Shown here: positions 1 through 60,664 of the stretch, piece by piece
Layout of the letters: each line of letters begins with the position of its first letter
Position numbering within the stretch: the stretch's first letter is position 1
Source of the DNA: Bacteroidales bacterium
GTDB lineage: Bacteria > Bacteroidota > Bacteroidia > Bacteroidales > WCHB1-69
Length of the DNA: 60,664 bases
Direction: 5' to 3'
Assembly: GCA_017551725.1 (NCBI GenBank)
Contig: JAFZKY010000031.1
Coordinates: forward strand, 1-60,664
Translations under genes and position numbers: made by a program
The notes under the pieces: generated by a model
Database searches by the model: none
Told to the model about the DNA's origin: nothing
What the model saw: the letters and a program-made list of their open reading frames with translations, nothing else

Positions 1-1601
1 GTGTTGATGGTCGGGGTATAGAAAGCTACCGCATTGTCGCCGTAGGTCACGGTGTACCAAGTGTTGCTGCTGACGGAATTTTGTTGGATATAGGATTGGT
101 TGTAAGTAGCGCCGTTCTCGATGCCGCCCACGGCGATGATCACGCCGCCGTTGACATACACTTTCTTCTGCTCCTCGCTGTTGGCATCGATGGCCACTTC
201 GGGCGATGAAGCACCGATGGCATAGACGAGACCGCCGTTGAGATAGCAGTTGCCGTTGGCGTCGAGGCCGTCGTTGTTGGTGGCACGGGCATAGACATAG
301 CCGTCGGAAATGGTAAGGTTCTGTGCCGAATTGATGGCATCATCGTAAGCATTGACATATATCTCACCACCCTCAATGTTAAGGTGGTTCTTGCTCTCGA
401 TGCCCTCCCCGTTTGTGCCGCTGGTGGTCACCTTGACGTTGCCGCCACTGATGACCATGCCGCCGCTGTAGTTATAGCTGTTGCCGCTCTGCGTCTTCAC
501 GCCGGCCTTGATGCCTTTGGGTGACGAGTAGTAATCGTTGCTCACGTTGTCGGTGTTACCCATATAGTTGGTGTTCTCGGTGGTGCCGTTGTTGTAGTAG
601 AGACCGCCGCTGGTGGTGACCGTGATGTCGCCATCGGTGATGGTGAGCACACCGTCGCACTTCATACCCTTGCCACCCGAGCCAGTGGAGGTGAGGTTGA
701 AAGTGCCGCCGCTGATGTTCATGTTGCCGTCGCAACTCAGCCCGCAGGCTGCTTTCGTCTCCAAGTCGTCTTCATCCCAGGTGCCTTTGCCTGTCGTTGT
801 CACCGTGATGGTACCGCCTCCGATGTTCATGTCGCCGGCACACTTGATACCTTTGGCGGCAGTGGCGGTACTGGTAATGTTAATAGAACCTCCGCTGATG
901 TACATATTGCCAGAGTCTTCGTCTTCGTGGTTGACGGTTTCGCCGGTGGAGGTGTCGCCATCGAGGTCGCACTGGATACCGTCGTCACCTGTGCCACTTA
1001 TGGTGATGTTGCCGCTCTGCATAAGGAAATACTCGTTGCAGGAGATACCGTCACCCACAGCTGAAGTGATGTTGAGGGTGGCGTTCTTCAGGGTGATGTA
1101 CTCACCCGCCTTGATGCCGTGTTTCACGTTGCCCACGATGTTGAGCGTGCCCTGTTGCTTGAACTCGGCATGGCCTTTCACATAGAGACAGCCTTTCTGT
1201 GTGCCCGTAGCCGCATCGGTAAGCGAATTGGTCGTTCCGGTAATGACCTTCACATCAATGCGCTTGCCGTTCTGGATGTGTATGGCAGCACCGCTATAGA
1301 CGGGAGTCGCATTGATCAGCGTCAAGCCGTTAAGCTCGATGGTGGCTTTGTAGGAGCCCGACATATAGAATTCGCCGTCGGAGGAGGTGCCACTGAGGTT
1401 GTAGGTGATCTCGGTGGCCAAACTGTCGCTCTGCGCGATACTGACATGTGCCCCGCTCTGTGTGATAGTGAGATACTGGATGGCGATGCTGTCTGCGGTG
1501 ACGGTAGCCGAAGTTCCGCTGTAAACAACGCTGACATTCTGCGCTTCTGCTGCTACTGCCAACAGCGACAACGCAACGAGAAGGATCCTGATTTTCTTCA
1601 T
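1..1601 (-). CDS. Carbohydrate-binding beta-helix surface protein, DUF4353/Cthe_2159-like (3' end cut off by window)
   Basis: The reading frame is open from an ATG at 1601 to the left edge without a stop, so at least 533 residues are present and the C-terminus lies outside. The start MKKIRILLVALSLLAVAAEA is a signal peptide. The body is a ladder of short repeats in which phrases such as GNMNISGGTFNLTSTG, GDGISCNEYF and KGIKCAGDMNI recur with Gly, Asn, Thr and Ser turns, as expected of a right-handed beta-helix. This matches the DUF4353 (Cthe_2159) family, whose founding member binds cellulose and pectin-like polysaccharide; binding here is inferred from family only. A T9SS sorting domain could lie in the missing part. 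It is divergent from the ohrR operon. Confidence 0.8.
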   Translation of the reverse strand, partial: MKKIRILLVALSLLAVAAEAQNVSVVYSGTSATVTADSIAIQYLTITQSGAHVSIAQSDSLATEITYNLSGTSSDGEFYMSGSYKATIELNGLTLINATPVYSGAAIHIQNGKRIDVKVITGTTNSLTDAATGTQKGCLYVKGHAEFKQQGTLNIVGNVKHGIKAGEYITLKNATLNITSAVGDGISCNEYFLMQSGNITISGTGDDGIQCDLDGDTSTGETVNHEDEDSGNMYISGGSINITSTATAAKGIKCAGDMNIGGGTITVTTTGKGTWDEDDLETKAACGLSCDGNMNISGGTFNLTSTGSGGKGMKCDGVLTITDGDITVTTSGGLYYNNGTTENTNYMGNTDNVSNDYYSSPKGIKAGVKTQSGNSYNYSGGMVISGGNVKVTTSGTNGEGIESKNHLNIEGGEIYVNAYDDAINSAQNLTISDGYVYARATNNDGLDANGNCYLNGGLVYAIGASSPEVAIDANSEEQKKVYVNGGVIIAVGGIENGATYNQSYIQQNSVSSNTWYTVTYGDNAVAFYTPTIN

Positions 1602-1713
1602 AATAATGACGATTTTGTTATTTCTTATTCTTCTAATTCTCCGTACAATTTTTATGCTCATGGTTCCAATCCAATGAATTTCAACTGCAAAAAAAGCTTT
1701 TCTAACTGTTTCT

Positions 1714-1829
1714 GTAAATAACGTATCGGTGGTTTTGTTTAACAATATTTCCGACAGCATCATTTTTTCAGTCGCTACTTCCGCCGGGAGACGGGGATGT
1801 CGCCCACCGAGTTCCGCGAAAGGAAATAA
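1714..1829 (+). pseudogene. Remnant of the C-terminal helix-turn-helix end of an AraC-family regulator, frameshifted
   Basis: Read from about 1729, the frame gives FNNISDSIIF and then loses sense at a run of six T (1763-1768). Shifting frame there gives SRYFRRETGMSPTEFRERK and a stop at 1827-1829. Joined, this is the typical end of an AraC/XylS DNA-binding domain (GF-N-x-S-x-F-SRxFRRxxGxSPxEFR). No intact upstream domain is visible in 1602-1728. The rest of 1602-1898 is AT-rich, with no gene that I can support. I infer a decayed regulator gene. Confidence 0.7.
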
Positions 1830-1898
1830 CAGAGGTATGAGACGCGCCGACAGGCGCAATATCTTCGGGTCGCGATTTTTTTTTCATCTTTTTTCAAA

Positions 1899-1947
1899 AT
1901 ATCGTTCACGATATAAAAATATTTTGTATCTTTGCATCGTGAACGAT
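1899..1947 (+). promoter_or_regulatory. Promoter with two palindromic operator-like sites for the ohrR operon
   Basis: A perfect inverted repeat ATATCGT-TC-ACGATAT occupies 1899-1914 and a second, ATCGT-GA-ACGAT, occupies 1936-1947. Their centres are 35 bp apart. A Bacteroidota -7 box TATCTTTG (1927-1934) lies between them, and the second site covers the expected transcription start. This layout is what autorepression by the MarR-type protein encoded 13 bp downstream would need. Binding is inferred. Confidence 0.75.
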
Positions 1948-1959
1948 ATAAATGAAACG

Positions 1960-2406
1960 ATGGCAGAGGAACAATTCAAATTAGAGAACCAACTTTGTTT
2001 CCGTCTCTACACGGCGGCGCGGTTGACCATGGGGGCATATCATCCGTATCTGGAACCGCTGGGCATCACCTATCCGCAATATCTCGTGCTGCTCGTGTTG
2101 TGGGAAAAGGACAAACGCCCCGTGTGTGATATCGGCAAACGGTTGCTCTTGGAAACCAACACCCTTACTCCGCTCTTGCAACGGATGGAGAAAGCGGGTT
2201 TGTTGACCCGCACGCGCGGTAAAGAGGACTCGCGCCAGCGTATCGTATCGCTTACGGGAAAGGGGCGCGCCATGCGACAGCAAGCGGCCGTCATCCATGA
2301 GAGTATGCGCAAGGAGGTTACGCTGAAATTGGGCGAGGAGAAAGAGATGATTCCCATGCTCGACAAATTGATTGAAGAATTACAAAGACTCAATAAACAA
2401 CATTAA
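1960..2406 (+). CDS. ohrR: OhrR-type MarR-family organic-peroxide-sensing repressor
   Basis: The protein has 148 residues and a MarR winged-helix fold. The N-terminus LENQLCFRLYTAAR followed by ITYPQYLVLLVLWE is the OhrR signature, with Cys13 in the place of the peroxide-sensing cysteine (Cys15 of the Bacillus protein) and Tyr27 and Tyr38 in the places of its two partner tyrosines. A second cysteine, Cys56, is not where two-cysteine OhrR proteins carry theirs. The ATG at 1960 was chosen because it starts the conserved region; an in-frame GTG at 1939 lies inside the second operator. OhrR proteins normally repress a peroxidase gene, ohr, but none is adjacent. The next gene starts 12 bp downstream, so it probably controls that ferritin-like gene. 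Confidence 0.85.
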   Translation: MAEEQFKLENQLCFRLYTAARLTMGAYHPYLEPLGITYPQYLVLLVLWEKDKRPVCDIGKRLLLETNTLTPLLQRMEKAGLLTRTRGKEDSRQRIVSLTGKGRAMRQQAAVIHESMRKEVTLKLGEEKEMIPMLDKLIEELQRLNKQH

Positions 2407-2417
2407 AATTTAGTATT

Positions 2418-2873
2418 ATGGAAAAACAGAAAACTATCGAAGCATTACAGTTTTTCGTGACCGGCCTCTCCGAAGGCGCATTTGTGCACAAAATGCAGGG
2501 ACAAATCTTCAATTCTGAAGGATTCACCAAACTCGGACAGAAGTACATCGACCATTTCAATGAGGAGATGGGCTGGGTTGAGAAGTTTACAGAGCGCATT
2601 CTCGACCTTGGCGGAGAAATCAAGTTCGAAGGCATGAAGAGCCGCGACCTTATCTGCGACCCCATCGAGTATATCAAAGCCGACCTCGCCATTCAAGTTC
2701 AAGGTGTGGACATCCTTCGCAAATGCATAGCAACCTTGGTCGATGACCCGACCACGTACGACATCTTGAAAGCTTACCTGCTCGATGAAGAGGAAGACTT
2801 GTATTGGAGCGAGGGCGCATTGGATCTCATCGAAAAGATTGGCAAACAGAACTGGCTGTTTATGCAAGTGTAA
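2418..2873 (+). CDS. Bacterioferritin-like four-helix protein with degenerate diiron site
   Basis: This 151-residue, all-helical protein aligns by eye with bacterioferritin: DHFNEEMGWVEKFTERILDLGG matches the helix carrying the haem Met and iron ligands, and DLAIQVQGVDILRKCI and LLDEEEDLYW match the later helices. The haem-type Met is kept (Met51), but ligand positions appear changed: Trp53 for His54, Gln93 for Glu94 and Asp127 for His130 (E. coli numbering second). Ordinary ferroxidase activity is therefore doubtful. It is the second gene of the ohrR operon, which suggests a role in peroxide or metal stress. The family assignment is firm at fold level only. Confidence 0.7.
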   Translation: MEKQKTIEALQFFVTGLSEGAFVHKMQGQIFNSEGFTKLGQKYIDHFNEEMGWVEKFTERILDLGGEIKFEGMKSRDLICDPIEYIKADLAIQVQGVDILRKCIATLVDDPTTYDILKAYLLDEEEDLYWSEGALDLIEKIGKQNWLFMQV

Positions 2874-2895
2874 ACCACCAATAAACGTTGAGATT

Positions 2896-3069
2896 ATGAA
2901 AGAGAAAGTATTACAAGCCATGCGTGAGTTCGGTGCTCCCGTCAACGCAGGCAAAATCGCTGAGATTACAGGTATCGACCGCAAGGAGGTTGACAAAGCC
3001 TTTGCCGAACTGAAAAAGGAGGGTGCCATCGTGTCCCCCGTCCGCTGCAAATGGGAACCCACAAAGTAA
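2896..3069 (+). CDS. Small winged-helix/HTH protein
   Basis: The ATG at 2896 gives a 57-residue protein, MKEKVLQAMREFGAPVNAGK and onward, containing a single helix-turn-helix (AGKIAEITGIDRKEVDKAFAEL) and ending SPVRCKWEPTK. Similar tiny HTH proteins occur in Bacteroidota and archaea; the regulated genes are unknown to me. It follows the ferritin-like gene by 22 bp and is followed by a terminator, so it looks like the last gene of the ohrR operon. Its small size leaves room for little beyond DNA binding or a protein contact. Confidence 0.7.
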   Translation: MKEKVLQAMREFGAPVNAGKIAEITGIDRKEVDKAFAELKKEGAIVSPVRCKWEPTK

Positions 3070-3143
3070 TCATATCTGAGGGCTATGAGAACCTGGAGAT
3101 GAAGCGGGTGATGAAACTATAAGTCTTATAGTGATTGACTACA

Positions 3144-3174
3144 AAGTCGCGGTCTCCGGGCTGCGACTTTTTTT
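3144..3174 (+). terminator. Rho-independent terminator of the ohrR operon
   Basis: AAGTCGC at 3144-3150 pairs with GCGACTT at 3163-3169, and a T run follows. A -7-like box (TACTTTTG, 3176-3183) for the next gene starts right after it. Confidence 0.7.
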
Positions 3175-3188
3175 GTACTTTTGCCACT

Positions 3189-3473
3189 ATGAATCCTGAA
3201 GAAACCCGCATATTGGAATTCGACGCGGTAATCCTTCAAAACGAAGGGATGGACGCCGCCTACGTGGAGGTGCCGTTCGACATCAAGGTGTTGTTCGGCA
3301 AAGGTCGATTGTTGGTACACGCCACCTTTGACGGGATACCCTACGACGGCCAAATCGTGAAGATGGGGACGCCGTGCTACATTATCGGGGTACGGAAGGA
3401 CATCCGCAAACAGATTGACAAGAGCTTCGGCGACACCGTACACGTCACATTTCACGAACGGAAAAAACAATAA
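3189..3473 (+). CDS. DUF1905 domain protein, copy 1
   Basis: This 94-residue protein consists of one DUF1905 domain ([20 protein letters not shown] to [10 protein letters not shown]), a small beta fold of unknown function. It is nearly identical to the product at 6733-7017, and a 32-codon fragment of a third copy lies at 5318-5416. The ATG at 3189 sits just after a -7-like box. After the stop, the next 30 bp match the DNA following copy 3, including the first eight codons of the membrane protein gene found there. This copy is therefore one arm of a segmental duplication. Confidence 0.85.
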
Positions 3474-3484
3474 TCATTCAGGTT

Positions 3485-3517
3485 ATGAACTGGACAATCA
3501 TCATTAATGGAGATTGA
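3485..3517 (+). pseudogene. Truncated 5' end of the membrane protein gene duplicated from 7029
   Basis: ATGAACTGGACAATCATCAT at 3485 is identical to the start of the gene at 7029. Identity ends at 3506, where the sequence runs into unrelated DNA and a TGA at 3515. Only MNWTIIINGD could be made. It marks the right-hand breakpoint of duplicated segment 1. Confidence 0.85.
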
Positions 3518-3611
3518 TACAGACAAATGGTCGCTTTTCGCAGAGCATTCACACGATATCAAAAAAAATGTATTTTTGCGCATCATTGGATATTGATTTA
3601 ACCGTATTAAA

Positions 3612-4439
3612 ATGAGCAATCAAGACTTTTGGCATAGCATCCATTCGATTATTGACGGGGGCTTCACTGCCAACGGTCTGTCAAAATTAGAGTCGTATGC
3701 AGAACAATTCATCACACAACGGCTTGTATATAAGCGATTTTCACCGGCAGAACAGTATGGCTGCTCAATGGGAGGCTTTACGAATGTCATTGCATCCCTA
3801 CTCGCGGGAGCAGAAACTGCAGCAGATAGAGATGCTGCACCGGATGTCGGCGGCTTCAAAAGAGAAATCCAACGCGGAGCGAAGCAGGCTAAGTTTATAG
3901 AGCAATGGGCGAGGACTGTAGGTTGTTGGACTGAATGTGTCGAAGATGCTCTATCTCGCTTATTAGGCGACCAGATTGCAGAAGGCGGAGAAGCCAAAGT
4001 TTACGACCACGGCGCCACATTGGTAAAAGCCATTGGGCTTGACTATTTTATCCAACCCATTTTGGCACTTGACCGCATTTCGCTGCATAACACTTATTTC
4101 CCTGAAACTAAACTGAAAGTGTTGGGATTTGGACGCTCAACAGGCGGAGACTTCAAGATTGTGGTGGAGCAGCCATTTATTGAAGGGGAGCATATGACGG
4201 ATGAAGAAATTGCTTTGTTTGCTGAAAACATTGGATTCGAACTCATCAATCCAAAAAATTGGACTTTTGCCACTCCTGAAATCTATTTGAGTGACCTCCA
4301 CGATGAAAATGTGATACGCTCGAAAGAAGGAAACATTTTCGTAGTGGATTGCGATATTAGGATAAATACGCCAGGGTTGAGATGTGGAGGGGTACGCAGT
4401 TTGACCACTGAAGTTGAGATAAACAATGGTGACAACTAA
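3612..4439 (+). CDS. Orphan kinase-like protein of the polyvalent-protein kinase family
   Basis: In this 275-residue protein the N-terminal 120 residues resemble the leader of polyvalent-protein kinases (family-typical ASLLAG and EIQRGAKQAKFIEQWA blocks). A kinase core follows: glycine loop GGEAKVY (125-131), candidate ATP lysine K139, hinge-like VEQPFIEG, catalytic loop DLHDENV with D228, and a metal-binding VVDCD at 244-248. Such kinases are usually found inside large proteins of phages and conjugative elements; this one stands alone. A -7 box TATTTTTG lies at 3571-3578. The gene sits between duplicated DUF1905 copies, which suggests it was acquired. Its substrate is unknown, and activity is inferred from the motifs. 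Confidence 0.65.
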   Translation: MSNQDFWHSIHSIIDGGFTANGLSKLESYAEQFITQRLVYKRFSPAEQYGCSMGGFTNVIASLLAGAETAADRDAAPDVGGFKREIQRGAKQAKFIEQWARTVGCWTECVEDALSRLLGDQIAEGGEAKVYDHGATLVKAIGLDYFIQPILALDRISLHNTYFPETKLKVLGFGRSTGGDFKIVVEQPFIEGEHMTDEEIALFAENIGFELINPKNWTFATPEIYLSDLHDENVIRSKEGNIFVVDCDIRINTPGLRCGGVRSLTTEVEINNGDN

Positions 4440-4566
4440 ATATCTTTGTGTTAAGCCATCGAGAAAGATTTTGTCACCCGTCAATTTCGTTTGCAATGCA
4501 CAGACCGCAACTCGGGCGGAAGTTTGGGTGACGGCTTTTTTGCATTTTTGCCGAAAAAAATATGTT

Positions 4567-5262
4567 ATGAATCACGAAGAATGTCTGATTTGCGGGGCGC
4601 CACTAGAGTATCTTGAACAAGATACGCAGATGGTGTGCGTAATCTGCCACAAGAAAGAGAATAGCAAGACCCGCTGCGTTAACGGCCATTACGTCTGCTC
4701 GGAATGCCACACGGCGGGGATGGACACCATCGTCGGCCTCTGTTTAGCAGAATCGTCGAGAAATCCCGTCGAAATCATCAACAAGATGATGGAGTTGCCG
4801 TTCTGCCATATACACGGTCCTGAGCACCATGTGATGGTGGGTGCCGCGCTGCTGACGGCGTACAAGAATGCCGGCGGGGAGATCGATCTGCCCAAAGCTC
4901 TTGCGGAGATGATGAACCGCGGCAAACAGGTTCCTGGTGGAGCCTGCGGGTTCTGGGGCGCCTGTGGTGCGGGCATCAGCTCGGGTATGTTCGTCTCCAT
5001 CATCGCCAAATCCACTCCATTGTCGCAAGAACTATTCTCTTTGCCGCACTGGATGACGGCCAAGTCGCTCAGTGCGATTGGCAATATTGGCGGACCGCGC
5101 TGCTGCAAGCGCGACTCCTACCTCTCCATTCTCTCCGCCATAGATTTCGTGAAGGAACATTTCGGCATCGAGATGGATAAACCGCATATCGTCTGCCATT
5201 ATTCGAGCCGCAACAACCAGTGCATCGGCAAGAGGTGCCCATTTTCGAAAGCAAACGAATAA
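4567..5262 (+). CDS. DUF5714 cysteine-rich protein
   Basis: The 231-residue protein starts with Cys-rich pairs typical of metal knuckles (CLICGAPL, CVICHKK, CVNGHYVCSECH), followed by a conserved helical body with PFCHIHGPEHHVMVGAALL, GGACGFWGACGAG and GGPRCCKRD, and ends CHYSSRNNQCIGKRCPF. This is the DUF5714 pattern known from anaerobes and methanogens; its biochemical role is not established. The many Cys and His residues suggest a metal or Fe-S site. The ATG at 4567 begins conserved sequence; the upstream extension has no family character. It stands alone between the kinase gene and a truncated DUF1905 copy. Confidence 0.7.
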   Translation: MNHEECLICGAPLEYLEQDTQMVCVICHKKENSKTRCVNGHYVCSECHTAGMDTIVGLCLAESSRNPVEIINKMMELPFCHIHGPEHHVMVGAALLTAYKNAGGEIDLPKALAEMMNRGKQVPGGACGFWGACGAGISSGMFVSIIAKSTPLSQELFSLPHWMTAKSLSAIGNIGGPRCCKRDSYLSILSAIDFVKEHFGIEMDKPHIVCHYSSRNNQCIGKRCPFSKANE

Positions 5263-5317
5263 AGTTTTTGTTTTCAAGAAAGGTTGTATTTTTGCAGCGT
5301 CTTTTGAATAAAACAAG

Positions 5318-5416
5318 ATGACATATTTGGAATTCGACGCGGTGATCCTGCAAAACGAAGATATGGACGCCGCTTGCGTGGAGGTGCCGTATGACATCAA
5401 GGCGTTGTTCGGATAA
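5318..5416 (+). pseudogene. Truncated DUF1905 copy 2 (32 codons)
   Basis: The frame encodes [20 protein letters not shown] and continues to a stop after ALFG at 5416. Its DNA is closer to copy 3 than to copy 1 (it shares the gcggtgatcctgcaaaacga block) and breaks off abruptly at 5413. It keeps its own -7 box TATTTTTG (5287-5294). The product would lack two thirds of the domain. Confidence 0.85.
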
Positions 5417-5421
5417 TGAAT

Positions 5422-5449
5422 AATGTTGCGTATAGACAACATTTTTTTT
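5422..5449 (+). terminator. Terminator-like hairpin after DUF1905 copy 2
   Basis: AATGTTG (5422-5428) pairs with CAACATT (5437-5443) and the stem runs into eight T. A -7 box TATTTTTG at 5481-5488 then serves the ATPase gene. Confidence 0.6.
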
Positions 5450-5508
5450 AGATAATGCTGTTTGCGGGCAACATTTTTATTATTTTTGCACCGCAAAACT
5501 GATTCTTT

Positions 5509-6720
5509 ATGGATGCATTGTTTAGAAAAAGCGATAGACTGCTGGCCAATACCTCAATGGAAATCATCCGGGAAAAGATGGATGAGATTCATTGGAATTC
5601 ACAGCTTATAAGCATTATAGGGGCAAAAGGTGTGGGCAAATCCACGCTCATCAAGCAGTATCTGAAACAAAATTTTGAACTTGGAGACCGACGTGTGTTG
5701 TATTGCTCGGCTGACACGGTTGACTTTTCCATGCGCACACTGGTGGGTCTGGCAGAGGAATTCGTGATTCACGGCGGTGAGTTGTTGGTAATTGACGAAA
5801 TTCACAAATACCATTCCGCCACTTCGGATTGGAGTCGTGAAATTAAGGAAATCTACGAATTGTTCCCTGATTTGAAGATGATTGTGAGCGGGTCCTCTCT
5901 GCTTCGGCTGAAGGAGGGAGACGCAGACCTCTCGCGTCGTGTCATCAAATATACCATGTCTGGACTGTCTTTCCGCGAAGCACTCCGCTTCTATCATGGC
6001 TTGACATTTCCAATATGGTCACTGGAAGATATTTTGGCTCATCCCTACGACCTGTGGCAGATGGTTTCATCGAAATGCAAACCCATCGTTCTGTTCAAGG
6101 AATACTTGGAGAAGGGTTATTATCCTTTCCTGCTGGAAGGTGAGGGTGAGTACTACACGAGAATTGAACAGGTAGTAAACTATATCATCGAAACTGAGTT
6201 GCCTCAGATTTGCAAGGTTGATGTGGCCAACGTAAGGAAAATACAAGCACTCATCTCCCTGATTTGTGGCGAGGTGCCTTTTGAGCTGAATGCCAATAAG
6301 ATTGCCTCCGCCCTTGAAATCGGACGTGACACAGTGGTGGAATACTTCAAGTATCTTGGCGACGCAAAGGTGTTGAACCTGTTGTATTCCGACAAGAAGA
6401 AGATCGGGAAACTGACCAAGCCCGACAAAATCTATATGGAAAATACCAATTTGATGTATGCTCTTGTCCCAACAAAGATAGATGTCGGCACCTTGCGCGA
6501 GACCTTTGCCGTGGGAAGTCTTTCCGAATCACATGACGTTGAATACAGCAAGACCCAAGGCGATTTCAAGGTGGATAATAAGTACACCTTTGAGATTGGC
6601 GGTCGCAGCAAAAACTTCTCACAGATTGCGGGTGTGAAAGATTCATACGTCTTTGCAGATGATTGGGATATGCCCGACGGTGCCAAGCTTCCTTTGTGGA
6701 TGCTGGGATTCCTATATTAA
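5509..6720 (+). CDS. AAA ATPase with DUF4143 C-terminus
   Basis: The 403-residue protein has a Walker A motif GAKGVGKST (38-46), a Walker B motif LLVIDEIHKY (about 91-100) and a sensor-like LKMIVSGSSLL, as in the AAA_14 family. A winged-helix-like middle follows, then a DUF4143 tail with the typical EIGGRSK and YVFADDW elements. These stand-alone ATPases are abundant and multicopy in Bacteroidota, often on variable loci, and their function is not known. The gene separates truncated DUF1905 copy 2 from full copy 3, with about 86 bp of DUF1905 sequence present on both sides, so it probably inserted here with duplication of flanking DNA. Confidence 0.85.
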   Translation: MDALFRKSDRLLANTSMEIIREKMDEIHWNSQLISIIGAKGVGKSTLIKQYLKQNFELGDRRVLYCSADTVDFSMRTLVGLAEEFVIHGGELLVIDEIHKYHSATSDWSREIKEIYELFPDLKMIVSGSSLLRLKEGDADLSRRVIKYTMSGLSFREALRFYHGLTFPIWSLEDILAHPYDLWQMVSSKCKPIVLFKEYLEKGYYPFLLEGEGEYYTRIEQVVNYIIETELPQICKVDVANVRKIQALISLICGEVPFELNANKIASALEIGRDTVVEYFKYLGDAKVLNLLYSDKKKIGKLTKPDKIYMENTNLMYALVPTKIDVGTLRETFAVGSLSESHDVEYSKTQGDFKVDNKYTFEIGGRSKNFSQIAGVKDSYVFADDWDMPDGAKLPLWMLGFLY

Positions 6721-6732
6721 TCTACATTATCC

Positions 6733-7017
6733 ATGAGCATCGAAGAAACCCGCATATTGGAATTCGACGCGGTGATCCTGCAAAACGAAGATATGGATGC
6801 CGCTTATGTGGAAGTGCCGTTTGACATCAAGGCGTTGTTCGGCAAAGGCAGACTATTGGTACACGCCACTTTCGACGGAGTACCCTACGACGGCCAAATC
6901 GTGAAGATGGGGCCGCCGTGCTACATTATCGGCATACGGAAGGACATCCGCAAACAGATCGGCAAGGGCTTCGGCGACATTGTTCACGTCACATTTTACG
7001 AACGGAAAGGAAAATAA
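6733..7017 (+). CDS. DUF1905 domain protein, copy 3
   Basis: Another 94-residue DUF1905 protein, starting [20 protein letters not shown]. It differs from copy 1 at roughly ten residues. It begins 12 bp after the ATPase stop, probably co-transcribed with it, and is followed 11 bp later by the intact membrane protein gene, which appears to be the original two-gene arrangement. Function unknown. Confidence 0.85.
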
Positions 7018-7028
7018 TCACTCAAACT

Positions 7029-7523
7029 ATGAACTGGACAATCATCATTATTGAAACAATAATTCTAACGGCAGCTTTTACGGCCATGATCCTGATCCCG
7101 CTGGTCAAAAATCCCGTGTGGTGGATTGCGGACTATCCCGAGGACATTCAGGAAGAGTATTTCAAAACACATGAACGCATACCGTCGAAGTTCTTCACGC
7201 CCACCGTCTTACTAAAGAAAGGTATGGCGCTGCTTATCGCTCTCGCACTGTTGCTTGTGGTGGTCAAGTTGGCCGGCGCATACGATTTCTGGTCGGCGTT
7301 GGCTGTAGGCTATGGTATATGGCTCTTCATCGACTGGTACGACTGCTTCTTCTTGGATTGGGTGCTTTTTGCGAACATGAAGTCTGTACGTCTGCCCGGC
7401 ACCGAGCACATGGACGAGGCGTATCATCAGAAGAAATATCACTTCATCCAATCCTGCTGGGGGATGTTGATTGGGCTGATCCCGTGCCTTATCGGCGCAG
7501 GGATTTATGCGTGGTTGTTTTAG
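7029..7523 (+). CDS. Small integral membrane protein, unknown function
   Basis: The 164-residue protein has an N-terminal membrane helix (WTIIIIETIILTAAFTAMIL), three further hydrophobic segments (about 60-80, 85-100 and 142-163) and a conserved-looking central WYDCFFLDWVLF stretch. The ATG at 7029 was chosen because the same start is repeated in the truncated duplicate at 3485. It is paired with a DUF1905 gene in both places, so the two products may work together. I do not recognise a named family. Confidence 0.7.
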   Translation: MNWTIIIIETIILTAAFTAMILIPLVKNPVWWIADYPEDIQEEYFKTHERIPSKFFTPTVLLKKGMALLIALALLLVVVKLAGAYDFWSALAVGYGIWLFIDWYDCFFLDWVLFANMKSVRLPGTEHMDEAYHQKKYHFIQSCWGMLIGLIPCLIGAGIYAWLF

Positions 7524-7692
7524 CCACACAAGCCTGTTGCATCTCTCCGAGATGCCCATTGTGTGTGGCGCCGCCAACACCACACTGCGCTTTGCTTGTA
7601 TGGTGTTAATTGCACTGCGTGCGTGACGCCTCTCCGAGGCTTTGAACCCGGAGGGTCGTCGCATTTCCAGCTAACTACGTCGGCCTTTTTTT
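7524..7692. repeat. Intergenic stretch rich in stacked hairpins
   Basis: Three consecutive potential stems are visible: GCCACACAA pairs with TTGTGTGGC around an inner GCATCTCTCCGAGATGC; AACACCA pairs with TGGTGTT; and GCCTCTCCGAGGC. The TCTCCGAG core occurs twice. No reading frame here is convincing. It looks like a degenerate repeat element or a structured transcript end. A -7 box for the next gene (TATTTTTG) lies at its right end. Confidence 0.45.
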
Positions 7693-7713
7693 GTATTTTT
7701 GCCTCGAATTTAG

Positions 7714-8274
7714 ATGAATAATCCTATGACTGAATACGAGAAGATGATCAACAACCTGCCGTATGACTATACGGACGAGGAGATACAGAGGCGCATCCTG
7801 CACACCTACGAGGCGATGCGGGCGCTGAACCAATGCGGCGCGTGGGATATGGAAGAGTATCGTCGCTGTATGCTGGATTTGTTGCCCCATGCGCATCCGT
7901 CGGCGCTTGTTATCCCGCCGTTTCACTGCGACCACGGCGAGCGGATAACCATCGGCGAGGGTGTGGTTATCAATTTCAACGCCGTCTTTCTTGACGGCGG
8001 CGGTATCTCCATCGGCGACCATACGCTGATAGGGCCTAATTGCCAGTTGCTGACCCCTGACCATCCCCATGACTATCTGGAGCGTCGCAAAACCATCGAG
8101 ACAGGCCTGCCCATCCGTATCGGCGACGACTGCTGGCTGGGCGGAGGCGTGATTGTCTGTCCGGGAGTGACGATAGGCAACCGTGTGATTGTCGGAGCCG
8201 GCAGCGTGGTGACGCACGACATACCCGACGATGTGGTGGTGGCAGGCAACCCCGCCAAAGTGATCCGTAAGTAA
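7714..8274 (+). CDS. Maltose/galactoside-type sugar O-acetyltransferase
   Basis: In this 186-residue protein an N-terminal Mac domain (MTEYEKMINNLPYDYTDEE, helical) precedes a left-handed beta-helix of hexapeptide repeats (ISIGDHTLIG, IRIGDDCWLGGGVIVCPGVT, IGNRVIVGAGSVV), ending in VAGNPAKVIRK. The motif LLTPDHPHD holds the catalytic histidine of the LacA/Maa family, which transfers acetyl from acetyl-CoA to a sugar hydroxyl. Its exact substrate cannot be told from sequence. It is monocistronic, with its own promoter. The Mac domain separates it from serine or chloramphenicol acetyltransferases. Confidence 0.85.
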   Translation: MNNPMTEYEKMINNLPYDYTDEEIQRRILHTYEAMRALNQCGAWDMEEYRRCMLDLLPHAHPSALVIPPFHCDHGERITIGEGVVINFNAVFLDGGGISIGDHTLIGPNCQLLTPDHPHDYLERRKTIETGLPIRIGDDCWLGGGVIVCPGVTIGNRVIVGAGSVVTHDIPDDVVVAGNPAKVIRK

Positions 8275-8362
8275 TATCCACCACGGCGAGAACAGGGGCA
8301 CCAAGCCTGCCTTCCTTTACATGTTCTATCTCACTTCGGAGAGCAGGGGGCACCATAAAGCA

Positions 8363-8398
8363 GAAAACACTGACAATCTATCTGATTATCAGTGTTTT
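8363..8398. terminator. Bidirectional terminator between the acetyltransferase gene and tmRNA
   Basis: AAAACACTGA on the left pairs with TCAGTGTTTT on the right, with an A run before and a T run after, so it can end transcripts from both directions. It lies 25 bp past the tmRNA 3' end. Confidence 0.8.
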
Positions 8399-8423
8399 CG
8401 TCAGGGAAGGTTTATTTCCCAAG

Positions 8424-8811
8424 TGGAGCCGGAGGGAGTCGAACCCTCGTCCAAACCGGCCGCAGAATTGCTTTCTACAAGTTTAGTCTCCGTTTGCTTG
8501 TCGGTGCCAGAATGGTACGGGACCAACCTGTCTGGCACGTATCCTCAAGATTTTCGCTTGTGCATCGAGGCCTGCACTCGCTATCTGTCCCTTTATGACA
8601 CTTCTGGCCGGACGTCGGACCGATTAACTTCCGGGGAAGCGCCCGCGGCTGCAGACCTTGTCTGTGCGGCGGGATCCGCAACGGTTACGCTGCGAATGCA
8701 TAAGAAGTTTCGCCGTTTATTGGCATTGAGAGTTGATTTTTGACGGAGTCGGCTCACAAACTCCGACCTGCTTACAATTCCCCGAACCCGCTGTCAAAAC
8801 CAAACGACCCC
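8424..8811 (-). ncRNA. ssrA: Transfer-messenger RNA (tmRNA)
   Basis: On the minus strand the RNA begins GGGGTCGTTTGGTTTTGACA at 8811 and ends with a T-arm GGTTCGACTCCCTCC-like segment and GGCTCCA at 8424. The ends pair as an alanine-type acceptor stem (GGGGUC with GGCUCC plus A). CCA is not encoded. The tag frame at 8714-8685 reads GGC GAA ACT TCT TAT GCA TTC GCA GCG TAA, giving the proteolysis tag GETSYAFAA. Length is 388 nt, normal for tmRNA. It rescues ribosomes stalled on broken messages. The stop of the upstream DUF1573 gene is only 15 bp away, so transcription may begin within or before that gene. Confidence 0.95.
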
Positions 8812-8826
8812 AGGGTAGGGGAGGCC

Positions 8827-9264
8827 TTACTTGACCTCGCCCTTCAGTTGCAATATCACTCTGTCGGTGTTCGCGTTGGAAAGCACGGTCAGGCGCTTGC
8901 TGATCAGTCCGGTGTTCTTGGCCGTATAGGTGGCCTTGATGGTCCCTTTCTGACCCGGCATGACGGGCTTTTTCTCCCAAGTCACCGTTGTGCAGTCGCA
9001 GGATGAGATCACATCGTCCAGAATCAGCGGTTTCTTGCCGATGTTGGTGAATGTGATGGTCACGACCTTCACGTCTCCCACCTTCAGCGTTCCAAAATCC
9101 ACGGTGAGCTTGTCGAATTGGATTTCAGCGCCCGTGCCCGTATAGACGGTCTTGGTGGTGCTTGCGCTTGTGCTCTTGCTCGTCTTGCCGGCTTGCGTTT
9201 TGCTCTGTGCCTGGGCAAAGAGGATGCCGCAGAGTAAGATTCCGATTAAAAGTAACTTTTTCAT
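8827..9264 (-). CDS. Secreted DUF1573 protein
   Basis: In this 145-residue protein a signal peptide (MKKLLLIGILLCGILFAQAQ) and a Ser/Thr/Lys-rich linker precede one DUF1573 domain: IQFDKLTVDFGTLKVGD, then FTNIGKKPLILDDVISSCDC and the closing RVILQLKGEVK. The fold is Ig/ASPM-SPD2-like; such proteins are periplasmic or surface-located and common in Bacteroidota, without a proven role. A paralogue lies 8 bp upstream in the same orientation, so the two form an operon directly before tmRNA. Confidence 0.85.
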   Translation of the reverse strand: MKKLLLIGILLCGILFAQAQSKTQAGKTSKSTSASTTKTVYTGTGAEIQFDKLTVDFGTLKVGDVKVVTITFTNIGKKPLILDDVISSCDCTTVTWEKKPVMPGQKGTIKATYTAKNTGLISKRLTVLSNANTDRVILQLKGEVK

Positions 9265-9272
9265 TGTTAATG

Positions 9273-9725
9273 TTAGTTGTTGGTCTTCATAGGACTGGCT
9301 TCATTGGCGGGCGCAGCTTCAGCCGGTTTGGCCGACACATTGCCTTTGATGTTCAGCACCACACGGTTGTTGACGGCGTTGGACTCGACGGTTATCGTCT
9401 TGTTGATGGCACCAATGCGCTGGGTGTTGTATTTGACTTTGATGACAGCCTTTTTGCCGGCAGGAATGGGATCCTTGGGCCATTCGGGAACGGTGCAACC
9501 GCAGCTGGAACGGCAGTTGGTGAGAATCAGGTCCGCTTTACCAGTGTTCTTGAAAACAAATTCGCACACACCGTTGTCACCCTGCTGGATGTTGCCGTAG
9601 TCGTGTGTGAGATTCTCAAACGTGATTTCGGGTTCTTTGACTTTCTTGTGCTTTTCGCCAGCCTCTTGGGCGACTGCTGCGAAAACGAAGGCCATAACCA
9701 TCAGTAAACTAAATACTTTTTTCAT
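9273..9725 (-). CDS. Secreted DUF1573 protein
   Basis: In this 150-residue protein a signal peptide (MKKVFSLLMVMAFVFAAVAQ) is followed by a charged linker and a DUF1573 domain: ITFENLTHDYGNIQQGD, the conserved cysteine block NCRSSCGCT and closing RVVLNIKGNV, then an Ala/Pro/Glu tail. The ATG at 9725 gives the signal peptide; the frame stays open further upstream with no family character. It is the first gene of the pair with 8827-9264. Confidence 0.85.
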   Translation of the reverse strand: MKKVFSLLMVMAFVFAAVAQEAGEKHKKVKEPEITFENLTHDYGNIQQGDNGVCEFVFKNTGKADLILTNCRSSCGCTVPEWPKDPIPAGKKAVIKVKYNTQRIGAINKTITVESNAVNNRVVLNIKGNVSAKPAEAAPANEASPMKTNN

Positions 9726-9793
9726 TTTTGGTATGATTTTAAGGTTTATGAATTTCAAAAACAGATGCAAAGACAATGTGAGTTCCCTGAAGT

Positions 9794-10246
9794 TTAAGAG
9801 GTTTGAATTTTTTTGTGTAACACCGATTCGATGGCCAGCCGGTAGCTGTCCAGCCCGAATCCGCAGATGAATCCGGCACAGTGGGCCGCCAGTTCGGAGT
9901 GGCGACGATACCACTCCCGACCGAACAGGTTGCTGATGTGGACCTCGATAACCGGTGTGGTCGTGGAACGCACGGCATCGGCAAGTGCAAGGCTCGTGTG
10001 CGTGTAGGCACCCGCGTTCAGCACCACCGCATCATATTGTCCGTATGTGCTGATGGCCGAACACAGCTCACCCACGGCATCGGATTGGAAATAGTCGATT
10101 TGAATGTCAGGAAATTCTGTCCGAAGTTGCGCAAGATAATCCTCAAAGGAAATATGACCGTATATGTTCACCTCCCTGGTGCCCAATTGGCTCAGGTTCA
10201 CACCATTGATGATGAGAATCCGGATTCCTGCTGTGGGATTATTCAT
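9794..10246 (-). CDS. aroQ: Type II 3-dehydroquinate dehydratase
   Basis: This enzyme converts 3-dehydroquinate to 3-dehydroshikimate in the shikimate pathway. It has 150 residues, the family's usual size. Conserved blocks are IINGVNLSQLGTREVNIYG (catalytic Arg and Tyr), FQSDAVGEL, LNAGAYTHTSLAL, EVHISN (catalytic His) and REWYRRHS. The start at 10246 overlaps the divIC stop as ATGAATAA and leaves a normal N-terminus; an ATG at 10264 would add six residues. It is translationally coupled to divIC. Confidence 0.93.
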   Translation of the reverse strand: MNNPTAGIRILIINGVNLSQLGTREVNIYGHISFEDYLAQLRTEFPDIQIDYFQSDAVGELCSAISTYGQYDAVVLNAGAYTHTSLALADAVRSTTTPVIEVHISNLFGREWYRRHSELAAHCAGFICGFGLDSYRLAIESVLHKKIQTS

Positions 10247-10541
10247 GGATGATAATGAAGACATCTTCGTCGGCGCGGTGCATGTTCAGGTGCTCACGTG
10301 CGTATTTTTCCAGAAGAATGCTGTCGTTGTTCAGTTGTTCGAAAGTGTAAACATTGCCCACCTGGTTCTTGGTAGAGGTTATTTTTTCTTCGATATTGTC
10401 GATTTTGCGGTCGAGGGAGAGGTGGGTTTTGAAAGAGTGGGAGGAAAAGAAGAAGAAATAGCAAAGGAAGACGAGCAGGGTGCCGCCGTATAGCAACAGA
10501 AAGTTGCGTCTCCGTTTGTTGGGTTTCTTCTCCTCTTCCAT
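10239..10541 (-). CDS. DivIC/FtsB-type septum formation protein
   Basis: This 100-residue protein has a short basic cytoplasmic start (KKPNKRRR), one transmembrane helix (NFLLLYGGTLLVFLCYFFFF), then a periplasmic coiled coil (about 45-75) and the family end YTFEQLNNDSILLEKYAREHLNMHR. DivIC/FtsB proteins act with FtsL and FtsQ in the divisome. The gene lies between rny (10 bp away) and aroQ (overlapping), the same strand for all three. Confidence 0.88.
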   Translation of the reverse strand: MEEEKKPNKRRRNFLLLYGGTLLVFLCYFFFFSSHSFKTHLSLDRKIDNIEEKITSTKNQVGNVYTFEQLNNDSILLEKYAREHLNMHRADEDVFIIIHE

Positions 10542-10550
10542 AATGGGTTT

Positions 10551-12092
10551 CTATCGGGCGTAGTTGACAGAGCGGGTTTCACGGATAACCGTGATCTTGA
10601 TCTGTCCGGGATAGGTCATTTCGTTCTGGATTTTCTTCGAGAGGTCGAAGGAAATCTGGTTGGCTTCGGCGTCGGTGACCTTTTCGGCCCCCACGATGAC
10701 GCGCAGCTCGCGGCCTGCCTGGATGGCGTAGGTCTTCACCACACCGGGGTAGGTGAGGGCCAGGTTCTCCAGGTCGTTGAGGCGCTTCATATAGGCTTCC
10801 ACCACCTCGCGACGTGCGCCGGGACGTGCGCCGGAGATGGCGTCACACACTTGCACGATCGGGGCGATGAGGGTGGTCATCTCCATCTCGTCGTGGTGCG
10901 CTCCGATGGCGTTGACGATTTCCGGACGTTCCTTGTACTGCTCGGCCAGGCGTGCGCCAAAGAGTGCGTGCGGCATTTCGGGCTCGGTGTCGGGCACTTT
11001 GCCGATATCGTGGAGCAAGCCAGCGCGGCGGGCGATTTTCGGGTTCAGGCCCAGCTCGGCAGCCATCGTGGCACAAAGGTTGGCCACCTCCTTGGAGTGT
11101 TGCAGCAGGTTCTGTCCGTAGGAGGAACGGTAGCGCATCTTACCGACCATGCGCATCAGCTCGTGCGGCATGTTGTTGATTCCGAGGTCGATGCAGGTGC
11201 GTTTGCCAAGTTCGGCAATCTCTTGCTCAATCTGTTTCTTCGTCTTGGCCACCACCTCTTCGATGCGTGCCGGGTGGATACGTCCGTCGGACACCAGCTT
11301 CTGGAGCGACAGGCGGGCGATTTCGCGGCGCACGGGGTCGAAGCTGGAAAGGAGGATGGCGTCAGGCGAGTCGTCGATGATGACGTCCACGCCGGTGAGG
11401 TTCTCAAGTGTGCGGATGTTACGTCCTTCGCGACCGATGATGCGGCCTTTGATCTCGTCGTTCTCAATGTTGAAGACGGAGACGGTGTTCTCCAGGGCTA
11501 CCTCCACGCCGGTGCGCTGCAGGGCGTTGACCACGACCTTCTTGGCTTCGAGGTTGGCGGTGTTCTTGGCTTCGTCCACAATCTCCTTGATGAGCACCAT
11601 GGCGTCGGCCTTGGCTTCGTCTTGCATCAGGCTGATAAGCTGTTCCTTGGCCTGTTCGGAGGTGAGTTCGGCAATGGATTCCAATTTGGCCTTTTGGATG
11701 GCGGTCTGGCTGTCCAGTTCTTTCTGTTTCTGGGCGGTGGCCTGCAGTTGCTTGTTGAGGTTCTCCTTCAGGGCGGCGTTCTCGGCTGTCTTGCGGTTCA
11801 GGTCTTCCATCTTCTGTCCGAGCGAGTTCTCTTTCTGCTTGATGCGGTTCTCGGCGGAGGCCAGCTGCTGGTTGCGCTCGTTGACGGTCTTCTCGTATTC
11901 GCTCTTCAGTTGCAGGAATTTCTCCTTGGCTTGGAGGATTTTCTCTTTCTTCAGCAGTTCGCCGTCTTCTTCGGCTTTCTTCAAGGCTTCGCGTCCGGAT
12001 TTGGTGAGTTGGTTTTTGAGTAGGGTATAGGCCAGTGCGATGCCGATGGCGGCTCCAATCACAATGCCTATGATAATCCAAAGTACTGTCAT
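10551..12092 (-). CDS. rny: Ribonuclease Y
   Basis: This 513-residue endoribonuclease has the standard architecture: an N-terminal membrane anchor ([20 protein letters not shown]), a long coiled coil (about 30-190, Lys/Glu/Gln-rich), a KH domain with [15 protein letters not shown], and an HD domain with [18 protein letters not shown] and the metal-binding GLLHDIGK. It begins bulk mRNA decay at the membrane. Length matches the family. It lies 69 bp downstream of the 6S RNA candidate and directly upstream of divIC. Confidence 0.96.
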
Positions 12093-12160
12093 ATATAATT
12101 GGTTTTAGTTAATAATGTATGGGCATCTTTTTCGGATTGGGGGCGTTGGACGGGCGGCAT

Positions 12161-12352
12161 AAAAAAACCGCATAAGCCCCATAGGGTTTCGAAAAACTCC
12201 TATCTGATATGATCGAAGGTGCCGACTTACTTCGCGCTTCCCCGGGAATGAATTCCATCCGTACGGATTCGGGCCTGTTCTAGGTAAGGCAAGCGTCCCC
12301 TTCGTTTGAAAATGTGTTGAGTTTAACAAACGTATCTGGACTTATGCGGGAT
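12161..12352 (-). ncRNA. ssrS: Candidate 6S RNA
   Basis: On the minus strand CCGCATAAG (12349-12341) pairs perfectly with CTTATGCGG (12176-12168) to close a rod about 180 nt long, followed at once by seven T. Inside, both strands are rich in short paired segments around a hairpin ATCCGTACGGAT. The position, immediately after zapA, is the same as that of 6S RNA in E. coli, and a Bacteroidales RNA motif has been equated with 6S. 6S RNA binds the housekeeping RNA polymerase. No credible protein is encoded here. Confidence 0.72.
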
Positions 12353-12371
12353 GTCTTTTTCAAAGAACGAA

Positions 12372-12665
12372 TCAATCAACTTCGAATGTGTCGGTGAGGC
12401 TTTTCAGGGATTCCATCATGGGAACCAGTTCCTCGTCGTATGCTTTTAGTCTTTCTTCATCGGCCAGCCATTTCACCACAAAATCGACCAGTATCTTGGA
12501 GAGAAGGTCCTGTTGGTCTTTATATGTCCATCGTTTGGCGAATGTTAGAAAACTATCGTTGATTATCTTTTCCGCCTCCCGGAAGTAGTGTTCCCACTCT
12601 TTCTTTATCAGGATCGTGATAGGCCTCTGCGCTACCTGTATTGTGATCTTAATCATTTCTTCCAT
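12372..12665 (-). CDS. zapA: Cell division protein ZapA
   Basis: This 97-residue ZapA-family protein promotes bundling of FtsZ filaments at the division ring. MIKITIQVAQRPITILIKK forms the N-terminal beta head; EAEKIINDSFLTFAKRW and DQQDLLSKILVDFVVKWL form the helical body. The ATG at 12665 is 2 bp after the stop of the coiled-coil gene, so the two are coupled; a start at 12695 would overlap that gene by 28 bp. Confidence 0.82.
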   Translation of the reverse strand: MEEMIKITIQVAQRPITILIKKEWEHYFREAEKIINDSFLTFAKRWTYKDQQDLLSKILVDFVVKWLADEERLKAYDEELVPMMESLKSLTDTFEVD

Positions 12666-12667
12666 CA

Positions 12668-12958
12668 CTACTTGCTCGTGAGAAGGGTTATGCAATTGTC
12701 AATCTCCCGCACCCAATCTTGTATCTGCCTTTTGGTTTCTTTCTTATCTTCTTTATCTAATATCGTTTTTGTAATTATTGTTAATTTGATTTTTTCTTCC
12801 ATGTCAGCCAGCTGCTTTCTCAACCCTTGCTGTTGTTGGCGGAGCAATTCCACCTCTTCGCGCAGCGTGTCGTTCTCCTTCCGCAGTTCCGCCATGCGCA
12901 AAATCGCCGATTTAACGTTGTATTCTATCTTATTATACAAACTTTCAAACGAGGCCAT
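12668..12958 (-). CDS. Small coiled-coil protein upstream of zapA
   Basis: The 96-residue protein is almost entirely heptad-like: ILRMAELRKENDTLREEVEL followed by LLRQQQQGLRKQLADMEEKI. There is no signal peptide. Tight coupling to zapA and the coiled-coil form suggest a ZapB-like division partner, but the sequence alone does not prove homology to ZapB. Its promoter (12978-13009) is well formed. Confidence 0.75.
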   Translation of the reverse strand: MASFESLYNKIEYNVKSAILRMAELRKENDTLREEVELLRQQQQGLRKQLADMEEKIKLTIITKTILDKEDKKETKRQIQDWVREIDNCITLLTSK

Positions 12959-12977
12959 GGCTTTTCCTTTTGACGTG

Positions 12978-13009
12978 CAAAAATACAATTTTTTCGTCGT
13001 TTTGACAAA
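12978..13009 (-). promoter_or_regulatory. Bacteroidota promoter of the coiled-coil-zapA-6S cluster
   Basis: On the minus strand TTTG (13009-13006) and TATTTTTG (12985-12978) are separated by 20 bp, fitting the TTTG-N19-21-TAnnTTTG consensus of the Bacteroidota primary sigma factor. The coding start is 20 bp downstream. Confidence 0.8.
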
Positions 13010-13130
13010 GTTTGCCTTTTTTTTAACTTCAAAATTTCCTGTAATATTAACTATGTTTTTTATTATCAAATAATTGTATGTGCTTATAAACATGACACTG
13101 TGATTTTTTTTTTGAAAAAAATGATTTTAT

Positions 13131-13160
13131 GCTTGCGGATTAAAAAAAAATGTATTTTTG
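13131..13160 (+). promoter_or_regulatory. Promoter of the ECF sigma gene
   Basis: A -7 box TATTTTTG at 13153-13160 is preceded by a weak CTTG at 13131-13134 with 18 bp between them. About 90 bp of leader precedes the ATG. The rest of 12986-13252 is AT-rich and shows no other feature. Confidence 0.6.
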
Positions 13161-13252
13161 CAGCGTTCAATTATTAGATAACAAAAACAGCGGTCTATCG
13201 AAAAACGTTTACTTTATTAGTTTGTTCATATTAATAAAGAAAGGAGTTTCTG

Positions 13253-13834
13253 ATGAAAGCTACTGTTTTGTCTGATAATGAGTTGGTGCAACGTTACCAA
13301 CACGGGGACGAGTCTGCACTGAAAGCCCTGATTTCCCGCTACGAGAAACGGCTGTTTACCTATATTATGATTTCCGTGAAGAACAAGGAGCTGGCCGAGG
13401 ATATTTTCCAGGACACCTTCATTAAGGTTATCAATACAATCCGCTCCGGAAACTACCACGAGGAGGGCAAGTTCTTCCAATGGGTGATGCGTATCGCCAA
13501 CAACCTCCGCATCGACTACTACCGCAAGGTGCAGCGCCTGCCTCTCTATGAGGGCAACGGCGAGTTCGACATCTTCGATGTGATCAGCACCAAGGAGGAG
13601 TCCGTGGAGCAGAAGCTCATCCGCGAGCAGATTTTCGAGGATGTGTCCCATCTGGTGGACTATCTCCCGAAGGAGCAAAAGGAGGTCCTTGTGATGCGTA
13701 TCTATCAGGATTTCAGCTTCAAGGAGATTGCCGAATACACGGGCGTGAGCATCAACACGGCGCTGGGCCGTATGCGTTACGCCTTGATTAACCTTCGGAA
13801 GATGATTGATCGCCACGGGGTTGTGGTGGATTAA
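13253..13834 (+). CDS. ECF-subfamily RNA polymerase sigma factor
   Basis: In this 193-residue protein region 2 is seen as LISRYEKRLFTYIMISVKNK, AEDIFQDTFIKV and FFQWVMRIANNLRIDYYRK, and region 4 as LPKEQKEVLVMRIYQDFSFK followed by EIAEYTGVSINTALGRMRYAL, the helix-turn-helix that reads the -35 element. No anti-sigma gene is adjacent, which is common for the general ECF proteins of Bacteroidota. The regulon cannot be inferred. Confidence 0.92.
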   Translation: MKATVLSDNELVQRYQHGDESALKALISRYEKRLFTYIMISVKNKELAEDIFQDTFIKVINTIRSGNYHEEGKFFQWVMRIANNLRIDYYRKVQRLPLYEGNGEFDIFDVISTKEESVEQKLIREQIFEDVSHLVDYLPKEQKEVLVMRIYQDFSFKEIAEYTGVSINTALGRMRYALINLRKMIDRHGVVVD

Positions 13835-13906
13835 TACATTGGATTGATAATCAGTGTTTTGTTGTTAAAGTAACTGGCGGCGAGGGGCGCAAAAGGAAAA
13901 AAAGCG

Positions 13907-13914
13907 TACCTTTG
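13907..13914 (+). promoter_or_regulatory. -7 box of efp
   Basis: TACCTTTG, a perfect TAnnTTTG box, lies 35 bp before the efp ATG. No clear -33 element is visible. Confidence 0.6.
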
Positions 13915-13949
13915 CCGCCGATTTATTTAAAAGTAAAATACAACTTAAT

Positions 13950-14516
13950 ATGGCAACGACAGCTGATTTTAAAAATGGATTGTGCATCGTCCATAACAAT
14001 GAATTGTGGACTATCGTCGAATTCCTTCATGTGAAACCCGGCAAAGGCAACACCTTTGTTCGTACAAAACTGAAAAACATCAAATCCGGCAGAGTGCAGG
14101 AGTTCCGCTTTGACGCCGGCATCAAGATCGACCTCGCCCGCGTGGAGCGTCGTCCCTACCAGTTCCTTTACAAGGAAGATGAGAACACGTACAACTTCAT
14201 GCACACGGAGACCTACGAACAGCTTTCCATCGACAAGTCCCTGATCAACAACCCCAGCCTGCTCAAGGAGGGCCAAGCCGTTGAAATCATGTATCATACA
14301 GATACGGACACTCCGCTGACCTGTGAACTTCCCCCGTTTGTGGATTTGGAGGTGGTTGAGGCCGATCCGGGCGTGAAGGGCGACACGGCCACCAACTCGC
14401 TCAAGCGTGCGGTGGTGGAAACCGGTGCGGAAGTCTATGTGCCTCTTTTCATCAATGTTGGTGAAATGATCAAGGTGGACACCCGTAACAACAAATATTC
14501 CGAAAGAGTGAAATAA
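13950..14516 (+). CDS. efp: Elongation factor P
   Basis: The 188-residue protein has three beta-barrel domains: an N-terminal KOW-like domain with the tip loop HVKPGKGNTF, whose lysine may be modified; a middle domain with YNFMHTETYEQLSI; and the C-terminal domain closing VGEMIKVDTRNNKYSERVK. EF-P relieves ribosome stalling at proline runs. Family length is about 188. A terminator follows, then an lpxD paralogue, an order that I recall from other Bacteroidota. Confidence 0.97.
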   Translation: MATTADFKNGLCIVHNNELWTIVEFLHVKPGKGNTFVRTKLKNIKSGRVQEFRFDAGIKIDLARVERRPYQFLYKEDENTYNFMHTETYEQLSIDKSLINNPSLLKEGQAVEIMYHTDTDTPLTCELPPFVDLEVVEADPGVKGDTATNSLKRAVVETGAEVYVPLFINVGEMIKVDTRNNKYSERVK

Positions 14517-14521
14517 TTGTT

Positions 14522-14550
14522 CCCGGATGCTTCGGCATCCGGGTTCTTTT
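14522..14550 (+). terminator. Terminator after efp
   Basis: CCCGGATGC, a TTCG loop and GCATCCGGG form a strong nine-pair stem at 14522-14543, followed by TTCTTTT. Confidence 0.85.
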
Positions 14551-14566
14551 CTTTAAGACCCTGTTC

Positions 14567-15538
14567 ATGCGTTTTTCTCATTCTATTGCAATCGATGAGA
14601 TTTTGGCCATGATTGGCCATCCTGTCCAGTTGAAGGGTGATTTTGCCGGTCCGGTGACGGGCATCAACGAGCTACATTCCGTGGTGCCGGGCGACATCTC
14701 TTTCGTGGATAACGAAAAGTACTACACTCGGATGCTCAAAAGCGAGGCGTCTGTGGTGTTGATTGACAAGGCAGAGGCGGATTGCCCCGAGGGCAAACTC
14801 CTGATTGTCACGCCGGATCCGTTGCAGGACTATTTGGCCATCGTGCGGCATTTTGTACATTTCAACCCGCAGCAGACGGCTATCCATCCGACCGCCGTCA
14901 TCGGCGAGGGGACGGTGATACAGCCGCTGGTGTTCATTGGCGAGAATGTGAAAATCGGTCGCAACTGCCTGATTCATTCCAACGTGAGCATCTATGCCAA
15001 CACGGTCATCGGCGACAATGTGATTATCCACTCCAATTCCACCATTGGCGGTGACGCCTGCTATTTCCAGAAGCGTCCCGATGCATGGATAAAGCTGGAA
15101 TCCTGCGGTGACACGTACATCGGGAACGATGTGGAGATCGGCTGCTCGTGCTGTGTTGACAAGGGCGTGTCGGGCACCACGTATATTGGTGACGGATGCA
15201 AGTTCGACAATCTGGTGCAGGTGGGACACGATACGCACATCGGCAAGCGCGTCCTGCTGGGCGCCCAGAGCGGCATCGCCGGCTGCACGTATGTGGATGA
15301 CGACTGTAAAATATGGGCCAAGGCCTGTGTCAACAAGGACCTGTATATAGCTAAAAACACAGTGCTTTACGCCTTCTCTGCGGTCAACAAGAATGTAACG
15401 GAGGAGGGCCAGACCCTGTTCGGGGTGCCGGCCATTGATGTGCAACAAAAATGGAAAGAATTGGTCTATACCAAAAATCTTTCCACTTTGTATGCGGACG
15501 TGGCCGCGTTGAAAAAAGAGTTAGAAAGCAGGAAGTGA
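14567..15538 (+). CDS. LpxD-family UDP-3-O-acylglucosamine N-acyltransferase (paralogue)
   Basis: This 323-residue protein has an N-terminal uridine-binding domain (PVTGINELHSVVPGDISFVD) leading into a left-handed beta-helix of hexapeptide repeats (TAIHPTAVIGEGTVI, VIIHSNSTIGGDACY) with the acyltransferase motif QVGHDTHIGKR, whose histidine is catalytic in LpxD. LpxD adds the N-linked acyl chain in lipid A synthesis. Bacteroidota often carry a second, efp-linked homologue, which this resembles, so its substrate may differ from that of canonical LpxD. No other lpx gene is nearby. Confidence 0.85.
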   Translation: MRFSHSIAIDEILAMIGHPVQLKGDFAGPVTGINELHSVVPGDISFVDNEKYYTRMLKSEASVVLIDKAEADCPEGKLLIVTPDPLQDYLAIVRHFVHFNPQQTAIHPTAVIGEGTVIQPLVFIGENVKIGRNCLIHSNVSIYANTVIGDNVIIHSNSTIGGDACYFQKRPDAWIKLESCGDTYIGNDVEIGCSCCVDKGVSGTTYIGDGCKFDNLVQVGHDTHIGKRVLLGAQSGIAGCTYVDDDCKIWAKACVNKDLYIAKNTVLYAFSAVNKNVTEEGQTLFGVPAIDVQQKWKELVYTKNLSTLYADVAALKKELESRK

Positions 15539-15557
15539 TTCCTGCTTTCTTTTTTTT
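15524..15557 (+). terminator. Terminator overlapping the lpxD-like stop
   Basis: GAAAGCAGGAA (15524-15534) pairs with TTCCTGCTTTC (15539-15549); the loop holds the TGA stop and a T run follows. The last codons are therefore part of the hairpin. Confidence 0.85.
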
Positions 15558-15564
15558 CGACATA

Positions 15565-16209
15565 TTATTTCATGCGGTTTTTGACGGCTTTGAGGTCGGA
15601 TTCGATTTTGCGGATCTCCTCCTCGTTGGCTTTGTGCTTTTTGTCGATCTCGGCAGAATCTTTCTGGAGTTTTTCAATCTGTTTGTTGATCTTGTCCTGA
15701 TCCTTTTCGAGGCTTTTTTGCTCTTTGTTGAGTTTGTCCAGCTTTTCCTGCAGGGTGTTGGCCTGTTGTTGGAGGGAATATTCTTGGATGTAGGAGCCGA
15801 GGTCGTTCAGGAAGGCCTTGACGGCGGTGGCGGTCTCCGGGTTGTTCTCGCTGGTGATGGCGTTCAGGTTTCCAGAACTGACGATGAAGGAGAGCAATGC
15901 GGTTTTGGCACCCTTCTTGCCGGTTTCTGTTACAGTGTAGTACAGGTCGTAGTTGGCGGAGCCGAACGGGGCGAAGGGCTGGTTGAGGTAGGCGCGGAAT
16001 TTGCCTTCCTTGGAGGCTTTCAGCCCATAGTTCTTCTCCATCCGGTCACGCAGGGCGGCATTGACCAGTTCCGCGTTGGCGGACGGAATGCTGAGTTCGT
16101 AGCCGGAGATTTTCTGTTTTCCGAATTTGATGGGTGATTCATGAACGTTCTGGGCTGACAGGGTGAAAATCAGTCCGAATACGACCAATAAAGAGAAGAT
16201 TTTTTTCAT
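15565..16209 (-). CDS. Secreted protein with C-terminal coiled coil, unknown function
   Basis: The 214-residue protein has a signal peptide MKKIFSLLVVFGLIFTLSAQ, a compact N-terminal domain of about 120 residues (GYELSIPSANAELVNAALRD; FRAYLNQPFAPFGSANYDLY), then about 80 residues of unbroken coiled coil rich in Lys, Glu and Gln (LQEKLDKLNKEQKSLEKDQD onward). No transmembrane segment follows. It is probably periplasmic, perhaps oligomeric. I do not recognise the family. It is divergent from dusB with a shared promoter region. Confidence 0.7.
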   Translation of the reverse strand: MKKIFSLLVVFGLIFTLSAQNVHESPIKFGKQKISGYELSIPSANAELVNAALRDRMEKNYGLKASKEGKFRAYLNQPFAPFGSANYDLYYTVTETGKKGAKTALLSFIVSSGNLNAITSENNPETATAVKAFLNDLGSYIQEYSLQQQANTLQEKLDKLNKEQKSLEKDQDKINKQIEKLQKDSAEIDKKHKANEEEIRKIESDLKAVKNRMK

Positions 16210-16273
16210 AGTAGTGTTTTTTTAATTGATGAATTAAGTTGAAATGAAATTGATGTCGTTTTGAAAACAGTTG

Positions 16274-16296
16274 CAAAAATAAAAAAATTATCTTTG
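16274..16296. promoter_or_regulatory. Divergent promoter pair
   Basis: A minus-strand TATTTTTG (16281-16274) faces the coiled-coil protein gene, and a plus-strand TATCTTTG (16289-16296) faces dusB. The two boxes are only 7 bp apart, so the transcription complexes should compete. Confidence 0.65.
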
Positions 16297-16304
16297 CCGA
16301 CCGT

Positions 16305-17276
16305 ATGATTTTGATAAAAGAATTGATTTCCAAAATGCCGTTCCCGTTATATCTCGCTCCAATGGAGGGAGTTACGGACCGTGCTTTCCGTTTGGCCTGC
16401 AAGGAGCAGGGGGCGGACGTTCTGATTTCGGAGTTCGTTTCCTCGGACGCGCTGTCGCGGGAGGTGGAGAAAAGCATCCGGAAGATGGCGTTTGACGAGC
16501 GGGAGCGTCCGTACGGCATCCAGATTTTCGGCCATGACGAGCTTTCGCTAGTGAAGGCCGCACATCTGGCCGAGGCAGCCGGTCCTGACTTTGTGGATAT
16601 CAATTGGGGTTGTCCGGTGAAGAAGGTGGTGAGCAAGGGGGCGGGGTCTGCCATCTTGCAGGATGTGCCGAAAATGGCTGCCTTGACGGCGGCGGTGGTC
16701 CGGGAGTTGCGGATTCCGGTTACGGTGAAGACGCGTTTAGGGTGGGATAGCACGTCCAAACCTATCGTGGAGGTGGCCGAGCGGATGCAAGATGTTGGAG
16801 TGCAGGCGATTGCTATCCACGGGCGCACGCGCGCGCAGATGTATGGGGGCGAGGCCGACTGGTCGCTGATTGGTGCTGTGAAACAGAATCCGCGCATGAC
16901 GATTCCGGTCATTGGCAACGGCGACATCAACAGTGCCGAGAAGGCTATCCTGTACCGCGACAGGTACGGGGTGGATGCGGTGATGATAGGTCGTTCGGCT
17001 ATTGGAAATCCGTGGATTTTCCGACAGGTGAAGGATGTTCTGGCCGGTCGGGAACCTTTTGTGCCAACTTACGAAGACAGGGTAGGGATGGTGATGCGCC
17101 AGCTTCATCAGACGGCGGAGGAGAAGGGCGAACGTCGCGCGGTGTTGGAAATGCGCAGCCAATATGCCGGATATTTCAAGGGGTTGGACCATTTCAAACC
17201 TGTGAGAATGAAGCTGATGTCGGCCACCTCCATTGCAGAGTGTGAGGACATTATGAGGTCGTATCAGGCCGGTTGA
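16305..17276 (+). CDS. dusB: tRNA-dihydrouridine synthase (DusB-like)
   Basis: This 323-residue enzyme has an FMN-binding TIM barrel beginning YLAPMEGVTDRAFRLACKEQ, the catalytic motif DINWGCPVKKV with Cys103, and phosphate-binding IGNGDI and GRSAIGNPW, followed by a helical RNA-binding domain. It reduces uridine to dihydrouridine in tRNA D-loops. The assignment within Dus families (DusB versus others) rests on overall resemblance. An internal ATG at 16335 could also start translation. Confidence 0.9.
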   Translation: MILIKELISKMPFPLYLAPMEGVTDRAFRLACKEQGADVLISEFVSSDALSREVEKSIRKMAFDERERPYGIQIFGHDELSLVKAAHLAEAAGPDFVDINWGCPVKKVVSKGAGSAILQDVPKMAALTAAVVRELRIPVTVKTRLGWDSTSKPIVEVAERMQDVGVQAIAIHGRTRAQMYGGEADWSLIGAVKQNPRMTIPVIGNGDINSAEKAILYRDRYGVDAVMIGRSAIGNPWIFRQVKDVLAGREPFVPTYEDRVGMVMRQLHQTAEEKGERRAVLEMRSQYAGYFKGLDHFKPVRMKLMSATSIAECEDIMRSYQAG

Positions 17277-17317
17277 AAAAATCTTTTCCAAACCGTTGTT
17301 TTTTCAATAAAAAAGTG

Positions 17318-17325
17318 TATTTTTG
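17318..17325 (+). promoter_or_regulatory. -7 box of the giant surface protein gene
   Basis: TATTTTTG lies 75 bp before the ATG, with a weak TTGT about 18 bp further upstream. The leader is AT-rich. Confidence 0.6.
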
Positions 17326-17400
17326 TCGGCTTATTGTATAATGTGTATTATTATATACTAAGTTGCTTTTTTTATTGCTAATTAAAAACACCTAATAAAA

Positions 17401-20400
17401 ATGAAAAAGATTTTCGCTGCTATCATCACCTTCATGTTGCCGTTCTTATTGTTCGCTCAACCGATGGACACGGCAAACGTTTATTTTGAGAATTTTGATG
17501 GAGCCAATCCTAAGGTGACAACGACCAACATTTTCGATGCGACGTTGGGAGACTGGAAAACCGACAACACCTTGAAGGTGTCAGCGCCAAACTCTTACCA
17601 TTCGCCGGTGTATAACCGATCGGGTGCGTCAACGGTATATTTGTCCACCATAGATCTGACCAACACTCCCATCACGGATGTGGTTCGGAAGTTCTATCTT
17701 GAGTTTGACCATATTTGCAAGGTGGACAAGTTGGATGAGGCGTACATTTACTACAGCAAGGCTACTGGACTTGACTGGACTGGAGAGCCGAGCTGGGGCT
17801 ATCCGCAGAAGTTGACTTTTACGCAGACCAGTCCTTGTTATCTGTCAGCGGGTACCATGAATCCGGGAGGTACGGTGAACCCGGGCGCAACGGATTTCAC
17901 ACAGGCGGGTCTTGGATCGGGTCAGTTTGCGGCGAGCTGGTATCCCAGTGGAACTGGCAACTGGCAGCCCAACACCCTGAACGCAAACCCGGCGGCCAAC
18001 TGGTGGCGGCATGAGAAATTCGACCTTAGCTCTTTCTTGCTTGATGGTACGACGAAATATGTGAGATTGGAGTTCCGTGTGAATAAGTCTTCCCCTTCCA
18101 CCAGTAATACGGAGCAGTGCAAGGGTTGGTATTTGGACAACATAAATGTGGTTCTGTCCAACTGTGAGTTGATTCCGCCGAAAATTACGTTGACCTCTCC
18201 CATTTACTACAATTTGGGTGTGAACTCGCCGACAACCTCGCCGTATTATTTCACTAATAATATCGGACCCTATACAATTCATGCCACATTGACGGATAAT
18301 GACACGGTGGACTTGTCCAAGCTTCAGTTCACCTATCAGATATGTCCGTTCCAGGCTGCTGCCGGTCCGGTGGTGACAGTGCAGAACACCATTACTCAAA
18401 ATACATTTTCCACATCTGGTAACACGGTGAAGGCCGAGTGGGTGGTGCCGACCATTTGTTATAAGGATACCATCCGTTACCATATTTATATGGAAGACGT
18501 GCATGGCAGTCGTGACAGAATAGACACTTTCCTGGTGGCTCACCACAATTATTCGAATATCCAGAATAACGACTGTCACCTTGACAGTTTGGACAAGGGC
18601 ACATGGCCGCACTGTTTCATCACGGGTACTGCCCATCCTGTGAAACTCTATTTCAAAAACCGAAGTGATGCTGACCACTCCATCCAGACGGGAAGCAGTT
18701 ATCAGACGGCTCTTACCGTGGGCCTCGAGGTCCGGAATGAGGCCGGTCAGGTGACGCATAACTCCACTCACAGCTGGTCCGGATCTCTCTGTTTTGACGA
18801 GCGCGACACGTTGAACCTTGGCACGTTCGTTCCCACGCACGGATGGAATCATATCAAAGTGTTTGTGAAAACCCGTAACGGGGCGGTGGACGGCAACCAC
18901 GCAAACGACACGTTGAAAATTGACTGGTATTCATGTGACAGCCTTTTGAGTGGTGATTATACAGTGGGTGGCTCCAATCCGGATTTCGTCTCCATTCAGG
19001 ATGTGAAGAATAATCTTGAATACTGCGGATTGGGTGGCCCTGTGCGTTTCCACCTCCGTCCAGGCACATACCAAGATCTATATTTCAGCCATAAATATAT
19101 CGGACAGTCGGATGTGAACACCATTTCCTTTATTGGTGACAATCGTGACAATGTCACTGTCGTTGCCAATGTGCCTGACACTTCCGCTACGATTTACCAG
19201 GGTGCATTGACCATGATCAATGTGGAGAATTTGCATTTCCAGAACATGACGTTCCAGGGTCGTCAGCAGGCCGCTTCCCGTGCTGTGGTGTTGCGTGGAA
19301 ACGGAAGCCGTGACATTATCTTTGACAACTGTAAATTTATGGTCTATCCGACTAACACGACGGCCACCACGAGTTATGCCGTGGGGCGTGAGACTTCGGC
19401 TACGACTACGCCTGATACGGTGATTCTCCGTAATTGTATTATGGAAGGCGGTAATTTCGGCGTGTATTATGTGGGCAACACCCAATCCGGCAACAACCGT
19501 CGTCAAAACAGCTTGACCGTTGAGAATTGCCGTATCAAATCTTGCTACAGGGGTATTTATTCCAAGTACTCCATGCCGTTGGTGGTCCGTAACAACCATA
19601 TCACCCAGTATCCGATGGGAAGCCATCAGGAGTTCAGCGGTGTGTATGTTGAAAACATCGTTTCTGCCGATATTGACGGCAATACCGTGGACAGTGTGTT
19701 CAATGCCGAGTATGGTATTAGTGTCAAGAATTTGACCACGAAGGATTATTTCATCCGAAACAACCATGTGAAAGTGGGGGATTCCAAGTTTGGCATTTAT
19801 ATTGGTAGCAGTTCCGCCACGTCTGTTGACACGGGTTTCATCTACAACAACGAGGTGATCCTGTATCCTGTGACGGAAGGTACGGCATGTGCTATGCAGT
19901 TGGATAACTCCAACAGCCTTAAACTGGCTCATAACAGTTTGTATGTGAAATCGGATGCGCCGTATAGCAACACGGCTGCGTTGCATATTAAGAATACGAC
20001 CAGCAACAACATCACTTTTTTGAATAACAATGTGCTGATTAACGAATGTAACAGCAGTGACAATACCAACTATGCACTTAACTTGAATGGCACTTCCAAG
20101 GTGATAGGTGGATACAACGACCTCTATTCGCAGTCATCGGCGATTGCTTATACGACGGTTGTCCGTAATAGCATTGCAGAATTTGAGAATGCGATGCCCA
20201 ACTGTACGAACAACATTTCGGTGCTTCCGCCGATGGCGAATGCCACGAACAGTTTGCTTCCTACCGACTTTACGGGCATGGAATGTCGTCGGATGCCGCT
20301 GGTGATGCAAGATATCCGTAATCAGCAGCGTTCTGCGCTGACGTATATGGGTGCGTATGCGAACCAAATTGCGGCTACGGATGCTTCTGTCGTGGCCTTG

Positions 20401-23400
20401 CTGGTACCCGCTCTCGGCGATTGTCCGCAAAACACGTATAATATCACAGTCTCTGTTGCCAACAAAGGTTCGGAAGTTTTGAATTTCGCCAATCATAACG
20501 CTACCATCACAGTCCATTCGGATTCTTTGAATCTGACACAGACCAAGAGTGTTACTAGCGGAACGGTTCCTGTGTTGGGTGCTTCGTCTCAGGTGGTGGC
20601 TAACAATGTCGCTATCCCGGTGAATCAGATGGTGGATTTGACTTTTGTCATTCGCACGGCTGGTGACAATAACTATATAAATGATACGATGCGGACCTCC
20701 TTCATCATGGAGGCGGCTCGTCCAGACTATGAAGAGGATTTCAGTTCCGGCACGAAGCAGACGTGGACCATCTCTCAGTTGTCCGGTGCCGGCAACTGGA
20801 CGTTTATTGATGGTACGGGAATCAATCCTGTCATTGCGCCGGTGTATGGTACTGGACGTCTCTATTTCAATTCCAAGACCTTCTCTGCACAGACACGCTC
20901 GCGTGCAGTGATGCCAGTGGTGCAGCTTTCTTCCTCCATCAACCCCATTTTGGAGATGTGGGTGGCACATGACAACACTTCCAACAAACCCAAGGAAGGT
21001 GTGGTTGTCAAGGTCTCCACCAATGGAGGACTCACCTATACGGCACTTCGTCGCCTCAATCCGGACGGCACTCCTAGCACGAGCCTGGCAGATACGCTTA
21101 TCAAGCGTTATGATGCCTCTTATTCCACTCCCGGTTGGGCGTTATATACATTCGATTTGAGTAATTATGTAAGTGCCGGTTGTATCTATATTGCTTTTGA
21201 CGGATATGCTCAACAGGGCAATAACATAAACATTGACCGTATCCGTTTGAGAAACTTGTACAACAATGACGTGGCCGTAACGCAGATCTATTCCCAGGGC
21301 GAAACCCCGACAAAATACGCTATGCGTGATGTTTATGGCGCGCTGGTTCGCAACGAGGGCCGTCAATCACAGTCAAACGTCGATGTCTATCTTACGGTGA
21401 CGGGTGCTGCTGAAACGTACCGCGACACGGTTACGATACCGACATTGGGCAATAACCAGCAGACGTTGGTAACGTTCCCGGATCATGAAATGCAGGTGAA
21501 TGAGGTGAAGAATGTTGAAATCCGTTCCCGCAACGACCAGAACAATTCGAACAATGCTTTGAACTGGCGTATGGTGACCAACAACAATACGGCCAATTAT
21601 GCCGACACCACTTCCACGGTGATGAAGACGGGTGACTATAGCACGGTTATTCGTCCTTGTGTGCGTTACAAGACCAATGAGGAATTGGTTGTGACAGATG
21701 TGAAATATTTTTATAATCAAAGTTATATCACGAACAGGGATAGAGGTTTCAAGGCCTTTGTGTCCAATGCTGCCGGTCAGATTGTTGCCACTTCTGATGT
21801 TATTTCCTTCGATTCGCTTCAGCAGGGTGCATGGAACATCTTGCCGATTCGTAACTTTGCTCTGACCAATATGACGGGAGAGTTTTATGTGGGCTTGGAG
21901 ATGACTGCCAATGGCGACTACCTCACCTACCAGGTGGAAACTCCGTTGCGTGATTCCACATTCTACTATTTGGAGAATAACGGGACCTATACACCGCAGT
22001 CAGTAGGTCGTTTCATGATTGGTGCTGTGGTGGATACACCGCACGTTCATGACTTCGCAATTTTGGACATGACGAATCCAACTTCACGGTGCGACCTCGG
22101 GCACGAGCATATTACGCTGACTGTCACCAATAACGGTAGTCAGGCTATTCTGCCAGGCACCCAGCTGCACTATCGTATCAACAATCTCCCTGTCGTGACC
22201 GAAACGATGACAGACACGTTGGGTAGCCATGAGACGAAGTCTTTCGTATTTAACACGATTTATGATTTTACCAATCATCAAATAAATATAGATGATAATT
22301 ATAATATTATTGTATGGGTGTCTAAAGACAGTCGTGACCGTCTTCAGTATAACGACACCCTTCGCCAGATGGTGGTTTCAAAAGGTAAGTCTGCAATGCC
22401 GATTGCGGCTGACACGGTGAACATCTCATACTACACATCTGGGACGCTGACGGCCAGTCTGCCGCCTTCCATCCAGCAGGGCGTTTTGGCGTGGTACAAC
22501 AGCAGTGGCTATGAGCAGTGGAATTTCCTTACGTATGCATCGTCCTTGCAAACACCTGTGATTTTCTTTGATACGACATTTTTTGTGACTGCTAATCCGG
22601 GTTATGTTTATGATAAGATAATAGGTACCGGCAAGGGAACCTCCACATCACCGACCACGATTAATCAGGAAGACAAACCATTTGTCTTTGGATCAGGTTA
22701 TTCTCGTGGACGTATGATCTACACACAGAATGACATCGGCCAGTATGGCCCTGTGGCTAGGATCGGTTTCTATGTTACGACTAAGGCCACTGGTGAAAAT
22801 GGTATCCCAATCAAGTTGTATCTAAAGGAAACACCGTTAAATACGTTGCCGAACGATGCGTATGATTGGAATAATGAAATACTGGATGCTACTTTGGTGT
22901 TGGATGATATGGTCTTCTTCGGAGATACGGGCTGGTATTATTTCAATCTTCCCACACCGTTCAATTACACTACGGGTAACCTGATGTTGCTGACGGAAAC
23001 AAACTGTAACGATTATTGCAATTCGTGCAACAACTGTGGTGCTGCTGTTTCCGGAACGACGGTTTATCCTAAATTCCAGGCTACGGCAGTGAGCGGGTGT
23101 GTTCAATACAAGAATGCAAATGTAACCGCTATGACCGGCACTTGGGGAACTGCCTATGGCAAACGTCTGAATCTCGCCATCCGCATCGCCGACTTGCAGT
23201 GCGGAAGTGAGAAGCATCAGATTTATGTGCATGTGCCGGACATTCCGATTTATGATGTGGAGACTATCAGTTTGGATTATCCGCAGGTGTCGCAGACGAC
23301 GCCGTATCCTTCTCATTGTGCCTTGTATGATGAGCATATACGGGTGACGTTGAAAAACAATTTGAATGTGCCTATTCCGGCAAACAAAGTGGTGGTTCAT

Positions 23401-26400
23401 GCTCGTTTCAATAATCAGGAGATCACGCATCTGATTACGGAACCGTTCGGATCCGAAGAGGTGAAGACAGTAGTCTTTGACACCACGTTCGACTTTGCTA
23501 CACACAATCACGCTGATGTAACGTATAACTGTGTGGTTTACACGGATATGCCTACTGAGAGCATAGTTTATAGGGGTAATGACACCATTCGCGGGACGTT
23601 CATTTCCAAGCGCACGGCGCAATTCCCGCGCAACCCGATTGTTTATCAGGGCAATTATACAGAGACATTTACCGTATTGCAACCGGCAGATCGTCCAGTG
23701 TTGGCCAACGGCAACACCGAAATCACCCAGTGGCGATACTATGCCGACTCGCTCACGGCGACGGCGTTGACCCCACTGCCGACCACGGCCAATCCCACCT
23801 ACACGACCGGGCCGCTTTATGATACGGTGGTGGTATGGGTTGAAGCCAAGACGCAGACGAGCAACTGTATGACTCGCCGCACACCGATCTATATCAATGT
23901 GCAAGTGCCTCAGTATGACTTGGAAACCCGGTATTTGATTTCCCCGAAGTCGTTCCAGTGCGGTATCTCTGCCAATCAGCCGGTAGTGGTGAGCGTTCGT
24001 AATACAGACACGACATCCTCTTCCGTCATTCCGACCAACACATTCAATGTGACGGGCCGTTTCGTGGACGGTGCATACGTTGTGACGGACACCAAGCCGT
24101 TGACCACACCTGTTCCGCATCTGGATACGGCTACTGTGACGCTGAATCTTTCCAACATGAGCTCCACGACGGCTAACCGTTCATACAATTATACAATTTA
24201 TTCCAAGCCTATCAACAACAATATGTGGGTGTATAAGGGTAATGACACCATTACCGGGATGTTGTATGTGCCGGCCAATCCGGTGGCCCCGCAGCCATTG
24301 ACGTATAATGTTGCATACGGTAACACACAGACGGTGTCACCGACAGGCATGAGTTTCTATTATTTCTATCATAATCAAAACGATGCTGTTCCGTTTGCTC
24401 AGGGAACCAGTTATACAACCGATCCTATTTTCTCTTCCCAGACGCTCTACTACAGCGGACGTATTGAAAGTGCTGGTTTCAAAAAGACGATAACTGCCGG
24501 AACAGGCAATACCACAAATTCGGCTCCGTTCAATATGCTTTCCACTCGTGGCAAGTCGTATGCTCAGATTCTTTATACGAAGGATGATATCGGCGGAGTG
24601 AGCGGTACGATAGATTCGATTTATGTGAAAGTGAATACGGCCAACACCACAGGCATTGGCATCCCGATTCGCATGTGGTTAGCCAATGTGGCAGACCAGC
24701 CTGCTTTGACAACTGCCCCCACCTTGACAACGTGGACGACACTGACCAACAATGCACAGTTGGTGTTCGATGGCGATATGGCCTTCGACCAGTTGGGATG
24801 GGTTGCCATTCCGGTGAATGGTCGTTTTGATTACAATGGTGGTGCCATTATGATGTATGTGGAGCATGATTGTGGTGACAACAGTTGTGTGACGAACTTG
24901 GGTATTTTGGAGCCGAAGTTTGCCAATACGGCGTATGCCAACAATAATAACCAACGTCGTATTTATCAATTGGCAGCGGCTACAGGAACGGCTTTCACAG
25001 GTGGCGGTAATCGCTGGTCCACGAAATTCCTGTTCAACTATACATGTTCGTCGCCGAAGAGCCCCATCACGATCAACACCACCGTGCCGCAGCATGATGT
25101 GGGTGTGATTGGCATTACTGCTCCCACTTCGCCGAATCAGTACACAGCCAATGAGCCTGTGACGATTATGGTCAAGAATTTCGGTTCGGCTGCTGCCTCC
25201 AACTTTGCTGTGTCGTATCGTTTGGGCAATGGCATGCCGGTGACAGAGACCTATACGGGCACGTTGGCTGCGGGTGCCACGGGCACGAGGACGTTTACTG
25301 CCCAGGCAGACCTTACGAGTGCTTATATGGAGATGCCGTTCTGCGCTTATACAGGTTTGAATAATGATGCTCTGCATGCTAACGACACTTTCTGTATGAC
25401 GCTGAACGTGGGTGATCCTTGTATCTCGCGTTCCAATATTGCCACAGGTTTGGATATTTCCAATGTGACGGTTTCCACCATCAACAATGGCCAGGGTACA
25501 CCGTTTACCAATTATACGGCTGAGGGTGATGGTATGTACACTGATTATACCTCAACGGTGCCGGCTGCCGAACTTATCCAGGGCCAAACCTATCCGATGT
25601 CGATCACGCACTCATTTACCACCGCTACTGCCTCCGGAACCATCTATAAGACGCTTTACATTGATTGGAACAGGAATGGTGTTTTTGAAACAGGTGAAAA
25701 GGTGAAGACATTGGGTCCTATCGCCAGTACAGCTGCCAATGCCACTACGCAGTTTACATTTGACATTCCTTCAACAGCATCTTTAGGCTTGACTCGAATG
25801 AGAGTGATATGTGTGGCGGCTAATTATACGAATGGATGTGGTATTTATTCCTATGCTGGTGAGACGGAGGATTATGCTGTAACCATTGTCCCGCCGAAGC
25901 CGAAGGATTTGGGTATATCTCAAATCATCCATCCTGTCGGCAATGTATGTGTGGATACTGCGGCTACGGTGAAAGTGCTTTTGAAGAACTTTGGTTCGGA
26001 AACACAGTACTTCACGCCAGGCAACGCCGCTACTGTCACTGTCACGTTTACAGGTGCCAATGCCGGAACCTATACTACTACGGTTGCGGCAGGATCGGTG
26101 GCCTCCAACAATACGTACACCGTCACTATACCGCACGTGAATATCAGTTCTCTTGGTGCTTTCAATGTTACGGCATCCGTGAGTTATCCAGGAGATATGT
26201 TTGCGTTGAATGATGCCACAACGGCTGCAGCCAATACCAATGTCTTGGGTCCCATTGTGTCGAATATCAACGAGTTCGAGGATAACTTCGACATGAATAC
26301 GGGTACAACGGATTTGCACTTCGATTATTCCAGATGGCTTGTACCTACGGGATCAGACACGGCAAACTATATCTGGGTGATTAACTCTAAGAACAGTCCG

Positions 26401-27480
26401 AACTCGGGTGCCAATTACGGTCCGGCTCATGACCATACCCAAATCAACACCTTGCAGGCTGACTTTGGACGTTATGCCATGGTGGAAGGCAAGAATGGTA
26501 CAGTCAATAAACCGAAATGGACTGCAGCCACGACCAGATGCTTGAACATGCATCGACAGACACAGTATCCTATCGAGTTGGTGTTTTACAAGTACTTCTA
26601 TGCGCCGGCTGCTGCCACAAACGCCAACACTTCTTTAAAACTGACTATTGAGGCTGGCTCTGGAAATGATTTCGTTTTGGTAGATACGTTGACTTTCGCC
26701 AACAATCGAAATACCTCCCCGAATTGGGAACGTTTCGTGACGACTATCAAGAACTTTAATTCGGTTGGCCAGTTGAAATTCACGATGAGCAATCATTCGA
26801 ATAGGATTGACCCCGCTATTGACGACATTTATCTGGGTCCGGGCTATCCTGACTTGGAGGTGGTGAATTTCATCCATCCGACGGATAATGTAAACACCAA
26901 CTGTTTGATAATGGGCGACAGTGTTCATCCGACTATCACGCTTCGCAACAATGGGTATTCTCCGATTGGGGAATTTGACCTGCGTTTCATCATGTCGGTG
27001 GGTACGAAATTCGACACTTTGTACGAACATGTAACCCGCACTATCGAATCTGAAGATACCATCCATTATACGACTTCAAAGGGATTCTTGGTTCATTACA
27101 ACTTCCGTCCGCTTTCTTTCAGAGTGGATTGCTACGTGGATTTGGACAAGAATCCGGAGAACGACTATTATACAGTAGTGACCTGTACCAACAGTGGTGT
27201 TGAAGATTACGCGGAGGAGAACGGCGTGGTGCTTGAGCAGAACGAGCCCAATCCTGCCGTCACCACCACTCGGATCAGCTACCGTCTGCCGGATTATGGT
27301 GAGGCCAACATCAGTATCTATTCCGCTTTGGGACAGCAGTTGTATTCGCAAGACCAGGCTGGTTCGAAGGGTGTTAACTATTTGGATGTGAACACATCCA
27401 ATTGGGCTGCTGGTGTGTATTACTATACGCTGTCCTTCAAAGACACTTCGATAACCAAGAAGATGGTTATTCAAAAATAA
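17401..27480 (+). CDS. Giant multidomain T9SS-secreted surface protein (3359 residues)
   Basis: A signal peptide (MKKIFAAIITFMLPFLLFAQ) is followed by a jelly-roll-like domain (about 25-250), then a right-handed beta-helix (about 515-950) with repeated NN and GIY turns. Eight or so CARDB-like Ig repeats follow, each starting near a D-x-x-V/I-x-x-I phrase and containing VKNFG or LTVTNNGS. A repeated module of Ig-like plus jelly-roll domain occurs at about 1667-1934 and 2300-2550. A GEVED domain lies at about 2675-2830 (LYIDWNRNGVFETGEK, AGETEDYAV), another jelly-roll at about 2957-3150, and a type A T9SS sorting domain at the end (NEPNPAVTTTRISYRLP to KKMVIQK). It is probably a cell-surface adhesin or sugar-binding protein; no enzyme motif was seen. 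Confidence 0.9.
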   Translation: MKKIFAAIITFMLPFLLFAQPMDTANVYFENFDGANPKVTTTNIFDATLGDWKTDNTLKVSAPNSYHSPVYNRSGASTVYLSTIDLTNTPITDVVRKFYLEFDHICKVDKLDEAYIYYSKATGLDWTGEPSWGYPQKLTFTQTSPCYLSAGTMNPGGTVNPGATDFTQAGLGSGQFAASWYPSGTGNWQPNTLNANPAANWWRHEKFDLSSFLLDGTTKYVRLEFRVNKSSPSTSNTEQCKGWYLDNINVVLSNCELIPPKITLTSPIYYNLGVNSPTTSPYYFTNNIGPYTIHATLTDNDTVDLSKLQFTYQICPFQAAAGPVVTVQNTITQNTFSTSGNTVKAEWVVPTICYKDTIRYHIYMEDVHGSRDRIDTFLVAHHNYSNIQNNDCHLDSLDKGTWPHCFITGTAHPVKLYFKNRSDADHSIQTGSSYQTALTVGLEVRNEAGQVTHNSTHSWSGSLCFDERDTLNLGTFVPTHGWNHIKVFVKTRNGAVDGNHANDTLKIDWYSCDSLLSGDYTVGGSNPDFVSIQDVKNNLEYCGLGGPVRFHLRPGTYQDLYFSHKYIGQSDVNTISFIGDNRDNVTVVANVPDTSATIYQGALTMINVENLHFQNMTFQGRQQAASRAVVLRGNGSRDIIFDNCKFMVYPTNTTATTSYAVGRETSATTTPDTVILRNCIMEGGNFGVYYVGNTQSGNNRRQNSLTVENCRIKSCYRGIYSKYSMPLVVRNNHITQYPMGSHQEFSGVYVENIVSADIDGNTVDSVFNAEYGISVKNLTTKDYFIRNNHVKVGDSKFGIYIGSSSATSVDTGFIYNNEVILYPVTEGTACAMQLDNSNSLKLAHNSLYVKSDAPYSNTAALHIKNTTSNNITFLNNNVLINECNSSDNTNYALNLNGTSKVIGGYNDLYSQSSAIAYTTVVRNSIAEFENAMPNCTNNISVLPPMANATNSLLPTDFTGMECRRMPLVMQDIRNQQRSALTYMGAYANQIAATDASVVALLVPALGDCPQNTYNITVSVANKGSEVLNFANHNATITVHSDSLNLTQTKSVTSGTVPVLGASSQVVANNVAIPVNQMVDLTFVIRTAGDNNYINDTMRTSFIMEAARPDYEEDFSSGTKQTWTISQLSGAGNWTFIDGTGINPVIAPVYGTGRLYFNSKTFSAQTRSRAVMPVVQLSSSINPILEMWVAHDNTSNKPKEGVVVKVSTNGGLTYTALRRLNPDGTPSTSLADTLIKRYDASYSTPGWALYTFDLSNYVSAGCIYIAFDGYAQQGNNINIDRIRLRNLYNNDVAVTQIYSQGETPTKYAMRDVYGALVRNEGRQSQSNVDVYLTVTGAAETYRDTVTIPTLGNNQQTLVTFPDHEMQVNEVKNVEIRSRNDQNNSNNALNWRMVTNNNTANYADTTSTVMKTGDYSTVIRPCVRYKTNEELVVTDVKYFYNQSYITNRDRGFKAFVSNAAGQIVATSDVISFDSLQQGAWNILPIRNFALTNMTGEFYVGLEMTANGDYLTYQVETPLRDSTFYYLENNGTYTPQSVGRFMIGAVVDTPHVHDFAILDMTNPTSRCDLGHEHITLTVTNNGSQAILPGTQLHYRINNLPVVTETMTDTLGSHETKSFVFNTIYDFTNHQINIDDNYNIIVWVSKDSRDRLQYNDTLRQMVVSKGKSAMPIAADTVNISYYTSGTLTASLPPSIQQGVLAWYNSSGYEQWNFLTYASSLQTPVIFFDTTFFVTANPGYVYDKIIGTGKGTSTSPTTINQEDKPFVFGSGYSRGRMIYTQNDIGQYGPVARIGFYVTTKATGENGIPIKLYLKETPLNTLPNDAYDWNNEILDATLVLDDMVFFGDTGWYYFNLPTPFNYTTGNLMLLTETNCNDYCNSCNNCGAAVSGTTVYPKFQATAVSGCVQYKNANVTAMTGTWGTAYGKRLNLAIRIADLQCGSEKHQIYVHVPDIPIYDVETISLDYPQVSQTTPYPSHCALYDEHIRVTLKNNLNVPIPANKVVVHARFNNQEITHLITEPFGSEEVKTVVFDTTFDFATHNHADVTYNCVVYTDMPTESIVYRGNDTIRGTFISKRTAQFPRNPIVYQGNYTETFTVLQPADRPVLANGNTEITQWRYYADSLTATALTPLPTTANPTYTTGPLYDTVVVWVEAKTQTSNCMTRRTPIYINVQVPQYDLETRYLISPKSFQCGISANQPVVVSVRNTDTTSSSVIPTNTFNVTGRFVDGAYVVTDTKPLTTPVPHLDTATVTLNLSNMSSTTANRSYNYTIYSKPINNNMWVYKGNDTITGMLYVPANPVAPQPLTYNVAYGNTQTVSPTGMSFYYFYHNQNDAVPFAQGTSYTTDPIFSSQTLYYSGRIESAGFKKTITAGTGNTTNSAPFNMLSTRGKSYAQILYTKDDIGGVSGTIDSIYVKVNTANTTGIGIPIRMWLANVADQPALTTAPTLTTWTTLTNNAQLVFDGDMAFDQLGWVAIPVNGRFDYNGGAIMMYVEHDCGDNSCVTNLGILEPKFANTAYANNNNQRRIYQLAAATGTAFTGGGNRWSTKFLFNYTCSSPKSPITINTTVPQHDVGVIGITAPTSPNQYTANEPVTIMVKNFGSAAASNFAVSYRLGNGMPVTETYTGTLAAGATGTRTFTAQADLTSAYMEMPFCAYTGLNNDALHANDTFCMTLNVGDPCISRSNIATGLDISNVTVSTINNGQGTPFTNYTAEGDGMYTDYTSTVPAAELIQGQTYPMSITHSFTTATASGTIYKTLYIDWNRNGVFETGEKVKTLGPIASTAANATTQFTFDIPSTASLGLTRMRVICVAANYTNGCGIYSYAGETEDYAVTIVPPKPKDLGISQIIHPVGNVCVDTAATVKVLLKNFGSETQYFTPGNAATVTVTFTGANAGTYTTTVAAGSVASNNTYTVTIPHVNISSLGAFNVTASVSYPGDMFALNDATTAAANTNVLGPIVSNINEFEDNFDMNTGTTDLHFDYSRWLVPTGSDTANYIWVINSKNSPNSGANYGPAHDHTQINTLQADFGRYAMVEGKNGTVNKPKWTAATTRCLNMHRQTQYPIELVFYKYFYAPAAATNANTSLKLTIEAGSGNDFVLVDTLTFANNRNTSPNWERFVTTIKNFNSVGQLKFTMSNHSNRIDPAIDDIYLGPGYPDLEVVNFIHPTDNVNTNCLIMGDSVHPTITLRNNGYSPIGEFDLRFIMSVGTKFDTLYEHVTRTIESEDTIHYTTSKGFLVHYNFRPLSFRVDCYVDLDKNPENDYYTVVTCTNSGVEDYAEENGVVLEQNEPNPAVTTTRISYRLPDYGEANISIYSALGQQLYSQDQAGSKGVNYLDVNTSNWAAGVYYYTLSFKDTSITKKMVIQK

Positions 27481-27501
27481 TCGTCTTTTTAACATATCGC
27501 G

Positions 27502-27533
27502 AACTACCCGAGTAACATCGGGTAGTTTTTTTA
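27502..27533 (+). terminator. Terminator of the giant surface protein gene
   Basis: AACTACCCGA pairs with TCGGGTAGTT across a six-base loop and runs into a T tract. Confidence 0.85.
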
Positions 27534-27560
27534 TAGAATAATCTTATTGGGAAACAGAAG

Positions 27561-28748
27561 ATGGAAAAATTCTTGTATGTTGTAAAAAAGAGAGGGATTG
27601 TTTTGATTCTCTGCCTTATGGGGTTGGTCTCATACGGTCAGGTGATTACAGGTGCGGAACGGATGGATATGTATCTGCCATTGTTGGACGGGAAGCGTGT
27701 GGCCGTTTGCGGAAACCAGACCTCCATGGTCGGGGATGTGCATCTGGTGGACACGTTGCTGGCCCGCGGGGTGAAGGTTGTCAAGTTGTTCTGTCCGGAG
27801 CACGGGTTCCGGGGCAACGCTGAGGCGGGTGCACACATCGCTTCTACTACGGACCCGAAGACAGGGTTGCCTATCATATCTCTCTATGGTAAAAACAAAA
27901 AGCCGCTTCCGGAGCAATTGCGGGATGTGGATGTTATCCTCTTTGATTTGCAGGATGTGGGATGCCGCTTTTACACGTATATCTCCACGTTGCATTATGT
28001 GATGGAGGCGGCGGCGGAATCACACCACGTGAAGGTGGTGGTTCTGGACCGCCCGAACCCCAACGGCTATTTCGTGGATGGCCCGGTGTTGGACACGAAC
28101 TACCGCTCGTTTGTGGGTATGCATCCGGTACCGGTGGTGTATGGCATGACGATAGGGGAGTATGCCTACATGATCAATGGGGAAGGATGGCTTCCCCGTG
28201 CGCTTCATTGCGATTTGGCTGTGGTTCCCTTGGGTCGCTACACCCATCAAGCCCGTTATAACCTTCCTGTGGCTCCGTCGCCCAACCTGCCCAATGCGGA
28301 ATCCATTTTTCTTTATCCTTCTTTGTGCCTTTTTGAAGGTACCAATATCAGTGTTGGACGCGGCACTTCCTTGCCTTTTCAGATTTTCGGTGCCCCTTTA
28401 TTGCATGCAGGCACTTATCGGTTCACTCCGAAGCCTATTCCCGGCGTTTCGGAAAACCCGCCGCACAACGGGAAAGAGTGTCAAGGGTTTTACCTTAAGG
28501 AATATGCCATGAAGAATCTGGATTCCACTAATCGTTTTGATGTTCAGTATCTCCTCACGGCGTACAAGTTTTATGGCGATAAGGAACACTTTTTCATCAA
28601 TTCGAATTTTTTTGATAAACTGGCAGGCACCAACCTGCTTCGCAAGCAAATCATGTCAGGTGTAAGTGAGGAGGTGATACGCCAGTCATGGCAGAAACCA
28701 TTGGAACAGTTTAAAATCGTGAGGGAGAAATATCTTCTGTACGAATAG
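27561..28748 (+). CDS. Exo-beta-N-acetylmuramidase NamZ-like (DUF1343)
   Basis: The 395-residue protein has a signal-anchor-like start (GIVLILCLMGLVSYG) and then the DUF1343 core: VAVCGNQTSMVGDVHLVDTL, KLFCPEHGFRGNAEAG, ISLYGKNKKP, DVILFDLQDVGCRFYTYIST and VLDRPNPNG. NamZ enzymes remove terminal N-acetylmuramic acid from peptidoglycan fragments, allowing recycling or scavenging. The role here is by family. It has its own position after a terminator; the next gene has a separate promoter. Confidence 0.88.
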   Translation: MEKFLYVVKKRGIVLILCLMGLVSYGQVITGAERMDMYLPLLDGKRVAVCGNQTSMVGDVHLVDTLLARGVKVVKLFCPEHGFRGNAEAGAHIASTTDPKTGLPIISLYGKNKKPLPEQLRDVDVILFDLQDVGCRFYTYISTLHYVMEAAAESHHVKVVVLDRPNPNGYFVDGPVLDTNYRSFVGMHPVPVVYGMTIGEYAYMINGEGWLPRALHCDLAVVPLGRYTHQARYNLPVAPSPNLPNAESIFLYPSLCLFEGTNISVGRGTSLPFQIFGAPLLHAGTYRFTPKPIPGVSENPPHNGKECQGFYLKEYAMKNLDSTNRFDVQYLLTAYKFYGDKEHFFINSNFFDKLAGTNLLRKQIMSGVSEEVIRQSWQKPLEQFKIVREKYLLYE

Positions 28749-28791
28749 TGTAAGTGAGATTTTGCCCGATTAACGATTTGTTTTTTTTTTG

Positions 28792-28799
28792 TACCTTTG
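28792..28799 (+). promoter_or_regulatory. -7 box of kamA
   Basis: TACCTTTG lies 34 bp before the ATG at 28834, after a run of ten T. The -33 element is ambiguous (TTTG at 28761 or 28777). Confidence 0.6.
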
Positions 28800-28833
28800 C
28801 CGCCTAAAATTCAAAACGAAAAATACCATCAAT

Positions 28834-30072
28834 ATGCCCAGCAGAAGAAAAGAATTGTTCCCCAACGTTACCGATGCAGAATGGAACGATTGGAGATGGC
28901 AGGTCCGCAACAGAGTGGAGACCCTTGAAGAACTGAAAAAATACATAGAGCTGACCCCAGAAGAGGAAGAAGGCGTGAAGAAATCGCTCGCGACACTCCG
29001 TATGGCCATCACGCCGTACTATTTGAGTTTGATTGATCCTGACAATCCGAAATGTCCGGTGCGCCGTCAGGCCATCCCTACGGCCGCTGAACTTTATCAG
29101 TCGCCCGCCGACCTGCTCGACCCGCTGCACGAGGATGAAGACTCTCCGGTGCCCGGTCTCACCCACCGTTATCCCGACAGAGTGTTGTTCCTCATCACGG
29201 ATATGTGCTCGATGTACTGCCGCCACTGCACCCGCAGACGTTTCGCTGGCCAGCACGATTGTGAGTCCACCCAGGACCGCATCCAAGCCGCCATCGACTA
29301 CATCGCCCGCACCCCGCAAGTGCGCGACGTGCTCCTTTCCGGTGGCGACGCGCTGATGGTGGGCGACAAGATGCTGGAATCCATCATCCAACGTCTGAGA
29401 GCCATCCCGCATGTGGAGATTATCCGTCTCGGCTCCCGTACCCCTGTGGTTTGCCCGCAGCGTATCACCGACGACTTGGTGAATATGTTGAAGAAATATC
29501 ATCCGATTTGGCTCAACACCCACTTCAACCACCCGAACGAGGTGACCGAAGAGGCGATGGCCGCTTGCGCCAAACTGGCGGATGCCGGTGTGCCGTTGGG
29601 TAACCAGACCGTGTTGTTGCGCGGCGTGAACGACGACACCGAGATTATGAAGCAACTCGTCCACGACCTCGTGCGTATGCGCGTGCGTCCGTACTACATC
29701 TACCAATGCGACCTTTCGATGGGTCTGGAGCATTTCCGCACGCCCGTCTCCAAGGGTATCGAGATTATCGAGAACCTGCGCGGACACACTTCCGGCTACT
29801 GTGTGCCGACCTTCGTGGTGGATGCTCCTGGCGGTGGTGGCAAAATTCCCGTCATGCCCAACTACGTGATCTCGCAGAGCCCGCACAAGGTTATCCTGCG
29901 CAACTACGAAGGCGTGATCACTACTTACACCGAGCCGTCTGACTATCAGGAGAATACCTGCAGCCCGCTGCCTGACAAGAAGCACGTCGAAGGCGTAGCC
30001 TCTTTGCTTCATGGTGAGCAGATGGCCCTCGAACCCAACGAGCTGGCTCGCAAGAAGAGACACAGAAAATAG
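28834..30072 (+). CDS. kamA: L-lysine 2,3-aminomutase
   Basis: This 412-residue radical-SAM, PLP-dependent enzyme converts L-lysine to L-beta-lysine. The cluster motif CSMYCRHC places Cys125, Cys129 and Cys132 exactly as in the well-studied clostridial enzyme. The lysine-binding aspartates (Asp293 in QCDLS, Asp330 in FVVDAPGGGGK) and PLP lysine (Lys337) also fall at the same numbers, which argues against a glutamate-2,3-aminomutase or the EF-P modifying EpmB. Beta-lysine can feed lysine fermentation or act as an osmolyte; none of the other fermentation genes is in the window. Confidence 0.93.
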   Translation: MPSRRKELFPNVTDAEWNDWRWQVRNRVETLEELKKYIELTPEEEEGVKKSLATLRMAITPYYLSLIDPDNPKCPVRRQAIPTAAELYQSPADLLDPLHEDEDSPVPGLTHRYPDRVLFLITDMCSMYCRHCTRRRFAGQHDCESTQDRIQAAIDYIARTPQVRDVLLSGGDALMVGDKMLESIIQRLRAIPHVEIIRLGSRTPVVCPQRITDDLVNMLKKYHPIWLNTHFNHPNEVTEEAMAACAKLADAGVPLGNQTVLLRGVNDDTEIMKQLVHDLVRMRVRPYYIYQCDLSMGLEHFRTPVSKGIEIIENLRGHTSGYCVPTFVVDAPGGGGKIPVMPNYVISQSPHKVILRNYEGVITTYTEPSDYQENTCSPLPDKKHVEGVASLLHGEQMALEPNELARKKRHRK

Positions 30073-30099
30073 TGGTCAGTGATCAGTGATTAGTAATCA

Positions 30100-30126
30100 G
30101 TAGAGACGGCAGGCGTGCCGTCTTCC
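30100..30126. repeat. GTAGAGACGG palindrome, degenerate copy
   Basis: GTAGAGACGGC-AGGCGT-GCCGTCTTCC is the same outer arm as the 28-bp palindromes at 30151 and 40688 with a different centre and a damaged right end. It follows a word-like run of GTGATCAGTGATTAGTAATC. Confidence 0.7.
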
Positions 30127-30150
30127 TAAATTACGAATATCCCAATGGTT

Positions 30151-30178
30151 GTAGAGACGGTATGCATACCGTCTCTAC
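30151..30178. repeat. GTAGAGACGG palindrome, perfect copy
   Basis: GTAGAGACGGTATG is followed immediately by its exact reverse complement, a perfect 28-bp palindrome. The same 28 bp occur at 40688-40715. It touches the stop codon of the cupin gene and lies between the convergent ends of kamA and that gene. Confidence 0.9.
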
Positions 30179-30522
30179 TATTTTAATATGCAGGCCAGAA
30201 AACGGACGTCCTTGCCGCTTTGGTTGGCGATGCTGTGGCGGGCGCCGTTGCCGGTGAACATCACGTCGCCGGCGTGCATGATGGCGGTTTGGCCGTTGTC
30301 AGTGACCTCAGCCTCCCCCTCTAAAATGTAGTAGATCTCGGCATCCTCAATGTGCGGGTGCTCCTTGATCCGACTTCCGGAAGGAAGGGTGATAATATTG
30401 AACATGGAGGCGCGCTCCAACATTTCCGCGGGAGTAAGGATGATGTCCTTGCAAATCCGGCCTTCGATGTTACCTTGGTTCTCCACGGTTTCAATCCGAA
30501 TGTCTTGTTTGTTTTTGATCAT
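30178..30522 (-). CDS. Single-domain cupin protein
   Basis: In this 114-residue cupin, motif 1 is seen around KEHPHIEDAEIYYILEGEAEV (metal-binding His and Glu candidates) and motif 2 as HAGDVMFTGNGARHSIAN. Such small cupins bind a metal and often a small ligand; no specific function can be assigned. The end of the gene touches a repeat palindrome. Its leader holds a long hyphenated palindrome that may be an operator. Confidence 0.8.
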   Translation of the reverse strand: MIKNKQDIRIETVENQGNIEGRICKDIILTPAEMLERASMFNIITLPSGSRIKEHPHIEDAEIYYILEGEAEVTDNGQTAIMHAGDVMFTGNGARHSIANQSGKDVRFLACILK

Positions 30523-30556
30523 TGTTGTATAGTTTGGTGGTTAATGTTTATCAGAT

Positions 30557-30625
30557 GAATCGTTCTATAGTGGAATAGTACGATTCAATAGAATCGTTGT
30601 TTATTCAGCAAAAATAGCAAAAATA
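30557..30625 (-). promoter_or_regulatory. Promoter and operator-like palindrome of the cupin gene
   Basis: Two overlapping-type minus-strand -7 boxes TATTTTTG occur at 30616-30609 and 30625-30618. Just downstream, GAATCGT (30557-30563) pairs with ACGATTC (30580-30586), with CTAT and ATAG nested inside, and a third GAATCGT lies at 30591-30597. The arms sit where a repressor would block initiation. The regulator is unknown. Confidence 0.55.
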
Positions 30626-30629
30626 TTAT

Positions 30630-30688
30630 TCCGCGGATCTCGCGTATCACGAGGAAAAATCCGTGCAGATCCTCGTGATCCGTGGAGA
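30630..30688 (+). repeat. CCGCGGATC imperfect palindrome, unit A
   Basis: A 59-bp unit with outer arms TCCGCGGAT / ATCCGTGGA and inner arms TCACGAGGA / TCCTCGTGA. It has the same orientation as units B (30695) and C (31233). Confidence 0.85.
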
Positions 30689-30694
30689 GAATAA

Positions 30695-30755
30695 TCCGCG
30701 AATCGCGCGTATCGCGAGGAAACAAATCCGTGCAGATTCGCGTGATCCGTGGAGA
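30695..30755 (+). repeat. CCGCGGATC imperfect palindrome, unit B
   Basis: A 61-bp relative of unit A. Where A has GGATC in the left arm and GATCC in the right, B has GAATC and GATTC, a paired change that keeps the stem. It ends 19 bp from the GxxExxY stop. Confidence 0.85.
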
Positions 30756-30774
30756 TAATAAGTCGAGGAGATTG

Positions 30775-31164
30775 TCACTTGTTCCGTAACACCTTGTACC
30801 CGTCCTTGAAATCCCCTACATCAAAATTGATGAGCAAGCCCGTTGGTATGTTCAACAGTTTCATATAGGTCCTCGTCTGTTTGAAATGAACCGGCACCAA
30901 ATACTCAACCGCTTTCAATTCAACCACAATCGATTTCTCCACGAGCAAATCAAGGCGAAGATCATCGGAAATGCAGTAACCTTTGTACATCACCGCTACG
31001 GGAACCTGTGATTGCACAAATAAATCCCTCAATATCAGTTCTTTGAACAGTGCCTTTTGATAAATACTTTCCAAAAGTCCTGGACCAAGATGGTTGTACA
31101 CCTCCATTGCGCCACCGATAATCTCGTAGATTAATTCGTTTTCTGTATATTTCTTTCTTGTCAT
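30775..31164 (-). CDS. GxxExxY family protein (PD-(D/E)XK-like)
   Basis: This 129-residue protein contains the naming motif GPGLLESIYQKAL, the PD-(D/E)XK-like core LRLDLLVEKSIVVELKAVE (Asp, then Glu-x-Lys) and the closing QTRTYMKLLNIPTGLLINFD. The fold is that of restriction-type nucleases, but activity of the family is not established. Length is normal. It has two palindromic units just after its stop and a third about 70 bp upstream of its start, all in one orientation. A decayed relative lies at 48936-49091, also between repeats. Confidence 0.9.
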   Translation of the reverse strand: MTRKKYTENELIYEIIGGAMEVYNHLGPGLLESIYQKALFKELILRDLFVQSQVPVAVMYKGYCISDDLRLDLLVEKSIVVELKAVEYLVPVHFKQTRTYMKLLNIPTGLLINFDVGDFKDGYKVLRNK

Positions 31165-31232
31165 AACATAATATTTATCTAATACTATGATAACGATAAA
31201 TTAATTCTATTATTGTTTTTGTAAATATTTTT

Positions 31233-31293
31233 TCCGCGGATCTCGCGTATCACGAGGACAACAATCCGCGTAGATCCTCGTGATCCGTGGAGA
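31233..31293 (+). repeat. CCGCGGATC imperfect palindrome, unit C
   Basis: A 61-bp unit matching A almost throughout the arms, on the other side of the GxxExxY gene and in the same orientation. The following gene starts 33 bp later, so its promoter must overlap or follow this unit. Confidence 0.85.
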
Positions 31294-31326
31294 TAAAAAA
31301 AACGTATCTTCGCACTCTATTATTCA

Positions 31327-32556
31327 ATGATGATGAAAAAGATTGCAATCCTGTTATTCTGCTGTATTTCAACAATTTTTGCATTCGCCAACGACGGCGT
31401 CTTCTACGCTGCCGGCAACCAGCTGATACCCATTACCGAGACCGACATCAGCGTGAAGAAGGAGGTGCTGACTATCAACCGTGTGGGCGACCATCTGGAG
31501 GTGATCGTCTATTACGAATTCTTCAACCCCGTGGGCGAGAAGGAGTTGCTGGTGGGATTCGAGGCCAAGTCGCCTTACAACAGCATGGCGGACGCTTTCG
31601 AAATGCTTCCGAAGCACCCTCACATCCACAATTTCAAGGTGGCGATGAACGGCGAGCCACTTCCATACGATATTGCGAACGTGGATATCGGGCGCTACGA
31701 TAAACACGACAATTACATTCCTTCGTCATACTACGTCAACGGACACTTCCTGCACTGGAGCCCGCAGCAGATTAAAGACACACTGGCCGCTTGGGGCGAC
31801 CCGCCCGGTCTCCCCATCGACTATGTCTATCACTTCAAGGCAAAATTCCGGCCCGGTCTGAACATCATCTACCACACTTACGAGTTCGACCTTTCTTTCT
31901 CTATCGGTGAGGAATATTATTTTCCCTACGTACTAACCGCCGCCAACCGCTGGGCCAACCACCAAATCGACGACTTTCTGCTGTTGGTCAACATGGGCGA
32001 CCACGAGTCGTTCTTCATCGAACCGGATTTTTTTCAAAGTCCTGACGAATGGCAATTCCTCGGGAAAGGCAAAACCACGACATTCTTTTCTTTATACCCT
32101 ACGAAAAAGGAAGTCCCGGTTTTCCATATCCAAGAAGGCAGCCTTTCCTTCCGAAAGACCAACTTTCACCCAAAAGGTGAATTGCATCTCATCAATAGCA
32201 ACACCATTAATTACACTTTCGGCGAAGGTGACGACGCTCCTTCTTTTACAGAGACATTGGCAAAACAATATTATTCCTATTCTGAACTGCTGGCAGCCCT
32301 TCGACATGAATTCACGAATTCGCTGATTCCATCCGACACCGACTACGAATACAACTACGACACCCTCGTCACCCCCGAGCAACGCCGCATCCTCAAGAAT
32401 CTGCCCTTCGCCTACCGCGGATACATTTTCAAAACCAAAGCGTTACAAGACTATTTCGAATCCACCCAATGGTATATTCCCAATCCCGAATACAACGGCA
32501 ATATGGAGATGATGACGGCGGAGGAGAAAAAGTGGGTTCAGCTCTGGAGCAAATAG
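31327..32556 (+). CDS. Secreted YARHG-domain protein
   Basis: This 409-residue protein has a signal peptide (KKIAILLFCCISTIFAFA), then an N-terminal part resembling DUF4424 (NDGVFYAAGNQLIPITETDI, VYYEFFNPVGEKELLVGFEA). The last 70 residues are a YARHG domain (LKNLPFAYRGYIFKTKALQD, STQWYIPN), a small extracellular domain presumed to bind cell wall or other ligands. The usual YARHG tetrad reads AYRGY here. Three consecutive Met codons allow alternative starts. It stands alone between repeat unit C and kdsA. Confidence 0.8.
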   Translation: MMMKKIAILLFCCISTIFAFANDGVFYAAGNQLIPITETDISVKKEVLTINRVGDHLEVIVYYEFFNPVGEKELLVGFEAKSPYNSMADAFEMLPKHPHIHNFKVAMNGEPLPYDIANVDIGRYDKHDNYIPSSYYVNGHFLHWSPQQIKDTLAAWGDPPGLPIDYVYHFKAKFRPGLNIIYHTYEFDLSFSIGEEYYFPYVLTAANRWANHQIDDFLLLVNMGDHESFFIEPDFFQSPDEWQFLGKGKTTTFFSLYPTKKEVPVFHIQEGSLSFRKTNFHPKGELHLINSNTINYTFGEGDDAPSFTETLAKQYYSYSELLAALRHEFTNSLIPSDTDYEYNYDTLVTPEQRRILKNLPFAYRGYIFKTKALQDYFESTQWYIPNPEYNGNMEMMTAEEKKWVQLWSK

Positions 32557-32607
32557 CCGTTGGCCTTTAGCTATGACGTTTCCTGATCACTGCTCACTAA
32601 AAAATTG

Positions 32608-32615
32608 TATCTTTG
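32608..32615 (+). promoter_or_regulatory. -7 box of kdsA
   Basis: TATCTTTG lies 19 bp before the ATG. No clear TTTG is seen at the expected distance upstream. Confidence 0.6.
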
Positions 32616-32634
32616 CGGCTCAAAAATCATCAAG

Positions 32635-33447
32635 ATGACAACCGAAATCGACAATATTTTGTCTGCCGACAACGGTAACTTCTTCCTTATTGCCGGTCCT
32701 TGTGTGGTGGAAGGGGAGGAGATAACGTTGCAGATTGCCCGCCACCTGAAGACGGTGTGTGACGAACTGGGCATCCCGTTCCTCTTCAAGGCTTCGTATC
32801 GGAAAGCCAATCGTTCTTCGCTGCACTCGTTCACGGGCATCGGCGACGAGGAGGCGTTGGCGGTATTGGCGAAGGTGAAGAATGAGCTGAGCGTGCCGAT
32901 AGTAACCGACATCCATACGGCGGAAGAGGCATCATGGGCGGCGGAAGTGGCCGACGTGCTCCAGATTCCGGCGTTCCTGTGCCGCCAGACCGACCTGTTG
33001 GTGGCCGCCGCCGAGACCGGACGTTATGTCAATATCAAAAAAGGGCAATTCCTTTCCCCGGAGACCATGCGCTTTGCGGTGGGTAAGGTTCGGGAAAGCG
33101 GCAACAGCCGGGTGATGGTGACCGAACGCGGCACCTCCTTCGGCTATCAGGATCTCATTGTGGATTTCCGTGGCATCAAGGCATTGAAAGAAAATCACTG
33201 CCCTGTGGTGCTCGACTGCACCCACTCGTTGCAGCAGCCCAACCAGCCTGCTGGCGTCACGGGTGGACGTCCTGACCTCATAGAAACCATCGCCAAGGCA
33301 GGCGTGGCCGTCGGTTTTGATGGCCTTTTCATGGAAACGCACCCCGACCCGGCGCACGCCCTTTCCGACGGAGCCAATATGCTGCCTTTGGAGGAAATGA
33401 AGCCATTACTTGTTAAATTATTGAAAATCAGGAACGCTATTATATGA
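32635..33447 (+). CDS. kdsA: 3-deoxy-8-phosphooctulonate synthase (KDO-8-P synthase)
   Basis: This 270-residue TIM barrel joins phosphoenolpyruvate and arabinose-5-phosphate for lipopolysaccharide KDO. Motifs include FLIAGPCVVEGEE, FKASYRKANRSS, PIVTDIH, NIKKGQFLSP, LDCTHSLQQP and METHPDPAHALSDGAN. Cys23 in GPC, with the later His, Glu and Asp, indicates the metal-dependent class (metal-independent enzymes have Asn there). The stop overlaps the ATG of the next gene (ATGA), so the two are coupled. Confidence 0.96.
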   Translation: MTTEIDNILSADNGNFFLIAGPCVVEGEEITLQIARHLKTVCDELGIPFLFKASYRKANRSSLHSFTGIGDEEALAVLAKVKNELSVPIVTDIHTAEEASWAAEVADVLQIPAFLCRQTDLLVAAAETGRYVNIKKGQFLSPETMRFAVGKVRESGNSRVMVTERGTSFGYQDLIVDFRGIKALKENHCPVVLDCTHSLQQPNQPAGVTGGRPDLIETIAKAGVAVGFDGLFMETHPDPAHALSDGANMLPLEEMKPLLVKLLKIRNAII

Positions 33448-35528
33448 AAAACAACCGAATACACCAGATTATCATAATCCTGCTTGTGGCCCTTTGCTAC
33501 GGCAACACGCTGACCTTGAATTACGCTTTGGACGACCGTATGGTCGTGATGGAGAGCAAATACACCATCCAGGGCGGCTGGGAAGGCATCAAGTCCATTT
33601 TCACGGAGGACACCTTCAACGGCTATTTCGCCAACAAAGAGGCTGTGGTCGAGGGTGGCCGTTACCGCCCGATGTCGCAGCTGTCGTTCCTGATAGAGAT
33701 GGAGATTTTCGGACAGGACATCAAGAAGAAGATTGGCAATGTGAATGACTTCTTCAATTTGCATAATCCCGACCATGAGCAGTTTTTCGTGGATTCCCAC
33801 CTGCCGATGATATCGCATCTTTTCACCATCCTCTATTTCGCACTTCTTTGTCTGGTGATTTACAAGGTGTTATCCATGTTATTCAGCCAGTACGAAGGGA
33901 AGAAATGGTTCCAGTCGCTGGCGTTTATCGCCACGGTTCTTTTCGTGGTTCACCCCATCCATACGGAGGCGGTGGCCAATGTCAAGGGACGGGACGAGAT
34001 TTTCGCCATGCTGGGCTCGATGCTGACGCTATGGTGCTCGTTGAAATATGTGGACACTCGCAAATGGTGGTTCATCGTCTTGTCTTTCTTGTCGTTCCTT
34101 TTCGGCATCTTTTCCAAGGAAAACACCATCACTTTCCTGGCTGTGCTCCCGCTTACGTTGTATTTTTACCAGAATGAAAAGAAGCGCACGGCGGACTATT
34201 TCGTCACGCTGTTGCCGGTCATCGTGGGGAGTTTCATCTTCATATTGGCCCGTGCCAATGCCATTGGATCCATCATGCCGGCGGATCAGTCGGGTATCAT
34301 TTTGAACAACCCCTTCATCAACTCCACAAAATCCGAGGAGATAGCCACGGTGCTGTTCACTTGGCTTATTTATTTGCGGTTGCTTTTCTTCCCGCACCCG
34401 CTCACCCACGACTACTATCCGTGCGAGATCGAAATCACGAATTTCTCCAATCCGGTGGTTTGGGTGGTCATCGTGGGCAGTGTGGCACTTGTCGTTTATG
34501 CCCTTCTCACATTGAAAAAGAAGAAAGTGCCGTCATACGCTATCTTGTTCTTTATTATCACGTTTTCCATCACATCCAATCTCTTGTTCAACATCGGAAC
34601 GTTCATGAACGAACGTTTTGTGTTCATTCCCTCGTTGGGTTTCACCTTGTTGATCGGATACGGTTTCTATTTGCTTCTGCAAAAGGACTCGAAAGTGTGG
34701 CAGTGTGTTTCGTTGGCCGTGTTGGGTGTAGTGTGTCTGTTGTTGGGTATAAAGACGTTTACCCGGAATTTTGTTTGGAAAGACGATTTTACGTTGTTCC
34801 TCACGGATGTGAAAACATCCACAAACAGTATCAAGTGTAACGTGTCAGCGGGCGGCAGTTATTTGCAGATGTACAAGAAGAGTTTGGATACGAATGAACG
34901 TAATCTTGCCTATCAGCATCTGTATAAGGCTGTTTCATTGGATAGTACGGCGGTGAATGCGTATTTGTTGCTGGGTGAACTGTTGTTTATGGATGAACGA
35001 TATGAGGAATCGCATTTTTACTTTGCGGAGGCGGCCCGATATGCGCCCGGCAACATCATTGCGGTGGAAAATTTGAAGAAGCTTTCATTGTTGCTGGAAG
35101 ACAGGGAGCTGAAGCCCATATCGGATCTTTTGGATGAGGCATTGCGCGAACGCAGTATCACCAAACTCAATAGTGCTTACCGTCAGGTGGAGGATTTTCT
35201 GGCCGAACACCCGAAGAGCTTGATTGGCCGCAATTTGAAGGGTAATATGCTGGGTAGAGGATATGGACTGCTGGATTCTGCCATCCATGTGTATGAGGCT
35301 GTTTTGGCGGATGATCCGTCGTTTGCCAGCGCGTACGAGAACATGGGTATCGCTTACGCGGTCAAGCGGGATTTTGTCAGCGCCGAGGCATGTCTTCTGC
35401 GGGCGCAGCAGTTGGTTCCCGACAATTTGAATGTGAAAAACAATCTATACTCCCTGTATCTGGACAAGGGCGATATGGAGAAAGCCGAGGCGATGAAGCA
35501 GGTGATCGCTTCTATGACGGGGCGGTAG
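33444..35528 (+). CDS. TMTC-like membrane protein with TPR repeats (GT-C type, DUF1736)
   Basis: The 694-residue protein begins with a membrane helix and the GT-C-like acidic pair ALDDRMVV, followed by about ten hydrophobic segments to residue 440. The family signature HPIHTEAVANVKGRDEIFA and FSKENTITFLAVLPL lies in loops. The C-terminal 240 residues are tetratricopeptide repeats (NAYLLLGELLFMDERYEESH; ASAYENMGIAYAVKRDFVSA). Related proteins are, or resemble, polyprenol-dependent O-mannosyltransferases, so glycosylation of surface proteins is possible. It overlaps kdsA by four bases. Confidence 0.82.
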   Translation: MKNNRIHQIIIILLVALCYGNTLTLNYALDDRMVVMESKYTIQGGWEGIKSIFTEDTFNGYFANKEAVVEGGRYRPMSQLSFLIEMEIFGQDIKKKIGNVNDFFNLHNPDHEQFFVDSHLPMISHLFTILYFALLCLVIYKVLSMLFSQYEGKKWFQSLAFIATVLFVVHPIHTEAVANVKGRDEIFAMLGSMLTLWCSLKYVDTRKWWFIVLSFLSFLFGIFSKENTITFLAVLPLTLYFYQNEKKRTADYFVTLLPVIVGSFIFILARANAIGSIMPADQSGIILNNPFINSTKSEEIATVLFTWLIYLRLLFFPHPLTHDYYPCEIEITNFSNPVVWVVIVGSVALVVYALLTLKKKKVPSYAILFFIITFSITSNLLFNIGTFMNERFVFIPSLGFTLLIGYGFYLLLQKDSKVWQCVSLAVLGVVCLLLGIKTFTRNFVWKDDFTLFLTDVKTSTNSIKCNVSAGGSYLQMYKKSLDTNERNLAYQHLYKAVSLDSTAVNAYLLLGELLFMDERYEESHFYFAEAARYAPGNIIAVENLKKLSLLLEDRELKPISDLLDEALRERSITKLNSAYRQVEDFLAEHPKSLIGRNLKGNMLGRGYGLLDSAIHVYEAVLADDPSFASAYENMGIAYAVKRDFVSAEACLLRAQQLVPDNLNVKNNLYSLYLDKGDMEKAEAMKQVIASMTGR

Positions 35529-35625
35529 TGATGTCAGCAGGCGGAATATTTGCCAAATCCATCCTATTTGACAATTCTCCACTCTCCGGGCTGGAGTGAA
35601 CCCAGACTAAGATTTCTTTAAACAC
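35529..35625. other. Intergenic, first part of 35529-35830
   Basis: I see no gene, promoter or repeat in this 97-bp stretch. The rest of the interval up to the tRNA holds a palindrome, a tRNA-end repeat and two hairpins, listed separately. Confidence 0.5.
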
Positions 35626-35653
35626 GTAGAGACGCAGTGCATTGCGTCTCTAC
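35626..35653. repeat. GTAGAGACG palindrome, variant centre
   Basis: GTAGAGACGCA-GTGCAT-TGCGTCTCTAC has the same outer arm as the 30151 and 40688 palindromes, but the inner arm is changed on both sides so that pairing is kept. Confidence 0.85.
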
Positions 35654-35657
35654 AGGG

Positions 35658-35676
35658 TTGCGGAGAGAGAGGGATT
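35658..35676 (-). repeat. Direct repeat of the tRNA-Ser 3' end
   Basis: The 19 bases TTGCGGAGAGAGAGGGATT are identical to 35828-35846, which span the 3' end of tRNA-Ser. The rest of a tRNA is not recognisable here. Confidence 0.75.
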
Positions 35677-35718
35677 ACAGTTCCCTTCGCTGCCGCGGGC
35701 GTCCTTGCAAACGAAAAG

Positions 35719-35746
35719 ACATTGCTCCGCAATGTTTCTTTTTGCT
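35719..35746 (+). terminator. Terminator-like hairpin downstream of the TMTC-like gene
   Basis: ACATTGC-TCC-GCAATGT (35719-35735) followed by TTCTTTTT. It is preceded by GCAAACGAAAA, which also precedes the tRNA terminator on the opposite strand. Confidence 0.6.
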
Positions 35747-35792
35747 CATCGTCATCCTTTTGAACGCGAGCGTTCAGCGGATTCCGACTCGC

Positions 35793-35819
35793 AAAAAAGG
35801 CAACGCTTTCTGCGTTGCC
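35793..35819 (-). terminator. Terminator of tRNA-Ser
   Basis: On the minus strand GGCAACGC (35819-35812) pairs with GCGTTGCC (35806-35799), followed by six T. It lies 11 bp after the tRNA. Confidence 0.85.
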
Positions 35820-35830
35820 TTTTCGTTTGC

Positions 35831-35914
35831 GGAGAGAGAGGGATTCGAACCCCCGGAGGTGTGACCCTCAACGGTTTTCAAGACCGCCGCATTCGACCGC
35901 TCTGCCATCTCTCC
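35831..35914 (-). tRNA. tRNA-Ser (UGA)
   Basis: On the minus strand the gene starts GGAGAGATGGCAGAGCGG and ends TCTCTCC plus discriminator G; the acceptor stem GGAGAGA/TCTCTCC pairs perfectly. The anticodon loop reads CTTGAAA, giving UGA. A long variable arm (TTGAGGGTCACACCTCCGG region) and the T-loop GGTTCGAATCC are present, as in class II tRNAs. CCA is not encoded. Confidence 0.96.
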
Positions 35915-36051
35915 GAAAAACGGCTGCAAAAGTACTATTTTTTTTCGGAATCACCCGCTTTGGTTTCACAATATTATCTAGTATGCCTTAAACAGGTGAT
36001 GTTATTTCTTTACTTGTCGAGGCGGTGTTATTTCGATTCAAGCTCATGGGC

Positions 36052-36075
36052 TAAAAAAAACGGCCTTACGACCGT
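36052..36075 (-). terminator. Terminator of pspC
   Basis: On the minus strand ACGG and CCGT pair across TCGTAAGG and lead into eight T. Confidence 0.65.
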
Positions 36076-36080
36076 CTTTT

Positions 36081-36272
36081 TTACTCATCCGCTTCCGGCG
36101 CCACCAGCCAAACAATCAGGTAGGCCCAGAAACCAAAAGTGCCGCATAGCAGCGCAATGAGGAATACAATTCTGATCACTGTGGGATCACATTCCAAATA
36201 ACGGGCAATGCCACCGCATACGCCCGCAATTTTCTTGTCCGTTTTGGACCGTGTTAGTTTCTTATAAGACAT
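36081..36272 (-). CDS. PspC-domain membrane protein
   Basis: This 63-residue protein shows the complete PspC domain: KKLTRSKTDKKIAGVCGGIA, RYLECDPTVIRIVFLIALLC and a second hydrophobic stretch ending YLIVWLVAPEAD. PspC-type proteins sit in the inner membrane and are linked to envelope stress responses. There is no partner psp gene nearby. It is upstream of nothing on its strand and ends in a terminator. Confidence 0.92.
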   Translation of the reverse strand: MSYKKLTRSKTDKKIAGVCGGIARYLECDPTVIRIVFLIALLCGTFGFWAYLIVWLVAPEADE

Positions 36273-36305
36273 GTTATTATGATTTTTAGATAGATAATTT
36301 CAAAA

Positions 36306-38699
36306 TTAGAACGCATACCCGATGGCAATCTTCAAACCGTTGTTCCACTTGAAGCGGTGGTTGCCCGAGAACCAGTTCTTGTTCAACCAGGGGCCCTGCG
36401 ACGTGCGTTGCGGGTCATAGATGGGCAGTGCATAATCCACACGCACAACCAGGAAATCGAAATCCAACCGCAGGCCCACACCTACATCCGCAGCCAGCTC
36501 CTTGTGGAAGCGCTTGAACGAAAACTCTGCGCCGGGCATGTCATCGCTCTTCCGCGCCAGCCAGATGTTGCCCACATCCGTGAACAACCCATACTTGAAC
36601 ACACCGTAAATGGTGCCCCTGTACTCGATGTTCCACTCCAGTTTAATATCGCCTGTGTAGATGCTGTCGCGTCCATGCTCATACGATCCGGGACCCAAGC
36701 CACGGTACCCCCATCCTCTCATGCTGCTGCTTGTGCCCATGAAGAAGCCTTTCTCGTATGGCACGTATGAATCTTTGTCCAGCGGGATGATGGCGCCGGC
36801 AGTGAACCTCGTGGCGAAAGAGTTGTTCTTGTTGAATGTGTGCGTATAATTCCATGTAAACTCAAACTTCTCGAACGTGGAGTATCCATATCCCTCACTG
36901 TCCAATCCGTTTTGGCCCAAAATCCACCGTTCATCGGGTTTGAAAATCGCATTCAACCCTTTCAGAAACAGCCCTGAAGACTCTGCATTGACAGAAATAC
37001 GCATCACATCCTTCTTCCACGTGATGTTGAACGGAACAAGATAGTCCATACCATATTTCAAGGACAACAGGAAGAACTTTCCGAATTTGTTCTGATAGGA
37101 TTCTGGATAATCCCAATAATTGATGATGCCGGAATAAATCCGGTTGCTCATATTGATGGTACTGATGTCGATGGGACTTATGGTGTGGTTGGTATAATAA
37201 TTCGGACTCCAGTTGTAGGTGATGTTTGTATTGTAAACCATGCGTTTATACAAACCCGAATAGTTGACGCCGAAGTTCAAGGTGGTGCTGTAGCGGACGG
37301 CATCGCGCTGCTGGGCGCGGTGGAAAAGGAACAGTTTGGGGAACGTCATGGCCACGGAGGCACCGAACTCCGGATAGGTGAACTGCGAGCCTTTGCGGAA
37401 AAGATTGGTGAGCGAGTAATAGAAATAGCCGCCCGACAGGTTGAGGGTGAGATGTTCGCCGCCCTTGAACAGGTTGCGGTTGGTGTATGAAAAGGAGATG
37501 GCCGACTTGTCGTTCCGCAGGTCCAGCTGCCCCCCGATGCTGTGTACCTTCTGCCGCGTTAGACGGAAGCAGGCATCCAGCACACCCGTTCGGCGCGTGG
37601 AGTCCATCTGGGCCGTCTTCTCCACGAAGGTCTGGTTCATGAAAGAGAAATTGTCCAGCTGGTTCAACGACTGGCTGCTGCGACGGCGGGCGAGCTGCGT
37701 ATAAGGATTCCCCCTGTGTACATGGATGGCATCCGCAATCACCTTGTACTTGAAATCCTGGATCGGCTCCGTCAGCCAATCGTAATGCGGCGTGATGAAA
37801 TAGAAGTTCGTCGAATCGCGACGATTGTGGAACAGCACCGTATCATATTGCTGCGAGGCATCCATTGTGGCATCGTAGTCGGTCTGAATATACACATCGT
37901 TGAAAAAGTACTTGTACAGGTAGCGGTCGGCGTTCTCCACATTTGGGATCTTCATCACGATGTCCAATGACACCGACCTTGGAGGGGCGATTGTCGAATC
38001 CAACGCCTCATCATACGAAACCTCGCAGTGGATGATGGACTTCTCCACATAATAATAACCTTCGTCCTTGATGTCGTTGATAATGCGGGTCAATTCATTG
38101 GTTATCGCCGATTCACTGTATTGCATTCCGGAATACAACAGCGTTTCATCCAAATTCAGCACCACAATCTTGCGATACTCCGGGATGTCAATGTCGTACC
38201 GTATGTTACTGACGGTGTAGGGTTCGTTGGCCGTCACGAGGTAGCGGACGAAAGCCTTTTGGGGATTGTTTTTTTTGAAACGAACATTATAATCAAACGC
38301 GGCATCGAAATAGCCGAACTTGTTCATCACCACACCCAATTGGGAAATCGAATTTTGAATCTCCGTCGAATCAAGCAACACGGGCGGTTCGCCGATACGG
38401 TTGCGGAGCAGTTGGCGGAATTTAGAATCCTTCCATGCGCCGGTTTTGGGATCCAGACGGGGCTGTCCGCCGGTATAGCACATTGTTTTCAAGTTGAACA
38501 CCCCCATAAATTTCTTGTTCGTCAGGGGGCGCACGTATGATTTCAGGTTGTCGATCTGGGGATCTTTGGAGTCCACAACGGTCACCGTATTCTTTGCCAG
38601 CATATACTGGCCTTCCGACAGGGTTTTGGTGGACCGGCATCCGAACGGGAGGACCAGCAAGAGCGCATACGCCAGCAGATGGAACAAGGTCCTCCTCAT
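36306..38699 (-). CDS. tamL: TamL-type Omp85 outer-membrane lipoprotein
   Basis: This 797-residue protein has the lipobox LLLVLPFGC near residue 21, which predicts a lipid-anchored N-terminus, the hallmark of the Bacteroidota variant TamL. POTRA-like segments follow (about 40-330: QPRLDPKTGAWKDSKFRQLL, EPYTVSNIRYDIDIPEYRKI), then a 16-strand-type barrel containing the Omp85 signature SSMRGWGYRGLGPGS and a final aromatic residue (YAF). It helps insert outer-membrane or surface proteins. The partner tamB is not in the window. It lies 2 bp downstream of mreD. Confidence 0.87.
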   Translation of the reverse strand: MRRTLFHLLAYALLLVLPFGCRSTKTLSEGQYMLAKNTVTVVDSKDPQIDNLKSYVRPLTNKKFMGVFNLKTMCYTGGQPRLDPKTGAWKDSKFRQLLRNRIGEPPVLLDSTEIQNSISQLGVVMNKFGYFDAAFDYNVRFKKNNPQKAFVRYLVTANEPYTVSNIRYDIDIPEYRKIVVLNLDETLLYSGMQYSESAITNELTRIINDIKDEGYYYVEKSIIHCEVSYDEALDSTIAPPRSVSLDIVMKIPNVENADRYLYKYFFNDVYIQTDYDATMDASQQYDTVLFHNRRDSTNFYFITPHYDWLTEPIQDFKYKVIADAIHVHRGNPYTQLARRRSSQSLNQLDNFSFMNQTFVEKTAQMDSTRRTGVLDACFRLTRQKVHSIGGQLDLRNDKSAISFSYTNRNLFKGGEHLTLNLSGGYFYYSLTNLFRKGSQFTYPEFGASVAMTFPKLFLFHRAQQRDAVRYSTTLNFGVNYSGLYKRMVYNTNITYNWSPNYYTNHTISPIDISTINMSNRIYSGIINYWDYPESYQNKFGKFFLLSLKYGMDYLVPFNITWKKDVMRISVNAESSGLFLKGLNAIFKPDERWILGQNGLDSEGYGYSTFEKFEFTWNYTHTFNKNNSFATRFTAGAIIPLDKDSYVPYEKGFFMGTSSSMRGWGYRGLGPGSYEHGRDSIYTGDIKLEWNIEYRGTIYGVFKYGLFTDVGNIWLARKSDDMPGAEFSFKRFHKELAADVGVGLRLDFDFLVVRVDYALPIYDPQRTSQGPWLNKNWFSGNHRFKWNNGLKIAIGYAF

Positions 38700-38701
38700 G
38701 T

Positions 38702-39217
38702 CTATCGGATTTTACGGACGGGATAAAAAATGTAGAGCACGCACAGCAGCACAAAGGCGGTGAACACGCTGTTGGCCACAATGGCCATGAGAGAGTACCC
38801 GAAGTGGCGGAACGAACACGCTTCCAGCATCACAACGAAGAACTGATGCAGGAACGAGAGCGTGATGACATAGGTGAACATCCATTTGGAATCTTTCACG
38901 CCGGGCACGGGCCGGTCCACGCCCTCCGTAGTGTTGCGCCCGTTCAGTACCTTTACCAGATAGGGACGCACGAACATGACGACCAAAGAGGCTATCATGT
39001 TCACGCCTAAGGTGTAGGCGAACATATCCACCACAAAACCCGCGGCGAAGCCGATGAGGTATTGCACCGACTTGGGCAACTCCAACGGCAGCAGAAGCAG
39101 GGCCAACAGGTACAGTGCCGGCGTGGCAAATCCGAACAGATGGATGTTGCTGCAGATAAACACCTGCAACAGCAGCACTATGATAAAACGCAATATGTTC
39201 GACAGGACGTTATTCAT
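38702..39217 (-). CDS. mreD: Rod-shape-determining protein MreD
   Basis: The 171-residue protein has five to six membrane helices (LRFIIVLLLQVFICSNIHLF, LYLLALLLLPLELP, YLIGFAAGFVVDMFAYTLGV and further), as usual for MreD. With MreC and MreB it guides the elongasome. The start overlaps the mreC stop by eight bases. mreB would be expected upstream of mreC but is not there; an ior gene is. Confidence 0.88.
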   Translation of the reverse strand: MNNVLSNILRFIIVLLLQVFICSNIHLFGFATPALYLLALLLLPLELPKSVQYLIGFAAGFVVDMFAYTLGVNMIASLVVMFVRPYLVKVLNGRNTTEGVDRPVPGVKDSKWMFTYVITLSFLHQFFVVMLEACSFRHFGYSLMAIVANSVFTAFVLLCVLYIFYPVRKIR

Positions 39218-40058
39218 CTTTGAAGTTGGCTTTCAGGGTGTCGAGTTCGGACTTGTACAGATTCTCAATCAGATAGACGGTGTTCAGGCGTTTGAAGTCG
39301 GTGGCCAGTTTCACCTTGATGGTCAGGAAACTGGCATTCTTGCCCACCGACACCTCCTTGACGGTGCCCACCAGCAAGCCCTTCGGGAAGATGTTCGAGT
39401 AACCGCTGGTCAGCACGGAGTCGCCGATGTTGATTTCCAGATGCTGTGGGATGTTCTCCAGATAGGCCACAGAGGGGTCGCCGCCCTCCCAGACCACGGT
39501 GCCCACCTGGTTGATGGGCGAGACAATGGCGCTGATGCGGGAGTCGGGGTGCAGGATGGAGATGATGGAGGCGAAGTTGTTGGACACATCGCTCACCACG
39601 CCCACCACGCCCTTCGGCCCGGTGACGGCCATGTCGCGGCAGATGCCGTCACGCTGGCCCTTGTCAATGATGATGTAGTTGAACGCCTGATCAGTGGTGT
39701 TGTAGATGACATGCGCGTAGGTGTAGTCATACAGCCGCACGCTCTTCGGATGTAGGGAGTCGGTTTCCGACATCATCGAAAGCACTGTATCCTCCTTCTC
39801 CATGAACATGTTCTGCTGCTCGCGCATGAGGGCCATGTTCTGCTGCACCAGATTCTCATTCTCCTGTCCGAGACTGAAACGGTGAATCATTTCCGACCAG
39901 CTCTTCTGGATGGGGCCGACCGTGCTCTGGCAAATCTTGGCGAACTTGTACTGACTGTACGCCAACGACTTCCCAAGCATCACCAGGCTCACCACCAGAA
40001 GAACTGCGAACAGGAAATAGTGGAAATTCTTTCTGAAAAACTCAATCAGGTTGTTCAT
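39210..40058 (-). CDS. mreC: Rod-shape-determining protein MreC
   Basis: In this 282-residue protein one N-terminal membrane helix (YFLFAVLLVVSLVMLG) is followed by a coiled coil (about 60-95, ENENLVQQNMALMREQQNMF) and the MreC beta-barrel domain (VIYNTTDQAFNYIIIDKGQR, GPKGVVGVVSDVSNNFASII, GDSVLTSGYSNIFPKGLLVG). It is periplasmic and scaffolds cell-wall enzymes with MreD and RodA/PBP2. Confidence 0.92.
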   Translation of the reverse strand: MNNLIEFFRKNFHYFLFAVLLVVSLVMLGKSLAYSQYKFAKICQSTVGPIQKSWSEMIHRFSLGQENENLVQQNMALMREQQNMFMEKEDTVLSMMSETDSLHPKSVRLYDYTYAHVIYNTTDQAFNYIIIDKGQRDGICRDMAVTGPKGVVGVVSDVSNNFASIISILHPDSRISAIVSPINQVGTVVWEGGDPSVAYLENIPQHLEINIGDSVLTSGYSNIFPKGLLVGTVKEVSVGKNASFLTIKVKLATDFKRLNTVYLIENLYKSELDTLKANFKDE

Positions 40059-40079
40059 CCACGTGCAATAAGATCACAA

Positions 40080-40658
40080 TTATTTCTCGGCAAACTCCTT
40101 GCCGGCGCGCAGACAGGCGATGTTGACATTGACGATGTCCTCGCCCTTGCGTGCGAAGTTTTCGCGGACGGCTGCCTCAATCTCCTCGAACGGGATGCCG
40201 AGGTACGGGGAGGCGGCTCCCAGGATGACCATGTTGGCCGAACGGGCGGAACCGAGGTCCTTCGCAATCTTGTCGGCGTTGATGACCACCTTGTTTTTCA
40301 ACTTGCCCAATTCAGCGTTCAACTTGTCGAAATCGGGATAGTTCGGGATGTTCACGAAGGGCTGGTCGTTGGTGATGAGCCATCCGGTCTCCGGGTTGAG
40401 CCACGGCAGATAGCGCAACGACTCCATGGGCTCCACGGAGATGATCATGTCGGCCTTGCCCATCGGGATGAGGTCGGAGGCAATCTCCTGGTCGGAGAGG
40501 CGGAAGTGCGACTGCACGTCACCGCCGCGCTGGCTCATGCCGTGAACCTCGGCCTGTTTCATGTACATTCCTCTTTTGACGGCTGCATAGCCGACGATGG
40601 TGGCGATGGAGAGGATACCCTGACCGCCTACACCTGCTAATATGATGTCGATTTTCAT
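40080..40658 (-). CDS. iorB: Indolepyruvate ferredoxin oxidoreductase, beta subunit
   Basis: This 192-residue member of the pyruvate/ketoisovalerate oxidoreductase gamma domain family starts MKIDIILAGVGGQGILSIAT and continues with QAEVHGMSQRGGDVQSHFRL and PMGKADMIISVEPMESLRYL. With IorA it oxidises aryl pyruvates from aromatic amino acids to aryl-acetyl-CoA, passing electrons to ferredoxin. The ATG at 40658 matches the family start. iorA lies upstream, separated by 90 bp that include a perfect palindrome. Confidence 0.92.
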   Translation of the reverse strand: MKIDIILAGVGGQGILSIATIVGYAAVKRGMYMKQAEVHGMSQRGGDVQSHFRLSDQEIASDLIPMGKADMIISVEPMESLRYLPWLNPETGWLITNDQPFVNIPNYPDFDKLNAELGKLKNKVVINADKIAKDLGSARSANMVILGAASPYLGIPFEEIEAAVRENFARKGEDIVNVNIACLRAGKEFAEK

Positions 40659-40687
40659 ATTGATTTCTGTTTTATTTTTAACCATTC

Positions 40688-40715
40688 GTAGAGACGGTAT
40701 GCATACCGTCTCTAC
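40688..40715. repeat. GTAGAGACGG palindrome inside the ior operon
   Basis: This 28-bp perfect palindrome is identical to that at 30151-30178. It sits between iorA and iorB, so in the transcript it would form a 14-pair hairpin that could stabilise or separate the two messages. Confidence 0.9.
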
Positions 40716-40748
40716 AAAACGGATTATTATTTGTGAATAATATGGTTA

Positions 40749-42356
40749 TTATTTTTTCGCGGCCTGCTGTTTTTTCATGCGGCGGCTGAGGGTCTGGATA
40801 CACTCGCGCGTCGGGATGATGACGGACACGCCTTCGTATTCGAGTTCCTTCGCAATGATAGCCACATTCTCTTCGTGATGCGCCTTCAGCGGGTTGATGC
40901 GGTGGATGTGATCCTCCTTCACGCCGAGGCCCTTGCAGATCTCGCCGAGCACGCCGAGGGCATGGGAGTCCTGACCGCCGGTCATACCCGTGGTGCTGTT
41001 GTCGAGAATCATCACCGTGACCGGCGTGTTCTCGTAGATGCAGTCCAGCAGGGAAGTCATACCGCTGTGGGTGAACGTGGAGTCGCCGATGACCGCCAGC
41101 ACCGGACGCAAGCCAGCGTCGGCGGCACCCTTGGCCATGGTGATGGAAGCACCCATATCGACGGTGGTGTAGATAGCGTTATACGGCGGAAGCGCGCCTA
41201 ACGTGTAGCAGCCGATGTCGGCAAACACCTTGCCCTTGCCGTATTTCTCCATGGCGGCGTTGATAGCGTTGTAGGAGTCGATGTGCGGACAGCCCACGCA
41301 CAACGCGGGCGGACGCGGCACTACGAGGTCCGGGATGGGCGTGCCGTAGGTGTCGGGCATGCCGAGAGCCTTGGCCACGAGGTTGGGGTTGAGCTCGCCG
41401 TCACGCGGCAGCGCGCCGCTCAGACGACCGATGATGTTGCCGGTACGGTTCAGGATGCCGCGCACCTGTTCCTCGATGAAAGGATAGCCCTCTTCGGCCA
41501 CCAGCACCGTTTCGCACTCGTCCACCATCTTGGCGATGAGCTTGGACGGCAGCGGGTACTGGGAGATCTTTAGCACCGGGTACGGGCACTTGCCACCCTC
41601 GAAGTTCTCCATCAGGTAGTTGTAGGCAATACCGGAAGCAATGATACCCATCGTCTTGTCGGCGCCATCGATGTATTTATTGAACGGGGAATTGAAGGAT
41701 TCCTCCTCAAAAGCGTCCTGTTTGCCCAGCAGGGTGCGGTAGTGTACGCGGGCGTTGGCGGGCAGCAGGATGAACTGTTTGGGGTTCTCCTCGATATGCA
41801 GCGGGTTCTGCGGACGCTCGGCCTTGCGCTCCACGCCAGCGCGGGAATGCGACAGACGCGTGGTCAGACGAATCAGGACCGGCGTGTGGTATTTCTCCGA
41901 GAAGTCGAAGGCGGCATACGTGATATCGTAGGCCTCCTGCTGGTTGGAGGGTTCAAACGAGGGGATGAGGGCGAACTTGGCATAGTAGCGCGAGTCCTGC
42001 TCGTCCTGCGAGGAGTGCATGGAGGGGTCGTCGGCCACCACCACCACCATGCCGCCGTTGGCACCTGTGATGGAGGCGTTCATGAACGGGTCAGCGGCCA
42101 CGTTCAAGCCCACGTGCTTCATGCAGACCATGGAACGCTTGCCGGCGTATGACATGCCGATGGCGGACTCCATGGCGGTCTTCTCGTTGCCGGCCCAGAT
42201 GCTGTGGACCTCGCCGGCCTTGCCCTGTTTGGAATTCTGGATGAACTCAGTGATTTCAGTGGAAGGAGTTCCTGGATAGGCATACACACCCGACAAGCCC
42301 GCATCCAACGCGGCCTGGGCAACTGCCTCGTCTCCTAAAAATAATGTTTTTGACAT
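40749..42356 (-). CDS. iorA: Indolepyruvate ferredoxin oxidoreductase, alpha subunit
   Basis: The 535-residue protein has an N-terminal pyruvate-ferredoxin oxidoreductase domain (VYAYPGTPSTEITEFIQ, MKHVGLNVAADPFMNASITG) and a C-terminal TPP-binding domain (CVGCPHIDSYNAIN, ADIGCYTLGALPP, GDSTFTHSGMTSLLD, LDNSTTGMTGGQ). The two-cluster ferredoxin domain that closes the archaeal enzyme is absent: the chain ends 50 residues after the TPP domain at KKQQAAKK. A -7-like TATTTTTG (minus strand, 42468-42461) lies about 105 bp upstream, with no other gene in 42357-42460. Confidence 0.92.
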   Translation of the reverse strand: MSKTLFLGDEAVAQAALDAGLSGVYAYPGTPSTEITEFIQNSKQGKAGEVHSIWAGNEKTAMESAIGMSYAGKRSMVCMKHVGLNVAADPFMNASITGANGGMVVVVADDPSMHSSQDEQDSRYYAKFALIPSFEPSNQQEAYDITYAAFDFSEKYHTPVLIRLTTRLSHSRAGVERKAERPQNPLHIEENPKQFILLPANARVHYRTLLGKQDAFEEESFNSPFNKYIDGADKTMGIIASGIAYNYLMENFEGGKCPYPVLKISQYPLPSKLIAKMVDECETVLVAEEGYPFIEEQVRGILNRTGNIIGRLSGALPRDGELNPNLVAKALGMPDTYGTPIPDLVVPRPPALCVGCPHIDSYNAINAAMEKYGKGKVFADIGCYTLGALPPYNAIYTTVDMGASITMAKGAADAGLRPVLAVIGDSTFTHSGMTSLLDCIYENTPVTVMILDNSTTGMTGGQDSHALGVLGEICKGLGVKEDHIHRINPLKAHHEENVAIIAKELEYEGVSVIIPTRECIQTLSRRMKKQQAAKK

Positions 42357-42512
42357 AAAGATGTTTTTTAATATAATGATTTATAATAATTTATAAAATA
42401 CCAAACCCCAAAAACAGCACATACTGGGATATACATCCACAATATGTTTTTTCAAACCTGCAAAAATAACAAAAAAAAATGAACCTACATCCGACTATTA
42501 CACGATTAATTG

Positions 42513-42520
42513 TATCTTTG
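42513..42520 (+). promoter_or_regulatory. -7 box of the lipoprotein gene at 42562
   Basis: TATCTTTG lies 41 bp before the ATG. It is about 45 bp from the opposing iorA box, so the two genes share a compact divergent regulatory region. Confidence 0.6.
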
Positions 42521-42561
42521 TGCGCTTTTTCAAGCCTATTGTTAAACCTAAATTTATAGTT

Positions 42562-43488
42562 ATGAAAAAAATCACATTGTTGGCAGCCGTATTCGTTCTC
42601 GGACTGCTTTTCGTCTCCTGCGAAAAAGAGGGCCAGTACACCCCCAAAAACAAAATTGACCGAATCAGTTTTTCACAAGGTATAACATATCAGGTGTATG
42701 CGAACGATGTCTGGACAGATATTGCCTCCAGCAACACATCCAAGTACGTCAGTGAAATCTGGAACTGGGATGGCAAAATGCTGAAAAGCATCACCCACTA
42801 TAACGATAAAGGGGAATTGATGTACACTGAAAATTACGAATACGACGGCAAACGTCTTGTGTCTGTTTCTTGGGGCACCGCCGGACGTTATACCATCTCC
42901 TACGATAAAGGCAAAATCTCCACCATCGACGGCTATAATGGCACCGAGAAAATGATTACTTATGTGTTCTCCCATGAGAACGGTAAAGTAACTAAGATTG
43001 CCGTCACCGACTATGATGCCAAGAAAGCCGCCACCAACCCTCTGCCCATCAACATTTTCCGCTTCTTCATCCCGAATGCCAACATCCGGTCCCTGAAAGA
43101 AATGATGGCATCCATCCAATCCAACTCCGACACGAAGGAGATTGAATCATACGACATCAATTTTGAGTGGACTGGCAACAACATTAGCAAAATGACCATG
43201 CTGAAAGGTGCTTTCACCACCACCGCCAATTACACGTATGATAACAAAACCAATCCGTTCTATAGTCTGTTTGACATTAGTGAGTATAGTTATCTTCAAA
43301 TCATGTCCAAGAACAATGTCACTCGCATGGTTGCCGAAAACTCCAACAACGTGCATGAGGAACGCGATTACATATACACCTATGAGAAAGACATTCCTAC
43401 CATGCAAACCTGCTCCTACAAAATGGCTGACGGCGAACACGCCCGTTATTCTATATCGGATATTTACACTTACGAATATAAGAAATAG
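42562..43488 (+). CDS. Lipoprotein with YD-like repeats
   Basis: The 308-residue protein starts MKKITLLAAVFVLGLLFVSC, a lipoprotein signal with Cys20. The body has repeated tyrosine-containing beta strands of YD type (ENYEYDGKRLVSVSW, YTISYDKGKISTIDGY, ANYTYDNKTNPF), as in DUF4595-like Bacteroidota lipoproteins. It is probably anchored to the outer membrane; no function is known. It is monocistronic, with its own promoter and a terminator. Confidence 0.75.
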   Translation: MKKITLLAAVFVLGLLFVSCEKEGQYTPKNKIDRISFSQGITYQVYANDVWTDIASSNTSKYVSEIWNWDGKMLKSITHYNDKGELMYTENYEYDGKRLVSVSWGTAGRYTISYDKGKISTIDGYNGTEKMITYVFSHENGKVTKIAVTDYDAKKAATNPLPINIFRFFIPNANIRSLKEMMASIQSNSDTKEIESYDINFEWTGNNISKMTMLKGAFTTTANYTYDNKTNPFYSLFDISEYSYLQIMSKNNVTRMVAENSNNVHEERDYIYTYEKDIPTMQTCSYKMADGEHARYSISDIYTYEYKK

Positions 43489-43510
43489 GATAAACACTCT
43501 ATAAACGAAA

Positions 43511-43541
43511 AGGCAGTCCAAAAACGGGGCTGCCTTTTTTT
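43511..43541. terminator. Terminator between convergent genes
   Basis: AGGCAG (43511-43516) pairs with CTGCCT (43530-43535), followed by T; A bases precede it, so it may also end transcripts of the DUF819 gene. Confidence 0.7.
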
Positions 43542-43560
43542 GTATCAAAAACACGAAATC

Positions 43561-44721
43561 TCAAGCCCCCGCAAGCAGCCAGAACATCGCTATTCCCAAG
43601 TAGTTGCCCACGGCGTACCCCAACAGTCCGATGGCGATGCCGGGCAAGATAATATCCTTGTTCTTCAACACAGCGGCCACCATGGGCACAAAAGGCGGCG
43701 AGTTGATCAGCGAGATGGAAGATGCCAGTGCCAAATCTCCGTCCACCCTGAACAGTCGTGACAGGATGAGCTGCAGCACCATTGACCCCAACACCGCAAA
43801 AGCGATATAATAGAGAACGAACAGGTATCGTGAGAGTTCCAGATCATGTACATTCACCATTGTGGCCACCGCCAGACAAAACACATAGACGAAATACAGC
43901 CCCATATCAAAGGTACCCTCCAGTCGTTTTATGGGTTTCCCAAAAGACACGGCAATGGAGAAGGTGGTGATGGCAATAATTATGACGGCAATGCTGTTTT
44001 TCACGGGCAACAACAGCGAAACGGCATACGCCACCGCGGCAATCAGAATGGCCACCAGGAGGCCCATCACACGGTTGAGCAAAATTTTCGGGAAAGGCTT
44101 CTTTGCAGATTCTGCAATTCTAACATTATCATCTTCTGTAACTTCTTCCCTCTTTTTACCAAAAATTCTCCTGACAATAAAATTACCAAAGAACACGATA
44201 ATAACAAGATACAATCCTGTAACAATCAAATCATAGCCAGAAACCAGCATGAAGAGATGTTCGGGCAGGTTCACGGCTTTGGACACCGGGGCCATGTTGG
44301 GGATGCCTCCAAGATAGATGCCGGTCATCACCGCACTTACTCGGGCGAAATCGGAGGGCGCGACACCGGCAGCAGCGGCCTGTCCCCGGAAGATGAAAAA
44401 GCCGGCAACCGTGACGGCCAGCACACTGAACAATCCAATGAAAAAGGCTTTCACGGCCATCCGCGCCGACAACGTTTTGTAATCGCAGCCCAGCAGCATG
44501 AGGGGGATGGTGAGCAGCACCACCACATTGGACACATTCGCACACACGGATTGTGCATCCGCGCCCAGAACGTTCGTATTACCCACCAGCAGACCAACAA
44601 CATACAATATCACCATCGGGCTGATTTTCTGAATAATAGCCCTACGCCGAGCCAGCAACACCAGTAGCAGCGGAATGCCCAAAAGATAGAGTACTGTGAG
44701 GATAAAACTAAGCATTGGCAA
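43561..44721 (-). CDS. DUF819 family integral membrane protein
   Basis: The 386-residue protein has ten or more hydrophobic segments and the DUF819 hallmarks ILYVVGLLVGN, VSAVMTGIYLGGIPNMAPVS and SISLINSPPFVPMVAAVL. The central polar loop (GKKREEVTEDDN) separates two halves. It is probably a transporter of the inner membrane; its substrate is unknown. A second Met at 44715 is an equally good start. Confidence 0.82.
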   Translation of the reverse strand: MPMLSFILTVLYLLGIPLLLVLLARRRAIIQKISPMVILYVVGLLVGNTNVLGADAQSVCANVSNVVVLLTIPLMLLGCDYKTLSARMAVKAFFIGLFSVLAVTVAGFFIFRGQAAAAGVAPSDFARVSAVMTGIYLGGIPNMAPVSKAVNLPEHLFMLVSGYDLIVTGLYLVIIVFFGNFIVRRIFGKKREEVTEDDNVRIAESAKKPFPKILLNRVMGLLVAILIAAVAYAVSLLLPVKNSIAVIIIAITTFSIAVSFGKPIKRLEGTFDMGLYFVYVFCLAVATMVNVHDLELSRYLFVLYYIAFAVLGSMVLQLILSRLFRVDGDLALASSISLINSPPFVPMVAAVLKNKDIILPGIAIGLLGYAVGNYLGIAMFWLLAGA

Positions 44722-44774
44722 TTGGATTATGAAACTCTATTAATTATTAATTGTTAATTGTCAATTGTCCCCCA

Positions 44775-45164
44775 TCACCTTTCCAGTCCCGCATGGCGGT
44801 TGGCTCGGCGCTCCGTGTAGAAATCGTAATAATTGCTTCCTTTTTTCTTGAAAATCAGATGCAGGATAGAGGGTATGCCGATAATGAGCAGGTAGAGTGG
44901 CCCGAACAGCTTGGAATCCACGGTATGGCCGTCCATCTCGTGGCGTATGGTGTGTGCGTCGTGCGCATAGTCGGGATGGAAGAAAGCGAAACTGCCCAGC
45001 GAGATACCGCTGGCGTTCTTCGGGAAGCGTTTTCCGGCAAAGCCAAAGCAGTAATGCCGGTAGTCCACAAAGGTCAACCGGCCCAGAAAAGGCATCACGA
45101 GCAGTGCCACCAGATTCTGCGGCAGTTGCCAGAGAAAGAGGAGAATGAACAACAGTTTGCGCAT
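44775..45164 (-). CDS. Membrane protein with HE-x3-H motif, unknown function
   Basis: In this 129-residue protein, membrane-like segments at the N-terminus (LLFILLFLWQLPQNLVALLV) and in the middle (LFGPLYLLIIGIPSILHLIF) flank RHEMDGHTVDS. The tail has YYDFYTERRANRHAG, whose Glu could be a third ligand. The arrangement recalls small membrane metallopeptidase-like proteins of Bacteroidales, but the spacing is HExxxH, not HExxH. It is separated from the next upstream gene by 3 bp and thus co-transcribed with it. Confidence 0.6.
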   Translation of the reverse strand: MRKLLFILLFLWQLPQNLVALLVMPFLGRLTFVDYRHYCFGFAGKRFPKNASGISLGSFAFFHPDYAHDAHTIRHEMDGHTVDSKLFGPLYLLIIGIPSILHLIFKKKGSNYYDFYTERRANRHAGLER

Positions 45165-45167
45165 CCT

Positions 45168-45947
45168 TTACTTGATTTTGCCTAATCGTATGCCCACCTT
45201 GACATAGCCGCAATGCTGGTTTAGTTTTTTTGCAACATGAAATAGGCTATATCCTGCACTTACCGTAGCCCGCTGGTACTCGAGACCCGCCCCCGCCTGC
45301 AATCGGAATACGGTCATGGGGAACAGACTATTAATATTATAATACTGGCCTTGGTAATACACTAATTTTCCAAAACGGGTGATAAAATCCGCGCCTATAG
45401 AGGCATCCAAATAAGGCTGAAAAGGACTGTTAACAGGTGGAAAGAAACGGAGGTTAAGCGTCAAGGGAAAACTCGCTATGTCAAAACCTGTATAACCGGC
45501 AGCCGGTGCGAGGAACAACGCGTCGATTCCAGATTGTAGTCCGACGAAAAATTCATTCCAGCAACGGAATCCAAGCGAAACATTCAACATGGGACCAGCC
45601 TCGTCGGCTGCAAACAAGCACCCGCCTTCGATGTGGGCTTGGAATATCACTTTGTTCACCAAGTCATTTCCAGGTCTGTATTTTGGCTTAAGCATATATG
45701 GTTCCGTGGTGACATCGTTGTACACCTCCTTGCTCCCGTTGGCATATTTGATGTAAAAGACCTCGCTTTTGGCAATCTGATACGACGGTCCATCCTGATT
45801 GTCCCACTTTTTATAAGTGATCTCATCAATGCCTATGATCAGCACTTTGGCCTGTATTTCCTCCGCATTGCGAAGCACTATAATATCTTGGGCTAAAAGG
45901 GGGAGTCCTATTACCGCCAGTCCGATTGTCAATAATATTTTATTCAT
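45168..45947 (-). CDS. Outer-membrane beta-barrel protein
   Basis: The 259-residue protein has a signal peptide (MNKILLTIGLAVIGLPLLAQ), then a 60-residue domain DIIVLRNAEEIQAKVLIIGI, ITYKKWDNQDGPSYQ, FYIKYANGSKEVY that is common before small barrels in Bacteroidota, then alternating strands to the end (SAGYSLFHVAKKL, YVKVGIRLGKIK). It is probably a small outer-membrane porin-like or structural barrel. A minus-strand TATTTTTG box lies at 45976-45969. Confidence 0.75.
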   Translation of the reverse strand: MNKILLTIGLAVIGLPLLAQDIIVLRNAEEIQAKVLIIGIDEITYKKWDNQDGPSYQIAKSEVFYIKYANGSKEVYNDVTTEPYMLKPKYRPGNDLVNKVIFQAHIEGGCLFAADEAGPMLNVSLGFRCWNEFFVGLQSGIDALFLAPAAGYTGFDIASFPLTLNLRFFPPVNSPFQPYLDASIGADFITRFGKLVYYQGQYYNINSLFPMTVFRLQAGAGLEYQRATVSAGYSLFHVAKKLNQHCGYVKVGIRLGKIK

Positions 45948-46046
45948 GATAGCTGTTTTTTACACTGGCAAAAATACGTATTTTGCCAATAGAATTTATG
46001 TTGACAAACATTTTTTTATTTGGCTTGGAAATCAAAATAAATTTTA

Positions 46047-46054
46047 TACCTTTG
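46047..46054 (+). promoter_or_regulatory. -7 box of gdhA
   Basis: TACCTTTG lies 62 bp before the ATG; TTTG at 46019-46022 is a possible -33 element, though 24 bp away. Confidence 0.6.
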
Positions 46055-46115
46055 CACCCGCTTTCAAAAGCGGAAAAAGTTATCACAACTAACCTAAATT
46101 TTAAATTTCAATAAT

Positions 46116-47459
46116 ATGAAAGTAAATGAAATCATGGCCAACCTGGAGGCCAAACATCCTGGTGAGAATGAGTATTTGCAGGCCGTTCGCGAAGTCCTGG
46201 AAACCATTGAGGAAGAATACAACAAGCACCCCGAATTCGAGGCTGCCAAGATCGTGGAGCGCATCGTCGAGCCCGACCGTATCTTCACTTTCCGCGTGAC
46301 CTGGGTGAACGACAAGGGTGAGGTTTGCACGAACCTCGGCTACCGCGTTCAGTTCAACGCCGCTCTCGGTGCATACAAGGGCGGTCTCCGTTTCCACAAG
46401 GCTGTTAACGTCTCCATGTTGAAGTTCTTAGGTTTCGAACAGATCTTCAAAAACTCTCTGACCAATCTGCCTCTCGGCGGTGGCAAGGGTGGTTCCGATT
46501 TCGATCCCGTTGGCAAGAGCGACGCTGAAATCATGCGTTTCTGCCAGGCCTTCATGTATGAATTGTGGCGCAACATCGGTCCGGATCAGGATAGCCCTGC
46601 CGGCGACGTGGGTGTTGGCGGTCGTGAGATCGGCTACCTCTATGGCGCTTACAAGAAACTCGCCCGCGAGCACTCCACCGGTGCCCTCACCGGTAAGAGC
46701 TACGGCTGGGGTGGTTCCCTCATCCGTCCGGAAGCTACCGGCTTCGGCGCTATCTACTATGTGGAGCGCATGGTGAAACAACAGAACGACACGATGGAAG
46801 GCAAACGTATCGCCCTCTCCGGCTTCGGTAACGTGGCTTGGGGTGCCGCTACGAAGGCTCTCGAACTCGGTTCCAAGGTGGTTGCCATCTCCGGTCCCGA
46901 CGGCGTGTGCGAACTTCCTGAAGGTATCGATCAGGAAATGATCAACTACATGCTTGACATGCGTGCTTCCAACCGCAACAAAGTTGAGGATATGGCTACC
47001 AAATTCCCTGGCAAAGCCAAATTCACGGCTGGTAAGAAAGCTTGGAGCGTGAAGTGCGACATCGCTATGCCTTGCGCTTTCCAGAATGAGTTGAGCGAAG
47101 ATGACGCTAAGGAACTTCTCGCTAACGGCGTGAAATACGTTGCTGAAGTCTCCAACATGGGCTGCCAGCCCGGCGCTATCGCCGCTTTCCAAGCCGCTAA
47201 GGTTCCGTTCGGACCTGGTAAGGCTGTCAACGCCGGTGGTGTTGCCACTTCCGGTCTTGAAATCTGCCAGAACGCCGGTCACATCAACTGGACGGCTCCT
47301 GAAGTTGATGCCAAACTGCACAAGATCATGAACGACATTTATGACATGTGCGTGGCTCACGGCAAACAGGCTGACGGTACCATCAACTATGTTAAGGGTG
47401 CCAACATCGCCGGTTTCATGCGTGTTGCTAATGCTATGTTAGCTCAAGGCATCATCTAA
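46116..47459 (+). CDS. gdhA: NAD(P)-dependent glutamate dehydrogenase
   Basis: This 447-residue protein is of the hexameric small-subunit type. Motifs: GYRVQFNAALGAYKGGLRFH (substrate lysine), NLPLGGGKGGSDFDP (catalytic lysine), AGDVGVGGREIGYLYG, and the dinucleotide site ALSGFGNVAWGAATKALELG. It links 2-oxoglutarate and ammonia with glutamate. The overall pattern fits NADP-type enzymes, but cofactor cannot be settled by eye. Codons are strongly biased to C- and T-ending forms, consistent with high expression. It is monocistronic. Confidence 0.95.
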   Translation: MKVNEIMANLEAKHPGENEYLQAVREVLETIEEEYNKHPEFEAAKIVERIVEPDRIFTFRVTWVNDKGEVCTNLGYRVQFNAALGAYKGGLRFHKAVNVSMLKFLGFEQIFKNSLTNLPLGGGKGGSDFDPVGKSDAEIMRFCQAFMYELWRNIGPDQDSPAGDVGVGGREIGYLYGAYKKLAREHSTGALTGKSYGWGGSLIRPEATGFGAIYYVERMVKQQNDTMEGKRIALSGFGNVAWGAATKALELGSKVVAISGPDGVCELPEGIDQEMINYMLDMRASNRNKVEDMATKFPGKAKFTAGKKAWSVKCDIAMPCAFQNELSEDDAKELLANGVKYVAEVSNMGCQPGAIAAFQAAKVPFGPGKAVNAGGVATSGLEICQNAGHINWTAPEVDAKLHKIMNDIYDMCVAHGKQADGTINYVKGANIAGFMRVANAMLAQGII

Positions 47460-47483
47460 TCGACAGATTAGTCAAAAAAATGA

Positions 47484-47516
47484 AGAGGACGACCGAAAGG
47501 TTGTCCTCTTTTTTTA
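47484..47516 (+). terminator. Terminator of gdhA
   Basis: AGAGGACGACC, a GAAA loop and GGTTGTCCTCT form an eleven-pair stem followed by T. Confidence 0.9.
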
Positions 47517-47560
47517 TGGTTTTAAGTGTGATCAGGGGGATGAGTTAAGAAACTGAGAAG

Positions 47561-48847
47561 TTAAGAGAGGGAGAGGTGGGAGAGGAGGTCGCCGACGACG
47601 AAACAGCTGCCGCCAATGAACACGATGTCGTCGGGGGCGGCATCCGCCTCGGCAGCGTGGAAAGCCTCCTGCACGCTTGGGTATGTGCGGCATCGGAGTC
47701 CAATCTTTTCCATGCGTTGTGCCAGTTCGTCGGCGGGGATGGCCCGTTCAATTTCGGCTTGGCACACATAAAACTGCGCTTCCATAGGCAGCAGAGGCAG
47801 GATGTGCTCGATATCCTTGTCGCTCACCATCCCGAAGACGATGCGCAGCTGTCGGCAGGGCATGGCGGCGAGTTGTCGCATAGTGAGGCTCAGTCCGCCC
47901 ACGTTGTGCCCCACGTCGCAGATGGTGAGCGGCTTGCGGCGCAGTACCTGCCACCGCCCACGGAATCCCGTGTTGGCGGCCACGTGTTCAATGGCCTGCA
48001 CGGTCACATCTTTGTCGTACGGCATAATCTGTTGCAATATATCGACCACCTGCAGGAATGTGGTGAGGTTTTTGCGCTGGTATTCCCCTTCCAGCGGCAT
48101 GTTCACGTGTTCATACAGCAAGTGTCCCTCCACGTCAAGGATGCGGCAGTCGGATAGCGGCCCTTCAATGGTGAAGTTGTCTTGCGCCAGGAAGAGCGGC
48201 GCGTTCTTTTGGTTCGCGATGTCGGTGAATACGGGAAAACTCTCTGGATGGAACTCGCCGATGACCGCAGGCGTGTCCTGCTTGATGATGCCGGCCTTCT
48301 CGAAGGCGATTTTGGCGATGGTGTCGCCCAGCAACTGGGTGTGTTCCAGCGTGATGTTGGTGATGACGGAGAGCAGGGGTTGTAGTACGTTGGTGGCATC
48401 AAGCCGGCCGCCCAGTCCCACCTCCACGATGGCGATATCTGTTTTTTGTTCGGCGAAATACCAGAACGCCAAGGCGGTGGTCATCTCAAAGAAAGAGGGT
48501 TCCAGATTGTCGAAGGAGGGTTTGAATTTTTGGAAGAATTCAAGCACTTTCTCTTCGGGGATCATCGCGCCGTTGATGCGGATGCGCTCGCGGAAGTCCA
48601 CCAGATGCGGGGAGGTGAAGAGGCCTGTTTTCAGTCCGCGTTCCTGACAGTAGGAGGCAGTGAGATGGGCCACGGAGCCTTTGCCGTTGGTGCCGGCGAT
48701 GTGGACGGCTTTGAGTTTCTTTTCCGGATTGCCTACAATTTGCAACAGGGCTTCGATGTTTTCGAGGCCTTCTTTGTAGGCGGAAGTGCCCACTTTATGG
48801 TACATCGGGTAGGCGTGGAATATTTCTTCGAGAAGTGTGGTGTACAT
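47561..48847 (-). CDS. folC: Bifunctional folylpolyglutamate/dihydrofolate synthase
   Basis: The 428-residue Mur-ligase-fold protein has P-loop IAGTNGKGSVAHLTASYCQE, the folate loop LFTSPHLVDFRERIRING, VEVGLGGRLDATN, ITNITLEHTQLLG and the C-terminal-domain GFRGRWQVL and DVGHNVGG. It adds glutamate to folates and may join glutamate to dihydropteroate. Length fits. It lies downstream of the TonB operon on the same strand, separated by a decayed gene fragment. Confidence 0.94.
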   Translation of the reverse strand: MYTTLLEEIFHAYPMYHKVGTSAYKEGLENIEALLQIVGNPEKKLKAVHIAGTNGKGSVAHLTASYCQERGLKTGLFTSPHLVDFRERIRINGAMIPEEKVLEFFQKFKPSFDNLEPSFFEMTTALAFWYFAEQKTDIAIVEVGLGGRLDATNVLQPLLSVITNITLEHTQLLGDTIAKIAFEKAGIIKQDTPAVIGEFHPESFPVFTDIANQKNAPLFLAQDNFTIEGPLSDCRILDVEGHLLYEHVNMPLEGEYQRKNLTTFLQVVDILQQIMPYDKDVTVQAIEHVAANTGFRGRWQVLRRKPLTICDVGHNVGGLSLTMRQLAAMPCRQLRIVFGMVSDKDIEHILPLLPMEAQFYVCQAEIERAIPADELAQRMEKIGLRCRTYPSVQEAFHAAEADAAPDDIVFIGGSCFVVGDLLSHLSLS

Positions 48848-48850
48848 ATT

Positions 48851-48879
48851 TAACGCAAAGAAAAATAAGGCGCAAAGGA
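48851..48879. repeat. CGCAAAG repeat, left of GxxExxY remnant
   Basis: TAACGCAAAG and GGCGCAAAGG are separated by nine bases. The reverse complement of 49094-49124 carries the same words in the same order, so the two form a loose inverted repeat around the fragment at 48936-49091. Confidence 0.6.
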
Positions 48880-48935
48880 TTTATTTGAAAAAATATTCTA
48901 ACTTTTTTATACAATAATTTAAAAATTCTAAAGTT

Positions 48936-49091
48936 ATGTGTGCTGTCAACAGCGTGGCTGCTTTGGCTGGTATCCACATGGCGCAAACGTTGACATATCT
49001 TCGGTTAGGAGGTTATAAATTAGGCTTGCTAATGAATTTCAATGTGGAGTTGATGAAGCAGGGAATCAAACGGGTTGTGAACGGTCTCTAA
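48936..49091 (+). pseudogene. C-terminal remnant of a GxxExxY gene
   Basis: The 51-codon frame ends QTLTYLRLGGYKLGLLMNFN, then VELMKQGIKRVVNGL and a stop. This is the standard end of GxxExxY proteins (QLLTYLKL-x-GLLINFNV-x-L-x-GIKR). The preceding ALAGIHMA also matches the family (x-L-P-IHEA), but the GxxExxY motif and nuclease core are missing. It is on the opposite strand to its neighbours and lies between CGCAAAG repeats. Confidence 0.82.
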
Positions 49092-49093
49092 AA

Positions 49094-49124
49094 CTTTGCG
49101 ACCTCTTTGCGCCCTTCGCGTTTA
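49094..49124. repeat. CGCAAAG repeat, right of GxxExxY remnant
   Basis: CTTTGCG, CTTTGCGCCC and CGCGTTTA follow the remnant's stop within 33 bp and run into the tonB stop codon. In reverse complement this mirrors 48851-48879. Confidence 0.6.
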
Positions 49125-49817
49125 CTTAAAGATAATCACCCGTAACTCCTCTTTGCCGGGTTTGTATTTTGCCTGTTTGGCGCGGGCCACGCACTGGCGC
49201 TGTATTTCGCGGTTGGTGATCGTAGTCTTGAATTTGCTGTTGTTGATCACTCGTGCATCCGTGACGGAACCGTCAGCCATGACGTGTACTTCCACGCACA
49301 CCTGGCCTTCTTCGTTCACGGTGGTGCTGATGGGGTTCACCATGCCTCTGGAACCAGTGCCGTAACCGATGCCGCCACCTGTGCCACCGCCTTCGCCGGG
49401 ACCGAGGCCGGAGCCTGTGCCCGTGCCGATGCCAGATCCTTGGCCGCCGCCGCTTCCGCTACCGCCCTTGCCGCCTTTGAAGATGGCCGACTGATCTACT
49501 TTGGGCTGGGTGGGTTGCGGTGTGGTGGATGTCTTGGTGGAGTGGGCCACGGAGGGCGCGTCCTGGGCGTTCTGGGTGGCATAGTTGGGTGCCGAAGGCT
49601 GGCGGGAATGAGAGGGGGAGGGCGCATCCATGCCACCGCCGCCGCCACCACCCGTCGGAGCCTCCAGTTCGACATAGAAGGTCTTCTTGGGCGGTGGGGG
49701 TGGGATTTGGGACTTCAGGCCGAATGCCAGCAGCAACACAATGATGAGAGCCATTGTGCCGACCGTCGTTCCCCAGGATACGATAGTGTCTTTTCTATTC
49801 TCGTTCGATTCTCTCAT
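49122..49817 (-). CDS. tonB: TonB-family energy transducer
   Basis: This 231-residue protein has one membrane helix (GTMALIIVLLLAFGL), a proline patch IPPPPPKK, a long periplasmic spacer of Gly, Ser and Pro (about 50-160, including runs such as GGKGGSGSGGGQGSGIGTGT), and a TonB-like C-terminal domain (VCVEVHVMADGSVTDARVIN, ARAKQAKYKPGKEELRVIIF). It transmits proton-motive force from ExbBD to outer-membrane receptors. Its ATG overlaps the exbD stop (ATGA). Confidence 0.88.
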   Translation of the reverse strand: MRESNENRKDTIVSWGTTVGTMALIIVLLLAFGLKSQIPPPPPKKTFYVELEAPTGGGGGGGMDAPSPSHSRQPSAPNYATQNAQDAPSVAHSTKTSTTPQPTQPKVDQSAIFKGGKGGSGSGGGQGSGIGTGTGSGLGPGEGGGTGGGIGYGTGSRGMVNPISTTVNEEGQVCVEVHVMADGSVTDARVINNSKFKTTITNREIQRQCVARAKQAKYKPGKEELRVIIFK

Positions 49818-50254
49818 TTCCCTTCGGTGGCTAAAACCATTTTATAGCGTTCCCCTTCCGGGTAGGCTTCATTCATTTCGTTGAGCACGTCCATGAGGGC
49901 AACCACGTTCTCCACGGGCACGCTCTTGTCGGCGCGCAGCACGATGGACTTCATGTCGGAGTTGTCCTTGGCGGCGGCATCCTGAAGGGCAGGCAGCAAT
50001 TCCTCGTACGGGATGGGCTGCGCTTTGGAGCCTTCGGGATTTACAAAGTAGAGTAGGTCCTCGTTGATATAGACCTCAATATTCTTGGATACGAGCTGTT
50101 TGTCCGCCGTGCTTTTCGGCAACACCAGGTTGATGGCGTTCGGAGAGACCATCGTGGAGGTGAGCATGAAGAAAATCAACAGCAGGAACACCAAGTCGGA
50201 CATGGACGTGGCGCTGAATGTCGTATCGATTTTGTTCTGCATTTTAATAGCCAT
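49814..50254 (-). CDS. exbD: ExbD biopolymer transport protein
   Basis: The 146-residue protein has a short cytoplasmic start, one membrane helix with the proton-carrying aspartate (SMSDLVFLLLIFFMLTSTMV), and a periplasmic domain (SIVLRADKSVPVENVVALMD). It forms the energy-harvesting motor with ExbB. It lies 12 bp downstream of exbB. Confidence 0.92.
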   Translation of the reverse strand: MAIKMQNKIDTTFSATSMSDLVFLLLIFFMLTSTMVSPNAINLVLPKSTADKQLVSKNIEVYINEDLLYFVNPEGSKAQPIPYEELLPALQDAAAKDNSDMKSIVLRADKSVPVENVVALMDVLNEMNEAYPEGERYKMVLATEGK

Positions 50255-50266
50255 GGCGCAGCGTGT

Positions 50267-50965
50267 TTAGACGTTTTCGTGGAGCAGATCCATGAACTCG
50301 GTGGTGCGGACCTCCAGCATATAGACCACGTTGGAGATCTTGGAAACGATCATGTTGTGGAACACCAGGGCGATGACGCCGACGATAAGACCGGCCACGG
50401 TGGTGATCATGGCGGTGTAGATGCCGGACGACAGGGTGCCGATGTTGAAGTTGTTAGGGTCGGCGGCCATGTTGTGGAAGGCGGAGACCATACCCACGAC
50501 GGTGCCCAGGAAGCCGAGCATCGGGGCGATGGCGGCGATGGTGGCCAGCGCAGACACACCCTTCTCCAGACGGCCCACTTCGATGTTGCCTTCGTTTTCC
50601 ACGGCAGTGCGCACATCGTCCAGCGGACGACCGATGCGCGTAAGACCTTTCTCAATCAGACGGGCTGACGGGTTGTCGTTGCCCTTGCAGAGCGCCATGG
50701 CAGAATCTAACTTGCCGTCGTGGATGAAATCGCGGATGTTGTTCATGAAGTTGTATTCCTCCTTGGAGGCACGGTTCAACACCAGCAGTTTTTTGACAAA
50801 CAAATAGATGGCGAAGCCCAGCATGAGGAACAGCGGGATCATGATCCACAGACTGTTGAGCGCAAATACAAGTTGGAAATAGGAGGTCTCCTGCACTTGG
50901 GAGGCCTGCTCGGCAACGACCGGCATGGCACCGGGATCAGCCTGTAATAACAATAAATGACGCAT
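50267..50965 (-). CDS. exbB: ExbB/TolQ/MotA-family proton channel protein
   Basis: This 232-residue protein has three membrane helices: LWIMIPLFLMLGFAIYLFV, the signature ATIAAIAPMLGFLGTVVGMV, and AMITTVAGLIVGVIALVFHN. The cytoplasmic loop RLIEKGLTRIGRPLDDVRTA lies between the first two. It is the first gene of the exbB-exbD-tonB operon. ExbB and TolQ cannot be fully told apart, but linkage to a TonB-like gene favours ExbB. Confidence 0.9.
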   Translation of the reverse strand: MRHLLLLQADPGAMPVVAEQASQVQETSYFQLVFALNSLWIMIPLFLMLGFAIYLFVKKLLVLNRASKEEYNFMNNIRDFIHDGKLDSAMALCKGNDNPSARLIEKGLTRIGRPLDDVRTAVENEGNIEVGRLEKGVSALATIAAIAPMLGFLGTVVGMVSAFHNMAADPNNFNIGTLSSGIYTAMITTVAGLIVGVIALVFHNMIVSKISNVVYMLEVRTTEFMDLLHENV

Positions 50966-51092
50966 AGTGTATAAAATTTGAGCAAAAATAATATCAATGA
51001 GCCGAATAGAACCCCAAGAATCACTTTTTTTTCTAACACAGGTATGTTCATATTCCGAATTACTTAACGGAATAAGTAAGATAAAATTATAC

Positions 51093-51100
51093 TAATTTTG
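51093..51100 (+). promoter_or_regulatory. -7 box of ftsK
   Basis: TAATTTTG matches TAnnTTTG and lies 48 bp before the ATG. The interval 50966-51092, divergent from exbB, shows no other feature. Confidence 0.5.
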
Positions 51101-51147
51101 CCACATAATAGAATATTTTCCTCTTTTTTATAAATTTCTCTGTGTAA

Positions 51148-53748
51148 ATGAAAGTTACCAGTCAAGTCATTACCCGAAACTCCAAGGCGGCACGGTCTGT
51201 CAACACCCGTCATGAAAAGGTCCGCAAAGGGTCCACCCCGAAAGGGAAACGAAAGAGCACCACGAAATCATCGGGAGGGGGCTCTTTCTTCAGCCATTTC
51301 AAAAGTCCGCGCATGATACAGGTCTATGGCGTGCTGCTGATGTGCTTCGCCCTGCTGCTCTTCGTCTCCATCGTGTCGTTTTACTTCCACGCGCACAACA
51401 ACATCCACTTTGTCCTGTCGCAGCGTCAGGATGTGTCGCACAACATCGCTCGCACGGTGGGTGCCTATCTGGCTTACTTCTTCGTTAACGACCTCTTCGG
51501 TGTCAGCTCCATCGGCTTCGCGTTCCTGTTCTTCCTTTATGGCTGGCGCTTGACCGTGGGGAAATCCCCTGTGAGCCTGATGAAGACGACCATAAATGTA
51601 GTGCTTACCATGGCTTGGCTCTCCATGTTTCTCGGTCTCTTCGTGCGTCCCGATGGCGACTATGCCTTCGTGGCCGGCTATTTCGGCACGCTGGTGGATA
51701 CCTTTCTGCTCGAGTCGGTGCAGAAGGTGGTTACGTATCTTATAGTTGCAGTTTTGTTGGTCATTATTCTCATCTTGTGTTACGATATACCACTGAGCGA
51801 ATGGTTCGAACGGATCCAGACCTCCATTGAGGAACGGAAGCAGCAGCCGGCAGCGGAACGCAAGACATGGAAACAGCGCAAACAGGTTACTCAACAGGAG
51901 CCCGACACCCGGCACGAGGATCTGGACGACCTTTATGTTACCGATCACGGTTGCCTCAGCAAGGAGTACCACGGAGCCAATGTAGTGGAGTTTGAAACGG
52001 AGAAGGAAACGGAGAATCAAACGGAGCTTCCGAAGTCGCCCTTTACATCAAAAAAGGAAGATGTGGAGGTGCCTTTTGAACTGGTTTCCAATGAAGTGAA
52101 GGATGATGCGCTTGGGCTGGAGGATGATTTTGAAGAGGATGTTGATGAAACCGCGGAGGAGGAACCGCATGAGCTTACGGCGGAGGAGGTTCAGAACCTG
52201 GAACCCTACGATCCTCGGAAAGAGCTCTCCACCTATGAGTTTCCGCCCATTGATTTGCTGAACGACTATCCCGCCAAGGAGGCTACGGAGGAGTTGATGA
52301 AGCGCGAATTATTGGAAAACAAGAACCGTATCGAGGCCACGCTGAAGAGTTTCGGCATTCCCATCCGTAAGATCACTGCCACCATTGGACCTACGGTAAC
52401 GTTGTACGAAATCATCCCCGATGAGGGTGTGCGTATCAGCAAGATCAAGAATCTGGAGGATGACATAGCCCTGAGTCTGGCGGCATTGGGCATCCGTATC
52501 ATCGCGCCCATTCCCGGACGCGGTACCATCGGTATTGAGGTTCCGAACAAGAACTCCAATATCGTCTCCATGAAGGAGATCATCGCTTCCGACAAGTTCC
52601 AGAACAACAAATACGAGCTGCCCATCGGCTTGGGACGCACCATCAGCAACGAGGCCTTCGTCGTGGATCTGGCTAAGATGCCGCACTTGTTGGTGGCCGG
52701 TGCCACGGGACAGGGCAAGTCCGTCGGCCTCAACGCCATCATCACGTCGCTGCTTTACACGAAGCATCCGGCGGAGATGAAGTTCGTGCTCATCGACCCC
52801 AAGAAGGTGGAGTTTACGCTCTATTCGGCCATCGAGAATTACTACCTGGCCAAGTTGCCCGACGAAGAGGAAGCCATCATCAACGATGTAAAGAAGGTGG
52901 TGCATGTGCTCAACGCCCTTTGTAAGGAGATGGACGACCGCTATGATTTGCTGAAGATGGCCCGGATGCGCAATATCAAGGAGTACAATGCCAAGTTCTG
53001 CTCGCGTGGGTTGTCGCCTGCGATGGGTCATCGTTATCTGCCGTATATAGTGTTGATTATCGATGAGTTCGGTGATCTGATCATGACGGCGGGCCGTGAG
53101 GTGGAGCAGCCGCTCGCCCGTCTGGCCCAGCTGGCCCGTGCCATTGGCATCCATCTGGTCATCGCCACGCAGCGCCCATCGGTCAACATCATCACCGGCA
53201 GTATCAAGGCCAACTTCCCGGCGCGTATCGCCTTCCGTGTGCAGTCGGGCGTGGACTCCAAGACCATCCTCGACACCACCGGCGCCAACCAGCTCATCGG
53301 CAAGGGCGACATGCTCATTTCCACCGGCAGCGACTTGATCCGTCTGCAATGCGCCTTCGTGGACACGCCCGAGGTGGAGAAGATTGCCAACTACATCCAG
53401 GAGAAATCCGAGCTTAGTCCGCTGTTGCATCCGTATGAGTTGCCCGATGTGCCCGACCCGACGGCGGGCGATGCCGGCAATTTCGATGATGGCGACGATG
53501 ATGCGGGTGGCGACGCGATAGACTCACTGTTTGTGGATGCCGCCGTGCTGGTTGTACAGACGCAGCAGGGGTCCACATCCCTGATACAGCGGCGTATGAA
53601 ACTGGGTTATAACCGTGCCGGCCGAATCATGGACCAGCTCTCTGAGTTCGGTATCGTGGGCAAGGCCAACGGCAGCAAGCCCCGTGAGGTGCTGATGAAG
53701 ACGGAGGCCCAGTTGCGCGACCTGCTGGCCAGCAAAGGACTCCTTTGA
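51148..53748 (+). CDS. ftsK: DNA translocase FtsK
   Basis: The 866-residue protein has a basic start, four membrane helices (between about 50 and 215), an acidic linker (about 300-370), an alpha/beta RecA-like motor (Walker A GATGQGKSVGLN; Walker B VLIIDEFGDLI; ATQRPSVNIITGSIKANFPA) and a C-terminal gamma winged-helix (TSLIQRRMKLGYNRAGRIMD, LSEFGIVGKANGSKPREVL). It pumps chromosome DNA at the septum toward dif. lolA follows 102 bp downstream and is probably co-transcribed. Confidence 0.96.
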   Translation: MKVTSQVITRNSKAARSVNTRHEKVRKGSTPKGKRKSTTKSSGGGSFFSHFKSPRMIQVYGVLLMCFALLLFVSIVSFYFHAHNNIHFVLSQRQDVSHNIARTVGAYLAYFFVNDLFGVSSIGFAFLFFLYGWRLTVGKSPVSLMKTTINVVLTMAWLSMFLGLFVRPDGDYAFVAGYFGTLVDTFLLESVQKVVTYLIVAVLLVIILILCYDIPLSEWFERIQTSIEERKQQPAAERKTWKQRKQVTQQEPDTRHEDLDDLYVTDHGCLSKEYHGANVVEFETEKETENQTELPKSPFTSKKEDVEVPFELVSNEVKDDALGLEDDFEEDVDETAEEEPHELTAEEVQNLEPYDPRKELSTYEFPPIDLLNDYPAKEATEELMKRELLENKNRIEATLKSFGIPIRKITATIGPTVTLYEIIPDEGVRISKIKNLEDDIALSLAALGIRIIAPIPGRGTIGIEVPNKNSNIVSMKEIIASDKFQNNKYELPIGLGRTISNEAFVVDLAKMPHLLVAGATGQGKSVGLNAIITSLLYTKHPAEMKFVLIDPKKVEFTLYSAIENYYLAKLPDEEEAIINDVKKVVHVLNALCKEMDDRYDLLKMARMRNIKEYNAKFCSRGLSPAMGHRYLPYIVLIIDEFGDLIMTAGREVEQPLARLAQLARAIGIHLVIATQRPSVNIITGSIKANFPARIAFRVQSGVDSKTILDTTGANQLIGKGDMLISTGSDLIRLQCAFVDTPEVEKIANYIQEKSELSPLLHPYELPDVPDPTAGDAGNFDDGDDDAGGDAIDSLFVDAAVLVVQTQQGSTSLIQRRMKLGYNRAGRIMDQLSEFGIVGKANGSKPREVLMKTEAQLRDLLASKGLL

Positions 53749-53850
53749 GCGGACATTTAAACATTTGCCACAATAAAGCATCCTATTCCGCGTTTTTTTC
53801 GCAATCCGGTTTTGCAAACCGCCGATTTAACCCCTTTTGAAACATCGATT

Positions 53851-54495
53851 ATGAAAAATACTCTTTTCCTGTTCATCATCCTCTTTCTGACATGGAACCT
53901 GTCGGCCCAGAATGTGGATGGCGGCGCCAGCGACCTGCTGAAGGCGGTCTCCAGCAAGTACCAGTCCTACACGTCCATGCAGTTTCATTACACCTTGAAA
54001 GCCACCAAAGAGAACAAGACCTTGAGCACCTCGCAGGGTGATTTTGCCATCAAGGGCGATAAATACCGCACCACCTATAACGGGCAGTCTTTTTTCTGCG
54101 ACGGGAAGAACATTTGGAATTACCAGAAATCCACCAATGAGGTATCCATTTACGAGTATGATCCGGAAGATGACGACAATATGATGAATCCGCAGCGCAT
54201 CCTCAAAGATTGGGACAAGCATTTCCGCGCCAAGTTCATCCGGGAGGAGTTCATCAACAACCAGCCGGTCTCCATCGTGGATCTCACCCCGTTGCGCACG
54301 CAGTCGTATTACCGTATCCGTCTTTATATCCAGAAAAGCGGCAACCAGATTCTTCGTATTGCCTTGTATGAAAAAGACAACACGGTATATACCTATTATA
54401 TAGAGCAGTTTAAATCCAACGTCACCCTGTCGGACAGCTATTTTGTCTTCGACAAGAGCCAGCACCCCGGCGTGGAGGTGAACGACATGCGATAA
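53851..54495 (+). CDS. LolA-like outer-membrane lipoprotein carrier
   Basis: The 214-residue protein has a signal peptide (KNTLFLFIILFLTWNLSAQ) and then the LolA/LolB-type half-barrel: DLLKAVSSKYQSYTSMQFHY, QGDFAIKGDKYRTTYNGQ, FFCDGKNIWNYQKSTNEVSI and the closing DKSQHPGVEVNDMR. LolA carries lipoproteins across the periplasm. Placement after ftsK is common in bacteria. The ATG at 53851 gives the signal peptide. Confidence 0.87.
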   Translation: MKNTLFLFIILFLTWNLSAQNVDGGASDLLKAVSSKYQSYTSMQFHYTLKATKENKTLSTSQGDFAIKGDKYRTTYNGQSFFCDGKNIWNYQKSTNEVSIYEYDPEDDDNMMNPQRILKDWDKHFRAKFIREEFINNQPVSIVDLTPLRTQSYYRIRLYIQKSGNQILRIALYEKDNTVYTYYIEQFKSNVTLSDSYFVFDKSQHPGVEVNDMR

Positions 54496-54891
54496 TTCCC
54501 GAAGTTTGTAGGGTTTGTAATGTTGAAAGTGGGAAAGGAAGGAAGTTCATAGCTATAGTTCAAAATTCTTAGTTGAGGTTCAAAGTCCCGATAACTAACG
54601 ACCAAAAGCCAACGGCTCTTTTATGGTAAAATAACGTCAGAAAACAAAGGCAGGCATCCCTAAAAAAATTGGTTATAAAACAGATGGTTTGTTGTCTCGT
54701 TCCTGCCATTTTCGATACATTCTTTAAGATTTGCGGATATGCTTTTTTATGTATCCTCAATGTAAACATCACTCTTTTGTAGCCGACAAGTCATGTCTGA
54801 AAAATTTTGTACAAAAATATGATACACTAGTTTTTTATGTTGTTTTAAAAGAAAAGATATTTTTGCAACCGGTTTTTAAATTAATATCATT
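54496..54891. other. AT-rich intergenic stretch with one promoter
   Basis: These 396 bp hold no credible gene. The first half contains word-like repeats (GACCAAAAGCCAACGGCTC; its relative GCCGTTGGCCTTTAGC is at 32555). A -7 box TATTTTTG lies at 54858-54865, 27 bp before the next ATG. Base composition drops sharply here, which marks the left edge of an AT-rich island. Confidence 0.6.
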
Positions 54892-55533
54892 ATGACAGAA
54901 AAAACAATTGGTGAATTGATAGAAAATGAAGTTCGTAAGAATGATTGGAGTATTACGTATTTTGCGGATGCCATTAATTGTGGAAGGAATAATGTTTACA
55001 ACATTTTTAAACGTAATAATCTGGATATTCAATTGTTGTTGAGGATTTCCAAAGTGTTGAAACATAATTATTTTAAAGATTTAGCTGATAATCCTGATTT
55101 GGCAGGGTTTTGTGCCTTGGAGTCGGAAAAAGACAAGACAGATAGTGATGCTGTTGCACAATTTTTCCAAGTGATGCCTGGAGTACTAACAAAATTGGGA
55201 ATGAACAATTCTATTAATTTCAATAAAGATATCAGTACTGATGGCAATCCGCTTCCCGATATGATTCTGCCTGATTATCTTGTGTGTTTTACCATCGGTG
55301 AACGCTGGGTGGATAAGGCACACGTCGATTCAGATCCTCTTTTTAAGGTGAGGACTATGGAGTCTCAAGATGGCTTTTTGGTTGATATTATTGATAGTGC
55401 GTACGGTAATTCCACTATGATAGATGTGAAGCTGGATTATAAAACAGAAGAGGAATGGGAAGCTGTTATGCGTTTTTTGAAAGACAACTGTTTGAAATAT
55501 GTGAAATTACCCAAGCGAATTTATTATAAATAA
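54892..55533 (+). CDS. XRE-like HTH protein with C-terminal domain
   Basis: In this 213-residue protein an N-terminal helix-turn-helix (WSITYFADAINCGRNNVYNI, FKRNNLDIQLLLRISKVL) spans the first 70 residues. The remaining part is acidic and contains FTIGERWVDKAHVDSDPLFK and LDYKTEEEWEAVMRFLKDNC, which I do not recognise. It is low in G+C compared with ftsK and lpdA. It probably regulates itself and the two following genes, 18 and 72 bp apart from one another; targets are unknown. Confidence 0.72.
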   Translation: MTEKTIGELIENEVRKNDWSITYFADAINCGRNNVYNIFKRNNLDIQLLLRISKVLKHNYFKDLADNPDLAGFCALESEKDKTDSDAVAQFFQVMPGVLTKLGMNNSINFNKDISTDGNPLPDMILPDYLVCFTIGERWVDKAHVDSDPLFKVRTMESQDGFLVDIIDSAYGNSTMIDVKLDYKTEEEWEAVMRFLKDNCLKYVKLPKRIYYK

Positions 55534-55551
55534 CTCCTAAAGTATTAAAAT

Positions 55552-56073
55552 ATGAAAAAGATTGTTTTTTTGATTTTGTCATGTTTTGTAGTGATCACCA
55601 TAAATGCCCAGGTAGAACATATGACCTTTAAGGGTATTCCTATTGATGGAAGCCTAAGTGACTTTGTCATGAAAATGAAACAGAAAGGATTTACCCATGA
55701 AGTGACTCAAGATGGTGTTGCTTTATTCTCTGGTGAATTTGCTGCCTATAAGAACTGTAAGGTTGGCGCAATCAGTGCCAAGTCCACGGGTGTGGTAAGC
55801 AAGGTGGCTGTGATGTTTCCTGAAAATGAAACGTGGTCTCAATTGTATGGAACATACAGTCATCTTAAAGAGATGTTGACGCAAAAGTATGGAGAGCCAG
55901 AGGAAGTGAATGAAAAATTTGAGGGCTATTCTGAACCTACAGATGACAATTCGCGAATGCATGAAGTCAAGATAGATCGCTGTAAATACGAGACATCATG
56001 GAAAACATCAAAAGGTGATATTAAAATAAAGATAAACCATGATGTATTTAGTTCTTGTTTTGTGGTGTTGTAG
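55552..56073 (+). CDS. Small secreted protein, unknown function
   Basis: The 173-residue protein has a signal peptide (KKIVFLILSCFVVITINAQ), then a compact domain with MTFKGIPIDGSLSDFVMKMK, FSGEFAAYKNCKVGAISAKS, KVAVMFPENETWSQLYGTY and TQKYGEPEEVNEKFEGY. Similar GIPIDG proteins recur in Bacteroidota, but I know no function. Located 18 bp after the XRE-like gene, same strand. Confidence 0.7.
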   Translation: MKKIVFLILSCFVVITINAQVEHMTFKGIPIDGSLSDFVMKMKQKGFTHEVTQDGVALFSGEFAAYKNCKVGAISAKSTGVVSKVAVMFPENETWSQLYGTYSHLKEMLTQKYGEPEEVNEKFEGYSEPTDDNSRMHEVKIDRCKYETSWKTSKGDIKIKINHDVFSSCFVVL

Positions 56074-56145
56074 TATTGGGATGAGATTAATACAGAAAAA
56101 GTTAAAAATTCTGCTATAGATGATTTGTAAATATAGTTGTGAGTT

Positions 56146-57210
56146 ATGGCAATGATTGAAGTGTCCCCAGATACTGATTATTTAGAGGAAAAAGAATGTT
56201 ACTATAAAGGCGAACATTATTCTGTTAGGGATAATGGAGCTGTGTTTCGACACCATCGAGAGGGAAAACGTTTGCGAAAGGATGATGACTTCTGGACCTT
56301 TGGGACGAAAAATAATGTCAGTGGTTATAAATTTATTGGTTCAGAACGCGTTCATATTATTGTGGCAACTGCATTCTATGGTCCAAAGGAATCTAAGATT
56401 TATGTAGTAGATCATATTGACACCAATCGTTGTAATAATAGAAAGGAAAATTTGCGCTGGCTCACGCGGTTAGAAAATGCGTTGGGAAACCCAATTACAA
56501 GAAAACGAATTGAGTTCCTTGTTGGTGATATACAAAAATTCATTGATGATCCTTCTTGTTTGAGAGATGTGACAGGATCCAATCAGGACATTATGTGGAT
56601 GCGAACTGTTTCAAGTGAAGAAGCAAGGAATTCTTACAATCGAATGATGGAATGGGCTCAGAAACGGAATGAAGCTAATGTGTCACGTGGTGGAAGGTTG
56701 GATGAATGGATTTTTTCTCCCGAAACCAAATCTTCTCAGGATGAAGATCAGATTGATTCGCAGGATGATATGCGGATAGAGATTGTATCTATTACAGGGA
56801 AAAAACATTTCTTTACTATATCAGACTCAATAGATTCTATTGCCATACAGGGAAATTGGACAACTCCAACAAATTTCTTATGTTGTCCTCATGAATTATC
56901 CCATACACCAATTGAAGACTATTATTCTAATTTGAGAATTGATAAGGTGTTTTGTCGTTCACTTTATGGGGAATCAAAGATCCTTGATTTTGCTATTTCA
57001 AAGGACAAACAACATTTGTGGGTGCTGTCGAAATCTACAGACGAAGAGGCAATAAAGCCTTGGTTGCTCGCGGAAATCATAATGTATAAGAATTCTTTTT
57101 TACATCTTAATCGACATTCTTTTTTTACAGAAGTGGGAGGGAGGAAATATTTTATATTGGCTCAAGGAAAAGAATGGACAGGGGGAGATTGCATAGATGA
57201 TTATTGCTAA
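56146..57210 (+). CDS. HNH endonuclease-like protein
   Basis: In this 354-residue protein the N-terminal third has a NUMOD4-like strand (YSVRDNGAVFRHHREGKRLR) and an HNH core VHIIVATAFYG, VDHIDTNRCNNRKENLRWLT, as in HNH nucleases of homing or phage type. The C-terminal 200 residues (IEIVSITGKKHFFTISDSID, GRKYFILAQGKEWTGGD) are unlike any domain I recognise. Codon and base use are AT-rich like the two genes before it. Free-standing HNH genes may be mobile or act in defence; no host intron is visible here. Confidence 0.75.
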   Translation: MAMIEVSPDTDYLEEKECYYKGEHYSVRDNGAVFRHHREGKRLRKDDDFWTFGTKNNVSGYKFIGSERVHIIVATAFYGPKESKIYVVDHIDTNRCNNRKENLRWLTRLENALGNPITRKRIEFLVGDIQKFIDDPSCLRDVTGSNQDIMWMRTVSSEEARNSYNRMMEWAQKRNEANVSRGGRLDEWIFSPETKSSQDEDQIDSQDDMRIEIVSITGKKHFFTISDSIDSIAIQGNWTTPTNFLCCPHELSHTPIEDYYSNLRIDKVFCRSLYGESKILDFAISKDKQHLWVLSKSTDEEAIKPWLLAEIIMYKNSFLHLNRHSFFTEVGGRKYFILAQGKEWTGGDCIDDYC

Positions 57211-57439
57211 TTATGTGTTTTTCAATTTGAAATCCATTTATTTGACTACATGGTTAGTATCTGAATTCCGCAGAGAGTTTTATCTCAATTTTAATATGAG
57301 GAAGCTCATAGCTGCATGTTGAGTGTGTGTCTTTGTTTTATTGCTAAGTTGCACGCTGATGGGAAGGCCGATATGTGGTGCGGGCGCACCACCTCCCCAG
57401 ATTACGATGCGCATCGTCCGTGCGTTTTTGAAAAATATG

Positions 57440-57447
57440 TACATTTG
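57440..57447 (+). promoter_or_regulatory. -7 box of lpdA
   Basis: TACATTTG lies 38 bp before the ATG. In 57211-57439 only two short palindromes (GGTGCGGGCGCACC, GATGCGCATC) stand out and no gene is seen. Confidence 0.55.
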
Positions 57448-57485
57448 CAGACTTTTTCAGAATTAATCCAATAAAATGCAGAAAT

Positions 57486-58883
57486 ATGAATACGTATGAT
57501 TTAATCGTGGTCGGAAGCGGCCCCGGCGGTTATGTGGCTGCCATTCGCGCTTCGCAGTTGAATATGAAGGTTGCCGTTGTGGAACGTGCCGAATTGGGTG
57601 GCATCTGCCTCAATTGGGGCTGTATTCCCACCAAGGCGCTGCTGAAGTCGGCCCAAGTGTATAAATATATGTCGCACGCCGCTGAGTATGGCTTGCAGGT
57701 GGAGGGCGCCGTGAAGCCGGATTTCGAGGCAGTGGTGAAACGCAGCCGCACGGTGGCCGAGACGATGAGCAAGGGTGTTCAGTATCTGCTCAAGAAAAAC
57801 AATGTGGAGGTCATCGCCGGCTTCGGCAAGCTGCTGCCGGGCCATCAGGTGGAGGTGACCGCCGCCGACGGCACCGTGACGGTCTATGGGGCCACGCATG
57901 TGATTCTGGCCACGGGTGCCCGCTCGCGCAGCCTGCCAAACGTGCCGCAGGACGGCAAGAAGATCATCGGCTACCGCGAGGCCCTCACGCTGCCCCAACT
58001 GCCTGAGACGATGGTGGTGATGGGCTCCGGCGCCATCGGCAGCGAATTGGCTTACTTTTACGCCACGATGGGTACCAAGGTCACGATTGTGGAATATATG
58101 CCCCGTCTGGTGCCCGTGGAGGACGACGACATTGCCGCCACGCTGGCCCGCTGCTTCCGCAAGGCCGGCATCAAGACCATGACCGCCGCCGCTGTGGAGA
58201 AGGTGGATGTGGTGAACGACAAATGCGTGGTCACCGTGAAGGACGCCAAGGAGAAAATCACCGAGATTGAGTGCGACATTGTGCTCTCCGCCGTGGGCGT
58301 GGCCACCAACATTGAGGGTATCGGCCTCGAAGAGTGCGGCGTGCAGACCGAACGCGGCAAGGTGGTGGTGGACGACTTCTACCGCACCAACGTGGAGGGC
58401 GTGTATGCCATCGGCGACATCGTGCATGGCCCCGCGCTGGCGCACGTGGCTTCGCATGAAGCGGAGGTGTGCGTGGAGAAAATCGCCGGCCTGGATCCCG
58501 AACCCGTTGATTATGGCAACATTCCGGGCTGCACCTATACCACGCCGGAGATCGCTTCCGTGGGCCTCACCGAGCGCGCTTGCGTGGAGCAGGGCCGCGA
58601 GGTGCTGATCGGCAAGTTCCCGTTCACCGCCTCGGGCAAGGCTACTGCAGCCGGCAGCCGTGACGGTCTGGTGAAGGTCATCTTCGACAAGCAGACGGGC
58701 GAATGGCTTGGCTGCCACCTCATTGGCGACAATGTGACCGAGATGATCGCCGGTGCCGTGATGGCCCGCCGCAACAAGATGACCGGCGAGGATGTCATTC
58801 GCTCGGTGTTTCCGCATCCCACCATGTCGGAGGCCATCATGGAGGCCGCCGCCGATGCCTACAAAGAGTGTGTCCATCTGTAA
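57486..58883 (+). CDS. lpdA: Dihydrolipoyl dehydrogenase
   Basis: The 465-residue flavoprotein has FAD motif DLIVVGSGPGGYVAAIRASQ, redox pair GGICLNWGCIPTKA (Cys41, Cys46), NAD motif VVMGSGAIGSELAYFYATMG, AIGDIVHGPALAHVASHEAE and interface His-Glu in HPTMSEAIMEAAADAY. It reoxidises dihydrolipoamide in 2-oxo-acid dehydrogenase or glycine cleavage complexes. None of those partners is in the window. G+C is high, contrasting with the preceding island. Confidence 0.95.
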   Translation: MNTYDLIVVGSGPGGYVAAIRASQLNMKVAVVERAELGGICLNWGCIPTKALLKSAQVYKYMSHAAEYGLQVEGAVKPDFEAVVKRSRTVAETMSKGVQYLLKKNNVEVIAGFGKLLPGHQVEVTAADGTVTVYGATHVILATGARSRSLPNVPQDGKKIIGYREALTLPQLPETMVVMGSGAIGSELAYFYATMGTKVTIVEYMPRLVPVEDDDIAATLARCFRKAGIKTMTAAAVEKVDVVNDKCVVTVKDAKEKITEIECDIVLSAVGVATNIEGIGLEECGVQTERGKVVVDDFYRTNVEGVYAIGDIVHGPALAHVASHEAEVCVEKIAGLDPEPVDYGNIPGCTYTTPEIASVGLTERACVEQGREVLIGKFPFTASGKATAAGSRDGLVKVIFDKQTGEWLGCHLIGDNVTEMIAGAVMARRNKMTGEDVIRSVFPHPTMSEAIMEAAADAYKECVHL

Positions 58884-58910
58884 CGGATGCCATTTTATAA
58901 TCAATCCTGT

Positions 58911-59882
58911 ATGAGGAAATTATTTTTGATAATGGTGACATGCCTGCTCTCGCTGGCCCTTTGTGCCCAGCCGGAGCAGGATGCTGCACCCGTCCATTTC
59001 TCCGACACCACCTGGTGCGACAAAGGCTTTGACTTTTACATCGGTGGCGGTATGTTCATCGGCAACAAGTTCAATGCCAATTATTATAATGGCAGCAATC
59101 TGAATGAGAATAACCTGAACTACATTTTTTTTAACCAATATTGGAAAGATGAGTTGGATCAGGTTATTAGTGAGTATTATCCTGGTATACAGATGGGGAG
59201 TGCATACTTGGAGTTGGACCCTGGTTCTGATATCTATAATTGGGAGAGCCACTACAAGTTGACTATGATGGTGTCGTTGGGCATGCGCTATAAAATCCGC
59301 AACGGGTGGGGCTTGTCGCTGTCGTATTCTTTCAGCCGGTTGACTTCTTCGTCACAGTGTTTGCTCTCGTCTAATCAGCCGTTGGGCAACGAGATGCGCC
59401 TGCCAGTGATGGCAATGGTGGGCAAGGAGGATCGTTCTACCATCGACTTTATGGCTTCCTACCTGTTTTCCAAAGTTCACAAGAATGTGAAACCTTTTTT
59501 GGAACTGGGTGTTCAGTTTAATTATGCGAAGGCCAAGTCCTTTAAAGCTGTGTTGTTGGATAAGGATGGTAAACCTGTGGGTACCGAATATTCCCTGTTG
59601 AACCAGTATGATTCGGAACATGGTTACACTCCGGGTGCGCAAACTTACGATATTACGTACGGTGGTCCCGGTTTTGGCTTTTCCGGTGCGGCGGGGTTGA
59701 AGATAGCTATCAATAAGACGGTATCATTGGATCCGACATTTTACTGCTATATGGGTCGATTGGGTATTTACCAAATGAAGAACTCGCCGCTGCCCGAGTT
59801 TCGCGAAGGCAACAAGTTCACGTTCAACTATGGCGTGCTGGTGCGCGTGGTGATGAGCGATTTCTTCTTCAGCAAACGGTAA
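58911..59882 (+). CDS. Outer-membrane beta-barrel protein
   Basis: The 323-residue protein has a signal peptide (KLFLIMVTCLLSLALCAQ), then alternating amphipathic strands (DFYIGGGMFIGNKFNANYYN, YKLTMMVSLGMRYKIRNGWG, VKPFLELGVQFNYAKA, FSGAAGLKIAINKTVSLDPT) and a final strand FNYGVLVRVVMSDFFFSKR. It is probably a porin-like or structural barrel; substrate unknown. The ATG at 58911 precedes the signal peptide; the gene lies 27 bp after lpdA. Confidence 0.78.
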   Translation: MRKLFLIMVTCLLSLALCAQPEQDAAPVHFSDTTWCDKGFDFYIGGGMFIGNKFNANYYNGSNLNENNLNYIFFNQYWKDELDQVISEYYPGIQMGSAYLELDPGSDIYNWESHYKLTMMVSLGMRYKIRNGWGLSLSYSFSRLTSSSQCLLSSNQPLGNEMRLPVMAMVGKEDRSTIDFMASYLFSKVHKNVKPFLELGVQFNYAKAKSFKAVLLDKDGKPVGTEYSLLNQYDSEHGYTPGAQTYDITYGGPGFGFSGAAGLKIAINKTVSLDPTFYCYMGRLGIYQMKNSPLPEFREGNKFTFNYGVLVRVVMSDFFFSKR

Positions 59883-59885
59883 TCG

Positions 59886-60575
59886 CTATTGCCCCGACAT
59901 TGTGTTGATCCGTCGGGCGGCGATTTTCCACACGAATATGAAAAAGATGTAGAAAACGAGGTTCAGCAGGGACGCAACGGCGGTGTTGGTCTGCTGGATG
60001 AAGTCGTTGTACATCAGGATGAAGTCGTAGATGCCGTGCAGGATGACGGGGACAATGAATGCCAAAAACAAATAGGTGTGTTTTTTGTTGCGTCTGAATT
60101 TGGCGAGGGCGAAGAAATAGCCCATGAAGATGGCGAAGAAGAAGTGGGCGGGCACGGCAAACAGGGCACGTCCCACGGCCACAGCGATACCCCCTTCTAA
60201 GACGTACATGAAGTTTTCCAGTCCGGCAAATCCCAGGCCGACGCAAGCCGCGTATTCAAGGCCGTCATAATATTCATCGAAATATTTGCTATTCCATATA
60301 AACAGGTACAGGAAGAAGAGTTTGCATAACTCCTCCGGTAAGGCCGCTTGGCAAAATGCTTGATACAGTGCATGGTGCATCGGGCTGGCGAAAGTTGTCA
60401 CCTCGAAGGAACGTAACAGTGTCAGCAGGGCGATGTCCATGATGCCGGCCAGTGCGCCGCCCAACAACGCTTTCAGCAGCAGGGGCAGCGGCTCTTTCTG
60501 GTATTGGTCTTTGCGATAGATATACACCAGCAGAACGACAACTGGCAATAAGGAAGCGGTAAGAATGATCAACAT
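59886..60575 (-). CDS. PrsW-family intramembrane metalloprotease
   Basis: This 229-residue protein has eight or so membrane helices. Family motifs: AALPEELCKLFFLY (paired Glu), GLGFAGLENFMYVL, AVPAHFFFAIFMGY and IVPVILHGIYDFIL, supplying the Glu and His residues proposed to bind the metal. PrsW proteins cleave membrane proteins such as anti-sigma factors; the substrate here is unknown. It is convergent with the barrel gene, only 3 bp away. Past its start, 60576-60664 shows only word-like TGAACTTTGAAC repeats. Confidence 0.9.
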   Translation of the reverse strand: MLIILTASLLPVVVLLVYIYRKDQYQKEPLPLLLKALLGGALAGIMDIALLTLLRSFEVTTFASPMHHALYQAFCQAALPEELCKLFFLYLFIWNSKYFDEYYDGLEYAACVGLGFAGLENFMYVLEGGIAVAVGRALFAVPAHFFFAIFMGYFFALAKFRRNKKHTYLFLAFIVPVILHGIYDFILMYNDFIQQTNTAVASLLNLVFYIFFIFVWKIAARRINTMSGQ

Positions 60576-60664
60576 GGGAACGGTGAACTATGATTATGAA
60601 CTTTGAACGATGAACTTTGGGGTTAAAAAGTTAAGAAACCAAGATTTTCACAATCAACTATTAA

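Follow-up and report, generated by a model that had tools for sequence, protein, structure and literature searches.

What connects a small GxxExxY gene with the palindromic repeats on either side of it? The question is raised by the window examined here, the whole 60,664-nucleotide stretch of DNA (contig JAFZKY010000031.1) from a Bacteroidales bacterium, which is part of a 2.3-Mb draft genome in 66 contigs. A sequence-only reading had placed three repeat units in the same orientation, beginning at 30630, 30695 and 31233, around the gene, and all three are present there. Unit A (30630..30690, plus strand; unit-model match 30630-30689) consists of three 9-nt words of the CGYGNATCN type, a short loop and three inverted words. 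Unit B (30695..30757, plus strand) follows directly, and unit C (31233..31295, plus strand) lies upstream of the GxxExxY gene (30775..31164, minus strand) and within the promoter region of its neighbour, which encodes a YARHG-domain protein (31327..32556, plus strand). Aligned without gaps, A is 66% and C 84% identical to B, and a 19-nt core, TCCTCGTGATCCGTGGAGA, occurs three times in the window at up to three mismatches, against 0.02 occurrences expected. Rfam returned two matches within 30000-32000, both far below the gathering score, and a known RNA family was ruled out for the units on these scores. Solo units with a longer loop (~91 bp in all) were also seen at L286, L287 and L288, where two or three of them stand around similar small genes; by eye, genes and units look as if they had been duplicated together.

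Each of the three units folds better than its shuffles (z -3.3 to -3.5 as DNA, -3.5 to -5.4 as RNA). The sequence-only reading had taken a two-sided difference in unit B (GAATC/GATTC versus GGATC/GATCC) for a compensatory change that maintains a hairpin, and this is not what the folds bear out, since the stretches named are not partners in them. When any of the three units is folded as RNA, GGATC/GAATC on the 5´ side (columns 6-10) lies opposite columns 57-61; the 3´ stretch altered in unit B occupies columns 47-51 and is not its partner, and the altered A of unit B (column 7) is opposite an unaltered C (column 60). As DNA, unit A folds in an alternative way, and there too the two stretches are not opposite each other. 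The proposed covariance analysis was carried out on an alignment of 21 related units, taken from the window, its genome and its relatives. The covariation score was 0.112 and that of column shuffles 0.116, with 315 of the 500 shuffles equalling or exceeding the score of the units; the named structure left 80.6% of cells paired, compared with 80.3% in the shuffles. By RNAalifold, one pair of 15 has changes on both sides, and the covariation term is +0.35. Sliding the structure by 1-3 columns did worse (27-50% paired, score 0.03-0.07), as expected when the fold has been taken from these same sequences. Properly aligned, the paired changes do not rise above the level of column shuffles, and hairpin covariation was rejected on these 21 units. 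The arms pair because both are made of the same iterated word, and it is this 9-nt word, CGYGNATCN, with three copies in one arm and three inverted copies in the other, that the units conserve; columns 7, 11 and 16 vary freely. We therefore dropped the upkeep of a hairpin by compensatory change and replaced it with conservation of the iterated word.

The gene between the units encodes a protein of 129 amino acids that is a clear member of the GxxExxY (TIGR04256; E 2.1e-38, 131.3 bits, cut-off 35) and PDDEXK_3 (PF13366; E 2.5e-39, 134.7 bits, cut-off 22) families, with scores above both curated cut-offs and the characteristic residues kept: D72, E82-x-K84, Q96, Y100 and the GxxExxY motif. These were its only profile matches, with none to S23p or four-helix-bundle families, and the two family entries, as shown, name a fold or a motif only. 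The residues together with the family name suggest a nuclease of the PD-(D/E)XK type. The D, ExK and QxxxY pattern is shared with nucleases of the RecB/Cas4 and T7 endonuclease I types, QxxxY being a pattern known from RecB/Cas4 nucleases, but the profile matches to these types are not significant. A search of solved-structure profiles gave endonuclease I at E 0.47 and 0.58 and Cas4 at E 1.1, values equalled by two matches to the unrelated S100-A8, and a PDB sequence search with the window protein was empty. A protein 98% identical to it comes from a Paludibacteraceae MAG from water-buffalo omasum. The window copy is intergenic, between a cupin gene (30178-30522) and the YARHG gene, and lies outside any rRNA gene.

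The catalytic pattern is widely kept. Among 163 aligned proteins D72 is present in 161, E82, K84, Q96 and Y100 in 160 each, G29 and Y35 in 162 and E32 in 158. A narrower alignment of 60 proteins (from 70) had given the pattern as invariant, which was too strong; it omitted a duplicate of the window protein and nine others (L055, L104, L105, L106, L108, L112, L230, L238 and L242), three of which had lost the pattern, and the figures for all 163 stand. For the gene itself, dN is far below dS against both L037 (0.007 and 0.089) and L040 (0.14 and 1.48), so the protein is kept by purifying selection. The three proteins that lack the catalytic pattern (L105, L106 and L108) come from genes without flanking arrays (scores 14-18 inverted, 16-20 direct), whereas 23 of the 76 other genes are array-less. 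The chance of this is ~0.03 by a hand calculation, for a coincidence noticed afterwards rather than predicted and for three genes that are probably one lineage. Joint loss of this kind would be expected were an active nuclease and its arrays dependent on each other. By eye the three occupy one conserved place before a phosphomutase-like gene, and they are possibly domesticated copies.

GxxExxY genes were found in 53 of 100, and four-helix-bundle/S23 genes in 52 of 60, of the relatives' genomes searched. A role in anti-phage defence or as a phage gene was rejected for the window protein: it matched 0 PADLOC families, a tblastn search of 50,697 phage records was empty at E 1e-5, and its matches in PHROGs reached only E 0.24 and 0.25. 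As annotated, one Sphingomonas genome (L251) carries a GxxExxY gene between fabD and fabG of a fatty-acid operon, and a Novosphingobium locus (L045) looks similar by eye. Tandem pairs of GxxExxY genes lie within ~1 kb of each other at G129:C1:1593381-1594196 and G191:C4:68683-69764.

If gene and repeat belong together, units should lie near GxxExxY genes more often than chance allows, and this enrichment had been proposed as a check. A unit model run on 40 congeneric genomes found 60 distinct unit places (E up to about 7e-7), and 18 of them lie within 500 bp of a GxxExxY gene, where ~0.04 would be expected. The 13 best-scoring places are all within this distance; since the model was built mostly from gene-linked units, the score ranking is partly circular, the count against chance less so. 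The units are also scattered, as the sequence-only reading had allowed they might be if it was wrong, but the lack of enrichment that would have gone with this is not seen. For 42 of the 60 places there is no GxxExxY gene within 500 bp on the same contig, and some of these are at contig ends, where the gene may have been cut off. Fifteen fetched regions, covering 20 of the 42 solo places, held no GxxExxY or four-helix-bundle match at E 0.01, and one genome (G007) has units and no GxxExxY match. Five GxxExxY matches below the family cut-off (G002:C71, G003:C219, G012:C58, G013:C82 and G028:C9) were not counted as genes. Given this enrichment, the idea of a unit made up of the nuclease-like gene and the repeat stands, and it is further supported by an association that extends well beyond the repeat of the window.

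This wider association appears when the flanks of GxxExxY genes are compared with each other irrespective of their letters. We defined facing arrays by a local score of at least 28 when the 250 bp upstream of a gene are aligned with the reverse complement of the 250 bp downstream. The set comprised 84 GxxExxY genes (that of the window, 80 from relatives and three from distant records; 81 from Bacteroidales genomes), of which 79 could be scored; many of the 80 relative loci come from one genus, and orthologous places are counted more than once. Flanks shorter than 120 bp went unscored, which affected 5 of these 84 genes, 1 of 31 phylum-wide genes, 1 of the 40 later loci described below and 74 of 547 control ORFs. 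Facing arrays flank 41 of 79 GxxExxY genes, compared with 5 of 473 control ORFs on the same contigs; they also flank 17 of 30 phylum-wide GxxExxY genes and 3 of 8 from plasmids of five phyla. When direct flanking repeats are counted along with inverted ones, the numbers are 53/79, 21/30 and 6/8, and 17/473 for controls, and among 1979 random 400-bp spans the share at score 30 was 0.00. Twenty-six of the 79 genes have neither kind of repeat at threshold, only three of which have lost the catalytic pattern. The letters of the words vary by locus (CACAGAG, CGCAAAG, CGCGGATC, CACAGTGTT, GCGAATTT and others), and of 61 loci with facing arrays, 43 have the purine-rich strand directed towards the gene and 13 have it directed away.

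The spacing of the words follows the gene family. Counting 5-mer self-matches in 300-bp flanks, with observed counts held to a maximum of 20 per locus, we obtained for the 84 GxxExxY genes 693 at lag 9 (93 shuffled), 367 at lag 10 (83) and 421 at lag 18 (91). For 35 genes of the four-helix-bundle/S23 family (TIGR02436) the peaks fall elsewhere, with 497 at lag 7 (37), 392 at lag 14 (37) and 311 at lag 21 (36). The aggregate period is thus 9-10 nt at GxxExxY genes and 7 nt at four-helix-bundle/S23 genes, which carry facing 7-nt arrays in 28 of 35 cases in a first set (L128-L157) and in 16 of 20 in a later one (L361-L380). Among the control ORFs (L048-L127) lag 7 passes in 69 of 473 and lag 9 in 22 of 473; the 7-nt class of arrays is more scattered than the 9-nt class, and gene-less 7-nt arrays are common.

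Many GxxExxY words also share a core, CRCRRWK, which is chained at intervals of 8-11 nt at 42 of 79 and 31 of 38 GxxExxY loci, compared with 1 of 35 four-helix-bundle loci and 16 of 473 controls; the reversed motif reaches 5% or less. This core was spotted by eye on the same loci, and a prediction was then fixed before unseen loci were scored, namely more than 50% of GxxExxY and less than 10% of four-helix-bundle loci. The later GxxExxY loci were the next 40 matches, apart from two (one beside a locus already used, one at a contig edge), and the 20 later four-helix-bundle loci were likewise the next matches and mostly from the genus of the window; coming from the same searches, they are not an independent sample of bacteria. 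Chained CRCRRWK was found at 20 of 39 GxxExxY loci, a narrow pass, and at 0 of 20 four-helix-bundle loci, and facing arrays, by the test as already fixed, were found at 27 of 39 and 16 of 20, respectively. Scored locus by locus, lag 9 or 10 appears in 15 of 39 GxxExxY and 2 of 20 four-helix-bundle loci, and lag 7 in 3 of 39 and 15 of 20, so the per-locus period is less clean than the aggregate one.

Words and proteins also change together. Among non-syntenic pairs of loci, whose outer flanks show no relationship, the share with common words (cosine of at least 0.2) rises from 1.6% at 30-40% protein identity to 14% at 50-60%, 25% at 60-70% and 83% (n=30) at 70-80%; from 80% upwards, 9 of 9 pairs have common words. 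Across 121 loci the similarity of words follows that of proteins with a Mantel r of 0.36 (0 of 2000 permutations). With pairs restricted to those between taxonomic families (161 loci), the trend is weaker (r 0.27, 0 of 2000), going from 2% to 9 of 21 at 70% identity or more. These comparisons leave out L062, L248 and loci with fewer than three repeated 6-mers, and the permutation ignores shared ancestry. Exceptions occur, with unlike words at 83% (L119/L329) and 80% (L354/L356) protein identity. Three observations are firm: arrays are associated with the gene, the period holds in aggregate, and word and gene are inherited in a correlated way. The correlation would fit whole-cassette transfer, recognition of the words by the protein, or both.

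At matching sites, units vary in presence and number. The promoter orthologous to that of the YARHG gene, which in the window holds unit C, has a decayed solo unit in G005 (L159) and half units in G015 (L171) and G025 (L170), and at the corresponding promoter in the closely related locus L037 there is a solo 62-nt unit identical to unit C. In this comparison, which rests on plus-strand loci and a two-strand unit search, L159-L187 held no other unit apart from one ~1.3 kb upstream in G030 (L161). L037 also has a GxxExxY gene with two units, 3.7 kb from the promoter and 95% identical to the window over 683 bp, in a block that includes ~90 bp of the promoter and 5´ end of the YARHG gene. A single unit stands there in place of A and B, with the outer edge of A and the inner edge of B. 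The window itself holds a second locus, in the gap between the tonB-like and folC-like genes, where a GxxExxY remnant (48903..49091, plus strand) matches profile positions 60-116, the C-terminal half, with one internal stop. To its left is an array of CGCAAAG-type words (48850..48879, plus strand) and to its right an inverted array of CTTTGCG-type words (49093..49124, minus strand). This decayed copy, with arrays different from those of units A to C, had been overlooked by the sequence-only reading, as had the 9-nt word. The same gap in relatives contains GxxExxY genes free of internal stops and accompanied by arrays, or arrays of other words; G030 has a single gene-less array, and G023 and G031 have no array. 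A third site, that of the unit in L006, has units in G019 and G013 and a half unit in G039, and nine other loci, inspected by eye, have no unit within 230 bp. Across congeners, neither a target-site duplication nor an exact insertion boundary was found at the YARHG promoter, the tonB-folC gap or the L006 site, because the flanks differ too much for a boundary to be set, and though sites with and without units exist, none of those compared gave a clean empty site with both flanks.

We suggest that gene and arrays form a mobile element and that the nuclease spreads the word arrays by reading and cutting them. This is the most likely of the explanations considered, held with about as much doubt as confidence; the cleavage, the form of the substrate and the route of copying are inferred. 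The element would comprise a small PD-(D/E)XK-type nuclease gene with the QxxxY motif and inverted arrays of a 9-nt word. In its common form, some three words per side would face each other, so that a single long, imperfect palindrome would have the gene as its loop; in the form seen in the window, complete palindromic units, each of three words, a loop and three inverted words, would stand on both sides of the gene. The nuclease may recognise the words, and would probably do so when the array forms a hairpin, a cruciform or a single strand during replication, nicking it there. If the nick is then repaired from the opposite arm or a further array, words could be copied to a new place, at times together with the gene, and the arms would be kept alike. 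Gene-less units would be non-autonomous copies or leftovers.

The most serious competitor, though we think it clearly less probable, is that the arrays are portable homology: the cassettes would be moved by homologous or illegitimate recombination of the host, with the nuclease a passenger or otherwise employed. The single unit of L037, joining the outer edge of A to the inner edge of B, looks like the product of recombination between repeats, and the neighbour's ~90 bp of promoter and 5´ end in the same block means that DNA outside the units moved too; the correlation of word and protein would also follow from whole-cassette transfer alone. What host recombination leaves unexplained are the different periods at two unrelated families, the CRCRRWK-type words at GxxExxY loci on plasmids of other phyla, and the strong purifying selection on the protein. 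It is unlikely that the element acts at the level of RNA, as an intervening sequence of rRNA does, with arms that pair in the transcript, a hairpin trimmed by host RNase III and an insertion that is tolerated as a result. Intervening sequences of 23S rRNA are described in PMC4990558 as a small S23/four-helix-bundle ORF between terminal inverted repeats, and they resemble the present element in having an ORF as the loop between such repeats. The S23 genes surveyed here, members of the family found inside these sequences, carry similar facing arrays (28/35 and 16/20), which suggests a common kind of element, and the RNA folds of the units beat their shuffles. The element of the window differs, however, in lying outside rRNA, between protein genes, in encoding a GxxExxY protein and in having a period of 9-10 rather than 7 nt; its covariation is not above column shuffles, and its conserved residues are, by family name, those of a DNA-nuclease superfamily.

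Two further explanations would make the GxxExxY gene a bystander or a chance neighbour. Regulatory hairpins, either terminators or mRNA stabilisers, could be maintained by selection on the adjacent genes, and unit C does lie just before the start of the next gene. We consider this very improbable, since two terminator-like sites were found and neither is inside a unit, different loci carry different words, one gene family is linked to the arrays far more often than controls are, and at orthologous promoters the unit may be whole, half or missing. Still harder to credit is that the units are REP sequences moved in trans by an HuH (Y1) transposase. The sequence-only reading had drawn this analogy, which holds for behaviour: both are short imperfect palindromes, mismatches included, linked to an enzyme gene and accompanied by scattered intergenic solo copies, and Y1_Tnp genes occur in 36 of the 40 congeneric genomes, that of the window included. 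It does not hold for membership. REP/RAYT systems are defined (PMC8266576) by a GTAG/CGTC tag 5´ to the palindrome and by an HuH (Y1) transposase, whereas the enzyme here is of the PD-(D/E)XK type and the unit is an iterated 9-nt word. No tag stands beside units A, B or C, and with 87 Y1_Tnp genes listed, none of the 60 units is within 800 bp of one (the nearest is at 1.5 kb), compared with 18 within 500 bp of a GxxExxY gene; with neither tag nor linked Y1 transposase, REP/RAYT membership was ruled out. Palindromes of typical REP form with a GTAG tag (GTAGAGACG...CGTCTC) make up a separate set, distinct from the units, at 30100-30124, 30151-30178, 35626-35653 and 40688-40715 of the window, with 16 forward and 13 reverse matches in its genome at up to two mismatches.

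The proposed nuclease-driven element also differs from MITEs and other non-autonomous elements, which the solo units resemble in looking like gene-less derivatives, in that no target-site duplication was seen and its ends are tandem words rather than a single inverted repeat. Homing endonuclease genes have an intron or intein as host and cut at the empty allele; the copy in the window was seen in an intergenic position. Each known kind that could be tested has a defining feature that the element lacks; it is on this ground, and not on a known mechanism, that we count it as a new kind. Arrays linked to GxxExxY are not reported in the available portions of PMC8934634, PMC4990558, PMC5524665, PMC11270868, PMC8700078 and PMC8266576. 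In the open-access literature searched we found no report of GxxExxY-linked repeats and no function for either GxxExxY or four-helix-bundle/S23 proteins, and the word letters GCAAAGACGCAAAG gave a match on satellite DNA only.

A wider reading, which we put forward tentatively and with more doubt than the element itself, is that each of two small, unrelated proteins has mobile inverted word arrays of its own and sets the length of the word, 9-10 nt for GxxExxY and 7 nt for S23, with the letters drifting along with the protein. The arrays could then serve as repeated recognition ladders, for S23 perhaps with one word per subunit; the Xanthomonas homologue of S23 is reportedly a five-part ring. 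On the same reading, the intervening sequences of rRNA would be S23 elements that landed in rRNA and were made harmless there by RNase III. The origin of these sequences is called unclear in PMC4990558. The family-specific period and the correlated inheritance give GxxExxY and S23 proteins a testable job, namely that each protein reads its own array. If this is true, the two families would represent a new class of bacterial mobile element, one that would account for a large set of short intergenic repeats, both tandem and palindromic, and would provide an origin for the intervening sequences of rRNA.
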